Assembly (NCBI GenBank): GCA_028280565.1
Contig: JANQLQ010000160.1
Coordinates: 1-62,628, forward strand
Direction: 5' to 3'
Length of the DNA: 62,628 nucleotides
Origin: Fulvivirga sp.
GTDB taxonomy: Bacteria; Bacteroidota; Bacteroidia; Cytophagales; Cyclobacteriaceae
The position numbers were made by a program, and so were the translations under genes. The notes under the pieces were generated by a model. It was not told the DNA's origin. It was given only the letters and a program-made list of their open reading frames with translations, and searched no databases. This document shows, piece by piece, positions 1-62,628 of the stretch (within the stretch, counting starts at the first letter, position 1; every line of letters begins with the position of its first letter).

Positions 1-2330
1 AGCGTTACGTTAGAAGGTTCGTCATCTACCGTTGGTGTGACCTATTCTTGGGAGGGTCCTAATGCCTTTACTTCCTTGGAGCAGAACCCTGTGGTATCCG
101 TTCCCGGCCTTTACACGCTTACAGTGACTAACTCTTCGACGAGTTGTACTTCGACAGCGCAGGTAGAGGTGGAGCAAGATGTTACCGAGCCGGGAGCTGC
201 GGCCGACGTGAGTGGATTGCTGACCTGTACCACTACGAGTGTTACGTTAGAAGGTGCTTCTTCCACCATTGGCGTAACCTATTCTTGGGAGGGTCCTGGT
301 GCCTTTACTTCTTTAGAGCAGAATCCTGTGGTATCAACACCTGGTCTTTACACACTTACCGTGACGAATCCTACGACAGGCTGTACTTCAACAGCACAAG
401 TAGAGGTTGGGCAGGATGTTACAGAGCCGGGAGCTACAGCCGGTGTGAATGGATTGCTGACCTGCACTACCACGAGTGTTACGTTAGAAGGTGCTTCTTC
501 CACAAGCGGTGTGGCTTATTCGTGGGAGGGCCCTAATGCCTTTACCACTTTGGAACAGAACCCATTGGTATCCGTTCCCGGTCTTTACACGCTTACAGTG
601 ACTAACTCTTCGACGGGTTGTACTTCAACAGCACAGGTAGAGGTGGAACAAGATGTTACGGAGCCGGGAGCTACAGCTGGCGTGAGTGGATTGCTGACCT
701 GTACCACTACGAGTGTTACGTTGGAAGGTTCGTCTTCTACAAGCGGTGTGGCCTATTCTTGGGAGGGTCCTGGCGCCTTTACTTCTTTGGAGCAGAACCC
801 TGTGGTATCAACACCTGGTCTTTACACGCTTACGGTGACTAACTCTTCGACGGGTTGTACTTCAACAGCACAGGTAGAAGTGGAGCAGGATGTTACAGAG
901 CCGGGAGCTACAGCCGGTGTGAGTGGATTGTTAACGTGTACCACTACGAGTGTTACGTTAGAAGGTGCTTCTTCCACCGTTGGCGTGACCTATTCTTGGG
1001 AGGGTCCTAATGCCTTTACTTCCTTGGAACAGAACCCTGTGGTATCCGTTCCTGGCTTTTACACACTCACGGTGACAAATCCTTCGACGGGTTGTACTTC
1101 GACAGCGCAGGTAGAAGTGGAGCAAGATGTTACGGAGCCGGGAGCTACGGCTGGCGTGAGTGGGTTGCTAACGTGTACTACCACGAGTGTTACATTGGCA
1201 GGTTCGTCTTCCACCGTTGGTGTGACGTATTCGTGGGAGGGCCCTGGTGCATTTACCTCCTTGGAACAGAATCCTACAGTATCCATTCCCGGCCTTTACA
1301 CGCTCACGGTGACGAACCCTTCGACGGGTTGTACTTTGACAGCGCAGGTAGAAGTGGAGCAAGATGTTACGGAGCCGGGAGCTACGGCTGGCGTGAGTGG
1401 GTTGCTAACGTGTACTACCACGAGTGTTACATTGGAAGGTTCCTCTTCTACTAGCGGGGTGACGTATTCTTGGGAGGGCCCTAATGCTTTTACTTCTTTG
1501 GAGCAAAACCCCGTAGTATCCATTCCCGGCCTTTACACGCTTACGGTGACGAACCCTTCGACGGGTTGTACTTCAACAGCACAGGTAGAGGTGGAACAAG
1601 ATGTTGCGGAGCCGGGAGCTACAGCTGGCGTGAGTGGATTACTAACCTGTACCATCAACAGTGTTACGTTAGAAGGTTCGTCTTCCACAAGTGGTGTGGC
1701 CTATTCTTGGGAGGGTCCTAATGCCTTTACTTCCTTGGAACAGAACCCGTTGGTATCATTTCCCGGCCTTTACAACCTTACGGTGACGGATCCTACGACA
1801 GGCTGTACTTCAACAGCACAGGTAGAAGTGGAACAAGATGTTACAGAACCGGGTGCTACGGCTGGCGTGAGTGGGTTGCTGACCTGTACCACTACGAGTA
1901 TTACGTTGGAAGGTTCGTCATCCACCGTTGGCGTGACGTATTCTTGGGAGGGTCCTAATGCATTTACCTCCTTGGAACAGAATCCTACAGTATCCATTCC
2001 TGGTCTTTACACGCTTACGGTGACTAACTCTTCGACGGGTTGTACTTCAACAGCACAGGTAGAAGTGGAGCAAGATGTTACCGAGCCGGGAGCTACAGCT
2101 GGCGCGATTGGATTATTGACCTGTACTACCACGAGTGTTACATTAGAAGGTTCTTCCTCGACCATTGGCGTGACGTATTCTTGGGAGGGTCCTGGAGTCT
2201 TTACTTCCTTGGAGCAGAACCCTGTGGTATCCGTTCCCGGCCTTTACACACTTACAGTGACGAGCCCTGTGACAGGTTGTACTTCTACGGCGCAGGTAGA
2301 GGTAGAGCAAGATATTACAGGGCCGGGTGC
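1..2330 (+). repeat. Tandem 237-bp coding repeats, about ten copies
   Basis: Copies of a 237-bp unit follow each other in frame; for example the segment encoding YSWEGP recurs at 37, 274 and onwards at 237-bp steps. Variant blocks (SSSTVGVTY against SSSTSGVAY, PNAF against PGAF, TNSSTG against TNPTTG) are reshuffled between copies, which suggests recombination or gene conversion among units. This is a coding repeat, not a CRISPR array. Confidence 0.9.
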
Positions 2331-3651
2331 CACCGCTGGAGTCAGTGGGTTACTAACTTGCACGGTATCAAGTGTTTCTTTACAAGGTTCATCACCAACA
2401 GCCGATGTAACCTACGCTTGGGTTGGGCCTGGTGCTTTTGTTTCTTCGGAGCAGAATCCCGTGGTTTCTGAACCGGGCCTATACACTTTGACTGTGACCG
2501 GTACTGCTAATGGATGCACTACCACAGAAACAATAGAGGTAGAAGAAGAGAGGTTGGAGCCTGTATTCAGCACGAATGTGAGCAATGTACTGACTTGTAC
2601 GACGACGAGTGCTACATTATCGGTATTGTTTGATGGCGCGGAAAATTACCAAGTCCAATGGGCAGGTCAGCTACCGGGGCCAAATGTGACCGTCAGTGCT
2701 GCGGGCATCTACACTGTGACCGTTACTGATTTGGATAATGGCTGCGATGCTACGGCTACAGTGGAAGTGATCAGTGAGGAAGAGGTGCCGGATCTTACAA
2801 TTGAAGATGGACAGCATACGTGTATAACTAATGCGCAAGGTGGATTGGTATTAACACCAACTTCCAGTGTGCCTAATGCGCAGTACTCATGGACAGTACC
2901 TGTGACCTGGGAATCATTCTTTCCTGATAGGAATGTTCAGAACCTTTTGATCCCGTTCAACTTAATCACTGGGGATTTTACCGTCACAGTGACCAATCCT
3001 GCGAGTGGTTGCTCGAATTCTGAAACCATAGAGGTTACAGATAATTCTACGCTACCGGTATGTAACATTAGCCAAGGAGCTGGTAATACCCTCAGTGTAC
3101 TTCCTGCAGATAATGGGACTTACGAGTGGGAAGTGAACAATCCAAGCTGGCAAATTGTGAATGGACAAGGATCTACTTCCATCACCTTTGTTCCCGGCCC
3201 CCCAGGGTCCACGGCACTGTTCACCATTACGATTACCAATACGGTTACGGGTTGTACGGAAAATTGCAGTTTGGAACTTCGGAATACGAGCGGCAGTGCT
3301 GTGCCGACCACAGGTGCCTTAAGGGGCAGGTCTGATGAACCCTTGGAATCGAAAACGCCGCTCAGTGCAGCGAACATGTTTGAAACATTCGAGCCTGCGA
3401 TGCTTACTATATACCCTAATCCTGTGAGAGATCATGCTGCGGTAGCGTTTACCGTTCCCGAAAACTCGGAGTTGAGAGTAGAATTGTACTCTGCTCATGG
3501 AGATCAGTCCCTCACTTTGTATACCGGGCAGGCTGAAGCCGGTAGGAGCTACAGGGTATCGCTTGATACGGAAAACCTGGCAAAGGGACTTTACCTATGC
3601 CGCCTAGTTTATGGAAATAAAGTGCTTGAAAAAAGGATTATGCTACATTAA
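1..3651 (+). CDS. Repetitive T9SS-secreted adhesin (partial, SprB-like), 5' end outside window
   Basis: The reading frame is open from base 1, so the gene begins upstream. At least ten near-identical repeats of about 79 residues (237 bp) run to about base 2330. Each has a YSWEGP core, a PGLYTLTVTN strand, a GCTSTAQVEVEQD strand and a SGLLTCTTTSVTLEG linker, which is the pattern of Ig/PKD-like beta domains. Two or three diverged domains follow. The last 80 residues or so form a type A T9SS sorting domain (LTIYPNPVRD at the start, GLYLCRLVYG and a basic VLEKRIMLH end). By family knowledge such proteins are exported by the T9SS and anchored on the cell surface as adhesins. Cysteines recur at fixed places in each repeat. 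It stands 12 bp ahead of a second T9SS cargo gene and a PorP/SprF gene, a typical secretion cassette. The true length and signal peptide cannot be seen. Confidence 0.9.
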   Translation, partial: SVTLEGSSSTVGVTYSWEGPNAFTSLEQNPVVSVPGLYTLTVTNSSTSCTSTAQVEVEQDVTEPGAAADVSGLLTCTTTSVTLEGASSTIGVTYSWEGPGAFTSLEQNPVVSTPGLYTLTVTNPTTGCTSTAQVEVGQDVTEPGATAGVNGLLTCTTTSVTLEGASSTSGVAYSWEGPNAFTTLEQNPLVSVPGLYTLTVTNSSTGCTSTAQVEVEQDVTEPGATAGVSGLLTCTTTSVTLEGSSSTSGVAYSWEGPGAFTSLEQNPVVSTPGLYTLTVTNSSTGCTSTAQVEVEQDVTEPGATAGVSGLLTCTTTSVTLEGASSTVGVTYSWEGPNAFTSLEQNPVVSVPGFYTLTVTNPSTGCTSTAQVEVEQDVTEPGATAGVSGLLTCTTTSVTLAGSSSTVGVTYSWEGPGAFTSLEQNPTVSIPGLYTLTVTNPSTGCTLTAQVEVEQDVTEPGATAGVSGLLTCTTTSVTLEGSSSTSGVTYSWEGPNAFTSLEQNPVVSIPGLYTLTVTNPSTGCTSTAQVEVEQDVAEPGATAGVSGLLTCTINSVTLEGSSSTSGVAYSWEGPNAFTSLEQNPLVSFPGLYNLTVTDPTTGCTSTAQVEVEQDVTEPGATAGVSGLLTCTTTSITLEGSSSTVGVTYSWEGPNAFTSLEQNPTVSIPGLYTLTVTNSSTGCTSTAQVEVEQDVTEPGATAGAIGLLTCTTTSVTLEGSSSTIGVTYSWEGPGVFTSLEQNPVVSVPGLYTLTVTSPVTGCTSTAQVEVEQDITGPGATAGVSGLLTCTVSSVSLQGSSPTADVTYAWVGPGAFVSSEQNPVVSEPGLYTLTVTGTANGCTTTETIEVEEERLEPVFSTNVSNVLTCTTTSATLSVLFDGAENYQVQWAGQLPGPNVTVSAAGIYTVTVTDLDNGCDATATVEVISEEEVPDLTIEDGQHTCITNAQGGLVLTPTSSVPNAQYSWTVPVTWESFFPDRNVQNLLIPFNLITGDFTVTVTNPASGCSNSETIEVTDNSTLPVCNISQGAGNTLSVLPADNGTYEWEVNNPSWQIVNGQGSTSITFVPGPPGSTALFTITITNTVTGCTENCSLELRNTSGSAVPTTGALRGRSDEPLESKTPLSAANMFETFEPAMLTIYPNPVRDHAAVAFTVPENSELRVELYSAHGDQSLTLYTGQAEAGRSYRVSLDTENLAKGLYLCRLVYGNKVLEKRIMLH

Positions 3652-3663
3652 CCCGGAACGTTT

Positions 3664-6261
3664 ATGAAACATTGTGATTGGTTTAGAAATAGAATACCAA
3701 GAGGCCCGTTTATACGTGGCCTCTTGGTTGCTGTTGGCTTAGTATCATTTCTCACGGCAACCGCCCAGGTCCCGACGGCCCCGGGTAACTTTTATGTGAT
3801 CAGTGAAGATGGTCAAAATGAATTATACTGGTCCGCCAACCCGGCTTCGGAAGGGGTCGTAGAATATACGATCTATCGCTCGTTAGACCGGGTGAACTTT
3901 TCCAGTGTAGCAACAGTTCCAGCTTCTGCCATCACGCAATACGTTGACAATGCGGTAGAAAATGACATCACCTACTTCTATTACTTAACCGCAAGTAACC
4001 CTAGTGGTGAAGGACCTGTTTCAGCAGTGGATGCAGGTGTGCCCGCCAGTGACTTTAACAAATTTATGGCATTTGACGGTGTTTCAGATTCGATCACTAT
4101 TGCCGATAGTGACCAGCTCCAGCTGGCAGATCAATCTTTTACGATAGAGCTTTGGGTGCGGATCCGGCGTTTACCACTCGGCGGAAATGAGGCTAACCTG
4201 GTCGGACGATTTGAAGAACTGTCCAATAATGAAGCTTTTTCATTACGGATCTTTGAGAACACGGGACAGTTAGAATTTCGGACGCGTGCTTTATCAGCAT
4301 CACGCAAAAGAACAGTAGAGACCCTCAATGAAAATGAATGGTATCATATCGCGATCTCTTACGACAATGATACCCAGCCATTTGTCGCTGCAGACCAAGT
4401 AAGGATCTACATTAATGGTGTGCTCACTACTGCACATCCCGCTAGCTCGGCGAACATCCTAGATCCGCAAAGCACCCCCGCGGGTAACTTGGTGCTTGGC
4501 GGGGATATGACGGTATCCAATCGTTTTTTCAATGGGTACATCGACGATTTAAGGATTTGGGATAGGGTACGTACACCTGCCGAGATCATGAATGCCCAGT
4601 GCACCAGGTTCCGGGGAGATGAGACAGGATTGGTAGGGTTATGGCATTTCGATGAGGAAGTCACTGTGGCTCCCGTGGCCTATGATTATACGATCAATGC
4701 TAATAACGGCGGTGAGAACATTGAAAACCTTGACTTTAAACCATTAGCGAGGGATGATTTCGGTAGAACCCATGAGAATATTCCCGTTAATGTCAACATC
4801 CAAGGGAATGATGTGAGTACAAGTGCTAGGCCGTTGGTGGGGGCGCTGATCCCAGGGTACCCGTTATCAGGAAATGCAAATTTGGTTGATAATGATAGCA
4901 CGGTCAGCTACTCTCCCAACAATGGTTTTTTTGGGATTGATACCTTGAAATATGCTTTATCCGACACAGCGGTCTTTTGCAATACTATCGAGGAAAGAGA
5001 TACCGCAACAGTGCTGGTCTATGTCCAATGTAACGAAAAAGATGAGTTAAATTGGAATGAAAAGGCCCTAGGGGTAGAGGTTGCCAATACCACTTTAATA
5101 GAAAGCGGGCTGTTCATTGATTTTTCTACACGAGATCCGGCTAACATTCAAACGTCTTTGACGACGGCAAGCGGGTTACAGGGCATAAACTCCGTAGTGT
5201 GGGAGCAAGATCCCGGTACTAACACGGAATTAACCGCTACTACCATCACCTTTAATCGTCCCGCTGCCCAGTTTTGTTTTGATTTGTTGGATATAGATGC
5301 CGATCCTGCCGGGTTTACAGATTCCGTAATAGTTAATGCCTATCATGAAGGCGAGGTGGTCACACTGTACGAACGAGATTTTGTGCTGGGAACGGCTTTA
5401 GATTTCAAAGGAGATAATAGTTTCACAGGAAATGCCCTGGTGGATGATATCTCCAGCACTGCTGGTAATGTTTCATTATGCTTTTTTGTTGCTATTGATT
5501 CGATCGAGATCATTTTTACCAATGCAGTGACCGCCCCTGCCAATCCATCGATGCAAAATATTGGGATCGGTAATTTTGAATGGTGTGCCTTTGCAAATAA
5601 CGCCCCGGTCATCCGGGACCAAGCGGGAGTAGCCATAGATTCTCTTTTCTATACCATCGCCATGGATTCGTCCTTGAATGTTTGTTTGAACGTTACTGAC
5701 GTAGATGGAGATAACACAAGTATTACTACGGTGGGCAATACTTCCGCTAATGGGACGGTCACAGTCACCGACCCCGCAAGCGCATGCGTTGCTTACTCTC
5801 CCTCAGCTGGCTTTACAGGCACGGAGACTTTCACCGTCACGGTCTGTGATAACCGGGCGGATCAACTTTGTGATGTGGTTACGATCTCTGTTCTTTCTGA
5901 GGAGTCATCCACACCCCCTCCACCGCCTCCCCCTCCACCAGTGGACCCGCCGGTAGATCCGCCATCGACAGAATTATTTGTGTCAGAAGCACTTTCACCC
6001 AATGGAGACGGAATTCTTGATCATTGGGAGATCACGGGTATCGAGACTTTTGGAAACAACTACGTCAAAGTATTTAATATATGGGGTGACTTGGTGTTTG
6101 AACGAGCGCGTTATAACAACCAGGAAAGGGCATGGAGAGGCCAAGTGAGCCAAGGAGCGGTGATCGGCAATGAAGAAGCTCCTGATGCTACCTATTTCTA
6201 CATCCTTGACTTGGGCAATGGTAACTCTCCCCTTAAAGGGTATGTAGTGTTGAAACGATAA
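3664..6261 (+). CDS. Secreted multidomain protein with type B T9SS sorting domain (FN3, LamG-like)
   Basis: 865 residues. An N-terminal signal peptide (hydrophobic core LLVAVGLVSFL, cleavage near ATAQ) is followed by a fibronectin type III-like domain (about 36-125), a laminin-G/concanavalin-like domain (about 130-310, with FTIELWVRI and GYIDDLRIWD), and cadherin-like segments. A proline linker (nine consecutive P, then VDPP repeats) leads to a C-terminal gliding-motility-associated (type B, CHU_C-like) domain of about 90 residues starting LFVSEALSPNGDG. Type B cargo is known to depend on PorP/SprF-family proteins, and such a gene starts 12 bp downstream. The role is probably surface attachment or polysaccharide binding; LamG and FN3 domains do not reveal the ligand. 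No catalytic domain was recognised. Confidence 0.88.
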   Translation: MKHCDWFRNRIPRGPFIRGLLVAVGLVSFLTATAQVPTAPGNFYVISEDGQNELYWSANPASEGVVEYTIYRSLDRVNFSSVATVPASAITQYVDNAVENDITYFYYLTASNPSGEGPVSAVDAGVPASDFNKFMAFDGVSDSITIADSDQLQLADQSFTIELWVRIRRLPLGGNEANLVGRFEELSNNEAFSLRIFENTGQLEFRTRALSASRKRTVETLNENEWYHIAISYDNDTQPFVAADQVRIYINGVLTTAHPASSANILDPQSTPAGNLVLGGDMTVSNRFFNGYIDDLRIWDRVRTPAEIMNAQCTRFRGDETGLVGLWHFDEEVTVAPVAYDYTINANNGGENIENLDFKPLARDDFGRTHENIPVNVNIQGNDVSTSARPLVGALIPGYPLSGNANLVDNDSTVSYSPNNGFFGIDTLKYALSDTAVFCNTIEERDTATVLVYVQCNEKDELNWNEKALGVEVANTTLIESGLFIDFSTRDPANIQTSLTTASGLQGINSVVWEQDPGTNTELTATTITFNRPAAQFCFDLLDIDADPAGFTDSVIVNAYHEGEVVTLYERDFVLGTALDFKGDNSFTGNALVDDISSTAGNVSLCFFVAIDSIEIIFTNAVTAPANPSMQNIGIGNFEWCAFANNAPVIRDQAGVAIDSLFYTIAMDSSLNVCLNVTDVDGDNTSITTVGNTSANGTVTVTDPASACVAYSPSAGFTGTETFTVTVCDNRADQLCDVVTISVLSEESSTPPPPPPPPPVDPPVDPPSTELFVSEALSPNGDGILDHWEITGIETFGNNYVKVFNIWGDLVFERARYNNQERAWRGQVSQGAVIGNEEAPDATYFYILDLGNGNSPLKGYVVLKR

Positions 6262-6273
6262 CCTTTTACCGTT

Positions 6274-7200
6274 ATGAAAAGTAAATTTTTTGCGGTATTG
6301 GCTATGGTGTTAAGCGGCTTGTACCAAGCCAGCTTAGCACAGCAGCAAATACTGTTTACACAATACATGTTCAACGGGTTAGCTATAAACCCGGCCTATG
6401 CCGGTAGTGATTCTACCTTGAACCTGACTGTACAGGCTAGGGAACAGTGGCTAGGTTTTGACGGCGCACCGTCCAACCAAATATTTTCCGGGCACTTACC
6501 CGCTGGACCTTTCAAGCAGATGGGCATAGGCTTACAAATAGAACGGGAGAAAGTAGCGGTAACGGAGCTGCTGAACTTTTACGCGTCTTACGCTTACAAG
6601 ATCCCGGTGGGAAAAGGTATTCTTGCCATGGGGCTACAGGCTGGGCTTACTAATCAGCAACAACAGCTGACCGACCTGGCCCTACCTCCAGGAGTTACAG
6701 ACCCCAGCTTCGATGAAAATGTATCTACTGTATTGCCAAATTTTGGGGCAGGCATTTACTACCAGGCGGATCGCTTCTACGCTGGATTTTCGATACCTTT
6801 TTTATTGCAAAACTCTTTCGATGAGAGTGACCTTATACTCTCGGCCCGGCAGGTACGTCATTATTTTCTTTCCGGGGGCTATTTGTTTGATTTAAGTCCT
6901 ACCTTGAAGTTCAAACCGCAAGTGCTGGTAAAGTCTGTACCCGGGGCCCCGGTTAACATGGATCTGAACGCTAGTTTTTTGATCCGCGAAAAGGTGTGGG
7001 CTGGAGTGTCCATGCGAAACTTGAATTCATTTAATGCGCTTTTAGAACTTCAATTGAATAATAAATTCAAAGTCGGGTTCGCCTATGATTTGGTAACGTC
7101 TGACCTGGGCAGGGTCAATTCCGGGTCTGGTGAGTTCATGATCAACTATAGGGTATTTAAAGGAGTGCCTGGGCGGGTCATATCACCAAGGTATTTTTAG
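6274..7200 (+). CDS. PorP/SprF family T9SS outer-membrane protein
   Basis: 308 residues. A signal peptide (to about SLAQQ) is followed by the family signature QYMFNGLAINPAYAGS and a repeated beta-strand pattern compatible with an outer-membrane barrel (GVSMRNLNSFNALLEL, FKVGFAYDL near the end). PorP/SprF proteins work with T9SS machinery and are needed for secretion or surface attachment of type B CTD cargo. The gene sits 12 bp after its likely cargo gene and 17 bp before the TPR/PD40 gene, so one transcript is likely. The length is normal for the family. It is one of what are usually many paralogues, so equating it with SprF or PorP of a model species would be unjustified. Confidence 0.92.
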   Translation: MKSKFFAVLAMVLSGLYQASLAQQQILFTQYMFNGLAINPAYAGSDSTLNLTVQAREQWLGFDGAPSNQIFSGHLPAGPFKQMGIGLQIEREKVAVTELLNFYASYAYKIPVGKGILAMGLQAGLTNQQQQLTDLALPPGVTDPSFDENVSTVLPNFGAGIYYQADRFYAGFSIPFLLQNSFDESDLILSARQVRHYFLSGGYLFDLSPTLKFKPQVLVKSVPGAPVNMDLNASFLIREKVWAGVSMRNLNSFNALLELQLNNKFKVGFAYDLVTSDLGRVNSGSGEFMINYRVFKGVPGRVISPRYF

Positions 7201-7217
7201 TAGTAAAGCTGTTTGAG

Positions 7218-8846
7218 ATGAAAAGTTCACGCGTAGTTATAGTATTGGTCGTTTTATTCTCTTGCCCCGCGTTGATCGCGCAAAAAAATGAAATAAAGCG
7301 CGCTAAAAAACTGGAAAGAGCCCAGCAACTATTTGACCAGTTTGACTATCCCGGGGCCTTGCGACTCTATGAAGAGATAGCCACGGAACAGGACGACCAA
7401 TTTGTTGATATACAAGTGGCAACTTGCTATCGTAATATTGGCAACTTGGGGTTGGCCGAAGAGTGGTATCGAAAGGCAGCACTTGGAAAACTGCCGCTGG
7501 AAGTACAGTATGATTTTGCAGAGGTGCTCCTGAGCAACGGAAAAACGGGAGAAGCCCAGCAACAATACAAACTTTATTTGCAGGAGGCGCCCGGTGACAC
7601 CCGGGTGAAAAATAGGTTGGCCTCTATTGCCAATTTTAAAGACCTCCATAAAAATACTGACACATACGACATACGTCCCGCGGAGATCAACTCCCCTTAT
7701 TCAGATTTCGGCCCTGTTTTTTATGATGAAGGTATAATTTTTGCCTCGGCACGGGAAGAAGTACCACGAGGAAAACGATATAGCCGGACGAATAGCGCTT
7801 ATCTCGATCTTTTTTTTAGTAAGTACGATGAAAACGGGCGTTTAGGGACCCCCGAAAAGCTAACAAAATCCATCAACAGCAAATACCACGAGGGACCCGC
7901 AACGTTGTACGAAGATGGGACGAAAATGATCTTTACACGCAACAATTTTGACCCAAAAACTTCCGAAAAGACAGATAAAACCGTTCGTTTACAGCTTTTT
8001 TATAGCCAAAAAGAAGAAAATGGGAGCTGGGGTAAGCCGGAACTTATCCAGCTATCGGATGAAAAATACTCCGTAGGTCATCCTTCGGTCAGTAAAGATG
8101 GTAAAACCTTGTATTTCTCATCCAATATGCCCGGGGGGACGGGCGGCACAGACCTTTACATGAGCCGGTTTGAGGGGAGCACGTGGGGTACACCTAAGAA
8201 CCTAGGCGAGACGATCAATACAAAAGGGAACGAGATGTTTCCCTTTATCCACGAAGACGGGTCTCTTTACTTTGCCTCCGATGGGCATGGTGGGTTAGGG
8301 GGATTGGATATCTATAAAGCGACACCAGGGCTTACCAGCGCGCCAAAGAATTTAGGTGCCCCGGTCAATTCTCCTAGGGATGACTTTGCCTTTGTGATGA
8401 ACAGTACCGGGGATTTTGGATATTTTTCCTCGAATAGAACGGGGGGTACAGGGGACGATGACCTGTACCAATTTACGGTTCGGCCACCTGCTCCACCGGT
8501 AGAACCGGCAGAGGCAGATTCGGTGGTCCTGGCTAAAAACGAACCAGAATACGTTTACACGGTTCAAATACTCGCGTTACTTAATCCCAAAACAGTAGAC
8601 AAGAGTTTCCTGCAAGACCTGGAAGGAGTGCTTAAACACGACGGGAAGGATGGATTTCACAGGTACACGTTTGGCGAGTATACCGGGTTAGACAATGCCT
8701 TGGAAACTTTAGGTAAGATCCGCGACAAAGGTTATGAAGATGCTTTTATACGGAAGGTGAAACGTTATAGCGAGCTTTCTTACGGACCGGGTAAGGATGT
8801 AGAAAAGCTTTACCTCAGTGAAAAAGATCAAGAACCGGTGTTGTAA
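7218..8846 (+). CDS. TPR, PD40 beta-propeller and SPOR-like periplasmic protein (PorE-type context)
   Basis: 542 residues with a signal peptide (VVIVLVVLFSCPALIAQ). Residues about 25-140 are TPR-like helices (RAQQLFDQFDYPGALRLYEE). Residues about 150-420 contain repeated PD40/TolB-like propeller blades, each with a KTLYFSSNMPGGTGGTDLY-type strand; further copies read LYFASDGHGGLGGLDIY and FGYFSSNRTGGTGDDDLY. After a PPAPPVEP linker, residues about 440-525 (YVYTVQILALL, RYTFGEYTGLDNA, LGKIRDKGYEDAFI) match the SPOR pattern. The T9SS protein PorE and its relatives combine TPR and PD40 with a C-terminal OmpA peptidoglycan-binding domain; here the tail is SPOR-like instead. It probably links the PorP-type barrel to the cell wall. 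Confidence 0.8.
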   Translation: MKSSRVVIVLVVLFSCPALIAQKNEIKRAKKLERAQQLFDQFDYPGALRLYEEIATEQDDQFVDIQVATCYRNIGNLGLAEEWYRKAALGKLPLEVQYDFAEVLLSNGKTGEAQQQYKLYLQEAPGDTRVKNRLASIANFKDLHKNTDTYDIRPAEINSPYSDFGPVFYDEGIIFASAREEVPRGKRYSRTNSAYLDLFFSKYDENGRLGTPEKLTKSINSKYHEGPATLYEDGTKMIFTRNNFDPKTSEKTDKTVRLQLFYSQKEENGSWGKPELIQLSDEKYSVGHPSVSKDGKTLYFSSNMPGGTGGTDLYMSRFEGSTWGTPKNLGETINTKGNEMFPFIHEDGSLYFASDGHGGLGGLDIYKATPGLTSAPKNLGAPVNSPRDDFAFVMNSTGDFGYFSSNRTGGTGDDDLYQFTVRPPAPPVEPAEADSVVLAKNEPEYVYTVQILALLNPKTVDKSFLQDLEGVLKHDGKDGFHRYTFGEYTGLDNALETLGKIRDKGYEDAFIRKVKRYSELSYGPGKDVEKLYLSEKDQEPVL

Positions 8847-8929
8847 TAGGAGGCAGCCCTTTGGAATACAAGACATAAGCACCCTGCTTCATTTGTCCGT
8901 AGTCAACCGATTCGTAAACTTGGATGCCT

Positions 8930-9045
8930 CGTCTTAAGTTAAAATTGGACGGTTTAACTATTTTTTCCAATCCCGTTCTTAAAGTCGGCAGTCAGCATAA
9001 GGCAATAGGCAAAAAAATAGAGTTTTGCCTATTGTCTTATGCCAG
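8930..9045 (+). repeat. R2 repeat, truncated copy
   Basis: In the 289-bp gap before recQ. It contains the R2 left half: a TTAAGTTAAAATTGGACGG stretch, the ACTATTTTTTCCAATCCCGT block, the AAAGTCGGCAG block and GGCAATAGGCAAAAAAAT with a downstream partner TTTTGCCTATTG that can pair with it. The right terminal repeat is missing. No other feature was seen in the gap. Confidence 0.7.
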
Positions 9046-9135
9046 CCCAATGGCCGGTGTCCTAGATCCTTCATGAGGAGCATTCAAAATTGTGCTGCGA
9101 AATTGTTTAATTTGGTTGACTTTGTCGCACTTTAA

Positions 9136-11043
9136 ATGAAGCAGACACTAGCCATACTGAAGCAATACTGGGGATATGAGCAATTCCGCCCGCTACAAGA
9201 GGACATAATTGATGCCGTCTTGGCGGGGCAAGATGTACTCGCTCTCATGCCTACGGGTGGGGGAAAATCCATTTGTTTCCAAGTTCCTGCGTTGGTTAAA
9301 GAAGGGCTTTGCATCGTGATCACCCCGCTTATTGCGCTGATGCAAGACCAAGTGGAGCAGCTCAAATCACGGGGGATAAAAGCAGAAGCTATATTTTCAG
9401 GGATGAGGAAAAAGGAGATAGACATAAAATTGGACAACTGCATTTATGGAGATGTCAAATTCCTGTATATCTCACCTGAGCGATTGGAAACGGAAATATT
9501 CAAAGAGAGAGTACTAAAAATGAATGTTTCTTTGCTAGCGGTGGATGAAGCACATTGTATTTCCCAATGGGGATATGATTTTCGACCGGCTTACTTAAAG
9601 ATCGCAGAGATCACTAAAGTGTTTCCCGAGCTTACTATCATTGCCCTTACAGCTACTGCTACCCCGGCCGTCGTTAAAGATATACAGCAAAAGTTACTCT
9701 TCCACCAAGAAAATGTATTTCAAAAAAGCTTTGCCCGCACTAATCTTTCGTATTCCGTACGAAATGTAGAAGACAAAGAAGCTAAGCTGCTAGAGGTTCT
9801 CAGGAGCGTGCCGGGGGCGGGTATCGTGTATGTAAGCACCCGCAAAGCCACCAAAGATATTGCTCATTTTCTCGTTAAAAATGGTATTTCAGCCGAGTTT
9901 TATCATGCAGGCCTCCCGCATCATGAGCGCTCACAGGTACAAGAAAAGTGGGTGAAAGACCAGGTCCGTATCGTAGTGGCCACTAACGCTTTTGGGATGG
10001 GCATCGACAAGCCTGGGGTGAGGGTGGTAGTACATATGGGTCTTACCCAGGATCTTGAGTCATACTACCAAGAAGCGGGCCGGGCCGGGCGGGACGAAGC
10101 CAAAGCCTATGCCGTGATCTTGTTTAACGAAGCTGATGTCGATGAGCTCAAGCGCCGGGTGGATCTACAATATCCTTCGGTCGACTATTTAAAGCAGGTG
10201 TACCAAGCATTAGCAAATTATTATAAGCTGGCGATCGGCAGCGGAACAGGACAAAGTTTTGACTTCGATATCAAAGATTTTTCTGAAACTTACAAGCTCC
10301 ATCATTTACAGGTGTTTTATGCGCTTAAGAAAATGGAAGACGAAGGCCTGGTCGCGTTTAATGAAAGCTATTATCATCCTTCTCTCCTCCATATTCCTAT
10401 TGATCATACAGAACTCTACAAATTCCAGGTGGCCCACGCGCAATTTGACACGGTGATCAAGGCCTTGTTACGATTATATGGTGGAGAAATGTTTGGTCAT
10501 TTCGTCGGCATTGCTGAACACCACCTGGGTAAATTCATGAATGTTGCAGCCCGCGAGGTAGTGAGCTATCTTACTAAGCTGGATGAGCTGGGTATAATAA
10601 TGTATAACAAGCAAAAAGATGTGCCGCAAGTTGTGTTTACACTTCCGAGGCAGGACCCGGCGTACTTATCCGTCAATCAAACCATTTTGCAGCAAAGGGA
10701 GCAACTGGCTAAAAAAAAGGTGGCCAGTGTCATCCAATATGTCAAACATACGGAACGTTGTCGTACGGCCTTGCTTTTGGAGTATTTTGGCGAGGACTAC
10801 CGGCAAAGGTGTGGAATATGCGATGTTTGCATCCGTCAAAAGAAGAAACAAAAGGTGGTGCACGTGGACCGATACCACCAATTGATCGATCATCTCTTGC
10901 TTGAAGGCCCTTTACTCGTGGAAGAGATCATGGAAAAGATCAATCCTTCGGACCGGGACACATTTTTACAGGTTATCCGCGATATGGTGGACCGGGAGGA
11001 ATTAAAATATGATGACCTTTGGAGGTTGCACAGATCTTGGTAA
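9136..11043 (+). CDS. recQ: ATP-dependent DNA helicase RecQ family
   Basis: 635 residues. A RecQ motif 0 (GYEQFRPLQEDII) precedes Walker A PTGGGKS at 39-45 and the DEAH box at 137-140, followed by the RecQ-specific CISQWGYDFRP loop and LTATATP (motif III). Motifs V and VI (ATNAFGMGIDKP, YYQEAGRAGRDE) complete the helicase core. A four-cysteine zinc module is visible near residue 560 (one Cys in HTERC, three in RCGICDVC). The last 50 residues or so look like a short winged-helix end, and no clear HRDC domain is present. This is an ATP-driven 3'-5' helicase of recombination and fork repair. It seems to be a single-gene unit. The start is the first ATG, and the upstream gap is taken up by repeat R2. 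Confidence 0.95.
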   Translation: MKQTLAILKQYWGYEQFRPLQEDIIDAVLAGQDVLALMPTGGGKSICFQVPALVKEGLCIVITPLIALMQDQVEQLKSRGIKAEAIFSGMRKKEIDIKLDNCIYGDVKFLYISPERLETEIFKERVLKMNVSLLAVDEAHCISQWGYDFRPAYLKIAEITKVFPELTIIALTATATPAVVKDIQQKLLFHQENVFQKSFARTNLSYSVRNVEDKEAKLLEVLRSVPGAGIVYVSTRKATKDIAHFLVKNGISAEFYHAGLPHHERSQVQEKWVKDQVRIVVATNAFGMGIDKPGVRVVVHMGLTQDLESYYQEAGRAGRDEAKAYAVILFNEADVDELKRRVDLQYPSVDYLKQVYQALANYYKLAIGSGTGQSFDFDIKDFSETYKLHHLQVFYALKKMEDEGLVAFNESYYHPSLLHIPIDHTELYKFQVAHAQFDTVIKALLRLYGGEMFGHFVGIAEHHLGKFMNVAAREVVSYLTKLDELGIIMYNKQKDVPQVVFTLPRQDPAYLSVNQTILQQREQLAKKKVASVIQYVKHTERCRTALLLEYFGEDYRQRCGICDVCIRQKKKQKVVHVDRYHQLIDHLLLEGPLLVEEIMEKINPSDRDTFLQVIRDMVDREELKYDDLWRLHRSW

Positions 11044-11130
11044 CCTGGGTTCGATTAATAAAATGGTGTAAAAAGGAGCTAAAGAAGGGGGTAACCGTGG
11101 ATCAAGCCTTCATCCAAGCGCTCAAAGGGA

Positions 11131-11238
11131 AACGGTATGCCGATAAAGGCTGCCTTTCCAAGGAATTGACCAAGGTCTTATCCATGGATGGATTACACTT
11201 GATCACGAGCATCCGGAATAATATGAAAAACACAAAAC
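11131..11238 (+). pseudogene. IS982-family transposase fragment
   Basis: The frame after recQ encodes YADKGCLSKELTKVL followed by DGLHLITSIRNNMKN. This matches the conserved YADKGY..SKEL...DGLHLITKIRKNMKN block of IS982-type transposases. Only about 36 residues of the family remain. The frame then runs into unrelated residues, and no N- or C-terminal parts or inverted repeats were found nearby. It is a dead remnant; the frame around it (11019-11294) is not a credible gene. Confidence 0.6.
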
Positions 11239-11386
11239 GAAAGACATTAAAAGCGCCCTCGGGCAAGCACTGCGTGAGAAACGCCAGGAGCTAGGCATGA
11301 CACAAGCAGAATTAGCCCGAAAAGCCAACATGGAGCAGGACGCAATTTACCTATACGAAGAAGGGTGTATTTCGCGAGGTAGATGA
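11222..11386 (+). pseudogene. XRE-type helix-turn-helix regulator fragment
   Basis: A frame of 54 codons with no upstream start encodes LGQALREKRQELGMTQAELA followed by RKANMEQDAIYLYEEG, the helices of a Cro/CI-type HTH. A stop lies immediately upstream (11219-11221), and the last helix runs into a stop after GCISRGR. The only in-frame ATG lies inside the recognition region. This is a truncated regulator, perhaps an antitoxin or phage-type repressor, overlapping the IS982 remnant out of frame. Confidence 0.55.
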
Positions 11387-11429
11387 AAGGGCAGCGCGTA
11401 TGGCAGTTATAAACTGCCTTGATGAGTAG

Positions 11430-11477
11430 GTTTAAGTTAAAGACTTAAACCAGGTTGGGGGTGGTCTTTAACTTAAA
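11430..11477. other. Two mutually exclusive hairpins
   Basis: A perfect 14-bp inverted repeat pairs TTTAAGTTAAAGAC (11431-11444) with GTCTTTAACTTAAA (11464-11477), leaving a 19-nt loop. The left arm also takes part in a short hairpin GTTTAAGT/ACTTAAAC (11430-11450), so only one can form at a time. It lies just past the 3' end of the minus-strand gene at 11506 and could end its transcript, although no clear T run follows. Confidence 0.45.
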
Positions 11478-11505
11478 TCAGTTGGGTTCTATTTACATAT
11501 ACAAT

Positions 11506-13176
11506 CTAATACCAAAGATTTAAGCCTTTCAATTGACCTTCGATTTCATTATCCTTGTACGGAGATTTTTTGTATTCTTCTTTTTTATATTCAGTGGACA
11601 TAGTATCAGTGGACATAGTATGTAATTTATATTGTTGTTTTATTCCATCATCCATTTTATCTTTATCGAATTGAGGATACTTCTTCAGAAATGCTTTATC
11701 AAACGTCCACCAATCAACTAAATGATATTCTCGATAGGGTTTTGATCTATTGAAAAAGTAATTACCAGAGGTATTCCTTCTTATATCATCAACATGGGCC
11801 TGCCCTACTTTCCAAACTCCTAATTTATCAGATTTCCTTGCAGCTGAGTCCATACTAGCCGATCGTAATATTCTTACAAAATTTTCTAGATTGCGTTTGT
11901 CCAGGCTCTTAAAATTAAAAGAACCCTGGCCTGTGTTTATATATTCAGACTGCAAAAGTTCCCAAGCATATTCTTTCAGTGCCCGCATGGTTGCCTGTAC
12001 CTTTTCTTGAGACATCTCTTCCAAATGCACAATTACATCTACGTTCAGTTGATTTTTTACTTGATCAAGATATGCAATGTGTTCATGACTTAGTTTTTTA
12101 CGTAGTTCTGCTATTTTCTCTTCATTTGGTTTTCCGTCGTTTAGTTGTTTCTCTGCAGTTGCAATACTTATTAAATGCTTAAAAGATAATAAAACCTCCT
12201 CTATCAAATTTCTAAACCGACCTTTTGTATTATCATCATATAATGTCTTATCTAGTATTTCTAAAGATTTTTGTATAACCATGCTTCCGACAGTATATTT
12301 CATTTTATCACTTGTCCCAAGACAAGTCATCGGGTTGAATATGCTATCGATAGTATTTTGTACATTTAGTAGAACATATGAAAGGAATCTCAAATTTTCA
12401 GGATCACCCGTTTGTCCATTCACTTCAAACTCTCCCTCTCTCCAATAATTGCTTGATTCTGTCTGGGTTCGGCAGAATTCCTTCTCTGATTTCCTCCTGG
12501 ATTGTCTTTGACCTGATGCATCTGTGAATTCAAAGCCTGATTGAAGGTGATGTTCTCCCACTATATTTAACTTTTTTTTCTTTAGAACTGCACGCTGGAT
12601 TACCGTATTATGGAAATCATTGGATCGAATTCCCGTGTTCAATACCTTGTCTCCTATCAATCTTGGGCCTTTGGTTGAGTATGTAGTATTCCTAGCCATC
12701 GCATCCACAACTTTTTCCCTGGTGGTATCGACGTTTTGTCCATTTACTACCGTATCTCCTCTTGGGGTACCGTTGATTGCGTTATCGATGGCGTGGCTCA
12801 CCTCGTGTTTAATATTATAATCAGTATCCATGCCCGGGGCAAAATGGATGTTATTTCCCTGGGTGGTGGCTTCTGCATTGAGTTTTCCCGGAAAGGAAGA
12901 GTTGTGGGTAGCTTTCAGCGCAGAAGTATCCACGCCGTACTTTTCACCCATAGAGATGGCGATCTGTTGAAAACGAGAAGTGCCTTTCGGAACTTTTCGT
13001 TGTAGAGGAGTAGCTTGGGCTGTTTTAGCGTTCAAGGTTTCTATAAGCTTGCGCTGATAGAGGGTAGAGGGACGGTTATCTACGATCTTAGAAGCACCTC
13101 CTGTACTGGGTTCTTTTTGTATTTTACGAACGGTAATGTGCGGTAGGCCCTTAGCTTCGTGAACTTGTATCTTCAT
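11506..13176 (-). CDS. DUF4157-like protein with HExxH motif, possible eCIS or polymorphic-toxin cargo
   Basis: 556 residues from ATG 13176 (MKIQVHEAKGLPHI); an upstream extension to 13245 is hydrophobic and unlikely. The N-terminus has the VDNRPSTLYQRKLIETLN segment typical of Bacteroidota DUF4157 proteins. Residues about 68-140 form the DUF4157 core (GEKYGVD, IHFAPGMD), with a zinc-protease-like HEVSH at 124-128 in place of the more usual HELTH. The remaining 400 residues are mainly helical and unassigned, with a VWKVGQAHVDDI stretch near residue 475 and a lysine-rich tail. Proteins of this family are often found as cargo of extracellular contractile injection systems or as toxins. No injection genes are in the window, and no immunity gene was recognised. 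The gene looks more A+T-rich than its neighbours, which hints at transfer. Confidence 0.7.
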   Translation of the reverse strand: MKIQVHEAKGLPHITVRKIQKEPSTGGASKIVDNRPSTLYQRKLIETLNAKTAQATPLQRKVPKGTSRFQQIAISMGEKYGVDTSALKATHNSSFPGKLNAEATTQGNNIHFAPGMDTDYNIKHEVSHAIDNAINGTPRGDTVVNGQNVDTTREKVVDAMARNTTYSTKGPRLIGDKVLNTGIRSNDFHNTVIQRAVLKKKKLNIVGEHHLQSGFEFTDASGQRQSRRKSEKEFCRTQTESSNYWREGEFEVNGQTGDPENLRFLSYVLLNVQNTIDSIFNPMTCLGTSDKMKYTVGSMVIQKSLEILDKTLYDDNTKGRFRNLIEEVLLSFKHLISIATAEKQLNDGKPNEEKIAELRKKLSHEHIAYLDQVKNQLNVDVIVHLEEMSQEKVQATMRALKEYAWELLQSEYINTGQGSFNFKSLDKRNLENFVRILRSASMDSAARKSDKLGVWKVGQAHVDDIRRNTSGNYFFNRSKPYREYHLVDWWTFDKAFLKKYPQFDKDKMDDGIKQQYKLHTMSTDTMSTEYKKEEYKKSPYKDNEIEGQLKGLNLWY

Positions 13177-13218
13177 AGAATTGCAATTTACAATACAAGT
13201 GGCTTTACTGATTATAAT

Positions 13219-13253
13219 AAACACGACATATACTATAACAAACACGACATATA
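13219..13253. promoter_or_regulatory. Paired 14-bp direct repeats upstream of the DUF4157-like gene
   Basis: AAACACGACATATA occurs at 13219-13232 and again at 13240-13253. The offset is 21 bp, two helical turns, so both copies face the same side of the DNA. The pair lies 43-77 bp upstream of the start at 13176, where a promoter or activator/repressor site would be expected. This is an inference; the regulator is unknown. Confidence 0.4.
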
Positions 13254-13497
13254 GTGATAAAATTTAATTTTGGGCGTATACCGTGAATAGTGAAAGTATT
13301 ATATGTGCTCGTTTTCGGATGGGATTCATAATCCGGCAGGCATAGGGGAGCCAATAACTTATTCGTGTGGGTAAAAGTTTTTGCCCAAGAGATAGCCGGA
13401 GATGTTTGCATTACAAATACTGGGGGGTAGCCATACTAAAGTGAATTTAGATTGCACCATGCTAAATGCACTTCGAGGGGGTAGATGAAGGGGCTTC

Positions 13498-13725
13498 AAC
13501 TAGTGCCCATTTAGCACAGTGTAATGCGTACTCATCGAGGCCATAGGATTTGTAATTCGGGCGTTCTCGTTTGTGCCCCATGATCCTATAAAAGGGCGCC
13601 AGGAACAGGGCCCATTTTCCGCACAAAACACACTGCCAAATCCCTGTAGGCCACTTACGCACAGTCCTCAAATGTGCCGCGCTGTTCCTGGATGTCCCCC
13701 TCCGTACGCCACTTGAATTTTCAAC
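13498..13725 (+). repeat. R1 repeat copy A (module 1 joined directly to module 3)
   Basis: Module 1 (13498-13597: AACTAGTGCCCATTTAGC through GATCCTATAAAAG) runs without a break into module 3 (GGCGCCAGG, CCCATTTTCC, CTCAAATGTGCCGCGCTGTT, CACTTGAATTTTCAAC). Module 2, present in copies C and F, is absent. Small open frames on both strands here are shadows of the repeat. Confidence 0.75.
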
Positions 13726-13761
13726 GACTAGGGACTGCAGGTCAAGACAAAGGATTTAACC

Positions 13762-13789
13762 CTTACCGGGCCGTAAGAGGCCCGGTAAG
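13762..13789. terminator. Perfect 11-bp GC-rich hairpin
   Basis: CTTACCGGGCC (13762-13772) pairs perfectly with GGCCCGGTAAG (13779-13789) around a 6-nt loop. A T-rich stretch (TCCTTATTTTTTCC) follows about 10 bp to the right on the plus strand. It lies downstream of pgk, but for a leftward transcript it lacks a T run, so its role as terminator is uncertain. Confidence 0.45.
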
Positions 13790-13810
13790 ATTTGTGTTAC
13801 TCCTTATTTT

Positions 13811-13874
13811 TTCCGGCAATTTTGCATTGACATTTAGTCCATGTCAACTCCTGCCTGGAATTGACATGCCGGAA
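13811..13874. terminator. Inverted repeat just past the pgk stop
   Basis: TTCCGGCA (13811-13818) is complementary to TGCCGGAA (13867-13874), with internal TTGACAT/ATGTCAA pairs inside the loop. On the minus strand the structure begins about 24 nt after the pgk stop and is followed by AAAATAAGG rather than T's. It may terminate or stabilise the pgk mRNA. Confidence 0.35.
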
Positions 13875-13897
13875 ATTCCATAAATTGTACTCCAATT

Positions 13898-15085
13898 TTA
13901 ATCCTCAAGCGCTTTCACCCCGGGTAGCACTTTCCCTTCCATATATTCTAGTAGTGCTCCCCCCCCGGTAGAAACATAGGAGACTTTATCCCCGTATCCC
14001 AAGTTATTTACGGCCGCTGCAGAATCTCCACCGCCTATAAGTGAAAAAGCGCCATTACCGGTGGCTTTTACTACGGCTTCCGCGATGGACTCTGTGCCTT
14101 TGGCAAAAGAATCCATCTCGAATACACCCATGGGGCCATTCCATAAAATAGTCTTTGATTCCTCGATCGTTTTGGAAAAAACCTCTTGTGCCTGTGGGCC
14201 TATGTCTAATCCCATCCAGCCACTAGGGATGCTGGTATTAGCGACCACTTGCGTTTGTGCTTCGTTTTTGAATTCGTCTGCCACTACGGAATCAAAAGGT
14301 AGCTGGAGATTCACATTTTTTTCTTTGGCTTTTTTGATCAAGTTGCTGGCCAGGTCGAGTTTGTCTTCTTCCAATAGCGAAGAACCGATATTCCCCCCCA
14401 TTGCCTTAAAAAAGGTGTAAGACATACCTCCCCCGATCAGTAGGTTGTCTACCTTGTCTAGTAACTGCTCTATGATCAAGATCTTATCGGATATTTTGGC
14501 TCCTCCCATAATGGCTGTATATGGTCTTTCCGCATTGCTGAGCACTTTTTGTGCGTTATCCAGCTCTGCAGCCATCACATAGCCGGACACCTTTTGATCG
14601 AAGAATTTCGCCACAATGCTCGTAGAGGCATGGGCCCGGTGTGCCGTGCCGAAAGCATCGTTAACGTAAATGTCACCGTGTTTTGAGAGCTTTTCAGCAA
14701 ATGCTTCATCTCCCTTGGTTTCTTGCGGATGGAAGCGCAGGTTTTCAAGCAAAAGCACTTCGCCCGGGGCTAATCCTGAAGAGAGAGCCTCTGCCTCGGG
14801 ACCGATGCAGTCATTAGCGAATTTCACCGAGACGCCAAACCGGCCAGACAGGTCGTCCACCAGGTGTTTTAAGGAAAACTTTTCTTCCGGCCCGGTCTTA
14901 GGTCTACCGAGGTGTGACATGAGGACGGCAGACCCCCCATCGGATAATATTTTTTTTATGGTGGGCACAGCGGCTTTGATCCGGGTATCGTCCGTGATCT
15001 TAAAATCTGCATTTAACGGTACATTGAAATCCACTCGTATCAGTGCGCGTTTCCCGTCGAAATTGATCGTATCAATGGTGTTCAT
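13898..15085 (-). CDS. pgk: Phosphoglycerate kinase
   Basis: 395 residues, the normal length. It catalyses the ATP-forming transfer from 1,3-bisphosphoglycerate to ADP in glycolysis and the reverse in gluconeogenesis, in the cytoplasm. Visible signatures include [12 protein letters not shown] near residue 14, SHLGRPK near 59, the substrate-binding [27 protein letters not shown], the hinge [11 protein letters not shown], and the nucleotide-binding [11 protein letters not shown] near the C-terminus. The start ATG is unambiguous. It is monocistronic, with repeat and hairpins downstream and 142 bp upstream to the next minus-strand gene. Confidence 0.98.
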
Positions 15086-15227
15086 AGGTATTAAAATTTG
15101 ACGGGGCTAAGTTCCATAAATTAATGTTAAGGTATGCGGGATATGAGGTTAATTTTAGGTTAGCTTAGCCAACCTAGGGTAGGGTATGTTGAATTAAGGT
15201 GAATTCTTTGCTTTTGTGATGATAGAG

Positions 15228-15857
15228 TTACAGATCATCCACCCGGGTAAAGTAAAACTTACAGGTGTTTCCGCCAGTTCCGATGGTCTCGGGCCTGTCA
15301 AATCTGAAGCCATGCTTCTCCGGATGAATCGCCTTCATCCAGTGGGTATCAAAATCACAGAAAATGGGCATTAACTCGTGCGAGTTATTGGTTTTTAATA
15401 CGTTACAATAAAAGCATTTTTTTATTTCAAGCAGATAAGCCCTGTCATCATCCTGTTTCCTGTAGAATTCAAAGGTTTTGCCATACTCCTTCTCTTTTTC
15501 CTTTGAAATGGATACAATTTCCCGGAAAGGCTCTTTAGACTGGTCTAACAGGGCACGTACCTGGGGGGTAATAAAGGATAAACCGTCAACAAAAGAATAT
15601 CTTACAATAGACAAGCACGTAGACAGGCTGAATTTTTTCTTTAATTCCCGGAATGAAGCGATCACGGTACAGGTGACGTGTAAGTGCTCGAGAGACGGTT
15701 TGTCTTGGATCAGGAACGCGTTTTTTTCAACGAGATCTTGTGTTGTAGTAAGTATCTTTTGCCGGTTTATGGAGGTGCCTTTGGGCATTTTTCGTTCTAT
15801 GGCCTCCAAAAAGAAGTTTTGAAAATATTCGATCTTTTGTACGTTTTTATTTTCCAT
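15228..15857 (-). CDS. L-2-amino-thiazoline-4-carboxylic acid (ATC) hydrolase family protein
   Basis: 209 residues. The C-terminal half has the family pattern: KKCFYCNVLKTNN, MPIFCDFDTHWMKAI and an IGTGGNTCKFYF end. These conserved cysteines and the terminal GG..C strand define the ATC hydrolase-like family (Pfam ATC_hydrolase). The named activity is ring opening of ATC on the way to cysteine in Pseudomonas, but most family members are uncharacterised. The N-terminal 100 residues are helical. No thiol-metabolism neighbours are present, so the substrate remains open. No signal peptide is visible. Confidence 0.7.
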   Translation of the reverse strand: MENKNVQKIEYFQNFFLEAIERKMPKGTSINRQKILTTTQDLVEKNAFLIQDKPSLEHLHVTCTVIASFRELKKKFSLSTCLSIVRYSFVDGLSFITPQVRALLDQSKEPFREIVSISKEKEKEYGKTFEFYRKQDDDRAYLLEIKKCFYCNVLKTNNSHELMPIFCDFDTHWMKAIHPEKHGFRFDRPETIGTGGNTCKFYFTRVDDL

Positions 15858-15958
15858 GTGATCCGGGTTTACATTTCATCCTAAAAATGGCTCGCTGTTT
15901 TTGAAAAAAAGTTGTCATTTGACAAGATCACCATGATGCGGAGGTATTATCGTTGTCC

Positions 15959-16122
15959 TTAGTGTCAAGCCTCAAATGAGGTATAGGGTAGATGGTGAAC
16001 TCTATTTTTTGGTATTGGGAAGCTCTTGACCAGTTGGCAGTGGGCAAAGGGGTAGTCGGTAAAATAGAGGGTTGCCGACTGCCGACTCAAGAAAGAGACC
16101 GAAAAAAGTTTGAGCCTGGGCT
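15959..16122 (-). repeat. R2 repeat, diverged copy in reverse orientation
   Basis: It begins with TTAGTGTCAAGCCTCAAATG, the reverse complement of the R2 right end. It continues with CAGTTGGCAGTGGGCAAAGG and GTTGCCGACTGCCGACT and ends near GACCGAAAAAAGTTTGAG, matching the R2 left half in reverse. It is more diverged than the other copies. Confidence 0.5.
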
Positions 16123-16159
16123 TCTAAAATATGCTAGGATCAAATAAGAAAGAAAATAC

Positions 16160-16230
16160 CTTTGTGATTCCTTGAACTTTAGTGCCTTAATGCCCTGGAC
16201 AGCCTCACCACCAAGCACTAAAGCACAAAG
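16160..16230. repeat. Imperfect palindrome between ATC-hydrolase-like and Crp/Fnr genes
   Basis: Arms CTTTGTG...CTTTAGTGC and GCACTAAAG-CACAAAG pair across a 71-bp span, with a 10-nt insertion in the left arm. It lies in the 552-bp gap 15858-16409, which otherwise holds only the diverged R2 copy. It may be a miniature element or transcript end; the function is unknown. Confidence 0.4.
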
Positions 16231-16409
16231 ATTTGCTAAGTATAACCGATAAAACTACCTTGGGTATTCTCAAAGCCGGTAATGATCATCGACCCCCAGG
16301 TTTTAACGGTCATTTGACAGCAATACGGATCGGTACCCTTGGCTTATTGCCAATAGCAAATTTATCGAATGATTCTGTGGCAAGTAAAAGCCAAGCGGTA
16401 GGACGGCCT

Positions 16410-16976
16410 TCATTTTTTCGGCTTTCTTAGCCTACTTAAGGAATGGTGCGTGATCCCGATCATGGAGGAAAGGTCCTTTTGTTTTGTGCGTTGAATGAAA
16501 TCCGGGAAGTCGAAAAGCTCATCGTAGCGTTCTTTTGCCGGTTTACTTTGAAAGGAAGCGATCACGTTGACCAGCTTTATAAAAGTATACTCCCAGTTTT
16601 TTCTAAGGTACTCTTGCCAGGAAGGGTGTTTTGACAGCAAATCTTCCATGTTAGACCTCGTGATGGTAAGGATATCACTCTCTTCGATAGCTTCAATATA
16701 GAACTTCGAAGGCTTTTGGAAAGTATAACTCTCCAGTTCCGTGAAAAAGAAATCTTCAAACGCGAACCAATTGGAAATTTCGTTTTCATTATGAAGAAAA
16801 TATATTCTAAAGGCACCATTCACCACGAAGTAATAATGAGAACAAGTGCTCCCAGCCTTAAGAATTTGATCCCCTTTTTTGACCTGCTTATGCTTAACAT
16901 TCGACAATAGGTCTTCTGCGCTCAATTCAAGACCGGGCGCAATACGCTTGGCAGTTTTTAGCAGTTTTTCGATCAT
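16410..16976 (-). CDS. Crp/Fnr family transcriptional regulator
   Basis: 188 residues. Residues about 20-120 form a cyclic-nucleotide-binding-type beta roll (VKKGDQILKAGSTCSHYYFV, GAFRIYF). The C-terminal part has a shortened helix-turn-helix (RTKQKDLSSMIGITHHSLSRLRK), typical of Bacteroidota Crp/Fnr homologues of 185-195 residues. No cysteine set for a Fe-S cluster is seen, so it is not an oxygen-sensing FNR. The ligand is unknown. It stands alone, with 373 bp of upstream DNA shared with the divergent oxidoreductase gene. Confidence 0.85.
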   Translation of the reverse strand: MIEKLLKTAKRIAPGLELSAEDLLSNVKHKQVKKGDQILKAGSTCSHYYFVVNGAFRIYFLHNENEISNWFAFEDFFFTELESYTFQKPSKFYIEAIEESDILTITRSNMEDLLSKHPSWQEYLRKNWEYTFIKLVNVIASFQSKPAKERYDELFDFPDFIQRTKQKDLSSMIGITHHSLSRLRKPKK

Positions 16977-17349
16977 TTTTTCTTTGGGTCTGCTAGTAAT
17001 TACAGGAAAATAAGGTTTTTTGGTAATTCAACACGATTTTTGGTCAATTATCTACCCTAACTAACGTGAATATCGTTTAATCGGCTGAGTATAATTGTCC
17101 ATGGTTCTTTTCAAATTTTTAAGGAAGTGTTTAGGTAAGAAGTAATAGGCAGAGAGTAAATCAACAGGACTAATTGTAAAAGGGATAAATTGATTAGAGA
17201 GTTTACTTGCTGACATTTGCCCCATACACCCGTTTACTATATTTATGTATTATTTAACTTAGCCTCTTTGAGAGGACACACTGATGCAGGGAGCCATGAA
17301 CAATAATATAGAAGGTATATTCCAAAATAATAATTATTCTTAAAACGTT
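16977..17349. other. Divergent intergenic region, no gene recognised
   Basis: A 373-bp A+T-rich gap between the divergent Crp/Fnr regulator and the oxidoreductase. It must carry both promoters, and regulation of the neighbour by the Crp/Fnr protein is possible. A 19-codon ATG frame (17284-17343) ends just before the oxidoreductase start but resembles nothing known. A weak 5-bp hairpin (CCTCT/AGAGG) lies near 17264. Confidence 0.4.
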
Positions 17350-18336
17350 ATGCCAAGCGTTTACGCTAATTCAATTCGCTGGGGTATCATAGGCTGTGGC
17401 GATGTAACAGAAGTTAAAAGCGGGCCCGCTTATCAAAAAATAGAGGGGTTTGAATTGACCGCCGTCATGAGGCGTTCGGCAGATAAGGTTCGTGATTATG
17501 CACAGCGGCATAGCATTAATAAATATTATACGGATGCCGATCAATTGATCAATGATGATGAGGTCGATGCTGTTTATATAGCTACTCCACCCGATACACA
17601 TAAGTACTATGGACTTAAAGTGGCAGAAGCTGGCAAACCCTGTTGTATAGAAAAGCCGTTATCTCCAAGCTACAGTGACAGCCTGGCCATTTATGAATCT
17701 TTCCTGTCCAAAAAAATACCGTTGTTCGTTGCTTATTACAGGCGTTCATTGCCCAGGTTTTTACAAGTGAAGAATTGGCTGGATAGTGGGAGTATCGGGG
17801 CAATAAGAACGGTAAGCTGGCGACTTCACCGACCCGCCAGTGACCTTGACCAGCTTGGTAAAGAAAACTGGCGAACAGATGCCAGGGTAGCCCCGGGAGG
17901 ATACTTTGACGACCTTGCCAGTCATGGAATTGATTTGCTTACTTATCTCCTAGGGGACATTGAAACAGTTTCAGGAGTAAGCCTCAATCAACAAGGGTTT
18001 TATTCGGCCAAAGACGCTTTTGCCGCCTGCTGGTGTCATAAAAATGGCATAACCGGCAGCGGAAGCTGGAATTTTGGGACTGCCTCTGAAATGGACCAGG
18101 TCGAAATTTTTGGCAGTACCGGAACGATCGAATTTTCCATTTTTGACGAAAGGCCGGTGGTCCTGGACAATGGGAATGGCAGGCAGGAGCTGGTTATCGA
18201 ACATCCCGAGAACGTTCAGCTACATCATGTTCGGCTTATGAAGGAACATCTTGACGGTGGTCCAATACATCCATCCACAGGCAGCACCGCCTTGCATACC
18301 AGCTGGGTAATGGACAGGATCCTTGGGAATAGTTGA
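17350..18336 (+). CDS. Gfo/Idh/MocA family oxidoreductase
   Basis: 328 residues. An N-terminal Rossmann fold for NAD(P) is visible (WGIIGCGDVTEVKSGPAY). VDAVYIATPPDTH and the family-defining EKP motif (CCIEKPLSPSY, near residue 97) follow. The C-terminal alpha/beta dehydrogenase domain carries GGYFDDLASHGIDLLTYLLG, with the expected catalytic-type histidine. Such enzymes oxidise or reduce sugars, inositols or related compounds; the substrate cannot be read from the sequence. No signal peptide is present, so it is cytoplasmic. It is a single gene, divergent from the Crp/Fnr regulator. Confidence 0.9.
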   Translation: MPSVYANSIRWGIIGCGDVTEVKSGPAYQKIEGFELTAVMRRSADKVRDYAQRHSINKYYTDADQLINDDEVDAVYIATPPDTHKYYGLKVAEAGKPCCIEKPLSPSYSDSLAIYESFLSKKIPLFVAYYRRSLPRFLQVKNWLDSGSIGAIRTVSWRLHRPASDLDQLGKENWRTDARVAPGGYFDDLASHGIDLLTYLLGDIETVSGVSLNQQGFYSAKDAFAACWCHKNGITGSGSWNFGTASEMDQVEIFGSTGTIEFSIFDERPVVLDNGNGRQELVIEHPENVQLHHVRLMKEHLDGGPIHPSTGSTALHTSWVMDRILGNS

Positions 18337-18391
18337 TAATGGACAGGAAGTCTTTGTGCGGATTGGTCGGTACGTAGCGCATCCGGCTGCT

Positions 18392-18514
18392 ACTAAAGCC
18401 CATTTTCCCCACTAAATGCACAGCACAGCCGCTATAGGCCGCTTGCCCATAGGCCTGAAATGTGCCAAGCTGTTGCTAGATGTCTCGCCTCTATACGCCA
18501 CTTGGATTTTCAAC
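18392..18514 (+). repeat. R1 repeat copy B (module 3 only, diverged)
   Basis: It contains AAAGCCCATTTTCC, TATAGGCCGCTTGCCCATAG, GAAATGTGCCAAGCTGTTGC and the end CTTGGATTTTCAAC, all matching R1 module 3. Modules 1 and 2 are missing. It ends exactly where an R2 terminus begins. Confidence 0.65.
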
Positions 18515-18885
18515 CCAGTGTTAAGTTAGGCTTCAAAAGATTATCGACCTGGACTCGAATAAAAAATGAACGTCATTCCGCGCCGGTGGCTGTGGGAAGG
18601 CTAATGGCGAGAGCCGGGATCTGCTTTATCGTAGAACGGAAGCTGATCCCCAGTTTAAAGACTGTGAAAGTATGCTAAGCCTCATGTTAAGCCTAGGCTG
18701 CCATGATTTTAAATCGAACTAAGGTTATAATAGGGTACAGGATGAGCTATGTAATCAGTGGGCAATAGGCAAAAGGCAGTAGGCAAAAAAAATAAAGGGT
18801 CGCCGATTGCCCTTTGCCAACTGCCAACTTTAAGAACGGGATTGGAAAAAATAGCTAACCGTCCAATTACACTTAACATAAGGGC
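18515..18885 (-). repeat. R2 repeat in reverse orientation, interrupted by R3-like sequence
   Basis: It begins CCAGTGTTAAGTTAGGCTTC (reverse of the R2 right end). The R2 body resumes at about 18736 (GGGTACAGGATGAG, GGGCAATAGGCAAAAGG) and ends with GGATTGGAAAAAATAGCTAA and CCGTCCAATTACACTTAACA, the reversed left end. Between the parts, 18569-18655 holds R3-like sequence (AACGTCATTCC, GAGAGCCGGGATCTGC). It is a mosaic of at least two element families. Confidence 0.6.
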
Positions 18886-18931
18886 TAGGTAATCCCTAAT
18901 TTTGCCCACTCCATATTCACTGTGTTGCACC

Positions 18932-19894
18932 TTATTTAGCCGCTGCTCGCCTGAGCCTGTCGTTAATGGCTAGTCCCAAACCATGTGCAGGTACTGGCTC
19001 GGCAAGGATCATGTCAATGTCCTTTGTATCCATGTCCCTCAAGGCTGAAAAGAGTTGTTTCGCCGCGGTGTCTAACTGGCCGTCAGGAGCCAGCCGGACC
19101 TGGTTTTCTCTCGGTACCGTATCAAAGTAAGACCGGAACGAAATGATCCCTACCTTATCCCTGTTGCGTACTTCTTGGAGGGAGGTTTCAATATCTCCCA
19201 AAGTAAGGGGGATACGTGGAGCGTAGTGACTCTTCAGCATACCAGGGGCCTTAGGATTAGAAGAAGAATGCGGCATAACTTTGACCTTTCCTGCCATTTG
19301 CTCGATTTGCTCTTGGCTAGTGCCACCGAATCGATAGATAATGGGCCGCTGGTCCTGATCAAACCCTACGATCGTGGATTCCAAACCTACTTCACAAGCG
19401 CCCCCGTCTAAAATGTAGTCTATTTTATCGCCAAGCTGGTCGTTCACATGTGCTGCAGTAGTGGGACTTATATATCCAAAAGGATTGGCGCTGGGAGCTA
19501 CTAAGGGGAAATCCAAACGTTCGAGAAGTTCAAGCGTAAGAGGTTGCCTCGGGATCCTGACCGCTACGGTATCCATGCCCGAAGTGGCCAGGTCAGGAAT
19601 GACGGATCTTTTTTTTAAGAGCAGGGTGATCGGCCCCGGCCAAAATTTTTCGGCTAATGTCTCGGCTAAGCCGGGAATATCGTCTACGAGCGTCTTTACT
19701 CTTTCTAAGCTGGCGGTGTGAACTATTAATGGATCAAAAAAAGGGCGCGCTTTTACCTCGAACACCTTGGCTATGGCGCCAGGATCGAAAGCATTACCGG
19801 CTAGCCCGTACACAGTTTCAGTAGGGATAGCTATTAACCTCCCGGATTTTAATTCCTCTTCAGCCCTGCCAATATCAGTACCTATAACCGCCAT
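18932..19894 (-). CDS. L-threonylcarbamoyladenylate synthase (Sua5/YrdC/YwlC type)
   Basis: 320 residues. The N-terminal 200 or so form the YrdC-type domain: GRLIAIPTETVYGLAGNA, VKARPFFDPLIVH, WPGPITLLL, VAVRIPRQP and PLVAPSANPFGYISPT. The C-terminal 100 residues are the extra Sua5 domain (KAPGMLKSHYAPRIPL opening), so this is the long Sua5 form rather than short TsaC. It makes threonylcarbamoyl-AMP from threonine, bicarbonate and ATP, the first step of tRNA t6A37 modification in the cytoplasm. It stands alone, with repeats downstream. Confidence 0.93.
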   Translation of the reverse strand: MAVIGTDIGRAEEELKSGRLIAIPTETVYGLAGNAFDPGAIAKVFEVKARPFFDPLIVHTASLERVKTLVDDIPGLAETLAEKFWPGPITLLLKKRSVIPDLATSGMDTVAVRIPRQPLTLELLERLDFPLVAPSANPFGYISPTTAAHVNDQLGDKIDYILDGGACEVGLESTIVGFDQDQRPIIYRFGGTSQEQIEQMAGKVKVMPHSSSNPKAPGMLKSHYAPRIPLTLGDIETSLQEVRNRDKVGIISFRSYFDTVPRENQVRLAPDGQLDTAAKQLFSALRDMDTKDIDMILAEPVPAHGLGLAINDRLRRAAAK

Positions 19895-20090
19895 CGAAAA
19901 ATGATCCGACTCCTTTTTTGTTCAAATCTTGCAAAAATGTTACATAGCTGGGGTATCGGGGGTTTACGAATTTTATTAGAGATAAATCAGCCATATCTTA
20001 GTATCAAGACGCATGAATCATCCTTCATGGTTTTTTAGTGTTATCACAGTTAATTTTAAGGTTGATAGGGGTTTCGTACACGGCGAAACC

Positions 20091-20633
20091 CTATCTTTTT
20101 ATCAACTTTTCTGTCATCCTGCTGATGGAATTATTATGATCAGTAAGGTGATTTACATCTCCTAAGGTAATCCATGCGAGGTTTTTAGACTCCGAACTTA
20201 CATGGAACAATTCCCCTTCATCGGCTTCAAATAAAAACCGGGCATCGTAATGAAGGTGACGTGGATCATTTCCCCGGGCGGGAATAGGGTGGATATCGAT
20301 ATCAAATATTTTGGAAGATAATAAGGTAAGACTTTCTAAACCAGACTCTTCCATAGCCTCTTGGGTAGCAACCTTTACAATGTCAGGTTCACCATCCGCA
20401 TGCCCGCCCAGTTGCAGCCATCGATCTAATTTTTTATGATGCGTAAGTAAAACCTTGGTGCGGTCTTGGTTGACGATCCATGCCGAACCCGTGACATGCC
20501 CTTCTTCTAATGATCTTTCGAAACAGGTTGGATTAGCCCGTACAAAATCAATGAAAGAGGCTTTAAACTTTTTTTCTACTTCATACACTGGGTCATACTC
20601 CTCCAGTTTTAAAAGCAGGTCTTCCCTATGCAC
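20091..20633 (-). CDS. Nudix hydrolase
   Basis: 180 residues. The Nudix box is visible at about residues 97-120 (GGHADGEPDIVKVATQEA followed by MEESGL). It differs slightly from the strict consensus, with one extra residue and Gln where Arg is usual, as in related GGH.DG members. Metal-binding glutamates are retained. Family members cleave nucleoside diphosphates linked to other groups; the substrate is not predictable here. The start lies only 2 nt after the stop of the small exported-protein gene upstream (20636-20989), so the two are likely co-transcribed. Confidence 0.88.
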   Translation of the reverse strand: MHREDLLLKLEEYDPVYEVEKKFKASFIDFVRANPTCFERSLEEGHVTGSAWIVNQDRTKVLLTHHKKLDRWLQLGGHADGEPDIVKVATQEAMEESGLESLTLLSSKIFDIDIHPIPARGNDPRHLHYDARFLFEADEGELFHVSSESKNLAWITLGDVNHLTDHNNSISRMTEKLIKR

Positions 20634-20635
20634 AG

Positions 20636-20989
20636 CTACTCTATGACTATATTTACTTTATTCATTTTCCCATCCAATAATTTATCCGTTTGTACGCCCG
20701 CACCTATGTTATTCTTATCGTCTTTGCTGGCATTAACATAATACACTTGTGCTGCCAGGTCCTTAAATTTTACCTGCCCTTTCTTATCGGTGTAGTAAAT
20801 TTCGGAGGCTGGATTGGTTTCATTCCTGTAATCGTCATCCGTGGGATAGAGCTGCACAGCCGCCCCTTCTACTATATTTCCGAGCTCATCGATGACAGTG
20901 ATCTTGAGCGAGGTCTTTAAGATTTGAAAGCTGCTGGCGCAGGTAAATAGGATAGCCAAAGACAAGAGGATCGCTAGTTTTTTTTTCAT
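20636..20989 (-). CDS. Small exported protein with carboxypeptidase-regulatory-like fold
   Basis: 117 residues from ATG 20989 (MKKKLAILLSLAILFTCASS); the longer frame to 21061 adds a poor N-terminus. The N-terminus is a signal peptide or a lipoprotein signal (Cys17, although the lipobox is imperfect). The body (LKITVIDELGNIVEGAAVQLY, YYTDKKGQVKFKDLAAQVYY) is an Ig-like carboxypeptidase-regulatory or CarboxypepD_reg-type strand pattern, common in Bacteroidota envelope proteins. The function is unknown. It precedes the Nudix gene by 2 nt. Confidence 0.72.
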   Translation of the reverse strand: MKKKLAILLSLAILFTCASSFQILKTSLKITVIDELGNIVEGAAVQLYPTDDDYRNETNPASEIYYTDKKGQVKFKDLAAQVYYVNASKDDKNNIGAGVQTDKLLDGKMNKVNIVIE

Positions 20990-21123
20990 AATTCTTGAAT
21001 TAATGATGTGATACGGCCATAGGCCTAATGTAAAAATATCCACCCACACGGCGATGTCCAAAAAAATACATGAATTGATCGCTTAAGAGCGTATGCCAGG
21101 GGTCTAGTGTGCCTTTTATTAGG

Positions 21124-21933
21124 TTATTTCAATTCTTCAATCAGGTCTTCTGTAATTCCAGAAGCGGAGAAGCCACCATCGTGCATCAGGTTTTGCATGG
21201 TCACCATTCGTGTGTAATCAGAAAACAATGTAATGATGTAACTGGCACAATCTTCAGCACTGGCATTGCCGAGTGGCGACATTTTATCGGCGTAGTTAAA
21301 GAACACGTCAAATCCTGTCACCCCGGTTCCGGCGGTGGTCATGGTAGGGGATTGAGAAATGGTATTTACACGTACTTTTTTGAGCTTTGCGAAACGGTAG
21401 CCGTAACTCCTGGCGATGGACTCTAATACGGCCTTGGCTTGAGCCATATCCGAATAGTCTGGGAAGCTCCTTTGTGCGGCTATATAACTCAGCGCTAAGA
21501 TAGAGCCCCATTCATTCATAGCGTCGGTCTTTTCGGCTACTTGTAGCACTTTATGGAATGAAAGACCGGATACATCCAGTGTTTTCAGGAACCAATCGTA
21601 GTTTAAGTCGCCATACGACCTTCCTTTTCTTACGTTAGGGCTCATGCCTATGGAATGTAGCACGAAGTCCAATTTACCGCCAAGGGTCTCTTGCGATTTT
21701 TCAAATAGGCTGGTGAGGTCCCCTATGTCCGTAGCGTCAGCCGGGATGATCTCGGCGCTACATTTTTCAGCGAGCTCATTGATCGTACCCATCCTTAACG
21801 CAATGGGGGCGTTGGTAAGTACAAACTTGGCTCCCTCTTCATGAGCTTTTAAAGCGGTTTTCCAAGCGATCGAGTTTTCATCCAAAGCGCCAAAAATAAT
21901 CCCTTTTTTTCCTTGTAAAATAGTATGACCCAT
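21124..21933 (-). CDS. fabI: Enoyl-[acyl-carrier-protein] reductase FabI
   Basis: 269 residues from ATG 21933 (MGHTILQGKKGIIFGALDEN). An upstream extension to 22023 has no homology pattern and is rejected. FabI marks include the NAD-binding GIIFGALDENSIAW, the LDFVLHSIGMSPNVRKG segment and the YSDMAQAKA stretch, giving the Tyr-(x6)-Lys catalytic pair. RVNTISQSPTMTTAGTG is the substrate loop. It catalyses the last NAD(P)H-dependent reduction in type II fatty-acid elongation. It is the usual target of triclosan-type inhibitors. The length is normal. It is transcribed away from murI. Confidence 0.95.
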   Translation of the reverse strand: MGHTILQGKKGIIFGALDENSIAWKTALKAHEEGAKFVLTNAPIALRMGTINELAEKCSAEIIPADATDIGDLTSLFEKSQETLGGKLDFVLHSIGMSPNVRKGRSYGDLNYDWFLKTLDVSGLSFHKVLQVAEKTDAMNEWGSILALSYIAAQRSFPDYSDMAQAKAVLESIARSYGYRFAKLKKVRVNTISQSPTMTTAGTGVTGFDVFFNYADKMSPLGNASAEDCASYIITLFSDYTRMVTMQNLMHDGGFSASGITEDLIEELK

Positions 21934-22317
21934 GATACTGTAGTTATTAAATATAAGCTGCAAGTATACAAATAAATGTTTCCTCTTTATCGTTTCGTGT
22001 TTCCTGTTTTGCTTTAACGACATTGGGATGGTTAAAAAATATCGTCATAGTGTCGTGTTTCTAAGGTTTTTATCTCCTTTTTCCGGGAAGCTTACCGCGG
22101 AAATCCTGGTTAGCCGGTAGTACCCATCAGTAGTTGCAACTCATGGAAGACTCGAGATGCCCATGCCCACTGGCAAATTCCGTCATTACCAGGCCCATTG
22201 GCTACGGGTTGGGAGGATCATACACAAATCTTTCTATACGGCCTTTGCGTCGCACCGCATGAAAAAGGAGGAGCATGTACCCCATTCCCTCGATTATTTC
22301 AATAATTTTGACCCCTT
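21934..22317. other. Divergent fabI-murI intergenic region
   Basis: A 384-bp gap. The fabI-proximal 90 bp are A+T-rich and should hold its promoter. The right half (22140-22317) is more GC-rich and holds a 54-codon frame described separately. No repeat family member was seen. Confidence 0.4.
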
Positions 22318-22321
22318 ATGA
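22157..22321 (+). CDS. Possible small ORF overlapping the murI start (ATGA)
   Basis: A 54-residue frame (start MPMPTGKFRHYQAHWLR, end DYFNNFDPL) closes with TGA overlapping the murI ATG as ATGA, an arrangement used for translational coupling. It has no recognised domain, and the composition (several His, Tyr, Phe) could be random. A real leader or small protein is possible but unproven. Confidence 0.22.
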   Translation: MPMPTGKFRHYQAHWLRVGRIIHKSFYTAFASHRMKKEEHVPHSLDYFNNFDPL

Positions 22322-23121
22322 ACGAGGCACCTATTGGAATATTTGATAGCGGTATTGGTGGTCTAACCGTGGCCAGCGCTATCCGTAGGTTGATGCCGCT
22401 GGAATCCATGATCTATTTTGGTGATACAGCTCATTTGCCATACGGCGAGAAGTCAGAAGCTGCGGTGCAGGCCTATTCCATTAAAATTGCAGATGTCTTA
22501 CTGGAAAAAGGATGCAAGGTGATCGTCATCGCTTGCAATTCGGCCAGCTCTTCCGCTTATGAGCTCTTGGTGGAGTATGTAGGGAAGCGAACAAAGATCA
22601 TCAATGTTATAGACCCTATGGTGGGCCTCGTTGGGCAGCAGTTCCAAAATGACCGTATTGGCCTGATCGGGACAAAAAGGACCGTAAATTCCAAGGTCTA
22701 TTTTCGTAAAACGTCGCAACTCGGGCTTGGTATCGAACTTGCGTCTTTGGCTACTCCCTTGCTGGTACCCATGATTGAAGAAGGGTTCATTCACCAGCGC
22801 ATTAGCCACGATATTATTGAGAAGTATTTAGAAGATGAGGTCTTGGCAGGGATAAGCGCTTTGATCTTGGGATGTACACACTATCCTTTAATACATGGGG
22901 AGATCGTCGCCCATTATGGGGGAAGTGTGCAAGTGTTGGACTCCTCCGAAGTTACCGCTCAATATGTTTACCATTATCTTTTGCAAGAAAACTTGTTATC
23001 TTCCCATTTGGGGGAGAGTGATAGGTTTTTGGTTTCCGACTACACGGATTCTTTTGAGGTCTCCACCCAATTGTTTTTTGGGAAACGCGTTCATTTGGAG
23101 TTTTATAAGCTTTGGGAATAA
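22318..23121 (+). CDS. murI: Glutamate racemase
   Basis: 267 residues. Diagnostic motifs are IGIFDSGIGGLTV at the N-terminus, VIACNSAS with the first catalytic cysteine near residue 73, and LILGCTHYPL with the second cysteine near residue 185. It converts L- to D-glutamate for peptidoglycan precursor synthesis in the cytoplasm. The length is normal. The ATG overlaps the stop of a possible small upstream frame. It is followed by 150 bp and the nuo operon; a small palindrome at 23158-23175 may separate them. Confidence 0.95.
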   Translation: MNEAPIGIFDSGIGGLTVASAIRRLMPLESMIYFGDTAHLPYGEKSEAAVQAYSIKIADVLLEKGCKVIVIACNSASSSAYELLVEYVGKRTKIINVIDPMVGLVGQQFQNDRIGLIGTKRTVNSKVYFRKTSQLGLGIELASLATPLLVPMIEEGFIHQRISHDIIEKYLEDEVLAGISALILGCTHYPLIHGEIVAHYGGSVQVLDSSEVTAQYVYHYLLQENLLSSHLGESDRFLVSDYTDSFEVSTQLFFGKRVHLEFYKLWE

Positions 23122-23157
23122 AATTTATTAATTCGAGTAAAGTTTTTTAGATCAATG

Positions 23158-23175
23158 TACCCGTTTTAACGGGTA
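23158..23175. terminator. Short perfect palindrome between murI and nuoH
   Basis: TACCCGTT and AACGGGTA flank a TT centre, 36 bp past the murI stop. No T run follows directly. A TATATTTG sequence at 23181-23188 resembles the Bacteroidota -7 element (TAnnTTTG) and may start the nuo transcript, although a matching -33 element was not found. Confidence 0.3.
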
Positions 23176-23274
23176 AGATTTATATTTGTCCTTTACGGTA
23201 TACTATTTTCATAAGATGGCTTAATTTCCAGTGGGTAAAACATGAACTTCTATTGATTTGAGCAATAACTTTTG

Positions 23275-24375
23275 ATGTCTACGATCCTTTTTTTTCTCCC
23301 TTTTTTATTGGTTTTCACCGTATTGGCAGTGTACGCCGAACGTAAACTCTCTGCTTTTATACAGGACCGTTATGGCCCTATGGAAGTGGGGTACTATGGT
23401 ATTTTGCAAACCGTGGCCGATCTTCTGAAACTGCTGCAGAAAGAAGATATTGTACCTAAAGCAGCCTCGAAAAAGCTTTTTTTAGCAGCTCCTTTGCTGA
23501 TTTTTATTGCTGTTTTTATGGGTTTTTCGGTAGTGCCGGTCACCTCCGGTTGGACAGGAGCTTCAATACATACCGGTGTTTTCTTCCTGTTGGCTATTAT
23601 TTCACTGGATGTTATTGGCATTATCATGGCAGGGTGGGCCTCTAATAATAAATATGCCGTACTTGGGGCGATCCGTTCTGCGTCGCAGATCATTTCCTAC
23701 GAGGTACCACTCACCCTCAGTGTTGTCTGCGTGTTAGTGATCGCACAGTCGCTGGATTTGCAAGCTATTTCTTATCAACAAGGAATACTCATTACTTCCA
23801 TGGATCCACAGGCCAAAAACTATCTTTTTGGGATCAAAGCTTTGGGGATAGATATCACCGATGTAGGAGGGATACTCAGCTGGAATATTGTAAGAGTCCC
23901 TTTTTTACTACCGGTGTGGATAATTTTTTTTATTACCACCCTAGCAGAAAGTAACCGGGCACCATTCGACCTTCCGGAGGCGGAATCGGAGCTAGTTTCT
24001 GGGTTTCAGACGGAATATTCCGGGTTCCGGTGGTCGATTATTATGCTGGCCGAATACGGTATGATGCTGTTAACCAGCCTACTAGGGGTGTTACTTTTCT
24101 TTGGGAGTTGGAATACACCATTACCAAATGTGGGTGTACTACGCCTGGCAGATTGGACCACGGGAGTACCGGGTTCATGGTTAGGTCACGGGTGGACTAT
24201 GTTCTGGCTTATATCCAAAGCGCTGCTTATGGTGGCGCTGCAGATGTGGGTGCGCTGGACATACCCCCGGGTTAGGCTGGACCAATTGATGACGCTAGGA
24301 TGGAAGTATCTTACCCCTATGGCACTAGTATTGCTGTTTGTATGCTCAGTATGGAGGCTGATCATGACCTGGTAA
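23275..24375 (+). CDS. nuoH: NADH-quinone oxidoreductase subunit H
   Basis: 366 residues from ATG 23275 (a TTG one codon earlier is possible). It is a polytopic membrane subunit of complex I that lines the quinone chamber. The invariant quinone-site loop is present: AESNRAPFDLPEAESELVSG, then FQTEYSG. About eight transmembrane helices are evident, for example ILFFLPFLLVFTVLAVYAE at the N-terminus. It is the first nuo gene here; nuoA-G are not upstream. It is followed after 2 nt by a sensor kinase gene rather than nuoI, which is unusual. Confidence 0.96.
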   Translation: MSTILFFLPFLLVFTVLAVYAERKLSAFIQDRYGPMEVGYYGILQTVADLLKLLQKEDIVPKAASKKLFLAAPLLIFIAVFMGFSVVPVTSGWTGASIHTGVFFLLAIISLDVIGIIMAGWASNNKYAVLGAIRSASQIISYEVPLTLSVVCVLVIAQSLDLQAISYQQGILITSMDPQAKNYLFGIKALGIDITDVGGILSWNIVRVPFLLPVWIIFFITTLAESNRAPFDLPEAESELVSGFQTEYSGFRWSIIMLAEYGMMLLTSLLGVLLFFGSWNTPLPNVGVLRLADWTTGVPGSWLGHGWTMFWLISKALLMVALQMWVRWTYPRVRLDQLMTLGWKYLTPMALVLLFVCSVWRLIMTW

Positions 24376-24377
24376 TT

Positions 24378-26450
24378 TTGAAACCTATTTTGACGAGGTT
24401 ATTCATCATATTATTTGTTACCTTATGGCTTTTTGCAGGTGCCAGCCGGGCGCAATCCCCATCGCTGGATAGTTTGAACCAAGCATACCAAAAAGAAACT
24501 TCTGACTCTTTAAGAATAAAAATACTCTTTAAGGCCCTGGACGAGCTCGGCTTTGACCACATCGATACCTCTTTTATCCTGTGCCATAAAATATTCCAGG
24601 TAGCAGGTCTTATCGGCGATACTTCGGCACTAGCCCACGCAGGCGTCAGGATATCTTCCTTACATGCTGCACAGGGAGAGTTTGTGACAGCTTTGCAATA
24701 TGACAGGCAAGCGTTAGCCCAAATGACCCGCCTTGACGATAGAAAAGGCATAGCAGAGTCCTATAATGCACTAGGGGAGGACTATTTGGGGCTTGGGCTT
24801 TACAATGAGGCTTATATCCATTACCAGCGATCTATAGAGTATTCCAAAGCGATAGGGGATAGCCTATTATTGACCATAGCCACGTACAACCTCGGCAGGG
24901 TATTTAAGGCTGCTGGCCAACTGGATCGTGCCGTAGAATACATCAATACATCCATGAAAATGAGTGAATTGATCGATGACCAGGTGGGGGTAGCCTACTC
25001 CCTCCATGATCTAGGAGATATCTACCTCAAAAAAGGTGAAATTGACGAGGCGCTCAAGTCGTTGGAAGTAGCCCTGCAACTGGCCGAAGAGGTGGATGAT
25101 AACATCATTATCCCGCAGATCCTTGATAAGATCGCGGAGCTTCACTTATCTACAGGCCAGTATGAAAAGGCGCTCAACTATTACAGTCATAGCTATTCTA
25201 TCTACGATCGCCAATCGAACGACAATGCCAAGGCTAAGGTCAGCCTGGGTATCGGGCGCATTGCCATGCAACAAAACAAAATGGAGCAGGCCAAAACCTA
25301 TTTGGATGATGCCTTAAAAGTAGCCCAAGAAAATAATGCCGGCACGTTGTTGATGCTGAGCCACCAGGAATTATCCCGATGGTATGAAAAGAGGGGTAAC
25401 TTTAAACGTTCTTTGGAACTGCTTAAAAGAAGTAAGGTGCTTGAGGATAGCCTCACGGTAGCCAACAGTAGCCAGCAGTTTGCCCAGACCCAGGTACAAT
25501 ATGAGCTAGCGAAGAAAGACCTGGCCATCGACGAACTGAATCAAAAAGAAAAAGCCCGGCAGATCCAGTTGAAGAACGAAGAGTTCTTGCGTAATGTATT
25601 GGTAGTGATACTTGCGTTTACCGCTATTCTGCTAGTCACATTGTACAGGAATAGTGTGCGAAACAAACGAGCTAATCAATTACTGCTGGTACATCAGCGG
25701 GAGATAGAGTCAAAAACCAAGGAGCTTCAAAGTCTCCTTTCAATGAAAGACAAGTTTTTCTCGATCATATCCCATGATCTTCGATCGCCTATCAATGCCC
25801 TGGTAGGTATCCTGGACATGCTAAAAGAGGGACACCTAACCCAAAACGAGTTGATCCGGCTCACCCAATCGTTACGGGTGAGATTAGACAGTACCCGCAA
25901 GATGCTGGACAACCTGTTAGACTGGGCTATGATGGAAATGAACGAGATCATGCTGCGCAGGGAGGATATACAACTCTATAACTTTGTTCAAGCTAACCTG
26001 TTATTTTTTCAAGGTAGTAGTGACAAAGAAATCAAGTTTATGAACCTTGTGAAGGAGGATATTTGGGTGAATGCGGATAGGAACATGCTAGACCTCATCA
26101 TACGGAACCTCATCTCAAATTCTATTAAATTTACCAACCAAGGTGGGGAAATCATTATTTCCAGCGAAGCGTTGGAGGATGAAATGGTGACCGTGAGCAT
26201 TAGTGATAATGGTGTGGGTATGTCTGGTGATATGGTTAAGAACCTGTTCAGCACGACTACTTTATTAACTACGCTGGGCACTGCCAATGAGAAGGGTAGG
26301 GGCCTTGGGTTAAGGCTTTGCAAAGAGTTTGTAGAGAAAATGGGAGGAAAAATTTGGGTAGAAAGTGAGGAAGGCAAGGGAAGTACCTTTAAATTCACAA
26401 TACAAAAGGCGGACTCGTTAATTGACGAGCAAGAGCAGAGCATTGTATAA
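24378..26450 (+). CDS. TPR-containing sensor histidine kinase inside the nuo operon
   Basis: 691 residues from TTG 24378, two bases after the nuoH stop, which gives a clean signal peptide (LTRLFIILFVTLWLFAG). An ATG at 24351 inside nuoH is the alternative. Residues about 60-380 hold six or seven TPR units (AYSLHDLGDIYLKKGEIDEA is typical). A transmembrane helix follows (about 405-425, VLVVILAFTAILLVTLY), then a coiled coil, HisKA with the phosphoacceptor His466 (FFSIISHDLRSPINAL), and HATPase with N box NLISNSIKFT, G1 ISDNGVGMS and G2 GRGLGLRL. Periplasmic TPRs probably sense a partner protein. No response regulator is adjacent. It ends 3 nt before nuoI, so it is co-transcribed with complex I genes. 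Confidence 0.92.
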   Translation: MKPILTRLFIILFVTLWLFAGASRAQSPSLDSLNQAYQKETSDSLRIKILFKALDELGFDHIDTSFILCHKIFQVAGLIGDTSALAHAGVRISSLHAAQGEFVTALQYDRQALAQMTRLDDRKGIAESYNALGEDYLGLGLYNEAYIHYQRSIEYSKAIGDSLLLTIATYNLGRVFKAAGQLDRAVEYINTSMKMSELIDDQVGVAYSLHDLGDIYLKKGEIDEALKSLEVALQLAEEVDDNIIIPQILDKIAELHLSTGQYEKALNYYSHSYSIYDRQSNDNAKAKVSLGIGRIAMQQNKMEQAKTYLDDALKVAQENNAGTLLMLSHQELSRWYEKRGNFKRSLELLKRSKVLEDSLTVANSSQQFAQTQVQYELAKKDLAIDELNQKEKARQIQLKNEEFLRNVLVVILAFTAILLVTLYRNSVRNKRANQLLLVHQREIESKTKELQSLLSMKDKFFSIISHDLRSPINALVGILDMLKEGHLTQNELIRLTQSLRVRLDSTRKMLDNLLDWAMMEMNEIMLRREDIQLYNFVQANLLFFQGSSDKEIKFMNLVKEDIWVNADRNMLDLIIRNLISNSIKFTNQGGEIIISSEALEDEMVTVSISDNGVGMSGDMVKNLFSTTTLLTTLGTANEKGRGLGLRLCKEFVEKMGGKIWVESEEGKGSTFKFTIQKADSLIDEQEQSIV

Positions 26451-26453
26451 CCC

Positions 26454-27266
26454 ATGACAACAACGTATTTTAAAAACGTAAGGGAGGCTGCAGCTACTCT
26501 TTCCAAAGGCTTAAAGCTAACCTTCAAACATATATTGGAAGCTCGAAAATCTTCCAAACCCGTGGCGATCAGTGATGACCAGTACTTTGAAGAGTTTGAT
26601 AAAGGAATAAGTACATTACAATATCCCCACGAGACCATGCCCGTGCCAGACAATGGCAGGTATCGCTTACACAATGAAATCGACGATTGTATTGTTTGTG
26701 ATAAATGTGCCAAGGTATGCCCTGTAGATTGTATTGAGATCGAAGGGATCAAGGCTACGGAGGTAATTGGAAAAACCTTGGACGGGACTCCAAAGCGGAT
26801 ACATGCGGCCAAATTCGACATCGATATGTCCAAATGCTGCTTCTGTGGGCTGTGCACTACGGTGTGTCCTACAGAGTGCCTGACGATGACTAAGGCTTAT
26901 GATTTCAGCGAGTTTGATTTCAAAGAACATACCTATTCTTTTGCCACAATGACACCGCTGGAGATCTTGGAGAAAAAAAAGGAGCTTGAAGAGTTCGAGG
27001 CGAAGAAGGACCAGGTGGCCCCAACCGAAGACAGCAGTACCCCGGCTTCTAAACCTCGGCCAAAGCCTCAACCCCGGCCTGCGGTAAAAGAACAACCTGT
27101 CGCGGAAGGTGAGCCCGGCAAAAAGGCAACGGTTAAACCTAAAATGACATCACCCAAGCCCGTTATGAAACCCAAACCGGTCGTAAAATCTAAGCCAGTG
27201 GTAAAACCGAAACCAGTGATAAAACCGAAACCAGTGATCAAAAGGAAAAAGGACGAGAATGACTGA
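26454..27266 (+). CDS. nuoI: NADH-quinone oxidoreductase subunit I with Lys/Pro-rich tail
   Basis: 270 residues. It carries two ferredoxin motifs for [4Fe-4S] clusters N6a/N6b: C79-C82-C85-C89 (CIVCDKCAKVCP) and C128-C131-C134-C138 (CCFCGLCTTVCP). It passes electrons to the quinone site in the peripheral arm. The catalytic part ends near residue 175. The remaining 95 residues are an extension with a charged helix and then KP-rich repeats (KPKPVIKPKPVIKRKK), which makes the protein much longer than the usual 140-180. The 3' end overlaps nuoJ by 8 bp. Confidence 0.96.
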   Translation: MTTTYFKNVREAAATLSKGLKLTFKHILEARKSSKPVAISDDQYFEEFDKGISTLQYPHETMPVPDNGRYRLHNEIDDCIVCDKCAKVCPVDCIEIEGIKATEVIGKTLDGTPKRIHAAKFDIDMSKCCFCGLCTTVCPTECLTMTKAYDFSEFDFKEHTYSFATMTPLEILEKKKELEEFEAKKDQVAPTEDSSTPASKPRPKPQPRPAVKEQPVAEGEPGKKATVKPKMTSPKPVMKPKPVVKSKPVVKPKPVIKPKPVIKRKKDEND

Positions 27267-27762
27267 GATCCTATTTTATAGCTTCGCTTTCATTGCCATC
27301 ATCTCCGCATTTTTTATCTTATTTACGAACAACGTACTCCATGCGGCGCTGGCATTGATCATTACTTTCCTGGGAGTAACGGCGCTTTATGTATTTGCCC
27401 ACGCCGAATTTTTGGCAGTTACCCAAATCATGATCTACGTAGGAGGTATCGTAGTCTTGATCATTTTTGGGGTAATGCTCACCAACAAGGCAGGTACCTC
27501 GCACTACAAGACGGGATCTACCCATCGATTTATGGGGGCCGTGGTAGCCATAGGGGCAATGTCAATGCTGATCTATGGTATTTTAAAAATAAACTTTAAG
27601 GCGATAGAACGCGTGGGACAGGGAGGGATAGAAGAACTGGGCGTGGGATTAATGACGGGATATGTATTGCCTTTCGAGCTTGCCGCGATTCTGCTGCTAG
27701 TGGCACTTATTGGGGCAGCCGTAATTGCCGGGCAGGATCTAAAAAATACGGAGAACAAATGA
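27259..27762 (+). CDS. nuoJ: NADH-quinone oxidoreductase subunit J
   Basis: 167 residues and about five transmembrane helices. The conserved helix QIMIYVGGIVVLIIFGVML, with the flexible pi-bulge region, is present near residue 60. It is a membrane-arm subunit that couples quinone reduction to proton pumping. It starts 8 bp inside nuoI and ends overlapping nuoK by 4 bp (ATGA), so translation is probably coupled. Confidence 0.95.
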   Translation: MTEILFYSFAFIAIISAFFILFTNNVLHAALALIITFLGVTALYVFAHAEFLAVTQIMIYVGGIVVLIIFGVMLTNKAGTSHYKTGSTHRFMGAVVAIGAMSMLIYGILKINFKAIERVGQGGIEELGVGLMTGYVLPFELAAILLLVALIGAAVIAGQDLKNTENK

Positions 27763-28058
27763 TCCCCATTGAACACTATTACTTGGTCAGCGCTGTCCTT
27801 TTTGCGATAGGTTTAGCGATCGTCATTACACGCAGAAACGCCGTATTGGTTTTAATGGGGATAGAGCTTATGCTCAATGCCGCTAATATAAATTTTATCG
27901 CTATTAGCCAACATGCCGGGGTTCCAGGCCAGTTTTTTGCCCTCTTCGTAATCGTTATTGCCGCGGCAGAAGTGGCTGTAGCGCTGGCCATCATCATCAG
28001 GGTATACCGGCATTTTAAAACCATCAACCTGGACGAGGTAAATGAAATAAAAGATTAA
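27759..28058 (+). CDS. nuoK: NADH-quinone oxidoreductase subunit K
   Basis: 99 residues and three transmembrane helices. The helix GIELMLNAANINFIA carries the conserved intramembrane glutamate, and a second acidic helix is seen at VIAAAEVAVALAI. It forms part of the proton channel. It overlaps nuoJ by ATGA and nuoL by one base (TAATG). Confidence 0.96.
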   Translation: MIPIEHYYLVSAVLFAIGLAIVITRRNAVLVLMGIELMLNAANINFIAISQHAGVPGQFFALFVIVIAAAEVAVALAIIIRVYRHFKTINLDEVNEIKD

Positions 28059-30169
28059 TGGCGGCCGACCTGTTGACACCTTTACCTTGCAGTAATATTA
28101 CCTTGCTTGCGTTGATCGCACTCATGTTGCCGTTGTTGTCATTTTTGCTCAACTCGGGTGCCGTGGCGCGTTATGCGTGGCAAGCCTCCATAGCGGCATG
28201 TTTCTTTATGGTACTGTCCTCGTTGATCTCTATGATCATACTGGTGCATGTTTGGAACGGTACCACATTTCACACACGGATGACGTGGTTCGTGCTAGGA
28301 GAGACAGGGCATACCATAGGGCTTTTTATTGATAACCCGGGTGCTCTTATGATCTTCTTGGTCACTTTCATTTCATTACTCGTTCATTTGTATTCCACGC
28401 AGTATATGAAAGATGACCCCGGGTACCAGCGTTATTTTGCTTTTTTAGGACTATTTACCTTTTCCATGATGGGGATATTGCTAGCGGATAACCTGTTAGT
28501 GATCTTCGTATTTTGGGAATTGGTGGGGTTTTCTTCGTATCTTTTAATAGGTCATTGGTACCACCAGGCACCCGCAGCACGAGCGGCTAAAAAGGCCTTT
28601 ATTGTCAATCGTATTGGGGATGTAGGATTTATCCTGGGGATAGCCGTTTTATGGGCCCAGTTCCGGACATTAGATCTTGAAACTTTAAAAGAAGCCATGA
28701 GCTCTTCCTCTATCCAAGGGGAGAGCTGGGTAACAAGTGCCGGCATAGCCCTGGATACCAGGTGGCTTACCTTCATGGGGTTAGGTATTTTTATGGGAGC
28801 AGTGGGTAAGTCGGCACAGTTCCCCTTACAGGTATGGCTGCCGGATGCTATGGAGGGTCCCACACCTGTTTCCGCCCTTATCCATGCCGCTACCATGGTC
28901 GCGGCGGGTGTTTTTTTAATGTGTCGCGTGGTAGTGCTGTTAGATATGGATGCCCTTTCGGTTATAGCGGTTACAGGAGGACTTACAGCTTTTATGGGCG
29001 CCATAGCTGCACTTACACAGCATGACATCAAAAAAGTTTTGGCCTATTCCACGATTTCACAACTTGGCTATATGCTCATGGGAGTAGGAATAGGTGCTCC
29101 CGGTGCTGCGTTGTTCCATCTCTTCACCCATGCATTTTTCAAAGCGGCTTTGTTCCTTGCTGCCGGGTCAGTGATTTACGCCTTACATCAATATGCCCAT
29201 CGCCACCAACTTGCTTTTGATGCGCAAGATATGCGCAACATGGGAGGGCTCCGTGCTAAACTGCCGGTAACCTTTATCGTCTACCTCGTAGCGACGCTCG
29301 CACTGGTGGGAGTGCCTATGTTTTCCGGGTTTTTGTCGAAGGATGCGTTACTTTCTGCTTCTTTTGGCTGGTCCGAAGCAATGGCTTCGGAAGGACATCG
29401 CTGGACCTACATCGTGCCGGTATTCGCCTTTACTACCGTGGTACTTACCGCTATATACATGGGGCGGCAGGTCTTACTGGTGTTTTTCGGTGAGTTAAGG
29501 ATAAAAGGACCGGCTGACGGCTTAAAGGAATCATCCCATATGATCAAGTTTGTCTTGGTGGTCTTGGGCCTGTTCAGTTTAGGAATCGTATGGTCCCTGG
29601 ATCCTTTTGATTATCATGCCAGTTGGTTTCTTACCCTTATGCCTATTCCTGCTTCCTCGGTTCCGGGTCTCGAAGTTTTCGTTTTAGATACGGCCAGGGC
29701 CAATGCCCTGGATAGCCATACGGTCGTTGGGTTGATATCTATTGTATTGGTTTTGCTAGGTTTTGGCTTTAGCTGGTTTAAATACAGGCCTCGTGCCAGC
29801 TACGCTTTGGGCTACCAAGGCCGGGCGGGATTCTCATTTTTGGAGCAACTATCCTTCAAAAACTGGTACTTAGACCCTCTCTACCGTCGTTTGATCGTGA
29901 ACCCATTGATGTCATTCTCAAGAGCAGCATCACGCACGGAAAAAGCCATTATTGATAAGTTTATAGACGTGACAGGAGTAGGCTCAGTAATTTTTGCCCA
30001 TATCGTTGGCTGGTTTGATCGAGCGTTTGTCGATGGATTTGTGAATTTTTCTGTTTTCTTTGCAGGCAAAGTAGGTGTACTGGCCAAATCTTTTCAATAT
30101 GGTAAGATCCAAAATTACATCATTTTGGCTGTGCTTAGCACCATACTTATCATACTGTTAATCCTCTAA
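28058..30169 (+). CDS. nuoL: NADH-quinone oxidoreductase subunit L
   Basis: 703 residues, a large antiporter-like subunit at the distal end of the membrane arm. Hallmarks are FWELVGFSSYLLIG, NRIGDVGF, WLPDAMEGPTPVSALIHAA, the lysine/histidine track (KKVLAYSTISQLGYM, HLFTHAFFKAALF) and a long C-terminal part with the lateral helix and terminal anchor. The length is somewhat above E. coli (613), as is common in Bacteroidota. The start overlaps the nuoK stop by one base. Confidence 0.97.
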   Translation: MAADLLTPLPCSNITLLALIALMLPLLSFLLNSGAVARYAWQASIAACFFMVLSSLISMIILVHVWNGTTFHTRMTWFVLGETGHTIGLFIDNPGALMIFLVTFISLLVHLYSTQYMKDDPGYQRYFAFLGLFTFSMMGILLADNLLVIFVFWELVGFSSYLLIGHWYHQAPAARAAKKAFIVNRIGDVGFILGIAVLWAQFRTLDLETLKEAMSSSSIQGESWVTSAGIALDTRWLTFMGLGIFMGAVGKSAQFPLQVWLPDAMEGPTPVSALIHAATMVAAGVFLMCRVVVLLDMDALSVIAVTGGLTAFMGAIAALTQHDIKKVLAYSTISQLGYMLMGVGIGAPGAALFHLFTHAFFKAALFLAAGSVIYALHQYAHRHQLAFDAQDMRNMGGLRAKLPVTFIVYLVATLALVGVPMFSGFLSKDALLSASFGWSEAMASEGHRWTYIVPVFAFTTVVLTAIYMGRQVLLVFFGELRIKGPADGLKESSHMIKFVLVVLGLFSLGIVWSLDPFDYHASWFLTLMPIPASSVPGLEVFVLDTARANALDSHTVVGLISIVLVLLGFGFSWFKYRPRASYALGYQGRAGFSFLEQLSFKNWYLDPLYRRLIVNPLMSFSRAASRTEKAIIDKFIDVTGVGSVIFAHIVGWFDRAFVDGFVNFSVFFAGKVGVLAKSFQYGKIQNYIILAVLSTILIILLIL

Positions 30170-30175
30170 ACTTTA

Positions 30176-31903
30176 ATGCTGCAGCACCACATACTAACTA
30201 TACTTATATTTTTACCCCTGGCCTCGGCATTGGTGGTGGCACTTTTACCGAAAGGTATCCTAAATCTTTCCAAAGGGATTGCCTTGGGGGTAAGCCTGGT
30301 CCAGTTGGTGTTGGGCGGATATATGTTTGTGCGTTACCAACCCAGTCCAGGGGTACATAATATCAACGGTTTCCAGTTCAGTGAGCGAATAGATTGGATA
30401 CGCTTGGATCTGCAAGGACTGGGAAAACTTTCTACGGAATATTTTGTGGGGGTGGATGGGTTAAGTATATCACTTGTCCTGCTCTCGATCGTGGTACTGC
30501 TGGTCGGTGTTATTGCCTCTTGGAGCGTAGAAGATCGAAAAAGAGGGTATTTCAGTTTGTACCTGCTCTTGAATGCTTCTATTATAGGATGTTTTGTGGC
30601 GCTGGACTTTTTGTTGTTTTACCTGTTCTTCGAATTCATGCTCTTGCCTATGTATTTCCTGATTGGTCTCTGGGGAGGTCCTAGGAGAGAGTACGCTTCT
30701 ATTAAATTCTTTTTATATACCCTATTAGGCTCCATTTTTATACTCATGGTCATGATCGGCTTGTATGCTTCGGTAATTCACCCGGAAGCGACGGCCGTGG
30801 AGATGGGCCTTGTTGGCGCGGGTGAGTTCGTAACTGGTGAGATAATTGCAGAAGTACAACGTTTGTTACAGGCAGGTGAGATCCCGGCAGACCAAATGGT
30901 TAAGACCTTTAACTTGGTCTATATGGCTGATCCTGCTAACCTGGTCCCCGGGTCATTTTTAGATAATGACGCGGTGAGAATGGTGATGAACTACCCGGCA
31001 AGGTTCTTAGCGTTTCTTTGCCTTTTTGTAGGTTTTGCCATTAAAGTTCCGGCAGTGCCTGTTCATACTTGGCTGCCGGATGCCCATGTAGAGGCTCCCA
31101 CCCCTATTTCTGTGATCTTGGCAGGCATCCTTTTGAAGATCGGGGGATACGGGCTGTTGAGAACAGCCTACCTCATATTTCCCGATGGCGCCCTCCATTA
31201 CGCTTGGTGGATAGGCCTGGTGGGGGTCATATCCATTATTTATGGTGCATTGAACGCCTTGTCGAGCCAAGATTTGAAACGTCTCATCGCTTACTCTTCC
31301 ATTTCTCACATGGGTTTTGTACTGCTAGGGCTTGCCTCTCTGACGGCTGAAGGGGTAAGTGGCGCTATCTATCAAATGGTCAGCCACGGTTTGATCTCTA
31401 CAGCCCTGTTCCTTATAGCCGGAGTGCTGTATGACCGGACCCACGACCGTATGATCGAGAATTATTCTGGGCTTGCAGCCCAAATGCCGCAGTATACGGT
31501 CATGGTGGTCATTTTCTTTTTTGCTTCTATGGGACTCCCCGGGTTTTCAGGCTTTATTGCAGAAATACTAGTGCTACTAGGTGCTTTTGGAGCTTCTACG
31601 ATTAATGGCTTATTGCCGAAGTGGATGGCGATCATTGCCGCACTAGGGTTAATACTCAGCGCGGCGTATTATTTATGGACGATCCAGCGTATGTTTTTTG
31701 GTAAGCTCCATGTCAAAATCCAGCATGGCAATAATTTACCTGACTTGGGCAAACGGGAGATCCTTATGCTCATTCCATTGGCAGTGCTTACTTTATTGCT
31801 TGGGATCATACCTTCTACAGTTTTAGACCTGGTCAATGATTCAGTCACTACCTTCGTGGACGTGATACTAAGCACAGGTATGAAAAACCTTCAAACACCT
31901 TAG
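30176..31903 (+). CDS. nuoM: NADH-quinone oxidoreductase subunit M
   Basis: 575 residues, an antiporter-like membrane subunit. Seen are FFEFMLLPMYFLIGLWGG with the conserved glutamate, HTWLPDAHVEAPTPISVILA, LLKIGGYGLLR, DLKRLIAYSSISHMGFVLLG and LPGFSGFIAE. An insert of about 70 polar residues (about 200-270, including GEFVTGEIIAEVQRLLQAG) separates two helices and makes it longer than E. coli NuoM (509). It starts 6 nt after nuoL. Confidence 0.97.
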   Translation: MLQHHILTILIFLPLASALVVALLPKGILNLSKGIALGVSLVQLVLGGYMFVRYQPSPGVHNINGFQFSERIDWIRLDLQGLGKLSTEYFVGVDGLSISLVLLSIVVLLVGVIASWSVEDRKRGYFSLYLLLNASIIGCFVALDFLLFYLFFEFMLLPMYFLIGLWGGPRREYASIKFFLYTLLGSIFILMVMIGLYASVIHPEATAVEMGLVGAGEFVTGEIIAEVQRLLQAGEIPADQMVKTFNLVYMADPANLVPGSFLDNDAVRMVMNYPARFLAFLCLFVGFAIKVPAVPVHTWLPDAHVEAPTPISVILAGILLKIGGYGLLRTAYLIFPDGALHYAWWIGLVGVISIIYGALNALSSQDLKRLIAYSSISHMGFVLLGLASLTAEGVSGAIYQMVSHGLISTALFLIAGVLYDRTHDRMIENYSGLAAQMPQYTVMVVIFFFASMGLPGFSGFIAEILVLLGAFGASTINGLLPKWMAIIAALGLILSAAYYLWTIQRMFFGKLHVKIQHGNNLPDLGKREILMLIPLAVLTLLLGIIPSTVLDLVNDSVTTFVDVILSTGMKNLQTP

Positions 31904-31906
31904 CCG

Positions 31907-33394
31907 TTGGAGACGCTTACGGATAAGCTATCGAATGTCCTGCGTTCCTTTGAATATTTCCATTCAGAGGTAATTCTGGCGCTAGGGATCCTGGTTTTGA
32001 TCTTGGTAGATCTCGTGGCCAGGGTGAAGTACGTAGTACCCTTTTTTGCCGCCCTGCTAGCGGCTGTTGTGTTGTACATTGACTTTCAGGGATGGGCGCC
32101 TACTGGAGGCAGTGTGTTACTTTTCCATGGCATGGTCACATATGATCCTGCCTCGCAGGCTTGGAAGATCATACTTGACCTGGGTACTTTACTCGCTATT
32201 GTGGTTTCTATGCGAAGCCCGGCCATACGGGAGAAAGCAGAAAGCTATCCATTGATTTTTGCGATACTGCTAGGAGGACATGTCCTGGCCATGGCTACCA
32301 ACTTACTCATTTTATACTTGTCTATAGAGATCATTTCTATTGCTTCTTACGCGCTCACCATCTTCGCTTTTGACAAAAAAGCCAGTGAAGCGGCCGTAAA
32401 ATATTTACTTTTCGGCGCCGTAGCTTCTGCCCTTATGCTTTATGGTATGTCGTGGGTTTACGCATTTACCGGCAGCTTAGATTTTATGACGGCGGAATTT
32501 GCAGATGCCTTATTGAAGGCGGACGTCATCCCGTTGTCCATTGCACTTGTGCTGGTCTTGGTTGGGTTTCTTTTTAAAATAGCCGCTGTACCCCTGCATG
32601 CATGGGTCCCGGATGTATATACCGCCGCTCCTACTTCCGTCGTTGCTTTTTTTTCGATCGTACCGAAGCTGGCGGGATTTTCAGTATTGACCAAGTGGTT
32701 TCTCGTGGTCAATTTGTTTGGCCTGGGACCTATCCCCTGGGTGCAGGTGATATCGGCCATAGCGGTACTCACACTTTTGATCGGTAATTTTGCAGCGTTA
32801 CGCCAAAATCACGTTAAACGGCTATTGGCCTACTCCTCTATCGCGCATTCAGGCTTCCTGCTTGTCCCGGTAGTATCACTCTCCGAACAGGCTACCAAGA
32901 ATTTATATTTCTATGCCGTGGTTTACATCTTTATGAATTTAGGGATTTTTGCCATTGTACAGTACTTAGAGAACCGGGAAGGGATCACCAAGGCCAGCGA
33001 ATATAAAGGCCTGGTCAAAAGATATCCTTTGTTGACCGTACTGGTCGTTATGCTTATGATCTCCTTGGCAGGGCTGCCACCCACCGCAGGGTTCACGGCT
33101 AAACTTTTGATATTTAGTTCTTTATGGGATGCTTACGGCCAGGTACAAGACCCCTGGCTGTTGTACCTGTTTATATTTGGCCTGTTGAATACCGTAGTTT
33201 CTTTGTTTTACTATTTGAAGATCCCTTTTTTCATGATCTTTAGAAATAGGGAGGATTTTCAACCTGTTGATCCTCAAAAACATTTGGCATGGGAGAATTA
33301 TTTTGCATTTACCATGGTTTTGGCTTTAGTGGCATTGTTCTTTAAACCGGAATGGTTGATGAATATAATGAATAATATTAGCTTTGCATTTTAG
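31907..33394 (+). CDS. nuoN: NADH-quinone oxidoreductase subunit N
   Basis: 495 residues and about 14 transmembrane helices, the third antiporter-like subunit. Motifs are HAWVPDVYTAAPTSVVAFFS, VKRLLAYSSIAHSGFLL and LAGLPPTAGFTAKL. The start is TTG at 31907, 3 nt past the nuoM stop, because no in-frame ATG is available before the first helix. It is the last nuo gene, and the next gene starts 8 nt later on the same strand. Confidence 0.95.
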   Translation: METLTDKLSNVLRSFEYFHSEVILALGILVLILVDLVARVKYVVPFFAALLAAVVLYIDFQGWAPTGGSVLLFHGMVTYDPASQAWKIILDLGTLLAIVVSMRSPAIREKAESYPLIFAILLGGHVLAMATNLLILYLSIEIISIASYALTIFAFDKKASEAAVKYLLFGAVASALMLYGMSWVYAFTGSLDFMTAEFADALLKADVIPLSIALVLVLVGFLFKIAAVPLHAWVPDVYTAAPTSVVAFFSIVPKLAGFSVLTKWFLVVNLFGLGPIPWVQVISAIAVLTLLIGNFAALRQNHVKRLLAYSSIAHSGFLLVPVVSLSEQATKNLYFYAVVYIFMNLGIFAIVQYLENREGITKASEYKGLVKRYPLLTVLVVMLMISLAGLPPTAGFTAKLLIFSSLWDAYGQVQDPWLLYLFIFGLLNTVVSLFYYLKIPFFMIFRNREDFQPVDPQKHLAWENYFAFTMVLALVALFFKPEWLMNIMNNISFAF

Positions 33395-33402
33395 GGCAAG
33401 TT

Positions 33403-35289
33403 ATGAGTGATGCAATCAAACATGAGTGCGGCATAGCACTCGTCAGGCTTAGAAAACCTCTCTCCTACTACATCGAAAAATATGGATCTCCTACCTACGC
33501 GGTTAGCAAAATGTATATCCTTATGGAAAAACAGCGTAACCGTGGCCAGGATGGTGTGGGGATTGCGAATATAAAGATCAATCAAAGGCCGGGCTTACGC
33601 TATATCAGCCGCTATCGGTCCGTAGACCCTGAGCCGATCAAGGTGATCTTTGATAAGATCGGCAGGAAGTATAAAAAGGCTAAAAAAGAAGGGGGTAAGC
33701 GATACTACGATGAAAGGTGGATGAAAGAAAACTGTGCGTTTACCGGTGAGGTGTGGTTGGGACACTTGCGCTATGGTACGCATGGTAAGAACAGTATCGA
33801 AAATTGCCATCCTTTCTTAAGGCAGAACAACTGGCGGAGTCGTAACCTGGTAGTTGCCGGTAACTTTAACATGACCAATGTTGACGAGCTCTTTGATAAA
33901 CTGGTAAAGCTTGGTCAGCACCCCAAAGAAAAGGTGGATACGGTTACGGTGATGGAGAAGATCGGCCATTTTCTCGACGAAGAGAATAACGAAATATTCC
34001 GAAAGTATAAGGACCATTACACGAACCAGGAGATCACGGAGGTGATTGAAAGTGAAATTGACCTGCACCGTGTGCTGAGCAGGGCATGTAAAGATTTTGA
34101 CGGGGGGTATGCTATGGCGGGTATGACGGGCCACGGAGATTCCTTTGTGGCCAGGGATCCTGTAGGGATACGGCCAGCATATCTCTACACGGATGATGAG
34201 ATCATCGTGGTGGCTTCGGAAAAAACGGCTATCAAAACGGCATTTAACGTAGAATATAGCCAAATTGAAGAAATAAAACCCGGGCATGCCCTGATCATTA
34301 AGAAGAATGGCGACTTTGGACAATTCCAATTTATAGAACCGCAAGAAAAAAAATCTTGTAGCTTCGAACGCATCTACTTCTCCAGGGGAACAGACCCCGA
34401 TATTTACAACGAACGGAAAAGCCTGGGTAAATTACTGATCCCCCAGATCCTAAAATCCATAAATTTTGACCTGAAAAATACGGTATTCTCCTACATTCCA
34501 AATACGGCAGAGACCGCTTTTTTAGGGATGCTCCAAGGGCTGGAAGATTACCTAAGCTCCAAGCGTAAGGAGATCATTTTGGATCATAAGCCGCATATGG
34601 GAGACCTGGGTGAATTGCTCTCCTTCCGGCCCAGGGTGGAAAAAATTGTGCTTAAAGATGCTAAGCTTCGAACATTTATCACCGACGATGATCACCGGGA
34701 TGAGCTAGTGGCCCACGTCTATGATACTACTTACGAGGTGATCCAGAAGCATGTGGATACGTTGGTGATCTTAGATGACAGCATCGTTCGGGGAACCACT
34801 TTAGAGAAAAGCATCCTGACGATGCTCGGCAGGCTGGAACCTAAAAAGGTGGTCATCGTGTCATCCGCTCCCCAAATACGCTTCCCGGATTGCTATGGCA
34901 TAGACATGTCTAAAATGCGGGAATTTATCGCTTTTAGAGCGATGGTGGCACTGATCAAGGAGCAGGGCAAGGACGATTTGCTTGAAGAGGTATACGACCG
35001 GTGTAAAGAGGCACTCGAGAGCAACGATAACATAAATCATGTGAATCGGCTCTATAAAGAATTTTCAGATGATGAGATCTCCTCTAAAATTGCCGAGATC
35101 GTAAAACCCAGTGATATGAAGGCGGAGCTTGAGATCATATACCAAACCGTGGATAACCTGCATAAGGCCTGTCCCGATCATTTGGGAGATTGGTACTTTA
35201 CCGGTGATTTTCCTACCCTGGGAGGAATGAATGTGACCAACCGTTCTTTCGTAAATTATATGGAAGGGAAGCTGGTAAGAGCATATTAA
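33403..35289 (+). CDS. PurF-like class II glutamine amidotransferase/phosphoribosyltransferase
   Basis: 628 residues, against about 470-510 for ordinary PurF. An N-terminal nucleophile-type glutaminase has Cys9 after a short propeptide (MSDAIKHE), GHLRYGTHGKNSIENCHPF, and DFDGGYAMAGMTGHGD. A type I phosphoribosyltransferase PRPP loop is intact (VDTLVILDDSIVRGTT). The insert of about 40 lysine-rich residues near 85-120 and a C-terminal extension are not in canonical PurF. Canonical PurF makes phosphoribosylamine from PRPP and glutamine; whether this long form does so or is a specialised paralogue is unclear. It starts 8 nt after nuoN, so it is probably co-transcribed with complex I. Confidence 0.85.
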   Translation: MSDAIKHECGIALVRLRKPLSYYIEKYGSPTYAVSKMYILMEKQRNRGQDGVGIANIKINQRPGLRYISRYRSVDPEPIKVIFDKIGRKYKKAKKEGGKRYYDERWMKENCAFTGEVWLGHLRYGTHGKNSIENCHPFLRQNNWRSRNLVVAGNFNMTNVDELFDKLVKLGQHPKEKVDTVTVMEKIGHFLDEENNEIFRKYKDHYTNQEITEVIESEIDLHRVLSRACKDFDGGYAMAGMTGHGDSFVARDPVGIRPAYLYTDDEIIVVASEKTAIKTAFNVEYSQIEEIKPGHALIIKKNGDFGQFQFIEPQEKKSCSFERIYFSRGTDPDIYNERKSLGKLLIPQILKSINFDLKNTVFSYIPNTAETAFLGMLQGLEDYLSSKRKEIILDHKPHMGDLGELLSFRPRVEKIVLKDAKLRTFITDDDHRDELVAHVYDTTYEVIQKHVDTLVILDDSIVRGTTLEKSILTMLGRLEPKKVVIVSSAPQIRFPDCYGIDMSKMREFIAFRAMVALIKEQGKDDLLEEVYDRCKEALESNDNINHVNRLYKEFSDDEISSKIAEIVKPSDMKAELEIIYQTVDNLHKACPDHLGDWYFTGDFPTLGGMNVTNRSFVNYMEGKLVRAY

Positions 35290-35302
35290 TAGGAGCCCTG
35301 GA

Positions 35303-36142
35303 TCACTCTACCAAGTTTAAGAATGAATTGCCCAGGTGGCTGGCTACTATCTTTTTGTAGCGCACACTTTTCTTGTATTCTTTGGTGAGAAATTCATTCC
35401 ACAGGGGCTGCCAGTCAGAACCTTTCTGCATCATAAAACCTAGTTGTTCGACCGGTCCGACTAAAACCACGTCATGACGTTTTACGGGTAACCTTTTTTT
35501 GATCGACTTGAAAAACTCGATGAAATCGATAATTGTAAAAGTATTCGGGGTGGTAACGATCCTTTCCAATACTGCCTCTCCATTCGGTTGGTATTCAATG
35601 TTTACCATAGGATAGTATAATTCCACACTTCGATTTATAAATTCTTGCTGGGAGCTGCCTCGTACCACCACCGCCGTATACCCTTCGAATTTCAGCGTGA
35701 TCTCTGCCAAGGAGTTCAAGGAAGGAGCGGCCTTACCTGTTAAAAGCACCATGGGGTTGGCAAAGTAAGAAGGCGAAAATGCCAATTTCATTTTAGCTTG
35801 GTCCGTGATGTTAGCATTGGCAATCCCCAGCAGGTTGGGTGTATCGCAAATACGTTCTATTAAATGAGAAACTCCCTTTTTTGCAGGTGTGAAAGCAAGT
35901 TTTAGCGTTATGGAATACTCTTGCCGGATGTACTTGGTGAAATCTTCCAGGATATCAACGCATACCCCTTTTACCTCTTCGTCCTCATAATATATTAATC
36001 CTGGTGATTCATGATAGAGACAAGCCAATGTGCCGCTTCCGTTTGCTTTGACATTACTCCAGCTATCTCCCAAGTATTTTTGTCCATACATGGGGGTAAA
36101 AAGGGTAACAGAAAACACCACAACGGACAGGGCTGATCTCAC
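35303..36142 (-). CDS. Periplasmic substrate-binding protein (SBP family 3-like)
   Basis: 279 residues with a signal peptide (SALSVVVFSVTLFTPMYGQ). The two-lobe pattern of family 3 solute-binding proteins is seen: a GVCVDILEDFTKYI motif in lobe 1, AFSPSYFANPMVLL, and VVVRGSSQQEFI with a closing TIIDFIEFFKSI hinge. There are no ABC permease or ATPase genes nearby, so it may act as a sensor-like or orphan binding protein. It converges with the PurF-like gene, whose stop lies 13 nt away. Confidence 0.78.
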   Translation of the reverse strand: MRSALSVVVFSVTLFTPMYGQKYLGDSWSNVKANGSGTLACLYHESPGLIYYEDEEVKGVCVDILEDFTKYIRQEYSITLKLAFTPAKKGVSHLIERICDTPNLLGIANANITDQAKMKLAFSPSYFANPMVLLTGKAAPSLNSLAEITLKFEGYTAVVVRGSSQQEFINRSVELYYPMVNIEYQPNGEAVLERIVTTPNTFTIIDFIEFFKSIKKRLPVKRHDVVLVGPVEQLGFMMQKGSDWQPLWNEFLTKEYKKSVRYKKIVASHLGNSFLNLVE

Positions 36143-36326
36143 GTGCAGACTTTATTGTTTCTCCCTGTAAATAAGCACTTTAGCTCGTAAAAACAAAGAG
36201 ATAAATTATGTGTGAAAAGGTTTTCAAGAAAAGATTTTTACTGCCCGGTTCCGTGCTCCTGGTTATTGAATTATTGCATACCCGTATCGTACTATAAAGG
36301 AAAGCCGGGTAGCCTATTAACCAAAA

Positions 36327-37343
36327 TCAAGGTAGGTAAAAATCAAATACAGATTCATTCATACATTTGAAGTGTCCCTTGGGACATTTTTGATGGCCGA
36401 GCTTGGAGCAGGGCCTGCAATCCAAATTATTATTTTCGAAGATGCTGAACTTGGTGCGGTAAGGATACATTCCAAATGATGGGATGGTGTTGCCCCAGAT
36501 CGAGAAGATCTGTTTCTTGAAAGCGGCTCCTATGTGCATCAATCCCGTATCATGGGTGAACAAATGTGTGGCTTTTTTAATGATGGATGCGGATTGGTTA
36601 AGGTTATATTTTCCACAGGCATTATAGACCAAAGTTTTCTTATTAAGTTTTAACAACCCTTGTTCATAGGGTGCCGATTTCGTCGACTTTGCGAAGAACC
36701 TGGCAATTTCATCCCCCGTGGCCTTATCGCCCGGTCCACCTAAGAGTACCACGGGCTTGTTGATCCGGTCGCATAGCTCGATCATCCTTTTTAGAGGTAG
36801 TTTTTTCGTATTGTGCTGCGCGCCAATGGCATAAGCCACGAATTCATCCCGGTGTGTTTCGGGCAGCCAATCTAGGGGAACTTCATCTTTTCCCGGGATA
36901 AAATAATCCAGCCCCAAGGTATCCATTTTTACGCCCAGCGGCGCCACGGTATCCATGTACCGGTCTACAATGTGCCGGTTGGGCAGTTTGTTGATCTTTA
37001 GGTTCACTATAAGCCACTTCTCGAAATTGAGCTTGTCAAAGGCATAACTTTTTACCCCTAGCCGTGCCTTGATGATCGCAGTACGAAGGTTTTTATGCAG
37101 ATCAATGACATAATCAAACCCCTCTGCTTTTAAATCACGTATAACATCACTAAGGGCTCTATCAAGTGTGTGAACCTTATCAATGTAGGGATTATGTTCA
37201 ACGATCTCTTTATATTGAGGCTTGGTGCAATAATGGATCTCCGCCTTATCCAATTGAGTCTTTAAAGTTCGTACCACCGGTGTGGTCAGTACAATATCCC
37301 CGATGGACGAAAACCGAAGGACCAAGATCTTTTGTGAAGTCAT
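36327..37343 (-). CDS. Glycosyltransferase family 9 (heptosyltransferase-like)
   Basis: 338 residues. The GT9 pattern starts with ILVLRFSSIGDIVLTTPVVR, followed by DYVIDLHKNLRT, an inter-domain hinge, VVLLGGPGDK and the donor-site motif HDTGLMHIGAA, with FSIWGNTIPSFGMYPY after it. These enzymes transfer heptose or other sugars onto the lipopolysaccharide core at the inner face of the cytoplasmic membrane. The acceptor cannot be inferred. It ends with a cysteine-rich CRPCSKLGHQKCPKGHFKC segment often seen in Bacteroidota members. Single gene. Confidence 0.9.
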   Translation of the reverse strand: MTSQKILVLRFSSIGDIVLTTPVVRTLKTQLDKAEIHYCTKPQYKEIVEHNPYIDKVHTLDRALSDVIRDLKAEGFDYVIDLHKNLRTAIIKARLGVKSYAFDKLNFEKWLIVNLKINKLPNRHIVDRYMDTVAPLGVKMDTLGLDYFIPGKDEVPLDWLPETHRDEFVAYAIGAQHNTKKLPLKRMIELCDRINKPVVLLGGPGDKATGDEIARFFAKSTKSAPYEQGLLKLNKKTLVYNACGKYNLNQSASIIKKATHLFTHDTGLMHIGAAFKKQIFSIWGNTIPSFGMYPYRTKFSIFENNNLDCRPCSKLGHQKCPKGHFKCMNESVFDFYLP

Positions 37344-37482
37344 AAAAAATTGGTTAAATTCCTTTTATCCACGGGGCAAAGGTTATTGCACATAAGTATC
37401 GATCCTTTTAAATTCAAGGTACAAGATCGTTATTTGTGTAAATTTATAAAAACGAAACTATTTACCGATTAACCCTATTAAA

Positions 37483-37890
37483 ATGAACTATTGGCTGATG
37501 AAAACGGAACCGGGAAACTATTCCTGGGATGACTTGGTAAAAGACAAGCGTACACATTGGGACGGTGTCAGGAATTACCAGGCGCGAAATAATATGAAAG
37601 CTATGAAAACAGGTGACCTGGCCCTCTACTATCATAGCGTCCATGAAAAATCCGTCATAGGACTCGCCAAGATCATTAAGGAGTATTACCAAGATCCCAC
37701 TACAGACGATGAAAGATGGGTAGTGGTAGATATCGAACCCGTAGAGCAGTTCAAACACCCGGTTACCTTGGAACAGGTTAAATCCGATGAGCGGCTGGCG
37801 AATATGGTATTGGTGAATAATTCCCGCCTTTCCGTACAACCAGTCAAGAAAGAGGAATTTGATATCATCGTAGGTATGGGGCAAGGCTAA
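37483..37890 (+). CDS. EVE domain-containing protein
   Basis: 135 residues, almost all EVE domain: NYWLMKTEPGNYSWDDL at the start, WDGVRNYQARNNMKAMKTGD, ALYYHSVHEKSVIGLAKI and the end VNNSRLSVQPVKKEEF. EVE domains are PUA-like folds that read modified bases; bacterial stand-alone members are thought to bind modified DNA or RNA. The stop overlaps the start of the next gene by one base, which is an odd pairing with a secreted protein. Confidence 0.93.
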   Translation: MNYWLMKTEPGNYSWDDLVKDKRTHWDGVRNYQARNNMKAMKTGDLALYYHSVHEKSVIGLAKIIKEYYQDPTTDDERWVVVDIEPVEQFKHPVTLEQVKSDERLANMVLVNNSRLSVQPVKKEEFDIIVGMGQG

Positions 37891-39455
37891 TGAAAGGTTT
37901 TCTTCTTATAGCGCTTATGGTTTACGGCTTGCAGGGTTTAGCCCAGCCCAGCCAGCCAAAACGGTATGAACTCGAGAAGGAAAATACCGATGATTATTTC
38001 ACCGTTCTCCCTTCCGGAAAAGAGGGTGTGGTCATTCTTCGTGACACAGACGAATACAGGAAAGGTGAGGGAGACGTGTGGCACCTCGTATCGCTGGATA
38101 CAGACCTGCAAGAAAGATGGAACAAGGAAATAACACTTGACGTCAAGTTCAATATCAAGGCGTATGACGTTAGGGATAACCACATTTACCTGCTATTCAG
38201 GGAAGGTGAGTATGCCAAAAGTAACTACCAGCTTATCCGGGTAGGAGTATTTGACGGTGAAGTTGAGCGATTTAATATCTCCAATGAAATAGAACTTGAG
38301 CTGAGCCGGCTTACCCTTGTGGATGATAAATTGATCTTGGGCGGCTATGTGCGTTACAGTCCTACACTGATGTCTTACAAATTAGGAGAAGATAAACTGG
38401 AGGTGGTGCCCGGTTTTTTCAAAGATAGAAGTGATATTGTAGACCTGCGCGCCAATGATAATAACACCTTCAACGTGATCACCCTGGAGAAGGACTATGC
38501 CGGGGTATTTTTACGGCTCCGAATGTATAGCTACAGTGCCGATATTCTTTTTGAACGTGAGGTGCGTATGCCCGATCAAAAACGTGTGCTAAGCGCGAAA
38601 TCCACAGGCTTTGTGAACGGCAATATTTCTTTGGCCGGTACCTATGGGGCTTCTAAGTCGAACTACTCCCAAGGGGTCTATTTCGTCGTGGTGAAGCCAG
38701 AAGGCCAGGATAACATTATCAAATACCATCCTTTCTCTGGGTTTGAACGTTTTTTTGATTACATGCGGCCTACACGCGCCAATCGCGTCAAAGAAAAGGC
38801 GAAGAGGCGGGCTGGCGCAGGTAAGGACTATAAGTTCTCCTCTAGGCTACTGCTCAACCAACTGCAGCCCTCTTCGAACGGCTACTTGCTCACAGCAGAA
38901 GTGTATCATCCCAGGTTCGATTATTCTAACCGGCCCATGATCAACAATTTTTACGGGATGCCTTATACGATGAATAATTTTGCTTTTGATAACCGGGCTA
39001 GTTCGCGCTACATCAAACAACCCAACAGCTTGGTGAACCTCGAAAATGCCAATGGGTTTGAGTATCACCAATCCGTGGTGATCGAACTAAACCGAAAAGG
39101 TGGGCTAGAATGGGACAACAGCTTTTCTATTGAGGATATTGAAACGTTATCATTGGAGCAGGTAGTGCATCTCGGAGAATCTGGGAATAAGATCAATATG
39201 GTTTACTTACATGAAGAACAGGTGAGGTATAAGATCATAAAACAAAATGAAGATATTGAAGAAGGTGAGCAAGAGCTTTCTCTGCGCTATGAAACGGATA
39301 AAATAAAACATACCTATGACGGCATGGGGGGTGCAATACATTGGTACGACGAGGTATTTTTGATTTGGGGCTACCAGCGGGTAGAACACCAAGGAGGGCA
39401 TGATGTAGAGCCTAAGAGAAATGTTTTATTTATAAACAAGCTAGTATTTGAGTAA
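37890..39455 (+). CDS. Secreted protein of unknown function, tandem paralogue 1
   Basis: 521 residues with a signal peptide (LLIALMVYGLQGLAQ). The rest is beta-rich with repeated strand-turn patterns (ITLDVKFNIKAYDVRDNHIY, DIVDLRANDNNTFNVI), possibly a propeller-like fold, but no family was recognised. It shares a layout with the next gene: FKDRSDI..., a basic segment (RVKEKAKRR) near residue 300, and an ending NVLFINKLVFE. It starts on the EVE stop (one-base overlap) and runs 8 bp into the next gene. Confidence 0.75.
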   Translation: MKGFLLIALMVYGLQGLAQPSQPKRYELEKENTDDYFTVLPSGKEGVVILRDTDEYRKGEGDVWHLVSLDTDLQERWNKEITLDVKFNIKAYDVRDNHIYLLFREGEYAKSNYQLIRVGVFDGEVERFNISNEIELELSRLTLVDDKLILGGYVRYSPTLMSYKLGEDKLEVVPGFFKDRSDIVDLRANDNNTFNVITLEKDYAGVFLRLRMYSYSADILFEREVRMPDQKRVLSAKSTGFVNGNISLAGTYGASKSNYSQGVYFVVVKPEGQDNIIKYHPFSGFERFFDYMRPTRANRVKEKAKRRAGAGKDYKFSSRLLLNQLQPSSNGYLLTAEVYHPRFDYSNRPMINNFYGMPYTMNNFAFDNRASSRYIKQPNSLVNLENANGFEYHQSVVIELNRKGGLEWDNSFSIEDIETLSLEQVVHLGESGNKINMVYLHEEQVRYKIIKQNEDIEEGEQELSLRYETDKIKHTYDGMGGAIHWYDEVFLIWGYQRVEHQGGHDVEPKRNVLFINKLVFE

Positions 39456-40971
39456 GTCGATATACGTAATCATAGGGATTTTATGCGTTCCTTTTTTTTC
39501 ATGGAGTCAAATTTCACAACCTGCCAGGGTAGAGATCCCTTTGGCCCGTGAGGATGACAGCTATATCGTGATCCCAGCCGCTAAAGATGGCCTGTTTCTT
39601 TTTAAAGAACTCGAGAGGGATAATGAAGGGAACAAAGTGATCCAAGTAATGCGTTTGGATGATTCATTTGATGTACAGTGGGTTAGAACACAGGCCATTG
39701 GCACCAGTTATGAATATATCGATCATTACTTTAAAGACGGTAGGGCCTATCTACTTTTTAATAATTTCAGTGCGAAAGATCGGAACCTGGCGCTGGTGAC
39801 CTTTGACCTCTTGGGGAATATCCAAAACCTGCCCATACGCAACTTTATCCCCTTCACTTATTTTGATTTTAACGCCACGGGAGAGGCCATTTTGATCGGC
39901 GGTTATTTCAATTACCGTCCCGTGGTCATCTTTTATAATTTCGAAGAGCGAATACCCCGGATATTACCCGGGCTTTTTAATGACCGGTCTACGATCATAG
40001 AATTGAGGATCAATGACAACGGCACATTTGATGTGCTCCTTACCGGGCGTACGCTGGATAAAAAGAACACCATTTTTATCAACACCTTTGACATGACCGG
40101 TAATATGGTGAAAAAGATCACCTTAGATACTGACCGGTTCCACAACCTATTGTTTGGACGGTCCCAGCTTATGGAAGGCAATGCCCAGATCGTAGCAGGG
40201 GTATATGGCCGGTTTAATTCAGAGTATTCCAGGGGTCTTTTCGTCGCTAATGTGAACCAGTTTGGTGAGCAAAAAATGAAATTTTACAATTATGCCGAGT
40301 TAAAGAACTTTTTTAGCTACATGAAAGCCCGGAGGGAGAAGCGTGTGCGCGATCGTATAGAGCGCCGAAAGATCAAAGGAAAAAAGATCAAGTTCAACTA
40401 CCGGGTACTTGTCCATAACCTGGTCGAATCCGGAGATCAATATATCCTTTTGGGAGAAGCTTTTTATCCAAAGTATCGCAACGTTTCAGGGTCTTCATCG
40501 GGGAGTTTTTTTAACCCTGTCTGGACCGTAAACCGCGGGTTATTTTCTAACAGCTTGGTTTTTGACGGGTACCGGTATACCCATGCAGTGGTTATGGGAT
40601 TTGATAAAAGCGGCAACTTGCTATGGGACAATAGTTTTGAGATCAATGACGTGCTCTCTTTTGAGCTAGAGCAGTTTGTTCATGCTGCTACCAGCGGGAG
40701 CAATGTGGCGCTTTTATATGTTTTTGATAACCAAATACGCTCTAAGATCATTCATGGTGATGAGGTTTTGGAAGGAAAAGAGTTACTGGATATCAAGCTT
40801 AAATATGATACAGACCAGGTAACAGGAGATGCCACAAACGTGCTAGGGCTGGAAAAGTGGTATGACAACGTATTTTTTACCTATGGCACCCAATTAGTGA
40901 AAAATGTACAGGTGCGAGGAGTGGAGGTAGAGCGAAATGTTTTTTTTATCAACAAGGTGGTTTATGAGTAA
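39448..40971 (+). CDS. Secreted protein of unknown function, tandem paralogue 2
   Basis: 507 residues from TTG 39448, inside the last codons of paralogue 1; no ATG exists before the signal peptide (IYVIIGILCVPFFSWSQ). It parallels its neighbour: FNDRSTIIELRINDNGTFDV, the basic stretch RRKIKGKKIKFNYRVL and a terminal NVFFINKVVYE. The function is unknown. Both are probably periplasmic or surface proteins derived from one duplication. Confidence 0.75.
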   Translation: MSKSIYVIIGILCVPFFSWSQISQPARVEIPLAREDDSYIVIPAAKDGLFLFKELERDNEGNKVIQVMRLDDSFDVQWVRTQAIGTSYEYIDHYFKDGRAYLLFNNFSAKDRNLALVTFDLLGNIQNLPIRNFIPFTYFDFNATGEAILIGGYFNYRPVVIFYNFEERIPRILPGLFNDRSTIIELRINDNGTFDVLLTGRTLDKKNTIFINTFDMTGNMVKKITLDTDRFHNLLFGRSQLMEGNAQIVAGVYGRFNSEYSRGLFVANVNQFGEQKMKFYNYAELKNFFSYMKARREKRVRDRIERRKIKGKKIKFNYRVLVHNLVESGDQYILLGEAFYPKYRNVSGSSSGSFFNPVWTVNRGLFSNSLVFDGYRYTHAVVMGFDKSGNLLWDNSFEINDVLSFELEQFVHAATSGSNVALLYVFDNQIRSKIIHGDEVLEGKELLDIKLKYDTDQVTGDATNVLGLEKWYDNVFFTYGTQLVKNVQVRGVEVERNVFFINKVVYE

Positions 40972-41008
40972 GGTAGCCTGTTGGTTCCTCCATGCCAGCC
41001 CATCGGTG

Positions 41009-41593
41009 TTACTTCCTGTATTGGTTAGCACGAATGTTTTTAGCCGCTAAGGCCGCGGTCTCTGTTACTCGTTTCTTACGTGTTGCGGGTCTCTTGGCCG
41101 TTATGATCCATTCCAAGATGCCTCTTTTCACGGAACGTGGAAAGTTTTCAAAATTCTCTTGCGAAGAGGGGTAGGACTCGAAGGCCACTTTGAGATCTAA
41201 AGGCAGTTCTAAATTTTCAATGGCATCCAGCGCCGTCCAAGTACCGGTTTCTTTTGCCAATTGGACCATGGCCAACCCAGGGGCAGCCATAAGCCCCTCT
41301 TTCATCAATCGAGCGATCTTGTCTTTGTTGACCTTACTCCAATTGCTTTTCGGGTTTCTCTTGGCAAAGAACTGGTAGTAACTTTCGTCATCGCGTTTGT
41401 TGGGCTTGCTATCGATCCAGCCATAACACAGGGCTTCGTCCACCGCCGCATCATAATATACACTGGGGGTATTACTGCTTTTTTTGTAAATGACCAACCA
41501 CACACTTTTTTCTGTATCGTGGTTTTCTGCCAGCCATTTCCTCCAGTTTGCCCTGTCCCGGGCGTAAAAAGCCTTTACCCCCTCTTTTTCCAT
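41009..41593 (-). CDS. YdeI/OmpD-associated family protein
   Basis: 194 residues. Typical pieces are WRKWLAENHDTEKSVWLVIY, YDAAVDEALCYGWIDSKPNK, QFFAKRNPKSNWSKVNK and a C-terminal helix pair ending with a basic tail. The family is widespread and linked to stress or cationic-peptide tolerance in a few species, but the mechanism is not known. Cytoplasmic. It converges with the secreted paralogue pair. A 144-codon frame on the opposite strand is a shadow. Confidence 0.85.
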   Translation of the reverse strand: MEKEGVKAFYARDRANWRKWLAENHDTEKSVWLVIYKKSSNTPSVYYDAAVDEALCYGWIDSKPNKRDDESYYQFFAKRNPKSNWSKVNKDKIARLMKEGLMAAPGLAMVQLAKETGTWTALDAIENLELPLDLKVAFESYPSSQENFENFPRSVKRGILEWIITAKRPATRKKRVTETAALAAKNIRANQYRK

Positions 41594-41733
41594 ACGGTCA
41601 AAATCAGCATTTCCATTAATTTTTACAAGTCATCCGGTGAATTCAACAGTTCGGTAACTCAATTTTTCCTATCCCGCCTGGGCGATCGATATTAGCATTG
41701 TCAATAAGCATTAACCAAAAACAAAAAAGAATT

Positions 41734-42150
41734 ATGAAAAAGTTAACCATTATCATCGGATTATTAGTAGCTGCCCAGGTCGTATTTTCTCAAAATAAAG
41801 TGGATCTTACCTTAGAGGTGGAAGGTATCCTAGAAAACACCGGGCTTTTGAAGGTGAATGTTTTCAATTCAAAGGATACCTACCTCAAAGAATCAGTCCA
41901 GTCCGTAAGTTTTGACTTAGAGGCTGTTGAAGGAAGCCAATTTGTGCTGGAAGGGTTGCCTAAGGGAGAATACGCGGTTTCGGTATTACATGACGAGAAT
42001 AAGAACGGTGAACTGGACTTTGGAGCTATGGGCCCTGTGGAAGGATACGGGTTTTCCAATAATCCCCCGGCCACCTATGGTCCTGCGGCCTACGAAGATG
42101 CCAAATTGCAGGTAGAGAGTGACATGGTCTTGACCATAAAATTGAACTAA
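41734..42150 (+). CDS. DUF2141 domain-containing exported protein
   Basis: 138 residues from ATG 41734 (MKKLTIIIGLLVAAQVVFSQ, a signal peptide). The body has the DUF2141 pattern (LLKVNVFNSKDTYLKES, GEYAVSVLHDENKNGELDF, then YGFSNNPPATYGPAAYEDAK), a small beta-sandwich of unknown role. The DENKNGELD loop could bind calcium. The stop overlaps the next gene by one base. Confidence 0.9.
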   Translation: MKKLTIIIGLLVAAQVVFSQNKVDLTLEVEGILENTGLLKVNVFNSKDTYLKESVQSVSFDLEAVEGSQFVLEGLPKGEYAVSVLHDENKNGELDFGAMGPVEGYGFSNNPPATYGPAAYEDAKLQVESDMVLTIKLN

Positions 42151-42824
42151 TGCAGTGGATCGTAAAAATTTCATTGGTCCTTCATGTGGTAGCCGGGGTG
42201 ACAGCACTATTTGTCGCCCCTGTTGCTATGGCATTAAAAAAGGGAGGCCAAGGGCATCGCAACTGGGGTTTAATTTTCTTCTGGGCCATGACGGTGATCT
42301 TCATTACAGCCCTATTTCTTTCTACCGTGCAATGGTCCCCGTTTTTATTGATGATCGCGGTGTTTAGCTATTATTCTGTTTTAAGCGGCTATCGCTGGAA
42401 ATTTTTAAAGAATTTGCACCGAGGCCAGTCCGTGAAATGGTATGATTGGGGGGCACTGGTCTTGAATGTTACTTTTAACCTGTCATTTATTACCTGGGGG
42501 TTTTTCCTCGCGGTAAAAAGTGATGCTTTAGGGGTCGCTTTTTTAGCTATGGGGTTTGGCCTTTTTGGGGTATTTCTTTCTGTAGATAACCTGTTGCTTT
42601 TTCTAAAGCCACATGCCCCCCAGGCTTGGCTGTACCAGCACCTGGGAGGAATGGTGGGAGGGTTTATTGCTACCGTAACGGCCTTTTCCAGCCAATTTAT
42701 GAATTTTATTCCCGAATGGCTGCAATGGAGCTGGCCTTCTGCCATTGGTATACCGTTGATCTTTTATTGGAGCGCCAGCTACCGCAGGAAATCCAAGTCC
42801 TCCAAAACCGTTGCGAGCCAGTAG
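42150..42824 (+). CDS. Polytopic membrane protein, unknown function
   Basis: 224 residues with about seven hydrophobic helices. It starts MQWIVKISLVLHVVAGVTAL and has GHRNWGLIFFWAMTVIFITA, resembling DUF2306-type integral membrane proteins of Bacteroidota. A histidine in the first helix and another in QHLGGMVGGFIA could be metal or haem ligands (inference). It is coupled to DUF2141 by a one-base overlap (TAATG). Confidence 0.72.
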   Translation: MQWIVKISLVLHVVAGVTALFVAPVAMALKKGGQGHRNWGLIFFWAMTVIFITALFLSTVQWSPFLLMIAVFSYYSVLSGYRWKFLKNLHRGQSVKWYDWGALVLNVTFNLSFITWGFFLAVKSDALGVAFLAMGFGLFGVFLSVDNLLLFLKPHAPQAWLYQHLGGMVGGFIATVTAFSSQFMNFIPEWLQWSWPSAIGIPLIFYWSASYRRKSKSSKTVASQ

Positions 42825-42881
42825 CATGGGATATTTTTTCTTTTGTAGTGAATATTTAACAAATTCGAGCCTAGTTACTAA

Positions 42882-43946
42882 GTGTACACGTTAAACTTGT
42901 TATTTATCAAATCGCCTAAGTCATCCACACTTTCCAAAAGGTCACGTTGGCTTTATGAGCTAAAAAGCATCTTTATTTTAGCGCTAATAGGGGTGCCGTT
43001 CAGCTTGATCACCTGCCCGGACTGTTGGTGGGATAATACTCATCATTTAAAATATGCCATACTGGTATCATCGTCTTTTTGGATCGTGTTGGCGAAAGGA
43101 AATAGCTTTGTAAACCACTTGTTAGGTCTCTATATTGAATGGCTGAAAGAACCCGTAAAACGCCTGATAGCCAGTCTTTTCGCTCATTCTGTATTTACTG
43201 TAGTGGCAGTGATACTGCTTGTTAAGGTGCTGGGCGCCCTCCTAGGGATACAGATGGGCAGTATTTCATTCACCATACTTCTATCTTTAGGCATCTCGCT
43301 AGTGGCCACCCTCATCGGTAACAGCCGCACATTCTTGCTCTCCTGGAGAGCCTTGGCCATAGAAAGTGAAAAAATAAAAAAGGAAGCTATTGTAGCAAAA
43401 TATGAGTCCTTAAAGAATCAAGTTAACCCCCATTTCCTTTTCAATAGCCTGAATACGCTCACAAATTTGGTCTATGAAGATGCGGACCTGTCGGCTAAGT
43501 TCATCAAAAAATTATCAGAGGTGTACCGGTATGTTCTCGAAACACGAGAAAAAGAAGTGGTACCGATGGATGAGGAGTTGCGGTTTGTGCGGTCTTACAT
43601 TTTTCTTCAACAGATCCGTCATGAAGATAGCTTGGTTTTCAAGCTAGACGAAGAGATCAATAAAAAAGCCGGGGTCATCCCGCTAGGGATACAAATGCTG
43701 GTAGAAAATGCCATTAAACATAATGTGATCTCAGCCGATGCCCCCTTGACGATCCGTATATTCCAACAGGAAGACCTGCTGGTGGTAGAAAACACCCTGA
43801 AGAAGAAAAATATCCTGGCCGAAGAGTCATCAGGGGTAGGGCTGGAAAATATAAGATCAAGATATAGCCTGCTCTCGGAAGTAGCCGTAGAGGTAATCGA
43901 GGAGAACGATCTGTTCATAGTAAAGCTGCCATTGCTCAAACTTTAA
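42882..43946 (+). CDS. LytS-type sensor histidine kinase
   Basis: 354 residues from GTG 42882. An N-terminal membrane region of about four helices (residues 28-155) is followed by a coiled coil and the His_kinase (LytS/YehU) domain, with phosphoacceptor His184 in NQVNPHFLFNSLNTL. A HATPase part (IPLGIQMLVENAIKHNV, SGVGLENIRSRYSLL) follows. It pairs with the LytTR regulator 434 bp downstream, a standard Bacteroidota two-component set. The ligand is unknown. Confidence 0.9.
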   Translation: MYTLNLLFIKSPKSSTLSKRSRWLYELKSIFILALIGVPFSLITCPDCWWDNTHHLKYAILVSSSFWIVLAKGNSFVNHLLGLYIEWLKEPVKRLIASLFAHSVFTVVAVILLVKVLGALLGIQMGSISFTILLSLGISLVATLIGNSRTFLLSWRALAIESEKIKKEAIVAKYESLKNQVNPHFLFNSLNTLTNLVYEDADLSAKFIKKLSEVYRYVLETREKEVVPMDEELRFVRSYIFLQQIRHEDSLVFKLDEEINKKAGVIPLGIQMLVENAIKHNVISADAPLTIRIFQQEDLLVVENTLKKKNILAEESSGVGLENIRSRYSLLSEVAVEVIEENDLFIVKLPLLKL

Positions 43947-43950
43947 AGAC

Positions 43951-44138
43951 CTAAGTAGTAAGCTAAACCAAGCATAATGGTTAAACTATTTTCCCGGTCT
44001 CATTCTAAAAGTCGGCAGTCGGTAAAAGGCAATCGGCAATCGTCAAAATACTGCGCTGCCTACAGATCGAGCGCTTCCCAACACGGCAAACGTAGTTCAT
44101 TATGTATGCTCTACGTCAATTCAAACTTAACAGTCCTA
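43951..44138 (+). repeat. R2 repeat, diverged complete copy
   Basis: It follows the R2 order: CTAAGTAGTAAGCTAAAC, AACTATTTTCCCGGTCTCAT, AAAGTCGGCAGTCGGTAAAA, GGCAATCGGCAATCG and a decayed right end (CGTCAATTCAAACTTAACAG). It sits in the 434-bp gap between the LytS and LytR genes. The rest of the gap (44139-44380) shows no recognised feature. Confidence 0.55.
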
Positions 44139-44380
44139 ATTTGCCAGGTCAAGAGACTGGATTAAATATTAAAACCAGGAAAACAGTGGTGTATGGAAAA
44201 CTTAGCTAAGGAGTGAACTTGATGGATTGAATGATTTGAAGATTAATGATTGTTGAAGTCGAGATGGGTGAGTTAAAACATTACACCTCCCCAATTTCCG
44301 ATTTCATATTTTCTAACAAGGATTAGCGAACTTTATCACCAGGCCTAAATTTGACAAAGTATGGCCACTATACAAAAATT

Positions 44381-45148
44381 ATGAAAGTACTGATCATCGA
44401 AGATGAAAAACCCGCGGCAAAACGGCTTGAACAGTTGATCTCAAAGTATGACGCATCCATAGAGGTTGCAGGTAAGGCCGATAGCGTGAAACAAACCCTG
44501 CAATGGTTCGAATCCCATGCGCAACCGGACCTGGTCTTCATGGACATCCAGCTGGCGGATGGGCTGAGCTTTGAAATATTTGAACACGTCAAGATCACGG
44601 CTCCTATTATTTTTACCACGGCTTATGACGAGTATGCCCTGAAAGCCTTTAAGGTGAATAGCATCGATTATTTGCTCAAACCTATAGATGATGAAGACTT
44701 AGCAGGGGCTTTTGATAAGCTTAATGGGCTCACAAGGAGTAGCAGTCCTGCCCTTCCTTTTAATAGTATAGAGCAGGTGATGAATGCCATGCAAATGCTT
44801 ACCAAGGAGTATAAGAATCGTTTCATTGTAAAAATAGGAGAGCATATTAAATCTATAGGTGTGGAGGAGATCTACTACTTTTTTAGCCGTGAGAAGGCAA
44901 GCTTTTGTACCACCAAGGAAGGCAAGAATTACCTATTGGACTACCCCATGCAGCAACTGAAAACCATGCTGGACCCCCGGCTGTTTTTCCAAGTGAATCG
45001 GCAGTATATCATCTCCTTGGCCGCGGTGAAAGATATCATCAGCTATTCTAACAGCCGGCTAAAAATAGTACTCGAGTATGCCCAGGACCAAGAGGTGATC
45101 GTAAGCCGTGAGCGAGTACAAGAGTTTAAACAGTGGCTGGACCAGTGA
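44381..45148 (+). CDS. LytTR family response regulator
   Basis: 255 residues from ATG 44381 (MKVLIIEDEKPAAKRLEQLI). The receiver domain has phosphoacceptor Asp55 (LVFMDIQLADG), IIFTTAYDEYALKAF and SIDYLLKPIDD. The C-terminal LytTR DNA-binding domain runs from about residue 150 (FIVKIGEHIKSI, FFQVNRQYIISLAAV). It is the likely partner of the LytS kinase at 42882. Confidence 0.93.
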   Translation: MKVLIIEDEKPAAKRLEQLISKYDASIEVAGKADSVKQTLQWFESHAQPDLVFMDIQLADGLSFEIFEHVKITAPIIFTTAYDEYALKAFKVNSIDYLLKPIDDEDLAGAFDKLNGLTRSSSPALPFNSIEQVMNAMQMLTKEYKNRFIVKIGEHIKSIGVEEIYYFFSREKASFCTTKEGKNYLLDYPMQQLKTMLDPRLFFQVNRQYIISLAAVKDIISYSNSRLKIVLEYAQDQEVIVSRERVQEFKQWLDQ

Positions 45149-45157
45149 CCGGGTCCA

Positions 45158-46633
45158 TCAGTGCCCTGTTACGGCTGCTGGGACCAAATCACTGACGATC
45201 TTGGCGGATAACAGGCATAAAGGAATACCCCCTCCCGGGTGCACACTACCCCCGCAGAAGTATAACCCCTTGATGCGGCTGGAAAAATTTGGATGCCTTA
45301 AAAAAGCAGCAAATTTACTGTTGGAACTCGTGCCGTAAAGCGATCCTTTGAATGATGAAGTTCGCTGTTCGAGTTTCACCGGGTCCAGCACTGCTTCGGT
45401 CACTACAAGGTGGCGGATGTCCCTACCCAATGACCGGGATAGTTTTGTAAGAATAGCCTCCCGGGTATTCCGGATCATAGTATCCCAATCCTGTCCTTCA
45501 TTACTCGGTGCATTCACCATAACAAACCAGTTTTCATGCCCTTGGGGAGCATCTTCCGCGTTCAGCTTCGAAGTAATGTTAACGTAAACCGTAGGGTCTT
45601 CGTAAATCGTTTTTTTATTGAAAAGGTGATCAAACTCCACCTTATAATTATCGCTGAAAAAGATGTTATGCAGACCCAGCGAGTTAAACGCTCCTTGAAT
45701 ACCCCAATAAAAGATCAATCCAGAACTTGACCTCTCCTGGGTATTGACCCGTTTTGGGGTTTTTACTTGTGGCAATAGCCTGTGATAGGTATGATAAACA
45801 TCCATATTGGATACCACCAGGTCAGCATGCACCTGTCCTGCGCTGGTGGCCACACCTGTTACTTTATCTTTTTCTGTGAGTATGGTATTTACACGGGTAT
45901 TGAAGTGGAACGTGACTCCTTTCTTAAGGGCCAATTTGTAGAGAGATTGCGTGATCGTATGCATACCTCCTTGTGGGAAATAAGTGCCTAAGTTATGCTC
46001 CAGGTGGGGAATCGAATTTAAAATGCCAGGGGCCTTGTAAGGATTGCTGCCATTATAGGTGGCGAAACGGTCAAACAATTGCACGAGTTTAGGGTGCTTT
46101 AGCTGCGCTTCATTAGCGGCATGCATACTTTTGAAAATATCGTATTTGTAAATTTCCGCTAGCGCTATAAGTACGTCTTTTTTCAGCCAAGTCCCTGCCT
46201 TGTGCAACGAATTGTTGAGAAAAATAGTCCCGGCCTTGTTATACATCTTTTCGCTTTTTTGTAAAAAACGCGTCAAGATGGTGTCATTTACATCGAGTTT
46301 CTCTTTCACCTCCTGTGCAAACTTATGCAGGTCCGGGTAGGATTTGAGGGCGGTGCCGTCCGGGTAAAAATAATGACATACCACATCTAACGCTTTGTAA
46401 CTGTAAAACTCCCGGGGGTCTTCACCTACGGAGGTGAACACGTCGTCGACTAAAGTAGGCATAGTGAAAAGGGAGGGGCCGGCATCGAACCGGAAACCGT
46501 CCTGTTCTATCTCGGTGAGCTTGCCGCCAGGGTAAGCATTGCTTTCAAATACTTCTACCTCATATCTTTTATGACATAATCGTATAGCGGAAGACAATCC
46601 GGCTACGCCTGATCCTATAACAATGGCTTTCAT
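45158..46633 (-). CDS. Carotenoid desaturase, CrtD/CrtI-like
   Basis: 491 residues. An FAD-binding Rossmann motif opens the protein (AIVIGSGVAGLSSAIRL), then ESNAYPGGKLTE and FRFDAGPSLFTMPTLVDDVF. The C-terminal dehydrogenase signature is FCGGSVHPGGGIPLCLLSAK. It removes hydrogens from a C40 carotenoid backbone. Stand-alone copies of this type in Bacteroidota usually act as 1-hydroxycarotenoid 3,4-desaturase (CrtD), whereas CrtI is normally next to crtB; neither crtB nor other crt genes are in the window. CrtD against CrtI is therefore an inference. It converges with the LytR gene, 9 nt apart. Confidence 0.82.
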   Translation of the reverse strand: MKAIVIGSGVAGLSSAIRLCHKRYEVEVFESNAYPGGKLTEIEQDGFRFDAGPSLFTMPTLVDDVFTSVGEDPREFYSYKALDVVCHYFYPDGTALKSYPDLHKFAQEVKEKLDVNDTILTRFLQKSEKMYNKAGTIFLNNSLHKAGTWLKKDVLIALAEIYKYDIFKSMHAANEAQLKHPKLVQLFDRFATYNGSNPYKAPGILNSIPHLEHNLGTYFPQGGMHTITQSLYKLALKKGVTFHFNTRVNTILTEKDKVTGVATSAGQVHADLVVSNMDVYHTYHRLLPQVKTPKRVNTQERSSSGLIFYWGIQGAFNSLGLHNIFFSDNYKVEFDHLFNKKTIYEDPTVYVNITSKLNAEDAPQGHENWFVMVNAPSNEGQDWDTMIRNTREAILTKLSRSLGRDIRHLVVTEAVLDPVKLEQRTSSFKGSLYGTSSNSKFAAFLRHPNFSSRIKGLYFCGGSVHPGGGIPLCLLSAKIVSDLVPAAVTGH

Positions 46634-46702
46634 GTTGTGGTCGTTTTGATTTCAACAGCCGTATTTTGGATTTGTTTCTTTTTGAAGCGGAAAATACATC
46701 AA

Positions 46703-47131
46703 CTAGCCTAGTGCGTATTTAGCGCAAAGTAATGTGTACTTATCGAGGCCATAGGATTTGTAATCCGGGAGTTCTTGTTTGTGACCATGATCTTATAAAA
46801 GAGTGTCTTTGAAAATTACCTTTGATCGTAGAACGCTCAATTTTGGCAAGTTAGGCTATTTTTTTAAGATGTTTCGGGTAATGCCAGCCTCTCAATGAGC
46901 AGTTTAATCGGAATTTCGAGGTTCTAAGCCCAGTTTTCATTTTCTTTTGCGCGCCCATGCCATAGGCATCCTCTCGGGGAAAGAAAACGAAACAAAAAAA
47001 AGGACCCAGCAACCAAGTCCAATTCCCCCTCGAACGTGCTATCCAGCCCCTATGTGCCGCTTACGCACATGCCTCAAATGTGCCGCGCTGTTCCTGGATG
47101 TCCCCACTCCATACGCCACTTTAATTTTAAT
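46703..47131 (+). repeat. R1 repeat copy C (modules 1, 2 and 3)
   Basis: The most complete copy. Module 1 is 46703-46808 (CTAGTGCGTATTTAGCGC, GGATTTGTAATCCGGG, TTATAAAAGAG). Modules 2-3 are 46809-47131, opening TTGAAAATTACC and ending TTTAATTTTAATG. They include TGTTTCGGGTAATGCCAGCC, CATTTTCTTTTGCGCGCCC, an ATGCC-ATA-GGCAT hairpin and CTCAAATGTGCCGCGCTGTT. The copy fills most of the 630-bp gap; the rest shows nothing recognisable. Confidence 0.8.
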
Positions 47132-47263
47132 GATGGCTTGAAAATATATATGGCTATGATCGTATTAATTAAACTTCCTACTGGTCCGTGTAAAAAGTCA
47201 AGTGAGGTAGGCTATGGCAGAGAACTTTCCATGTTCCTGGCTTTCCTTATGGGGTAGGAGGGG

Positions 47264-47851
47264 TCAATGATCCTGTAAGAACTCCATCTCCTTGATCAGC
47301 CCGTTCAAGTGGGTGATATCCTCTCCGTATAGGAACTGGGTAAGCTTTTTAGTGATGACGAACAAAACCCATACGATGGGGAATACCAGTGAGAACCGTA
47401 GGATAGACCCGGGATCGTCCATTGCCGGGTATCCCACTAGTCCCGTTTGTATACTCAGGTATAATATCCCTATACTTGACGGGACCACGCCCCAGTATAC
47501 CTTCATGTAGAAAAGCAGGCGCTTTTTACAGCGCATCAAAGCTTGCATTACGTTGCCTTCGAAATCAAAACGGTTCAACAAGTAATACTTGATCCGGTAG
47601 TGCAATAACAAAAGTAAAGAGACCACCAAGATCTCACCACTTACCCAGTAGCGTTGTTTTAAGCCGATCAAAAAAGTAGCCATGATCAGTCCACCCGCCA
47701 CTACTAGCATTAATACTGCATCCCAAAGCATTTTTTTATTTACCTGGTCCACGGTACTTTTCATGCGTACCTCGAAGATATCATTCAGTTCTTGCCTGCT
47801 GTAGTGAACGCTGGCCTTGTTGAATTGATCTTTTAGTTCTTGAATTTCCAT
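47264..47851 (-). CDS. Membrane protein downstream of the ECF sigma factor, possible sigma regulator
   Basis: 195 residues. A cytoplasmic N-terminal part of about 40 residues (EIQELKDQFNKASVHYSRQE) precedes four hydrophobic helices (AVLMLVVAGGLIMATFLIG is the first). The C-terminus is cytoplasmic and amphipathic (THLNGLIKEMEFLQDH). It lies 4 nt after the sigma factor gene, the place where an anti-sigma factor is usual, but it shows no FecR-like or zinc anti-sigma signature. A regulatory role is inferred from position. Confidence 0.7.
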   Translation of the reverse strand: MEIQELKDQFNKASVHYSRQELNDIFEVRMKSTVDQVNKKMLWDAVLMLVVAGGLIMATFLIGLKQRYWVSGEILVVSLLLLLHYRIKYYLLNRFDFEGNVMQALMRCKKRLLFYMKVYWGVVPSSIGILYLSIQTGLVGYPAMDDPGSILRFSLVFPIVWVLFVITKKLTQFLYGEDITHLNGLIKEMEFLQDH

Positions 47852-47855
47852 AGGT

Positions 47856-48338
47856 TTATGCGGTCATCATATTTTTAAGTCTTTTCTTGATCCTGTTCAA
47901 GCGTACCCCCACGTTGGACTCGCTGATCCCTAGGATCTCCGAAATCTGTTGGTAAGACAGCTCGTCCAGGTAGAGCGCCAGCAATGCCCTGTCAGAGGCA
48001 TTCAACCTATTGATCACAGTGTACAGGTATTCCATTTCAAAGTATGATTCGGCGGCATTTCGTTCTACACTTCCTTGCAGTGAATTCATGGCTTCATTTT
48101 TCTTACTACGTTTCTTAAAATCTGACATGGCCGTATACAAGGCTACGCGGTACATCCAAGTCGTTAACTTAGCGTTGCCTTTAAACCGGGGATAAGCTTT
48201 CCATAATTGTAAAAGGATCTCTTGGAATAAATCGCTATGATCCTCCTTATTATTCGTATAAATACGGCATACCTTGTGGACCAGGTTCTGGTGTTGATCG
48301 ATCAAATCCAAGAATTCAGAAGTAGAGATTTCCGCCAT
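47856..48338 (-). CDS. RNA polymerase ECF-type sigma factor
   Basis: 160 residues. Region 2 reads DLFQEILLQLWKAYPRFK followed by KLTTWMYRVALYTAMSDFKK. Region 4 reads DRALLALYLDELSYQQISEI followed by LGISESNVGVRLNRIKKRL. It lacks a C-terminal extension, as is common for ECF sigma factors. It directs RNA polymerase to a regulon unknown here. It heads a two-gene unit with the membrane protein downstream and is divergent from the exported-protein gene at 48478, which may be a target. Confidence 0.92.
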   Translation of the reverse strand: MAEISTSEFLDLIDQHQNLVHKVCRIYTNNKEDHSDLFQEILLQLWKAYPRFKGNAKLTTWMYRVALYTAMSDFKKRSKKNEAMNSLQGSVERNAAESYFEMEYLYTVINRLNASDRALLALYLDELSYQQISEILGISESNVGVRLNRIKKRLKNMMTA

Positions 48339-48477
48339 TTAAAAAGTTCACCTACTATAATTGTATTACTAACCCCCACTTTCTTACACGGGCCGTTTAT
48401 TATTTAACAAACCGACGATCAACGTTATTTTGATTTAAAGTTAATTATGTTAATTTAGTACATTACAATCTAAACAA

Positions 48478-48927
48478 ATGAACAAGTATTTTAAGTACCT
48501 TGCGTTGGTTCTGCTTGTCTCTTTGTCAAAATATGTAAGTGCCCAGGTTGAGGAGATAGGATCTAAAAACAGCCTTTTTTATTACAGCGGCACACTTGGA
48601 AAGGCGGGAGAGGTGGAGTTTAACTTACAAATGGATGAGCCGGAAGTATCCGGTTCTTACATCGTGGAAAAAACCGGTGATTGGTTTTTATTCAATGGTC
48701 GCCTGTCGCCGGATAATGACGCGATGGGTGTGTTGGTCTACAGTGAAAGCAATGAATATGTTGCTTCCATAGAAGCTTATTTTATATCCGATGAAAATAG
48801 CTTTGCCAAGGAGATCAATGGTGTGTGGAAAAGTGCTGATGGTCGGGTGAGACGCCCCATTAACTTGAAAAAGGTGGCGGAATTGGCCGCTACAGCAAAT
48901 ACTGACCGACCGCACGCCGGGGAGTAA
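48478..48927 (+). CDS. Small exported protein, unknown function
   Basis: 149 residues with a signal peptide (LALVLLVSLSKYVSAQ). The body is beta-rich (NSLFYYSGTLGKAGEVEFNL, GSYIVEKTGDWFLFNG) and repeats a strand-turn pattern, with acidic patches. No family was recognised. It is divergent from the ECF sigma gene, with 139 bp of A+T-rich DNA between them. Confidence 0.65.
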   Translation: MNKYFKYLALVLLVSLSKYVSAQVEEIGSKNSLFYYSGTLGKAGEVEFNLQMDEPEVSGSYIVEKTGDWFLFNGRLSPDNDAMGVLVYSESNEYVASIEAYFISDENSFAKEINGVWKSADGRVRRPINLKKVAELAATANTDRPHAGE

Positions 48928-49100
48928 CCTGTTTCCCCCCACTGGAAAACCCGGGTAAATCTTCCCGGATCATTTTACTTTGAACAGTTACATTTCGAGG
49001 AATGACTTAAGCTAAGGGAAAAATTACTCCTAATTTTTCTTTTAGCTGTAACAAATGAATGGAAAAACCAGTCTCATAGTATAGTTAGCTTGATCAAAAC

Positions 49101-49340
49101 ATGTGGAACTATTGTACAACCAAGATAACGAACTACCTTCCGGTGATCTTCGCGGTTTTAATGATCGCTTTTTCTGCCTTTTGCTGGTCAAAAGTGCTGG
49201 ATACTTCCTACGATGACAAACCAGGCCTTAAAGAGCAGTTAGCAGAAGTCAGTGCCCAATCGCCAAGCACCAAATCCAAAGAGGTAATGGTTTTAATCGG
49301 GTTTTTCGTAGTCTTATCGCAATACCTTTCTTCGAAATAG
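49101..49340 (+). CDS. Small membrane protein, unknown
   Basis: 79 residues. One N-terminal helix (LPVIFAVLMIAFSAFCW) and a second C-terminal hydrophobic stretch (EVMVLIGFFVVLSQYL) flank a polar loop. It has no recognised family. The stop is immediately adjacent to the stop of the convergent MFS gene (49340/49341), so the two ends share no spacer. Confidence 0.5.
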   Translation: MWNYCTTKITNYLPVIFAVLMIAFSAFCWSKVLDTSYDDKPGLKEQLAEVSAQSPSTKSKEVMVLIGFFVVLSQYLSSK

Positions 49341-50555
49341 CTATGCACCTTTGGCTACTTTGAGTTGGCGGGCTAGGATGATGGCCACCACGCTAAAGGC
49401 AATAGCAATGTAACCTACGATATCGTAATGGTCCAGGATCTTTACGTCCGTGGCAGTTGTGCCGGGGGCCTTCTCCGTGATGATGAACCCAGCCATTAAT
49501 GCAGCCAAGCCGGAAGAGATCTGTTGAATAGATGAACGTATGCTCATGAAACTCCCCCGGCTGCCGGGTGAAATCACAGAAGTGACCATAGTGGTGGATG
49601 GGACGATACGGCCATTGGCTAAAATGAAAAACATACCGCTTAGCGCTAGTGCCTGCCACAAAGGGACAGGGGAGAGGTGTGTGATCAAAAATATGGGGAT
49701 CATCACCAATATGCCGAATACGGTAAATACTTCCAATCGTCCATGCCGGTCTGCCAGGCGACCCACCCAAGGTGAGGTAAAAATGGTGAGTCCACCCCCG
49801 ACTAAATAAATATAAGTCAGTTCTTCTTCAGAAAAACCCACGTTACCCACCATATATGGCGCGATGAACGGTATGATCGAAAAATGGGCGAACATCAGCA
49901 CAGAAGTGAATACGAGGCCCATAAGCGGGTTTCTATCTCCGAATACACTTTTAAGGATATCGATTGGTTTTTTATGCTGTGTAGCACCCTGTAGGTGGAC
50001 CTTCAAAGAGGGAATGAACAAAAAAATGAGTCCATTGATCACAACACCCAGTGACCCTAAGAACAAAAACGGGGCATGCCAACTGAAAAGGTGGGCGATG
50101 TACAGGCCAAAAGGTACGCCAAAAACGGAAGCCACTGAAAATGCTGCCATTACAAAACCTATCCCCGCTGCCCGTCTTTCCAACGGGATAGCGTCACTTA
50201 CAATGGATAAGATCAAGGCACCCAGTACACCTCCGAAGGCGCCGGCTATAGAACGTGTTACCAGCAGTACCGGGTAGCTGGGGGCGAAGGCACACGCTAA
50301 GGTACCGATGGTAAACCCAATGTATATAAATACGAGGCTGACCTTACGATCATACCGGTCGATAAAAAATGCAGCGATGAACCCCGAAGCGCCTGCTGAA
50401 AATGTATAAGAGGATACCAAAAAACTAAATTGTTGTGGGGTAATGTCGAATAGGCGCATGAATTGAGATCCCAAAGGCATGATGATCATAAAATCCATGA
50501 TGTGGGTGAAAAGCGCTGCGGCTAAGATCAATAGAAGTACGCGCTCTTTGCTCAT
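49341..50555 (-). CDS. MFS transporter
   Basis: 404 residues and 12 predicted helices. The first (LLLILAAALFTHIMDFMIIM), a motif A-like loop (GFIAAFFIDRYDRKVSLVF) after helix 2 and a second one after helix 8 (VGRLADRHGRLEVF) fit an AraJ/drug-efflux-type secondary transporter. The substrate is not predictable. The start ATG is only 9 bp from the end of an R2 element, so its promoter region was built or broken by that insertion. Confidence 0.88.
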   Translation of the reverse strand: MSKERVLLLILAAALFTHIMDFMIIMPLGSQFMRLFDITPQQFSFLVSSYTFSAGASGFIAAFFIDRYDRKVSLVFIYIGFTIGTLACAFAPSYPVLLVTRSIAGAFGGVLGALILSIVSDAIPLERRAAGIGFVMAAFSVASVFGVPFGLYIAHLFSWHAPFLFLGSLGVVINGLIFLFIPSLKVHLQGATQHKKPIDILKSVFGDRNPLMGLVFTSVLMFAHFSIIPFIAPYMVGNVGFSEEELTYIYLVGGGLTIFTSPWVGRLADRHGRLEVFTVFGILVMIPIFLITHLSPVPLWQALALSGMFFILANGRIVPSTTMVTSVISPGSRGSFMSIRSSIQQISSGLAALMAGFIITEKAPGTTATDVKILDHYDIVGYIAIAFSVVAIILARQLKVAKGA

Positions 50556-50564
50556 ACGATAAAT

Positions 50565-50761
50565 TAGTGTTAGGTTAAATTAAATTATGACGGTTAGCTA
50601 TTTTTTCCAGCCTCGTTCTTAAAGTCGGCAGTTGGCAATAGCCAACCCTATTTTTTTGCCTACTGCCCTTTGCCTATTGCCGACTGATCGAGAACCTCAC
50701 AATACCTCAAACCTACTCATCCTCTGCCCGACACGTCATTTGAGGTTTAACTTAATACTAG
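50565..50761 (+). repeat. R2 repeat, complete copy 1 of tandem pair
   Basis: The left end is TTAGTGTTAGGTTAAATTAA and the right end TGAGGTTTAACTTAATACTAG-type. Between them are TAGCTATTTTTTCCAGCCTC, AAGTCGGCAGTTGGCAATAG, TTTGCCTACTGCCCTTTGCC and a CTGATCGAGAACCT segment. GGCAGTTGGCAA-type and TTGCC-type arms can fold into a hairpin. The left end is 9 bp upstream of the MFS start. Confidence 0.8.
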
Positions 50762-50964
50762 TGTTAAGTTAAAGTATAATTGGACGGTTAGCTATTTTTA
50801 CCAATCCCGCTCTTAAAGTCGGCAGTTGGCAATGTCCAATCTGCAACCCCCTATTTTTTTGCCAACTGCCCTTTGCCGATTGCCGACTGATCGAGAACCT
50901 TCCAATACCTCAAACCTACTCGTTCCGTACCTGGTACGTCATTTGAGGCTTAACTTATCACTAG
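50758..50964 (+). repeat. R2 repeat, complete copy 2 of tandem pair
   Basis: It begins CTAGTGTTAAGTTAAAG, sharing CTAG with the end of copy 1, and ends GGCTTAACTTATCACTAG. The terminal inverted repeat is CTAGTG(T/A)TAAGTTaa. The 207-bp body matches copy 1 with substitutions. The arms AGTTGGCAATG and TTTGCCAACTGCC are complementary. Confidence 0.85.
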
Positions 50965-51412
50965 GACTACTTTGCCAAGTTTAATAATTGATACTCGAGG
51001 TTTGTAATTTTAACCCTAGTGCCAGCGAGTTGCAAAGGATGGGTGATCAACCTCCTATTCTAAATCCATCCAAAACCTATACCTAAGAACGTCATTCCTT
51101 ACTCTCTAACCTCGTCATTCCTTGCAGCCTGTGTGTTGGGCTAGGCGTGACAAGGAATCTGCGAAGTCGTGAAACGAAAACCAGTACACCAAAAAAGGTT
51201 CACGTTCAACGACACAGCAGATTCCTGCTCTCGCGCATTGCTCCCTGCAAGGCTGGCAGGAATGACGATAAAAAAGGTTCTTTTCGTTTTTGATAAGGAT
51301 ATCCAACGGGCTTCCTTATCGTTAAATCCCTGTCTTTAAATAATTGAATGTGACAAACTAGAATTAGTTACTAGTAGCGCCTGTAACATTAGACAACAGC
51401 AATGATAACGCC
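50965..51412. other. Intergenic region after the R2 pair
   Basis: Apart from R3 at 51113-51267, no gene, terminator or further repeat was recognised in this 448-bp stretch between MFS and the next minus-strand gene. Confidence 0.4.
51113..51267. repeat. R3 palindromic repeat
   Basis: It opens CGTCATTCCTTGCAGCCTG and closes CAAGGCTGGCAGGAATGACG, which are near-perfect reverse complements. Inner arms GGAATCTGC and GCAGATTCC also pair, giving a long hairpin of about 155 bp. A small frame inside it is a shadow. A related partial sequence lies at 18569-18655. Confidence 0.7.
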
Positions 51413-52159
51413 CTACTCTTTTTTTAGTTCAGCTTCAAGCGCTTTAAAAGGGTCTTCTCCTGGATGCAAATCTTCCAATTGGTTTGAAGTTTCTATGCCT
51501 GTAATCTCCAAGGGAAGGATGCCCTGGCGTTTTGACGATAACTTTACTTGGTTCGTATACTCGCTCCACGACTCCCAGGTAAACTCCATGCCTCCTATGG
51601 GAATGATCTTTACCCACATTTTCCAGCGTATGGGCAGACCGTCATCGTCCAGTATCCACAAGTAGCCATCACCGGGTGTAACGCCGCCTGATGTATATTC
51701 GACAAATAATGCCTCCCCGTATTCGCCTGTGACCACACTGCGCCGGGTGCCGGGATCGCGGGCCTTGAAAGGCGCGGCCAGCCAGAAAGAGTCGTTAGCA
51801 AAATATTCCCAAGCCGTGTTGACAAGTTCAGTACCCCGGGATTTTCCTAAAAGCTCACCTGCCGTATAGGCAAGACCTTTTAGGGAAGAAGGGTCTAAAA
51901 GCACACGGTTTTCGTCCCATCGTACCTCCACGAAATTCCTTTTTTTATCCCAAATGTAATGATGCTGACCTCTGAAGGTCCATTTTACAGCAGTGAGCGT
52001 ATCCCAACCCGCATAATTGACTGCCGCCAGCATTTTATCGGCTAGCTTTTCCGCTTTTGACCCGGCGACCCCACTGGGACGAGTTTCATTGACCCTCCAG
52101 TAGCCGATCACCGCCGCTAGTAAAATAACGATTAGGCCACCCCACAAAATTTTTTTCAT
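51413..52159 (-). CDS. Membrane-anchored protein, unknown function
   Basis: 248 residues. An N-terminal anchor or uncleaved signal (ILWGGLIVILLAAVIGYW) is followed by a beta-rich extracytoplasmic domain (VKWTFRGQHHYIWDKKRNFV, YGEALFVEYTSGGVTPGDGY, LPIRWKMWVKIIPIGGMEF). The pattern resembles LolA/lipoprotein-carrier-like folds seen in other Bacteroidota hypothetical proteins, but this is weak. The C-terminal 40 residues are charged. No neighbour suggests a role. Confidence 0.6.
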   Translation of the reverse strand: MKKILWGGLIVILLAAVIGYWRVNETRPSGVAGSKAEKLADKMLAAVNYAGWDTLTAVKWTFRGQHHYIWDKKRNFVEVRWDENRVLLDPSSLKGLAYTAGELLGKSRGTELVNTAWEYFANDSFWLAAPFKARDPGTRRSVVTGEYGEALFVEYTSGGVTPGDGYLWILDDDGLPIRWKMWVKIIPIGGMEFTWESWSEYTNQVKLSSKRQGILPLEITGIETSNQLEDLHPGEDPFKALEAELKKE

Positions 52160-52336
52160 CTGTATACTTTTTTTGCTTTCAAACGTTGTTCAAAGAAGAT
52201 TGAACAACAAGGATAGTGCAAACGTTTTGAAACCAAGGAGTTCCGCAAACGAATGCATAATTTTTTAAGAAAAAACTTCTAAAAATCAAGGTTGTTTAAT
52301 TCTTTTGTGTTGGATACCAGGTAAAAACACATAGTA

Positions 52337-52642
52337 ATGGCTATCAAGAAACAATACTTCAAAACTAAACCTAATGTAAAAGTTACATTAAGTTTACCGA
52401 AATCGGCGGTGAAAGATGCTAAAAAAGTTGAGTTGGTTGGAGATTTTACCGACTGGACACAAGGCATCACGATGACCAAGCAGAAAGATGGTTCTTTCAA
52501 GACTTCTTTAGAACTTGCTCCTGAGCAGGAATACCAGTTTCGCTACCTCATTGACGACAAGTTATGGGAAAACGATTGGAAAGCTGACAAGTACGTAAGC
52601 AACGGTATTTCGCAGGAAGAAAACTCCGTGATGGTTCTTTAA
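52337..52642 (+). CDS. Stand-alone CBM48/isoamylase N-terminal-like (AMPK glycogen-binding) domain protein
   Basis: 101 residues. The signature of glycogen-binding early-set domains is present: KVTLSLPKSA at the start, VELVGDFTDWTQGITMTKQK with the aromatic Trp, and FRYLIDDKLWENDWKADKYV at the end. Such small proteins probably bind alpha-glucans; no enzyme domain is attached and the partner is unknown. Cytoplasmic, single gene. Its terminator lies inside the convergent DUF2721 gene. Confidence 0.88.
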   Translation: MAIKKQYFKTKPNVKVTLSLPKSAVKDAKKVELVGDFTDWTQGITMTKQKDGSFKTSLELAPEQEYQFRYLIDDKLWENDWKADKYVSNGISQEENSVMVL

Positions 52643-53097
52643 CCCGGGTTTCTCAATCTTTTCGGATCCTGTCGCCTCAACGTGTTTGAGGCTTTTTTAT
52701 TGGTATCCATCCATCGCCGTTTGAACTGTTCTCGTTTTATGGAAACAGAATGGTACGAAAATAAAGTTAAAAGTACCAACCCAATCAAAACGGCCAAAGT
52801 CCCGACCAAGAGCAATGCAAATTGAACTTGCTCAAATATACTGGGGTTAGAAGATAATAAAGCGCCGATCAACCCGGCTAAGACATACGAGGCAGAACTA
52901 ATGTAAAGACTCGATAAGGCCAAATTGAGTAACCTTACCTGGGCGATCTTCCGCTCAATTATGTTGTCCATATTAGGGTGCCCTTCACGAATAAGCGTCG
53001 ACAATTCCGTGCTTATCGCATTCAAGAGGTTGGTAGTGGACATGATCAATAGGCCCACACCCGGTAGTAAGGTAACAGGGATATACCATTCGGTCAT
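52639..53097 (-). CDS. DUF2721 domain-containing membrane protein
   Basis: 152 residues. DUF2721 features are GVGLLIMSTTNLLNAISTEL and three hydrophobic helices (SASYVLAGLIGALL, FALLLVGTLAVLIGLVLLTL among them), ending in a cytoplasmic basic tail (FKRRWMDTNKKASNTLRRQD). The function is unknown. Its stop overlaps the stop of the CBM48 gene by 4 bp. Confidence 0.85.
   Translation of the reverse strand: MTEWYIPVTLLPGVGLLIMSTTNLLNAISTELSTLIREGHPNMDNIIERKIAQVRLLNLALSSLYISSASYVLAGLIGALLSSNPSIFEQVQFALLLVGTLAVLIGLVLLTLFSYHSVSIKREQFKRRWMDTNKKASNTLRRQDPKRLRNPG
52674..52699 (+). terminator. Rho-independent terminator of the CBM48 gene, inside the DUF2721 coding region
   Basis: GCCTCAA (52674-52680) pairs with TTGAGGC (52686-52692) around a 5-nt loop and is followed by TTTTTTAT. 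It lies within the 3' coding part of the convergent DUF2721 gene, where it encodes the KKASNTLRR residues in the reverse direction. Confidence 0.75.
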
Positions 53098-53206
53098 AAC
53101 GGCACTAAAAGTACAACTTTTTAAAGATTAGAAGGGCGCCAAGCTGACATCCTGGCGCATTACTTGACCTGGTAAGGATTTTGAGCCGCCTACTAAAAAA
53201 GATCTT

Positions 53207-53515
53207 ATGGCGAAGTTCAGCGAAATTATAAATAAAGATAAACCCGTATTGGTAGACTTTTTTGCCACTTGGTGTGGACCTTGTAAAATGATGGAGCCCA
53301 TGCTACGTCAGCTAAAGGAACGGGTTGGGGATAAGGCGTCCATTATTAAAATTGACGTAGATAAAAACCCACAGCTCGCTACCCAGCTACAGGTACGAGG
53401 TGTGCCTACGCTCATTTTGTATAAAAACGGCCGGGTCCAGTGGAGGGCCAGCGGCGTCCAGCAAATAGACTTCTTACAAAACCTAATTGAACAAAACCGT
53501 AATGGCGATTCATGA
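53207..53515 (+). CDS. Thioredoxin-family protein
   Basis: 102 residues. The thioredoxin fold has the WCGPC active site (residues 22-26, FFATWCGPCKMMEPML) and the cis-proline loop RGVPTLILYKNG. No signal peptide is present, so it is a cytoplasmic thiol-disulfide reductant. The reading frame ends NRNGDS within a palindrome shared with the convergent gene. No thioredoxin reductase is nearby. Confidence 0.93.
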   Translation: MAKFSEIINKDKPVLVDFFATWCGPCKMMEPMLRQLKERVGDKASIIKIDVDKNPQLATQLQVRGVPTLILYKNGRVQWRASGVQQIDFLQNLIEQNRNGDS

Positions 53516-53527
53516 ATCGCCGTTACG
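53498..53527. terminator. 30-bp palindrome carrying both convergent stop codons
   Basis: The segment reads CGTAATGGCGATTCA then TGAATCGCCGTTACG, a palindrome with a single T/C mismatch pair. The central TCATGA holds the TGA of the thioredoxin gene and, on the other strand, the TGA of the 53510 gene. Both proteins therefore end RNGDS. It probably works as a bidirectional terminator. Confidence 0.65.
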
Positions 53528-53743
53528 AAGTGTCATCGCTTCTAATATGGTAAGTCGTTCAAGAAATAGATCTTTCTGGCTGATATTTCCAGCGGTGAGC
53601 AACCAGCTTTTTGTCTCCTTGATATCTGCGTAGGTATAAGGGAAATGGTTTAGCCTGCCGCTATAGTAATTTTTAACGGCTTCTAATACCTTCTTCTTTT
53701 TGTCAAAAAACATTTTTATTTCGTGGCTTAGTGAGTGTATCAT
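53510..53743 (-). CDS. Small basic protein, unknown
   Basis: 77 residues, helical and charged (MFFDKKKKVLEAVKNYYSGR, ISQKDLFLERLTILEAMTLR). No family was recognised, although composition and length look genuine. The 3' end lies in the palindrome described at 53498. The upstream minus-strand fragment at 53759 may once have been part of the same locus. Confidence 0.5.
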   Translation of the reverse strand: MIHSLSHEIKMFFDKKKKVLEAVKNYYSGRLNHFPYTYADIKETKSWLLTAGNISQKDLFLERLTILEAMTLRNGDS

Positions 53744-53758
53744 GATGTAATGGTTTAG

Positions 53759-53877
53759 TTATTCAAGAATACGCAATTGTTTTTCAAGCGATGGGTATAC
53801 TCGTCCAGTACGTGGATCTGCCCGGTGAGTACCTCTACCTTCTCGATGTATTTATAGGCTTGGGTACCAGGGTTTCA
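53759..53877 (-). pseudogene. Possible gene fragment without a start
   Basis: An open frame reads YKYIEKVEVLTGQIHVLDEY followed by THRLKNNCVFLNN and stops 15 bp upstream of the 53743 start. Composition is protein-like, but a stop lies directly upstream and no start is visible. It may be the remains of a decayed gene, or chance. Confidence 0.25.
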
Positions 53878-53942
53878 CGGTCGAAAGTTCATTTTTTTAA
53901 GAGATTATTATTATTTTCGGCAAACTCAACGTGGATAGGCTT

Positions 53943-54572
53943 ATGAAGAGACTTGCTTTGATATTGATCGCTGCCAGCTTAGTTGTCATAGCTTATTTTC
54001 AATACAAAAGCCACCAACGTTTTAATCCACCTTCTTCTTATGACTTCATGATCAATGATAGTATTGATGTCAATTTCTATGATCCCATGGTCGTACAACA
54101 GTACTATGAAAACTGTTATAAGATCGGGCAGTTTGCCCGTTCCGCCTGGTACAATGAAGAAATAGATGTGCTATTTCCAGCGGATACGCGAGCTGCACAG
54201 GACCTGGCTGAGGCGTATGGCAGGCTTGTGGCCACTACCCAGCGCCTCGAGGATCTGCTGGTCTATTCGGCAAAGCTCAAAAGCCAAGGGTATGATAATA
54301 GGGCCGTAGCCTATATCCAAGAGCATGGCATACCACCGAAAGATTACAAATACATCGCTAATGCAAACTTTATAGGGCTTAAGCCCGGTATGGTGAGCGA
54401 TGAAGTATGGGAAATGCAAAAAATACTCATTGCCATGGGATATGATATCCCGAAAGATGGGAATTTCGGCCAAGAGACGGAAACAGCGCTGCGTGACTTC
54501 CAGCAGAAACACGACCTTTTCCCATCCGGGATATTGAACGAAAGAACATTGAAAATTTTATTGAATAATTAG
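53943..54572 (+). CDS. Membrane-anchored peptidoglycan-binding protein
   Basis: 209 residues from ATG 53943 (a GTG at 53931 is less likely). An N-terminal anchor (LALILIAASLVVIAYFQY) is followed by a helical region of about 110 residues without a family (YYENCYKIGQFARSAWYNEE). A C-terminal PG_binding_1 domain has EVWEMQKILIAMGYDIPKDG, FGQETETALRDFQQKH and GILNERTLKILL. It probably binds the cell wall. The coiled-coil gene begins at the next base after its stop. Confidence 0.82.
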   Translation: MKRLALILIAASLVVIAYFQYKSHQRFNPPSSYDFMINDSIDVNFYDPMVVQQYYENCYKIGQFARSAWYNEEIDVLFPADTRAAQDLAEAYGRLVATTQRLEDLLVYSAKLKSQGYDNRAVAYIQEHGIPPKDYKYIANANFIGLKPGMVSDEVWEMQKILIAMGYDIPKDGNFGQETETALRDFQQKHDLFPSGILNERTLKILLNN

Positions 54573-54899
54573 ATGAGCCAATCAAAGAAGAACGAAGAAA
54601 ATGTTCCTGAAAGTAAGCTACAAGCGATCAAGGAGATCATTTTTGGTGAGAACATCAAAGAGTACGACTATGAGTTCAAGAAGATGCGGGAGCTGGTTCA
54701 AAAGCATCGCGATGACTTAGAAAGCCAGCTGGCAGCCGCCAAAAAGGATATCGAAGAAGAGATCAAACAAATGAAACGGGATATTGATCATGCCGTTAGC
54801 GATCTGCAGAGTGAGCTCAGCGCCTTGGACGAGGCGAAAACCAGCCGGCAAAAGCTCGGGGACCTACTGGAGGAACTGGGGAAAAAGCTCAAAGAGTGA
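54573..54899 (+). CDS. Coiled-coil protein, unknown function
   Basis: 108 residues, start directly after the previous stop. An IKEIIFGENIKEYDYEF core, recurrent in small bacterial coiled-coil proteins, leads into a long heptad region (HRDDLESQLAAAKKDIEEEI, SDLQSELSALDEAKTS). No catalytic domain is present. It is probably a scaffold co-expressed with the peptidoglycan-binding protein. Confidence 0.68.
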   Translation: MSQSKKNEENVPESKLQAIKEIIFGENIKEYDYEFKKMRELVQKHRDDLESQLAAAKKDIEEEIKQMKRDIDHAVSDLQSELSALDEAKTSRQKLGDLLEELGKKLKE

Positions 54900-54910
54900 T
54901 CTTAACTGTT

Positions 54911-55519
54911 TTAATTCCCCAAAAAGACCTTCCACACTTCCTGCACTTCGGCCCCAAAGTCAGTAGTCACTTTTTTGACCACGATGTTTTGTAGAACACG
55001 TTCCCTGTGCTGGCCTTGGTCATTGAGCACGACTAAATAGGTGATCTGCCCCCGGTACGTAGTATCGCTGGAGATCTCCAAAGGCTGGCGCAAGGCAGCT
55101 TGACTTATTTCATAGGTAACCTCTCCCCATTTGCCCCGGTAAAGTTCCTCTAAAAAAACAGGCATTAAAAGCACTGAACTTTCTAAGCCCGTGTAAGGAG
55201 TACTGGAATCATTGGTAAACAAAGCTAAGGCTTGCGTGATGGCTTGTCTTCTGAAAGTGGTATCGTAGCTGGGGTTGGAGATGACATGTAAGTACTCGTA
55301 ATAATCCTCAAGTTTTGACAGGGCCTTTGACTCGTAGGCTCTTAAAACCCCGGCGTCCAGTAAGGGTGCGAATACCTGTTTTTCCAACACCCCCGGCGAG
55401 GTGGTCTTGCCCATTGGTAATTCAGCAGGTAGGGATACGTCTTCACGATTTGCCGTGGCGCAGCAAGCCATTAGCACCGCCAGCCATGAGAAAATGACGC
55501 TTTTTATTATTTTAATCAT
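54911..55519 (-). CDS. Putative lipoprotein, unknown function
   Basis: 202 residues from ATG 55519 (an ATG at 55528 is possible). The signal has a lipobox-like end (AVLMACC), so lipid attachment is plausible. The remainder is an alpha/beta domain (QAITQALALFTNDSSTPYTG, RVLQNIVVKKVTTDFGAEVQ) with no family recognised. It overlaps the stop of the upstream gene by 8 bp, so it is translated with it. Confidence 0.6.
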   Translation of the reverse strand: MIKIIKSVIFSWLAVLMACCATANREDVSLPAELPMGKTTSPGVLEKQVFAPLLDAGVLRAYESKALSKLEDYYEYLHVISNPSYDTTFRRQAITQALALFTNDSSTPYTGLESSVLLMPVFLEELYRGKWGEVTYEISQAALRQPLEISSDTTYRGQITYLVVLNDQGQHRERVLQNIVVKKVTTDFGAEVQEVWKVFLGN

Positions 55520-56441
55520 AGGATCCATCTTTGACCTGGACAAATCTTAAGGACACGATCTTGTCCTTTTCATAAGTAGTTTCTAAAACCTCGATGTTCC
55601 GAAGGCTTTTGATCGGCATGGTGAGCTTGTTGATAAACTCCTCTTTGTTGTAGATCTCCATAGGTAGATTACTTTCATCCATAACCTGGAAGATCTTCGC
55701 ATGATCGGCCATCATTTCTTCCAATTGTGACCGTCTCCTGTTCCAATCGTCCACGTTAGAATGTGAAAAGATGCGGATCATTAAAGCGTAATCATCCGGG
55801 GTCAGGAGTATGTTTTCGTAGTCTGATCTCTTGTTCAAAATTCTTGCAATGGTATCGGTTTTATAGTAAGGTGATCTTATCACAAACTTCACCGAACCCA
55901 CCGTTTTTCGCATAGGTAAGCATCCCTCCTCGCTGATATGAGCAGCATACGGAGATTCCTGTTCGTGGAGCATGATCACCTCCAGGTCTTTAGGAGGGAT
56001 AGGCCTTTTGCTGTAGGCGTCTACAAAGCAGAATTGGTAGGAACTTGCCGTAAATATCGAGGAGTTGACAGCTACTAGGATCATAATAAAGAGACTCAAA
56101 AAAAGCAGCCATGCCAGGCGTTTTTTGCGCAAGGCCCCCCCGCCGGGGCGCGAAGTTTTGGAGAGTTTATAGCCAGCCCAGCCGCTGTATCCTACATATT
56201 GGCTAAGCAGGTCCAGGACATCAATCCTCGGGATACTTTCCTTGTTTGACTTGATATGTGTATAAAACCACTTTTCGCTTACTCTTCCTCCCACTTTGCT
56301 CACCAAATCCTCTTGCAACTGGCTGATCTCTACTCCCTTCCACAACTCAATTTGCTCATTGACTTCCGGGAAGGATTCACGGAGGGTAGTGGCAATGTCC
56401 TTTTTAAGAAGCTGGAAATATTTTAGGTCAGTATCGGCCAT
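55512..56441 (-). CDS. Single-pass membrane protein, unknown function
   Basis: 309 residues from ATG 56441 (a start at 56486 is possible). A cytoplasmic N-terminal domain of about 110 residues (YFQLLKKDIATTLRESFPEV, RIDVLDLLSQYVGYSGWAG) is followed by one helix (LAWLLFLSLFIMILVAVNSS) and a periplasmic beta-rich domain (SYQFCFVDAYSKRPIPPKDL). Such architecture occurs in Bacteroidota hypothetical proteins. It is divergent from the VWA lipoprotein gene with 167 bp between, and in a pair with the lipoprotein gene. Confidence 0.6.
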   Translation of the reverse strand: MADTDLKYFQLLKKDIATTLRESFPEVNEQIELWKGVEISQLQEDLVSKVGGRVSEKWFYTHIKSNKESIPRIDVLDLLSQYVGYSGWAGYKLSKTSRPGGGALRKKRLAWLLFLSLFIMILVAVNSSIFTASSYQFCFVDAYSKRPIPPKDLEVIMLHEQESPYAAHISEEGCLPMRKTVGSVKFVIRSPYYKTDTIARILNKRSDYENILLTPDDYALMIRIFSHSNVDDWNRRRSQLEEMMADHAKIFQVMDESNLPMEIYNKEEFINKLTMPIKSLRNIEVLETTYEKDKIVSLRFVQVKDGSYD

Positions 56442-56608
56442 GATCTTACCGGCAAGTAAAGTATCCTGGGATAATATGCTTTGCAAATCTCTTGTAAATC
56501 ATTTTACGAATGCATTACAGCCAATATTTTTTACGATCCATTATTCTCCTGCTAAGTTTCGCTTACCTGAAAATATCAAATCCTATGTTAAATGAAAACT
56601 TAATGGTC

Positions 56609-58216
56609 ATGAGAAGACATCATCCTAAGAATTCGATACACACCGGCTTGTATATCATATACACGATTGTATTGGTAATACTTTGCCTGGCCGCTACGTC
56701 ATGTAACCAACAAGGCAGCATGCAGCGGGTGACGTTAGCCCCGGGGAGTGCCCCAGGCTATGAAATTCCTGCAGATATGGACATAGAGTATGAACCTTCC
56801 TTGAATACGGAAGAATACGACAGGATTATTGAAAATACATTTAAAGATACTTGGCAAAACCCATTCTCTACCTTTTCTATTGATGTGGACAACGCTTCCT
56901 ACAGTAATGTTAGGAGGTACCTGCGTAATCATATGATCCCTCCAAGAGATGCCGTTCGAATCGAGGAACTTATCAACTATTTTGACTACCAATACCCTGC
57001 CCCGGCTGGTGAGCGGCCTTTTGCAGTGATCACCGAAATGGCTGAATGCCCGTGGAATACAGGAAATATGCTGGTTCATATCGGTATCCAGGGCCAAAAA
57101 CCGGATTATGAAAACCTGCCCCCCAGCAATCTTACGTTTTTGATCGATGTTTCCGGTTCTATGGATTCCCCGGCAAAGCTTCCTTTGGTCAAAAAATCGA
57201 TCAAACTGCTTTTAGATCAATTAGGTGAAAAAGACAGGGTATCCATCGTTGTATATGCCGGTGCCGCCGGGTTAGTACTACCTTCTACCCCGGTGATGCA
57301 GAAAGGGGAAATAAAAAATGGCTTGAGCCAGCTTACTGCCGGTGGGTCTACTGCCGGAGGTGAAGGAATACGGCTGGCTTACCAAGTAAACCAGCAAGGG
57401 TTTATAGCAGGAGGCAATAACCGGGTGATCTTGGCTACGGATGGCGACTTTAACGTCGGGGTTTCCTCTTCCAGTGAATTGGTAAGGATGATAGAAAAAG
57501 AACGTCAAAAAGGGACCTACCTGACCATTTGTGGTTTCGGTATGGGCAATTACAAAGACGGACGGATGGAGCAGATCAGCAATGCAGGCAACGGGAACTA
57601 TTTTTACATCGATGGCATCCGGGAGGCGGAAAAGGTATTTGCCAGGGAAATGCGTGCCAATCTTTTCACCATAGCGCGGGACGTTAAGGTGCAGGTCGAA
57701 TTCAACCCTGCAAAGGTCAAAGCTTATCGCCTGTTGGGGTATGAAAACAGGGTAATGGCTAGTGAAGATTTCAATAATGATCGTAAGGATGCCGGCGAGC
57801 TTGGTGCGGGTCATTCCGTGACCGCTCTTTACGAAGTAGTGCCCGCGGCCGGTGACCTGGAAGTGCCTAAGCATGATCCTGCAAGGTACCAGCGAGTAGT
57901 AGCTCGTGAACCGGCTAATGCCAACGAATGGATGAGCCTTAAACTCAGGTACAAACCGTTAGACGACGATAACAGCATTCTCATCACCGATGTGCTGACC
58001 AAGGAGCCGAGTGATTTTATTCAAAGCTCGGACAATCTGCGTTTTGCATCGGCTGCCGCGGGTTTTGGGATGTTATTGCGGGCGTCACGTTTTAGTGGTG
58101 ATTTAACCTATGCCGATGTGATTGAGATGGCCCAACATTCATCCTCGACGGCAGACAGGGACCGGCAAGAGTTCATGGAATTGGTACGGTCTGCCGCTTT
58201 GTTAGACGCAAACTAA
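56609..58216 (+). CDS. VWA domain lipoprotein (YfbK-like)
   Basis: 535 residues from ATG 56609; ATGs at 56585 and 56603 are alternatives. A lipoprotein signal (TIVLVILCLAATSC) is followed by a vWF_A N-terminal part (NPFSTFSIDVDNASYSNVRR), a von Willebrand A domain with the MIDAS motif (LTFLIDVSGSMDSPAKL) and a C-terminal DUF3520-type region (HSVTALYEVVPA). VWA lipoproteins bind metal-dependent ligands or assemble surface complexes; the partner is not in the window apart from the adjacent divergent pair. Confidence 0.88.
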   Translation: MRRHHPKNSIHTGLYIIYTIVLVILCLAATSCNQQGSMQRVTLAPGSAPGYEIPADMDIEYEPSLNTEEYDRIIENTFKDTWQNPFSTFSIDVDNASYSNVRRYLRNHMIPPRDAVRIEELINYFDYQYPAPAGERPFAVITEMAECPWNTGNMLVHIGIQGQKPDYENLPPSNLTFLIDVSGSMDSPAKLPLVKKSIKLLLDQLGEKDRVSIVVYAGAAGLVLPSTPVMQKGEIKNGLSQLTAGGSTAGGEGIRLAYQVNQQGFIAGGNNRVILATDGDFNVGVSSSSELVRMIEKERQKGTYLTICGFGMGNYKDGRMEQISNAGNGNYFYIDGIREAEKVFAREMRANLFTIARDVKVQVEFNPAKVKAYRLLGYENRVMASEDFNNDRKDAGELGAGHSVTALYEVVPAAGDLEVPKHDPARYQRVVAREPANANEWMSLKLRYKPLDDDNSILITDVLTKEPSDFIQSSDNLRFASAAAGFGMLLRASRFSGDLTYADVIEMAQHSSSTADRDRQEFMELVRSAALLDAN

Positions 58217-58276
58217 GGCGTAGCTGCCCGGGTATCAGCGGAAACGCTCCGGCATGGGTCAAGCGTAACCGTTGCA

Positions 58277-58789
58277 TTAGTTTTTTTGCAGGTACTTCCC
58301 GGGCAGCTCAAACCCATCGCTTTCAGCGCTCCAAAAAATCGTCATAATGTAGTACCTGTCATCATCTTTTAGCAATTGGAAGCTATTGATCCCGCGATTG
58401 GTCACCGGGCCTCCCGGGTCAGTTTTGGTTTCGTAAGTACTAAATACATGAACGATATTGCCATACTCTTCTGTGACCCGGTTTAGCTCGCGTTCGAAAA
58501 AAGCGGTACGATTAGCGGTAAACATTTTTACATAATCCCCAGGCGACCAATAACGATAAGTCACTTGGCCGTTATCTTGCTTTTTTGTAGGGATGAGTTT
58601 CGCGTCTTCGGCGAACAGGAACCGGAAACGCTCCCAATCCCGGGGCTGGTCTGCCGGCCCGGAAATAACATCGTAAATAGCGTGTATAATAGCATCTATA
58701 GAAGTTACATCTTGGCTATATTTTTCTTGTTGACCTTGGGAAAAAAGAGGGAAAAGGAAACAGGCGTATAAAATCTTGAACTTTTTCAT
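58277..58789 (-). CDS. Exported NTF2/SnoaL-like protein
   Basis: 170 residues with a signal peptide (FKILYACFLFPLFSQGQ). The body follows the NTF2-like cone fold (DAIIHAIYDVISGPADQPRD, FLFAEDAKLIP, INSFQLLKDDDRYYIMTIFW), common in small Bacteroidota exported proteins. A catalytic role is not evident. It converges with the VWA gene. Confidence 0.82.
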   Translation of the reverse strand: MKKFKILYACFLFPLFSQGQQEKYSQDVTSIDAIIHAIYDVISGPADQPRDWERFRFLFAEDAKLIPTKKQDNGQVTYRYWSPGDYVKMFTANRTAFFERELNRVTEEYGNIVHVFSTYETKTDPGGPVTNRGINSFQLLKDDDRYYIMTIFWSAESDGFELPGKYLQKN

Positions 58790-58939
58790 GACGAATAAAG
58801 ATGAATTGAGTCAAATCCCCGGTAATTATCAAGTTTGCCAGGCTTACTTCGAGATTTAAGATCAGTAAATTTATATTTTTGCTTTTGGCTATGCCGTCGT
58901 TTAATGATGAACGGTAGGCTTGCCCCTTAAACAGACCAG

Positions 58940-59656
58940 GTGCGGCGCAAATCCGAAAAGTTTCGATTCAAGCAATTTTCCGTGAGTCATACTAAGAGTC
59001 CTATGAAGGTAGGGACTGACGGGGTGCTGCTCGGGGCATGGGTGGAAAATAACGGGGAAAAGCGGATCCTGGATGTAGGCACCGGTACAGGCTTGGTGGC
59101 ACTTATGCTCGCCCAGCGTTTTCCACAAGCGATGATAAAGGGAATAGATATCGAAAAAGATGCCGTGGAAGAAGCAAAAGAAAACGTTGAGCTTAGTCCA
59201 TGGCAAGATAGGCTGGCAGTAGAGCAGGTGTCCTTGCAGAATTATGCGAACCGGGGTGAACATTTTGACCTGGTCGTTTCCAATCCTCCCTATTTCACCA
59301 ATGGTACACAGTCTCCCAGCATTACACGGCATCGTGCGCGGCATTCCGAAACGTTGAGCTACACGGATTTAGCCCAGTGCAGTGAAAGGGTACTGAACCC
59401 TTGGGGTACATTAGCGGTAATCCTGCCGGCCCCTTCGAGGGATACTTTTGTGGAACAGGCGAAACGCTGTGACCTGTATTTATGGAGAATACTCAATTTT
59501 AGACCTAAGCCTTCTAAGGAAATAGAGCGCGTTCTGCTCCAGTTTGGGAGAACGCAGGAATCCATACGCGAAGAAAACCTATGCCAGTATGACGAAACCG
59601 GCAAATGGTCCAGTGCCTACCAGGCGCTGACCATAGAATACTACTTGAACCTGTAA
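58940..59656 (+). CDS. tRNA1(Val) adenine(37)-N6-methyltransferase-like (TrmN6/YfiC)
   Basis: 238 residues from GTG 58940. The MTS-type methyltransferase fold is seen: the SAM-binding loop RILDVGTGTGLVALMLAQR, DIEKDAVEEA and the N6-adenine NPPY motif (DLVVSNPPYF, about residue 118). The N-terminal FRFKQFSVSHTKSPMKVGTD matches TrmN6 proteins, which methylate A37 of tRNA1-Val. The assignment to tRNA rather than another nucleic acid rests on family resemblance. Confidence 0.85.
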   Translation: MRRKSEKFRFKQFSVSHTKSPMKVGTDGVLLGAWVENNGEKRILDVGTGTGLVALMLAQRFPQAMIKGIDIEKDAVEEAKENVELSPWQDRLAVEQVSLQNYANRGEHFDLVVSNPPYFTNGTQSPSITRHRARHSETLSYTDLAQCSERVLNPWGTLAVILPAPSRDTFVEQAKRCDLYLWRILNFRPKPSKEIERVLLQFGRTQESIREENLCQYDETGKWSSAYQALTIEYYLNL

Positions 59657-59977
59657 GTTTATCGCTAAATAAGACCGGAAGGAAATACAGCTACACTCTC
59701 ATTGCCATCCTTGCCTACGGCTGCCACGCCAAATAAATAGCTATCGATCACGATGCCTTCGATTGTGAATTCATTGACATTTCCTGCATATCTTTCGTAT
59801 TGCCATTGTGGTTACGTAGTTTCTCTCCAATGGATCTTGTAGCCAGTACGTTGGGTGCCTCCTGTTTTATTCCATCGTAAGGTGGTAGAGGTGAGTACAC
59901 CTCCAAGTCATTCCCACATTTGCGAGAGACTTGTTCGAATTGCGATTTGATCCATCTTCTTGCTGCCCCCTATACCC

Positions 59978-60520
59978 CAAGTGTTAAGCTAAGTGTAATT
60001 AGAAATAGCTATTTTTTCCAGTCTCGTTATTGAAACGTCCTTGAAAATTAGGTTTGATAGGAAAGCGTTTAATTTTGACAAATTAGGATAAATTTTCAAA
60101 ATGTTTCGGGTAATGCCAGCCTTGCAATGAGCAGTTTAAGCGGGATTTTGCGGTTCTAAGTCCAGTTTTCATTTTCTTTTGCACGCCCATGCCATAGGCA
60201 TCCCTTCGGGAAAAGAAAACGAAACAAAAGAAAAGGGCGCCAGCAACAAAGCCCATTTTCCGCGCAAAACGCACTACCCAACCCCTATAGGCCGCTTGCC
60301 CACAGGCCTCAAATGTGCCGTGCTGTTCCTGGGTGTATCCCCTCCATACGCCACTTTAATTTTCAATGATCCCCTTCTTAAAGTCAGCAATTGGCAAGGA
60401 GCAATCTTATATTTTTTGCCTACTGCCTTTTGCCAACTGCCTACTGATCGAGAACCTTACAACACCTCAAGCATATTATCCTGTACCCGGCACGTCATTT
60501 GTAGCTTAACTTAACACCAG
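59978..60520 (+). repeat. R2 repeat copy inside the M28 pseudogene, split by R1
   Basis: The left part is 59978-60028 (CAAGTGTTAAGCTAAGTG, ATAGCTATTTTTTCCAGTCT) and the right part 60375-60520 (TTCTTAAAGTCAGCAATTGG, CTGCCTACTGATCGAGAACC, GTAGCTTAACTTAACACCAG). The two halves are an ordinary R2 if the R1 between them is removed. Confidence 0.8.
60029..60374 (+). repeat. R1 repeat copy D (modules 2 and 3) inserted in R2
   Basis: It starts near ATTGAAACGTCCTTGAAAAT and ends near TTTAATTTTCAATGATCCCC. Inner ends TTGAAAATTA (60041-60050) and TAATTTTCAA (60357-60366) are exact reverse complements. A possible TT target duplication flanks the copy. It includes TTCATTTTCTTTTGCACGCC, the ATGCC-ATA-GGCAT hairpin and CTCAAATGTGCCGTGCTGTT. 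Confidence 0.8.
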
Positions 60521-60715
60521 TGTTAGAGAGGGTATCGGGCAAGGTATGTCTCGTCCCGAAATCGGCGAGCGCATTGACATCTTTTTCCAGTCGTTCTGTC
60601 GATACTGTAGAGATGGTCTCGTAATGTCTTAGGTCACATGCGGGCGGCCAGATTCGGGAATGAGCGGGGGAAGATAATAGCAATTGGAATGAAAAAATGT
60701 GAATAAAACCCTCAT

Positions 60716-61156
60716 TCGATCATCTTTTTGTTTAGGTAAGACAGCAATCTAAAAATTAATCATAGCAAAGCGATAGATCCATAATGGATTTATACCAGTG
60801 GCCTCATATGAACAGTTTTTTTGTGCAGTAACATTATTGGTATTCGACTCAAACATGAACGACAAGAGAATTTCCTTTTTAAGCTCTCTTTGGTCCCGTT
60901 TTACATTTCCCAAAAACACCCCCCTGCGGCAAGTCACGGTAAGATCGTCATATGTGTGGCAGCAAATATGAAACCAGGAATATGAAAAAGAGGCCGTGCT
61001 CTTATTGAAAATATTTCAACCTTTACCATCAGGGGCACTAAAATTGTAATGGCTCTATTTCCGACCTCATATCTCACCAGGATTTCCCCGGACGCTAGTA
61101 AAGAACATTGATTATTTTAGTATTTTTAGACAGACACTTTATGATTGGATCACGTT
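60716..61156. other. Intergenic region, no clear gene
   Basis: A 441-bp A+T-rich stretch. A minus-strand frame (60749-60937) with a GTG-type start encodes GNVKRDQRELKKEILLSF but resembles no known protein and has no context. Nothing else was recognised. Confidence 0.35.
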
Positions 61157-61438
61157 ATGGATGTTCAACACGAAAGAACAGATCACCGCGGGAAATTCTT
61201 TATTAAAGACCAGGATGCCGAGGTGGCAAAGATGACCTATGTCTTTGCCGGTGACACTAAATTTATTATTGACCACACCGAAGTCGAGGAATCGCATAAA
61301 GGAGAAGGGTTGGGGTCGAGGCTAGTGGATAGCGCGGTGGAATATGCACGTGAACATGGTTACAAGGTCTTACCGTTATGTCCTTATGCAAAATCCGTTT
61401 TTGATAAACGGCCCGAATTAGGGGACGTGTTGTCATAA
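61157..61438 (+). CDS. YjdJ-type GNAT acetyltransferase-like protein
   Basis: 93 residues from ATG 61157. This small N-acetyltransferase form (Gcn5-related, YjdJ-type) has FIIDHTEVEESHKGEGLGSR with the acetyl-CoA-binding pyrophosphate loop and AREHGYKVLPLCPYAKSVFD at the end. The substrate is unknown. The length is normal for this compact subfamily. It stands alone. Confidence 0.88.
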   Translation: MDVQHERTDHRGKFFIKDQDAEVAKMTYVFAGDTKFIIDHTEVEESHKGEGLGSRLVDSAVEYAREHGYKVLPLCPYAKSVFDKRPELGDVLS

Positions 61439-61663
61439 GCCTAAGAAGTAGGAGCCTAGGAGAATAAGTAACCACTTAACGGTTTTTACATGCGTTTGCC
61501 TTGATAAAACGGGCAGGCTTTTACAATTGTCATCCAGTTCTTATTATCTTTATATACTATTTGGGTTTATTAGGTCTAGCTTAGTGAGTCCTTAAAGACG
61601 TTACTTGTGCTTTATTTATTGCCCGGATACAGTCACCATTAACCAACTAATTATCTATTTCAA

Positions 61664-61909
61664 ATGAACATTTTTGTAGCAAAGCTCAACTTCCGGACTA
61701 CTGGGGAAGAGTTACAAAGGCACTTCGAAGAATACGGTGAAGTTTCATCGGCCAAAGTTATTTTTGACAAGGTCACCCAAAGATCGAAAGGCTATGGATT
61801 TGTAGAGATGCCCGATGACGAAGCTGCTGAAAGAGCCATCGCCGAATTGAATGAGACAGAACTTGACGGGAGAACCATTGTTGTAAAAAAAGCCCGTCCT
61901 AAAGCGTAA
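61664..61909 (+). CDS. RRM-type RNA-binding protein
   Basis: 81 residues, one RNA recognition motif: RNP2 NIFVAKL at the start and RNP1 SKGYGFVEM near residue 45. Bacterial single-RRM proteins of this size are often cold-responsive and bind RNA without sequence specificity. It ends in a short basic tail (VVKKARPKA). A strong terminator lies 34 bp downstream. Confidence 0.95.
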   Translation: MNIFVAKLNFRTTGEELQRHFEEYGEVSSAKVIFDKVTQRSKGYGFVEMPDDEAAERAIAELNETELDGRTIVVKKARPKA

Positions 61910-61942
61910 AAGAAAAGGAGAAAATCAGTAATAACCTGGTAA

Positions 61943-61969
61943 GGCGATCACAACGTGATCGCCTTTTTT
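61943..61969 (+). terminator. Rho-independent terminator of the RRM gene
   Basis: GGCGATCAC (61943-61951) and GTGATCGCC (61955-61963) form a perfect 9-bp stem with an AAC loop, followed by TTTTTT. Confidence 0.9.
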
Positions 61970-61983
61970 ATTCTATAGGAGGG

Positions 61984-62293
61984 CGTTCTTGAAAATTATC
62001 TTTGACAATAAAACGCTTAATTTTGGTAAATCAGGCTACATTTTTACAATGTTTCGGGTAGTGGGCACCTCTCAATGAGCAGTATACGCGGTATTATGTG
62101 GTTCTAAGCCTGGTTTTCATTTTCTTTTGCGCGCCCAAAAGAAAACGAAACAAAAGAAAAGGGCGCCAGGAACCAAGCCCATTTTCCGCGCTGAACGCAC
62201 TACCCAACCCCTATAGGCCGCTTGCCCACGGGCCTCAAATGTGCCGCGCTGTTCCTGGATGTCCCCCCTCCATACGCCACTTGAATTTTCAAC
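61984..62293 (+). repeat. R1 repeat copy E (modules 2 and 3)
   Basis: It opens with TTCTTGAAAATTATC and ends CACTTGAATTTTCAAC. It has a perfect 10-bp hairpin TTTTCTTTTG (62120-62129)/CAAAAGAAAA (62136-62145). The 22-bp ATGCC-GGCAT insert of copies C and D is absent, leaving a 6-nt loop. The rest matches module 3. Confidence 0.8.
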
Positions 62294-62303
62294 TCTTCAC
62301 CCT

Positions 62304-62555
62304 CAACTAGTGCGCATTTAGCGCAGCGTAATGCGTACTTATCGTAGCAATAGGATTTGTAATCCGGGCGTTGTCGTTTGTGCCCCACGATCCTATAAAA
62401 GTGCATCCTTCAAAATTAGCTTTGATCGTAGGAAGTTTAATTTTGGAAAATTAGGCTACATTTTTAGAGTGTTTCGGGTAATGCTATCTTCGCAATGAGC
62501 AGTATACGCGGGACTTTGTGGTTCTAAGTCCAGTTTTCATTTTCTTTTGCGCGCC
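62304..62555 (+). repeat. R1 repeat copy F (module 1 and truncated module 2)
   Basis: It begins CAACTAGTGCGCATTTAGC (module 1), passes GATCCTATAAAAG to TCCTTCAAAATTAGC (module 2) and stops at CTTTTGCGCGCC. The last 73 bp of the window (62556-62628) are of different origin and unassigned. Confidence 0.75.
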
Positions 62556-62628
62556 GTGTGCCTTGAAGATAGATTTCGATCTATCGGCTGTATTAAAGAT
62601 GAGGGTAGGCCCCTCGCAAGCGACTTCA

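Follow-up and report, generated by a model that had tools for sequence, protein, structure and literature searches.

Architecture of the locus

The stretch of DNA analysed here, hereafter the window, is a contig of 62,628 nt from Fulvivirga sp. (JANQLQ010000160.1, assembly GCA_028280565.1). Close to its right-hand end, next to a TrmN6-like methyltransferase gene, lie the remnants of a gene for an M28-type peptidase, and between them sits a member of a short repeat family, R2, which in turn holds a member of a second family, R1. The features are as follows.

58940–59656, plus strand: TrmN6-like methyltransferase gene, the convergent neighbour, used as synteny anchor
59662–59904, minus strand: C-terminal remnant of the M28 gene (orthologue residues 373–453) with stop codons; 74% identical to the G010 orthologue in tblastn (E 4e-37)
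59898–59977, minus strand: part of the M28 gene left on the downstream side of the insert (orthologue residues ~67–93), its frame shifted by a 1-nt insertion; placed by tblastn and flank join
59978–59981, no strand: CAAG, R2-flanking 4-mer, one half of a 4-nt duplication; joins to the three orthologues score best when exactly 4 nt are removed
59982–60516, plus strand: R2 carrying R1 (the nest), 535 nt, ends TGTTAAG / CTTAACA, left end TGTTAAG at 59982
60027–60033, plus strand: TTATTGA, 7-nt target duplication of R1, left-hand copy, read from the sequence; duplications of the same length occur at other R1 copies
60034–60374, plus strand: R1 element, inverted ends AACGTCCTTGAAAATTA / TAATTTTCAATGATCCCC
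60375–60381, plus strand: TTCTTAA, 7-nt target duplication of R1, right-hand copy, read from the sequence
60517–60520, no strand: CCAG, 4-mer on the other flank of R2, the second half of the 4-nt duplication, from the orthologue-anchored join
60519–60692, minus strand: N-terminal remnant of the M28 gene (orthologue residues 8–66), frameshifted near its start; tblastn E 3e-17, 59% identity

The arrangement of R1 within R2 within an M28 remnant is confirmed by the window sequence together with copies of the elements elsewhere. Deletion of positions 60027–60374 leaves AGTCTCG followed by TTCTTAAAG, the same as in plain R2 copies. An earlier, sequence-only reading of the window had restored R2 by removing 60029–60374; the nesting that it described stands, but its boundary is a few nucleotides off, with 60029 falling inside the left duplication. 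The two copies of the R1 duplication, TTATTGA and TTCTTAA, are identical at five of seven positions. The longest open reading frame in the insert encodes 111 residues and spans both R1 and R2, and there is no transposase gene inside. Elsewhere in the window, at positions 1–2437, a unit of 237 nt is repeated ten times in tandem, the copies being 79–88% alike.

The M28 gene and its empty site

The M28 orthologue of G010, a genome of the same genus, has 453 residues and matches the minus strand of the window from 60692 to 59662 in three tblastn segments, i.e., residues 8–66 (E 3e-17), 62–93 (E 2e-9) and 373–453 (E 4e-37). In this intact protein the peptidase family PF04389 occupies residues 118–321 (71.1 bits; family cut-off 21.3), and the window copy is devoid of codons ~94–372, i.e., of the entire M28 domain, in addition to carrying frameshifts and stop codons. 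A Pfam scan of the bare window fragments yielded no M28 match, three of the four fragments, including both N-terminal pieces, being without any match; the C-terminal remnant showed an fn3-like match (E 0.00095) under the family cut-off.

An uninterrupted M28 gene of 451–453 codons, convergent with the TrmN6-like gene, is present in three species of the same genus, G010, G013 and G003, out of five relatives whose locus was compared; a gene of M28 length is absent from the locus in G014 and G002 in the same five-relative comparison. Beyond the M28 gene, G010, G013 and G003 carry a GNAT-like and an RRM-like gene, as does the window; the labels TrmN6, GNAT and RRM are provisional ones, assigned by eye rather than by family search. 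M28 paralogues in the own genome were considered as a source as well: the longest frames of six PF04389 matches were read and three of them were compared with the locus by tblastn, which gave nothing convincing among the matches listed.

The flanks of 59982–60516 were joined after removal of 0–8 nt of the downstream flank, and each join was scored against the three orthologues. A trial duplication of 4 nt scored best for every one of them (25, 30 and 27), and the corresponding join aligns through the junction, with one extra nucleotide a few bases downstream that represents the frameshift. On the gene strand the duplicated 4-mer reads CTGG/CTTG, which is akin to the CTAG found at many R2 copies. 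Since the best join for all three orthologues is that from which 59982–60516 and a single 4-nt copy have been taken out, the insert is bounded by the ends of R2 itself. For a bacterial transposon without genes, the empty site is thus defined here to the nucleotide by comparison with orthologues.

Several proposals of the sequence-only reading are thereby borne out: that the peptidase parts belong to one M28-type gene (all of them match the single G010 orthologue with its PF04389 domain), that removal of R2 rejoins them, and that the gene is dead, with frameshifts, stops and loss of the M28 domain all observed. The comparison that it recommended, with a relative carrying an uninterrupted M28 gene at this locus, turned up three such genomes. 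The insertion of the nest may well be causally linked to the death of the gene.

The R1 family

At least 44 matches to R1 were found in the own genome (40 of 461 candidates scored). Most of the 52 full-length copies measure 320–348 nt; the inverted terminal repeats across copies read GGGCGTCCTTGAAAATTA / GAATTTTCAATGATGCCC, with ends formed by GGGCRTCCTTGAAAATTA and its counterpart, and the duplicated 7-nt target is T/A-rich. The ends could be placed in 41 copies, 32 of which are non-nested, and among these 32, seven show at least six of seven matching flank bases in the best of a few registers, as against a mean of 0.9 and a maximum of 4 on permutation (0 of 1000 as high); a clear 7-nt duplication is missing in the other 25. 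In a fixed-register test that included nests, the value for 6 nt was 0.411, compared with a permuted mean of 0.342, and is not decisive alone because it lies below the permuted maximum of 0.431; at 7 nt the value was 0.380 against a permuted maximum of 0.408.

When 38 relatives were searched, R1 matches were obtained in eight genomes, the own genome included. G003 has two R1 relatives (~66–69% identity) that lie, as judged by eye, between TAGATA and TAACTTA repeats. A core of R1 (query positions 183–235) is ~81–83% alike at L072 and other loci of G027, a genome from another family of the order, and so the core may predate the ends of the element. One R1 copy (G000:C233:12493–12814) is flanked by an imperfect direct repeat of ~24 nt, far above the usual 7. 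A third family, R3 (~100 nt), adjoins R1 ends on either side (window positions 62303–62404, 46704–46805 and 13496–13597), and R1-R3-R1 arrays are seen at window positions 61984–62555 and at C125:24443–25158.

The R2 family

R2 measures ~190–205 nt as a rule, the lengths in 41 copies extending from 176 to 212 nt, and has inverted terminal repeats TGTTAAGTTAAG / CTTAACTTAACA that sit at CTAG-like 4-nt sites. The own genome holds at least 46 R2 matches (40 of 443 candidates scored), and AGTGTTAAGTTAAG occurs, within two mismatches, at 355 places against 90 for a reversed control. The flanking 4-mers are unequal at many copies, and the CTAG palindrome is indistinguishable from the element ends; 4 nt is the length that fits best at the M28 site. 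Four of 148 genomes of the order gave a match, which beyond the own genome consists of short stretches only. Within the genus, 5 of 15 genomes gave R2 matches, with one near-full copy (87%) in G010, partial to full copies (~71–80%) in G013 and short stretches only in G001 and G014.

In a sample of 1.16 Mb, blastn detected 57 pieces of R1, 65 of R2 and 15 of R3; these are pieces rather than elements, and the sample is not unbiased, as its contigs were partly chosen because they were known to carry copies. At window positions 50567–50964 two R2 copies stand head to tail with a single CTAG common to both, which looks like an insertion of the second copy into the end of the first. The ends of R2 often adjoin a further repeat starting CTAGGACTACTTT (L029, L038, L039 and window positions 50961–50985).

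The nest recurs at other loci

The left junction of R1 within R2 is found, within three mismatches, at 11 places, and the reversed control gave none. A total of 17 possible nest places were inspected, and seven of them have the left part of R2, R1 and the right part of R2 in order, i.e., the window, C2, C243, C212, C9, C132 and C222; the remaining candidates are cut by contig ends, have deletions or show R2 on one side only. Six of the seven whole nests have R2-type ends on both sides, the right end of C222 not being R2-like, and the outer 4-mers of the six read CAAG/CCAG, CTAG/CTAG, CCGG/CAAG, ATAG/CTGG, CTGG/CTAG and CTGG/CTAG. These outer 4-mers are identical in only one of the seven nests. 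The outer flanks are mutually unlike, save for one repeat (left of C222 and right of C243, 89% over 205 nt), and pairwise identity among the whole nests amounts to 77–86%.

The nests also share sequence variants on both sides of the junction. R1 copies with R2 on their left begin with AAA in seven of eight cases by script, the eighth having been misplaced and reading AAACTTAG by eye, whereas among the other R1 copies this start is seen in 1 of 44 (three unplaceable), in a copy that has R2 on its right; most of them start with GGG or a near variant. On the R2 side, a G stands ~9 nt to the left of the junction in 12 of 13 nests, compared with 6 of 40 plain R2 copies (Fisher p 8e-7); a 41st plain copy was left out because its context was poor. 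The pattern with which nests were collected did not cover this base; it did cover the AAA start, yet most nests were also found by unguided searches.

In a careful R1 tree of 55 rows, from which add_L217 was left out as a long branch, the nested R1 copies need four label changes compared with 11.0 after shuffling (0 of 500 as low). They form one group in 0 of 200 bootstrap trees, and the well-supported branches force three changes; a single group is nevertheless not rejected, with p 0.19 when all 12 rows are constrained together and 0.35 when L219 is omitted. Clustering of the nests is barely seen in the R2 tree, with five changes against 6.6 after shuffling (20 of 500 as low); a single clade is not rejected there either (p 0.175).

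Order of insertion events

According to the sequence-only reading, R2 struck the gene first and R1 then struck R2. Our data do not lend support to this order: the nest turns up again, junction included, in different surroundings, and the nests share variants of both R1 and R2. We instead regard R1 and R2 as MITE-like non-autonomous families and consider it probable, at roughly 0.77, that R1 was already in R2 when the nest landed in the M28 gene as one enlarged R2. The recurrence of the junction, the R2-type outer ends and the shared variants suggest that R1 probably entered R2 elsewhere, and that either copying of the whole nest or gene conversion then multiplied it.

The proposed course of events would begin with an R1 copy entering an R2 copy at TTCTTAA, earlier and at another place. 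The nest, retaining the outer ends of R2, would then have spread to further sites as a single enlarged R2, and one of these copies would have inserted into the M28 gene with duplication of CTNG. Loss of the catalytic domain, frameshifts and stops are further changes to this gene. A transposase acting on the R2 ends presumably moved the entire nest, and this enzyme probably acted in trans.

Gene conversion may also have acted at the M28 locus itself, in that the gene first received a plain R2, which later gained its R1 by recombination with a nested R2 elsewhere. The R2 halves of the nests do not cluster as whole sequences while the variant adjacent to the junction does, and conversion could have carried this variant along, since it lies only ~9 nt from the junction; the mosaic neighbours, in which R1 is bordered by R2 at one end and by R3 or other DNA at the opposite end, point in the same direction. 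However, with copies that are only ~77–86% alike, conversion that often extends across a 340-nt stretch not shared by the partners becomes less likely, and nests at several sites have kept both outer ends of R2, so that we regard this course as unlikely.

The insertion of a plain R2 into the M28 gene, followed by a local transposition of R1 into that same R2, accounts for the nesting and for both duplications. The drift of the left R1 duplication in the window (TTATTGA) away from TTCTTAA is likewise compatible with it, and implies that the R1 insertion seen here is not recent. Nevertheless, such a course requires either that R1, each time with its ends altered in the same way, struck one and the same base of R2 over and over, or that the window locus was the founder of all nests, and the latter is argued against by TTGAAACG, which is common to the window nest and the C3 nest; two local events are thus very improbable. 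A hot spot in R2 that R1 entered many times independently would suit the preference of R1 for T/A-rich 7-nt targets, the different R1 subtype in nest L219 and the five R1 copies classed with a reversed R2-like flank, but it is highly unlikely in view of the AAA start and the R2 variant that the nests have in common. An occasional independent entry of R1 into R2 may nevertheless have occurred, e.g., at L219.

With R1 already residing in R2 upon landing, as we prefer, the nesting at this locus gives no local order for two events. The recurring nest shows that nesting alone does not fix the local order of events, and the common inference made in the sequence-only reading probably fails here because the nest itself was multiplied.

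A near-palindromic element of 163 nt, present at four loci (C147, C197, C211 and C75; L251, L252, L253 and L254), has the first 14 nt of R2 at both of its ends, which fits a single enzyme serving several cargoes. It is conceivable, at somewhat less than even odds, that the R2 ends constitute a platform for cargo, whereby one unseen R2-type enzyme would copy plain R2, R2 carrying R1 and the 163-nt near-palindrome, and one gene-less transposon would ride on another so that both spread.

Mobility and relation to known elements

The sequence-only reading took R1 and R2 to be mobile non-coding families that lack any transposase, and this is supported. Both have inverted terminal repeats and a high copy number, and R1 has 7-nt duplications. 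Both elements work like bacterial MITEs. Pairs of ends set further apart were sought in the 1.16-Mb sample, and no transposase was recognised by eye among the open reading frames of one candidate in C125 and of three loci elsewhere. The C125 candidate (C125:10329–13209), which has R2-like ends, was rejected as an autonomous partner, the genes inside it looking ordinary by eye.

Members of the IS481 family have TGT...ACA ends and CTAG-type targets. R2 resembles them in its TGT...ACA ends and its CTAG-like sites, a likeness at the level of general features. An IS481-family transposase with R2 ends was not found in the own genome, which has two IS481-like matches, the better at 55.7 bits against a cut-off of 224, and neither is enclosed by paired R2-like ends within three mismatches, a search that a partner lost or lying in an assembly gap would escape.

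MITEPsy1 of Pseudomonas syringae is described, in the accessible part of its report, as an element of 100 nt with ends GGAAGGTCTGAAAAAGCC that targets CTAG or YTAA and duplicates 4 nt there, that is thought to derive from ISPsy2, that was trapped while moving and of which one copy lies inside an IS element (PMC3189936). As far as this account goes, it shares with R1 and R2 the short length, the lack of a transposase, the inverted ends and a target duplication, which for R2 is a probable one, and its 4-nt CTAG-type site is like the CTAG/CTNG of R2; it differs in its ends and length and in having a presumed parent, ISPsy2, whereas no parent was found for R1 and R2 (PMC3189936). In Porphyromonas gingivalis, which like the window genome belongs to the Bacteroidetes, the accessible part of another report describes BrickBuilt and MITE239, MITE464 and MITE700 as multi-copy elements with IS-like ends that adjoin other repeats (PMC4596501). 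On that description their terminal sequences differ from those of R1 and R2, they number ~10–20 copies each compared with far more R1 and R2 candidates here, and BrickBuilt contains a 23-nt minisatellite, which R1 and R2 do not (PMC4596501). R1 and R2 were not met in the MITE literature searched, in which the comparison was one of text and not of sequence. As far as this search goes they are new families, of a kind that is already known, i.e., bacterial MITEs, including those of Bacteroidetes and those with 4-nt CTAG duplications.
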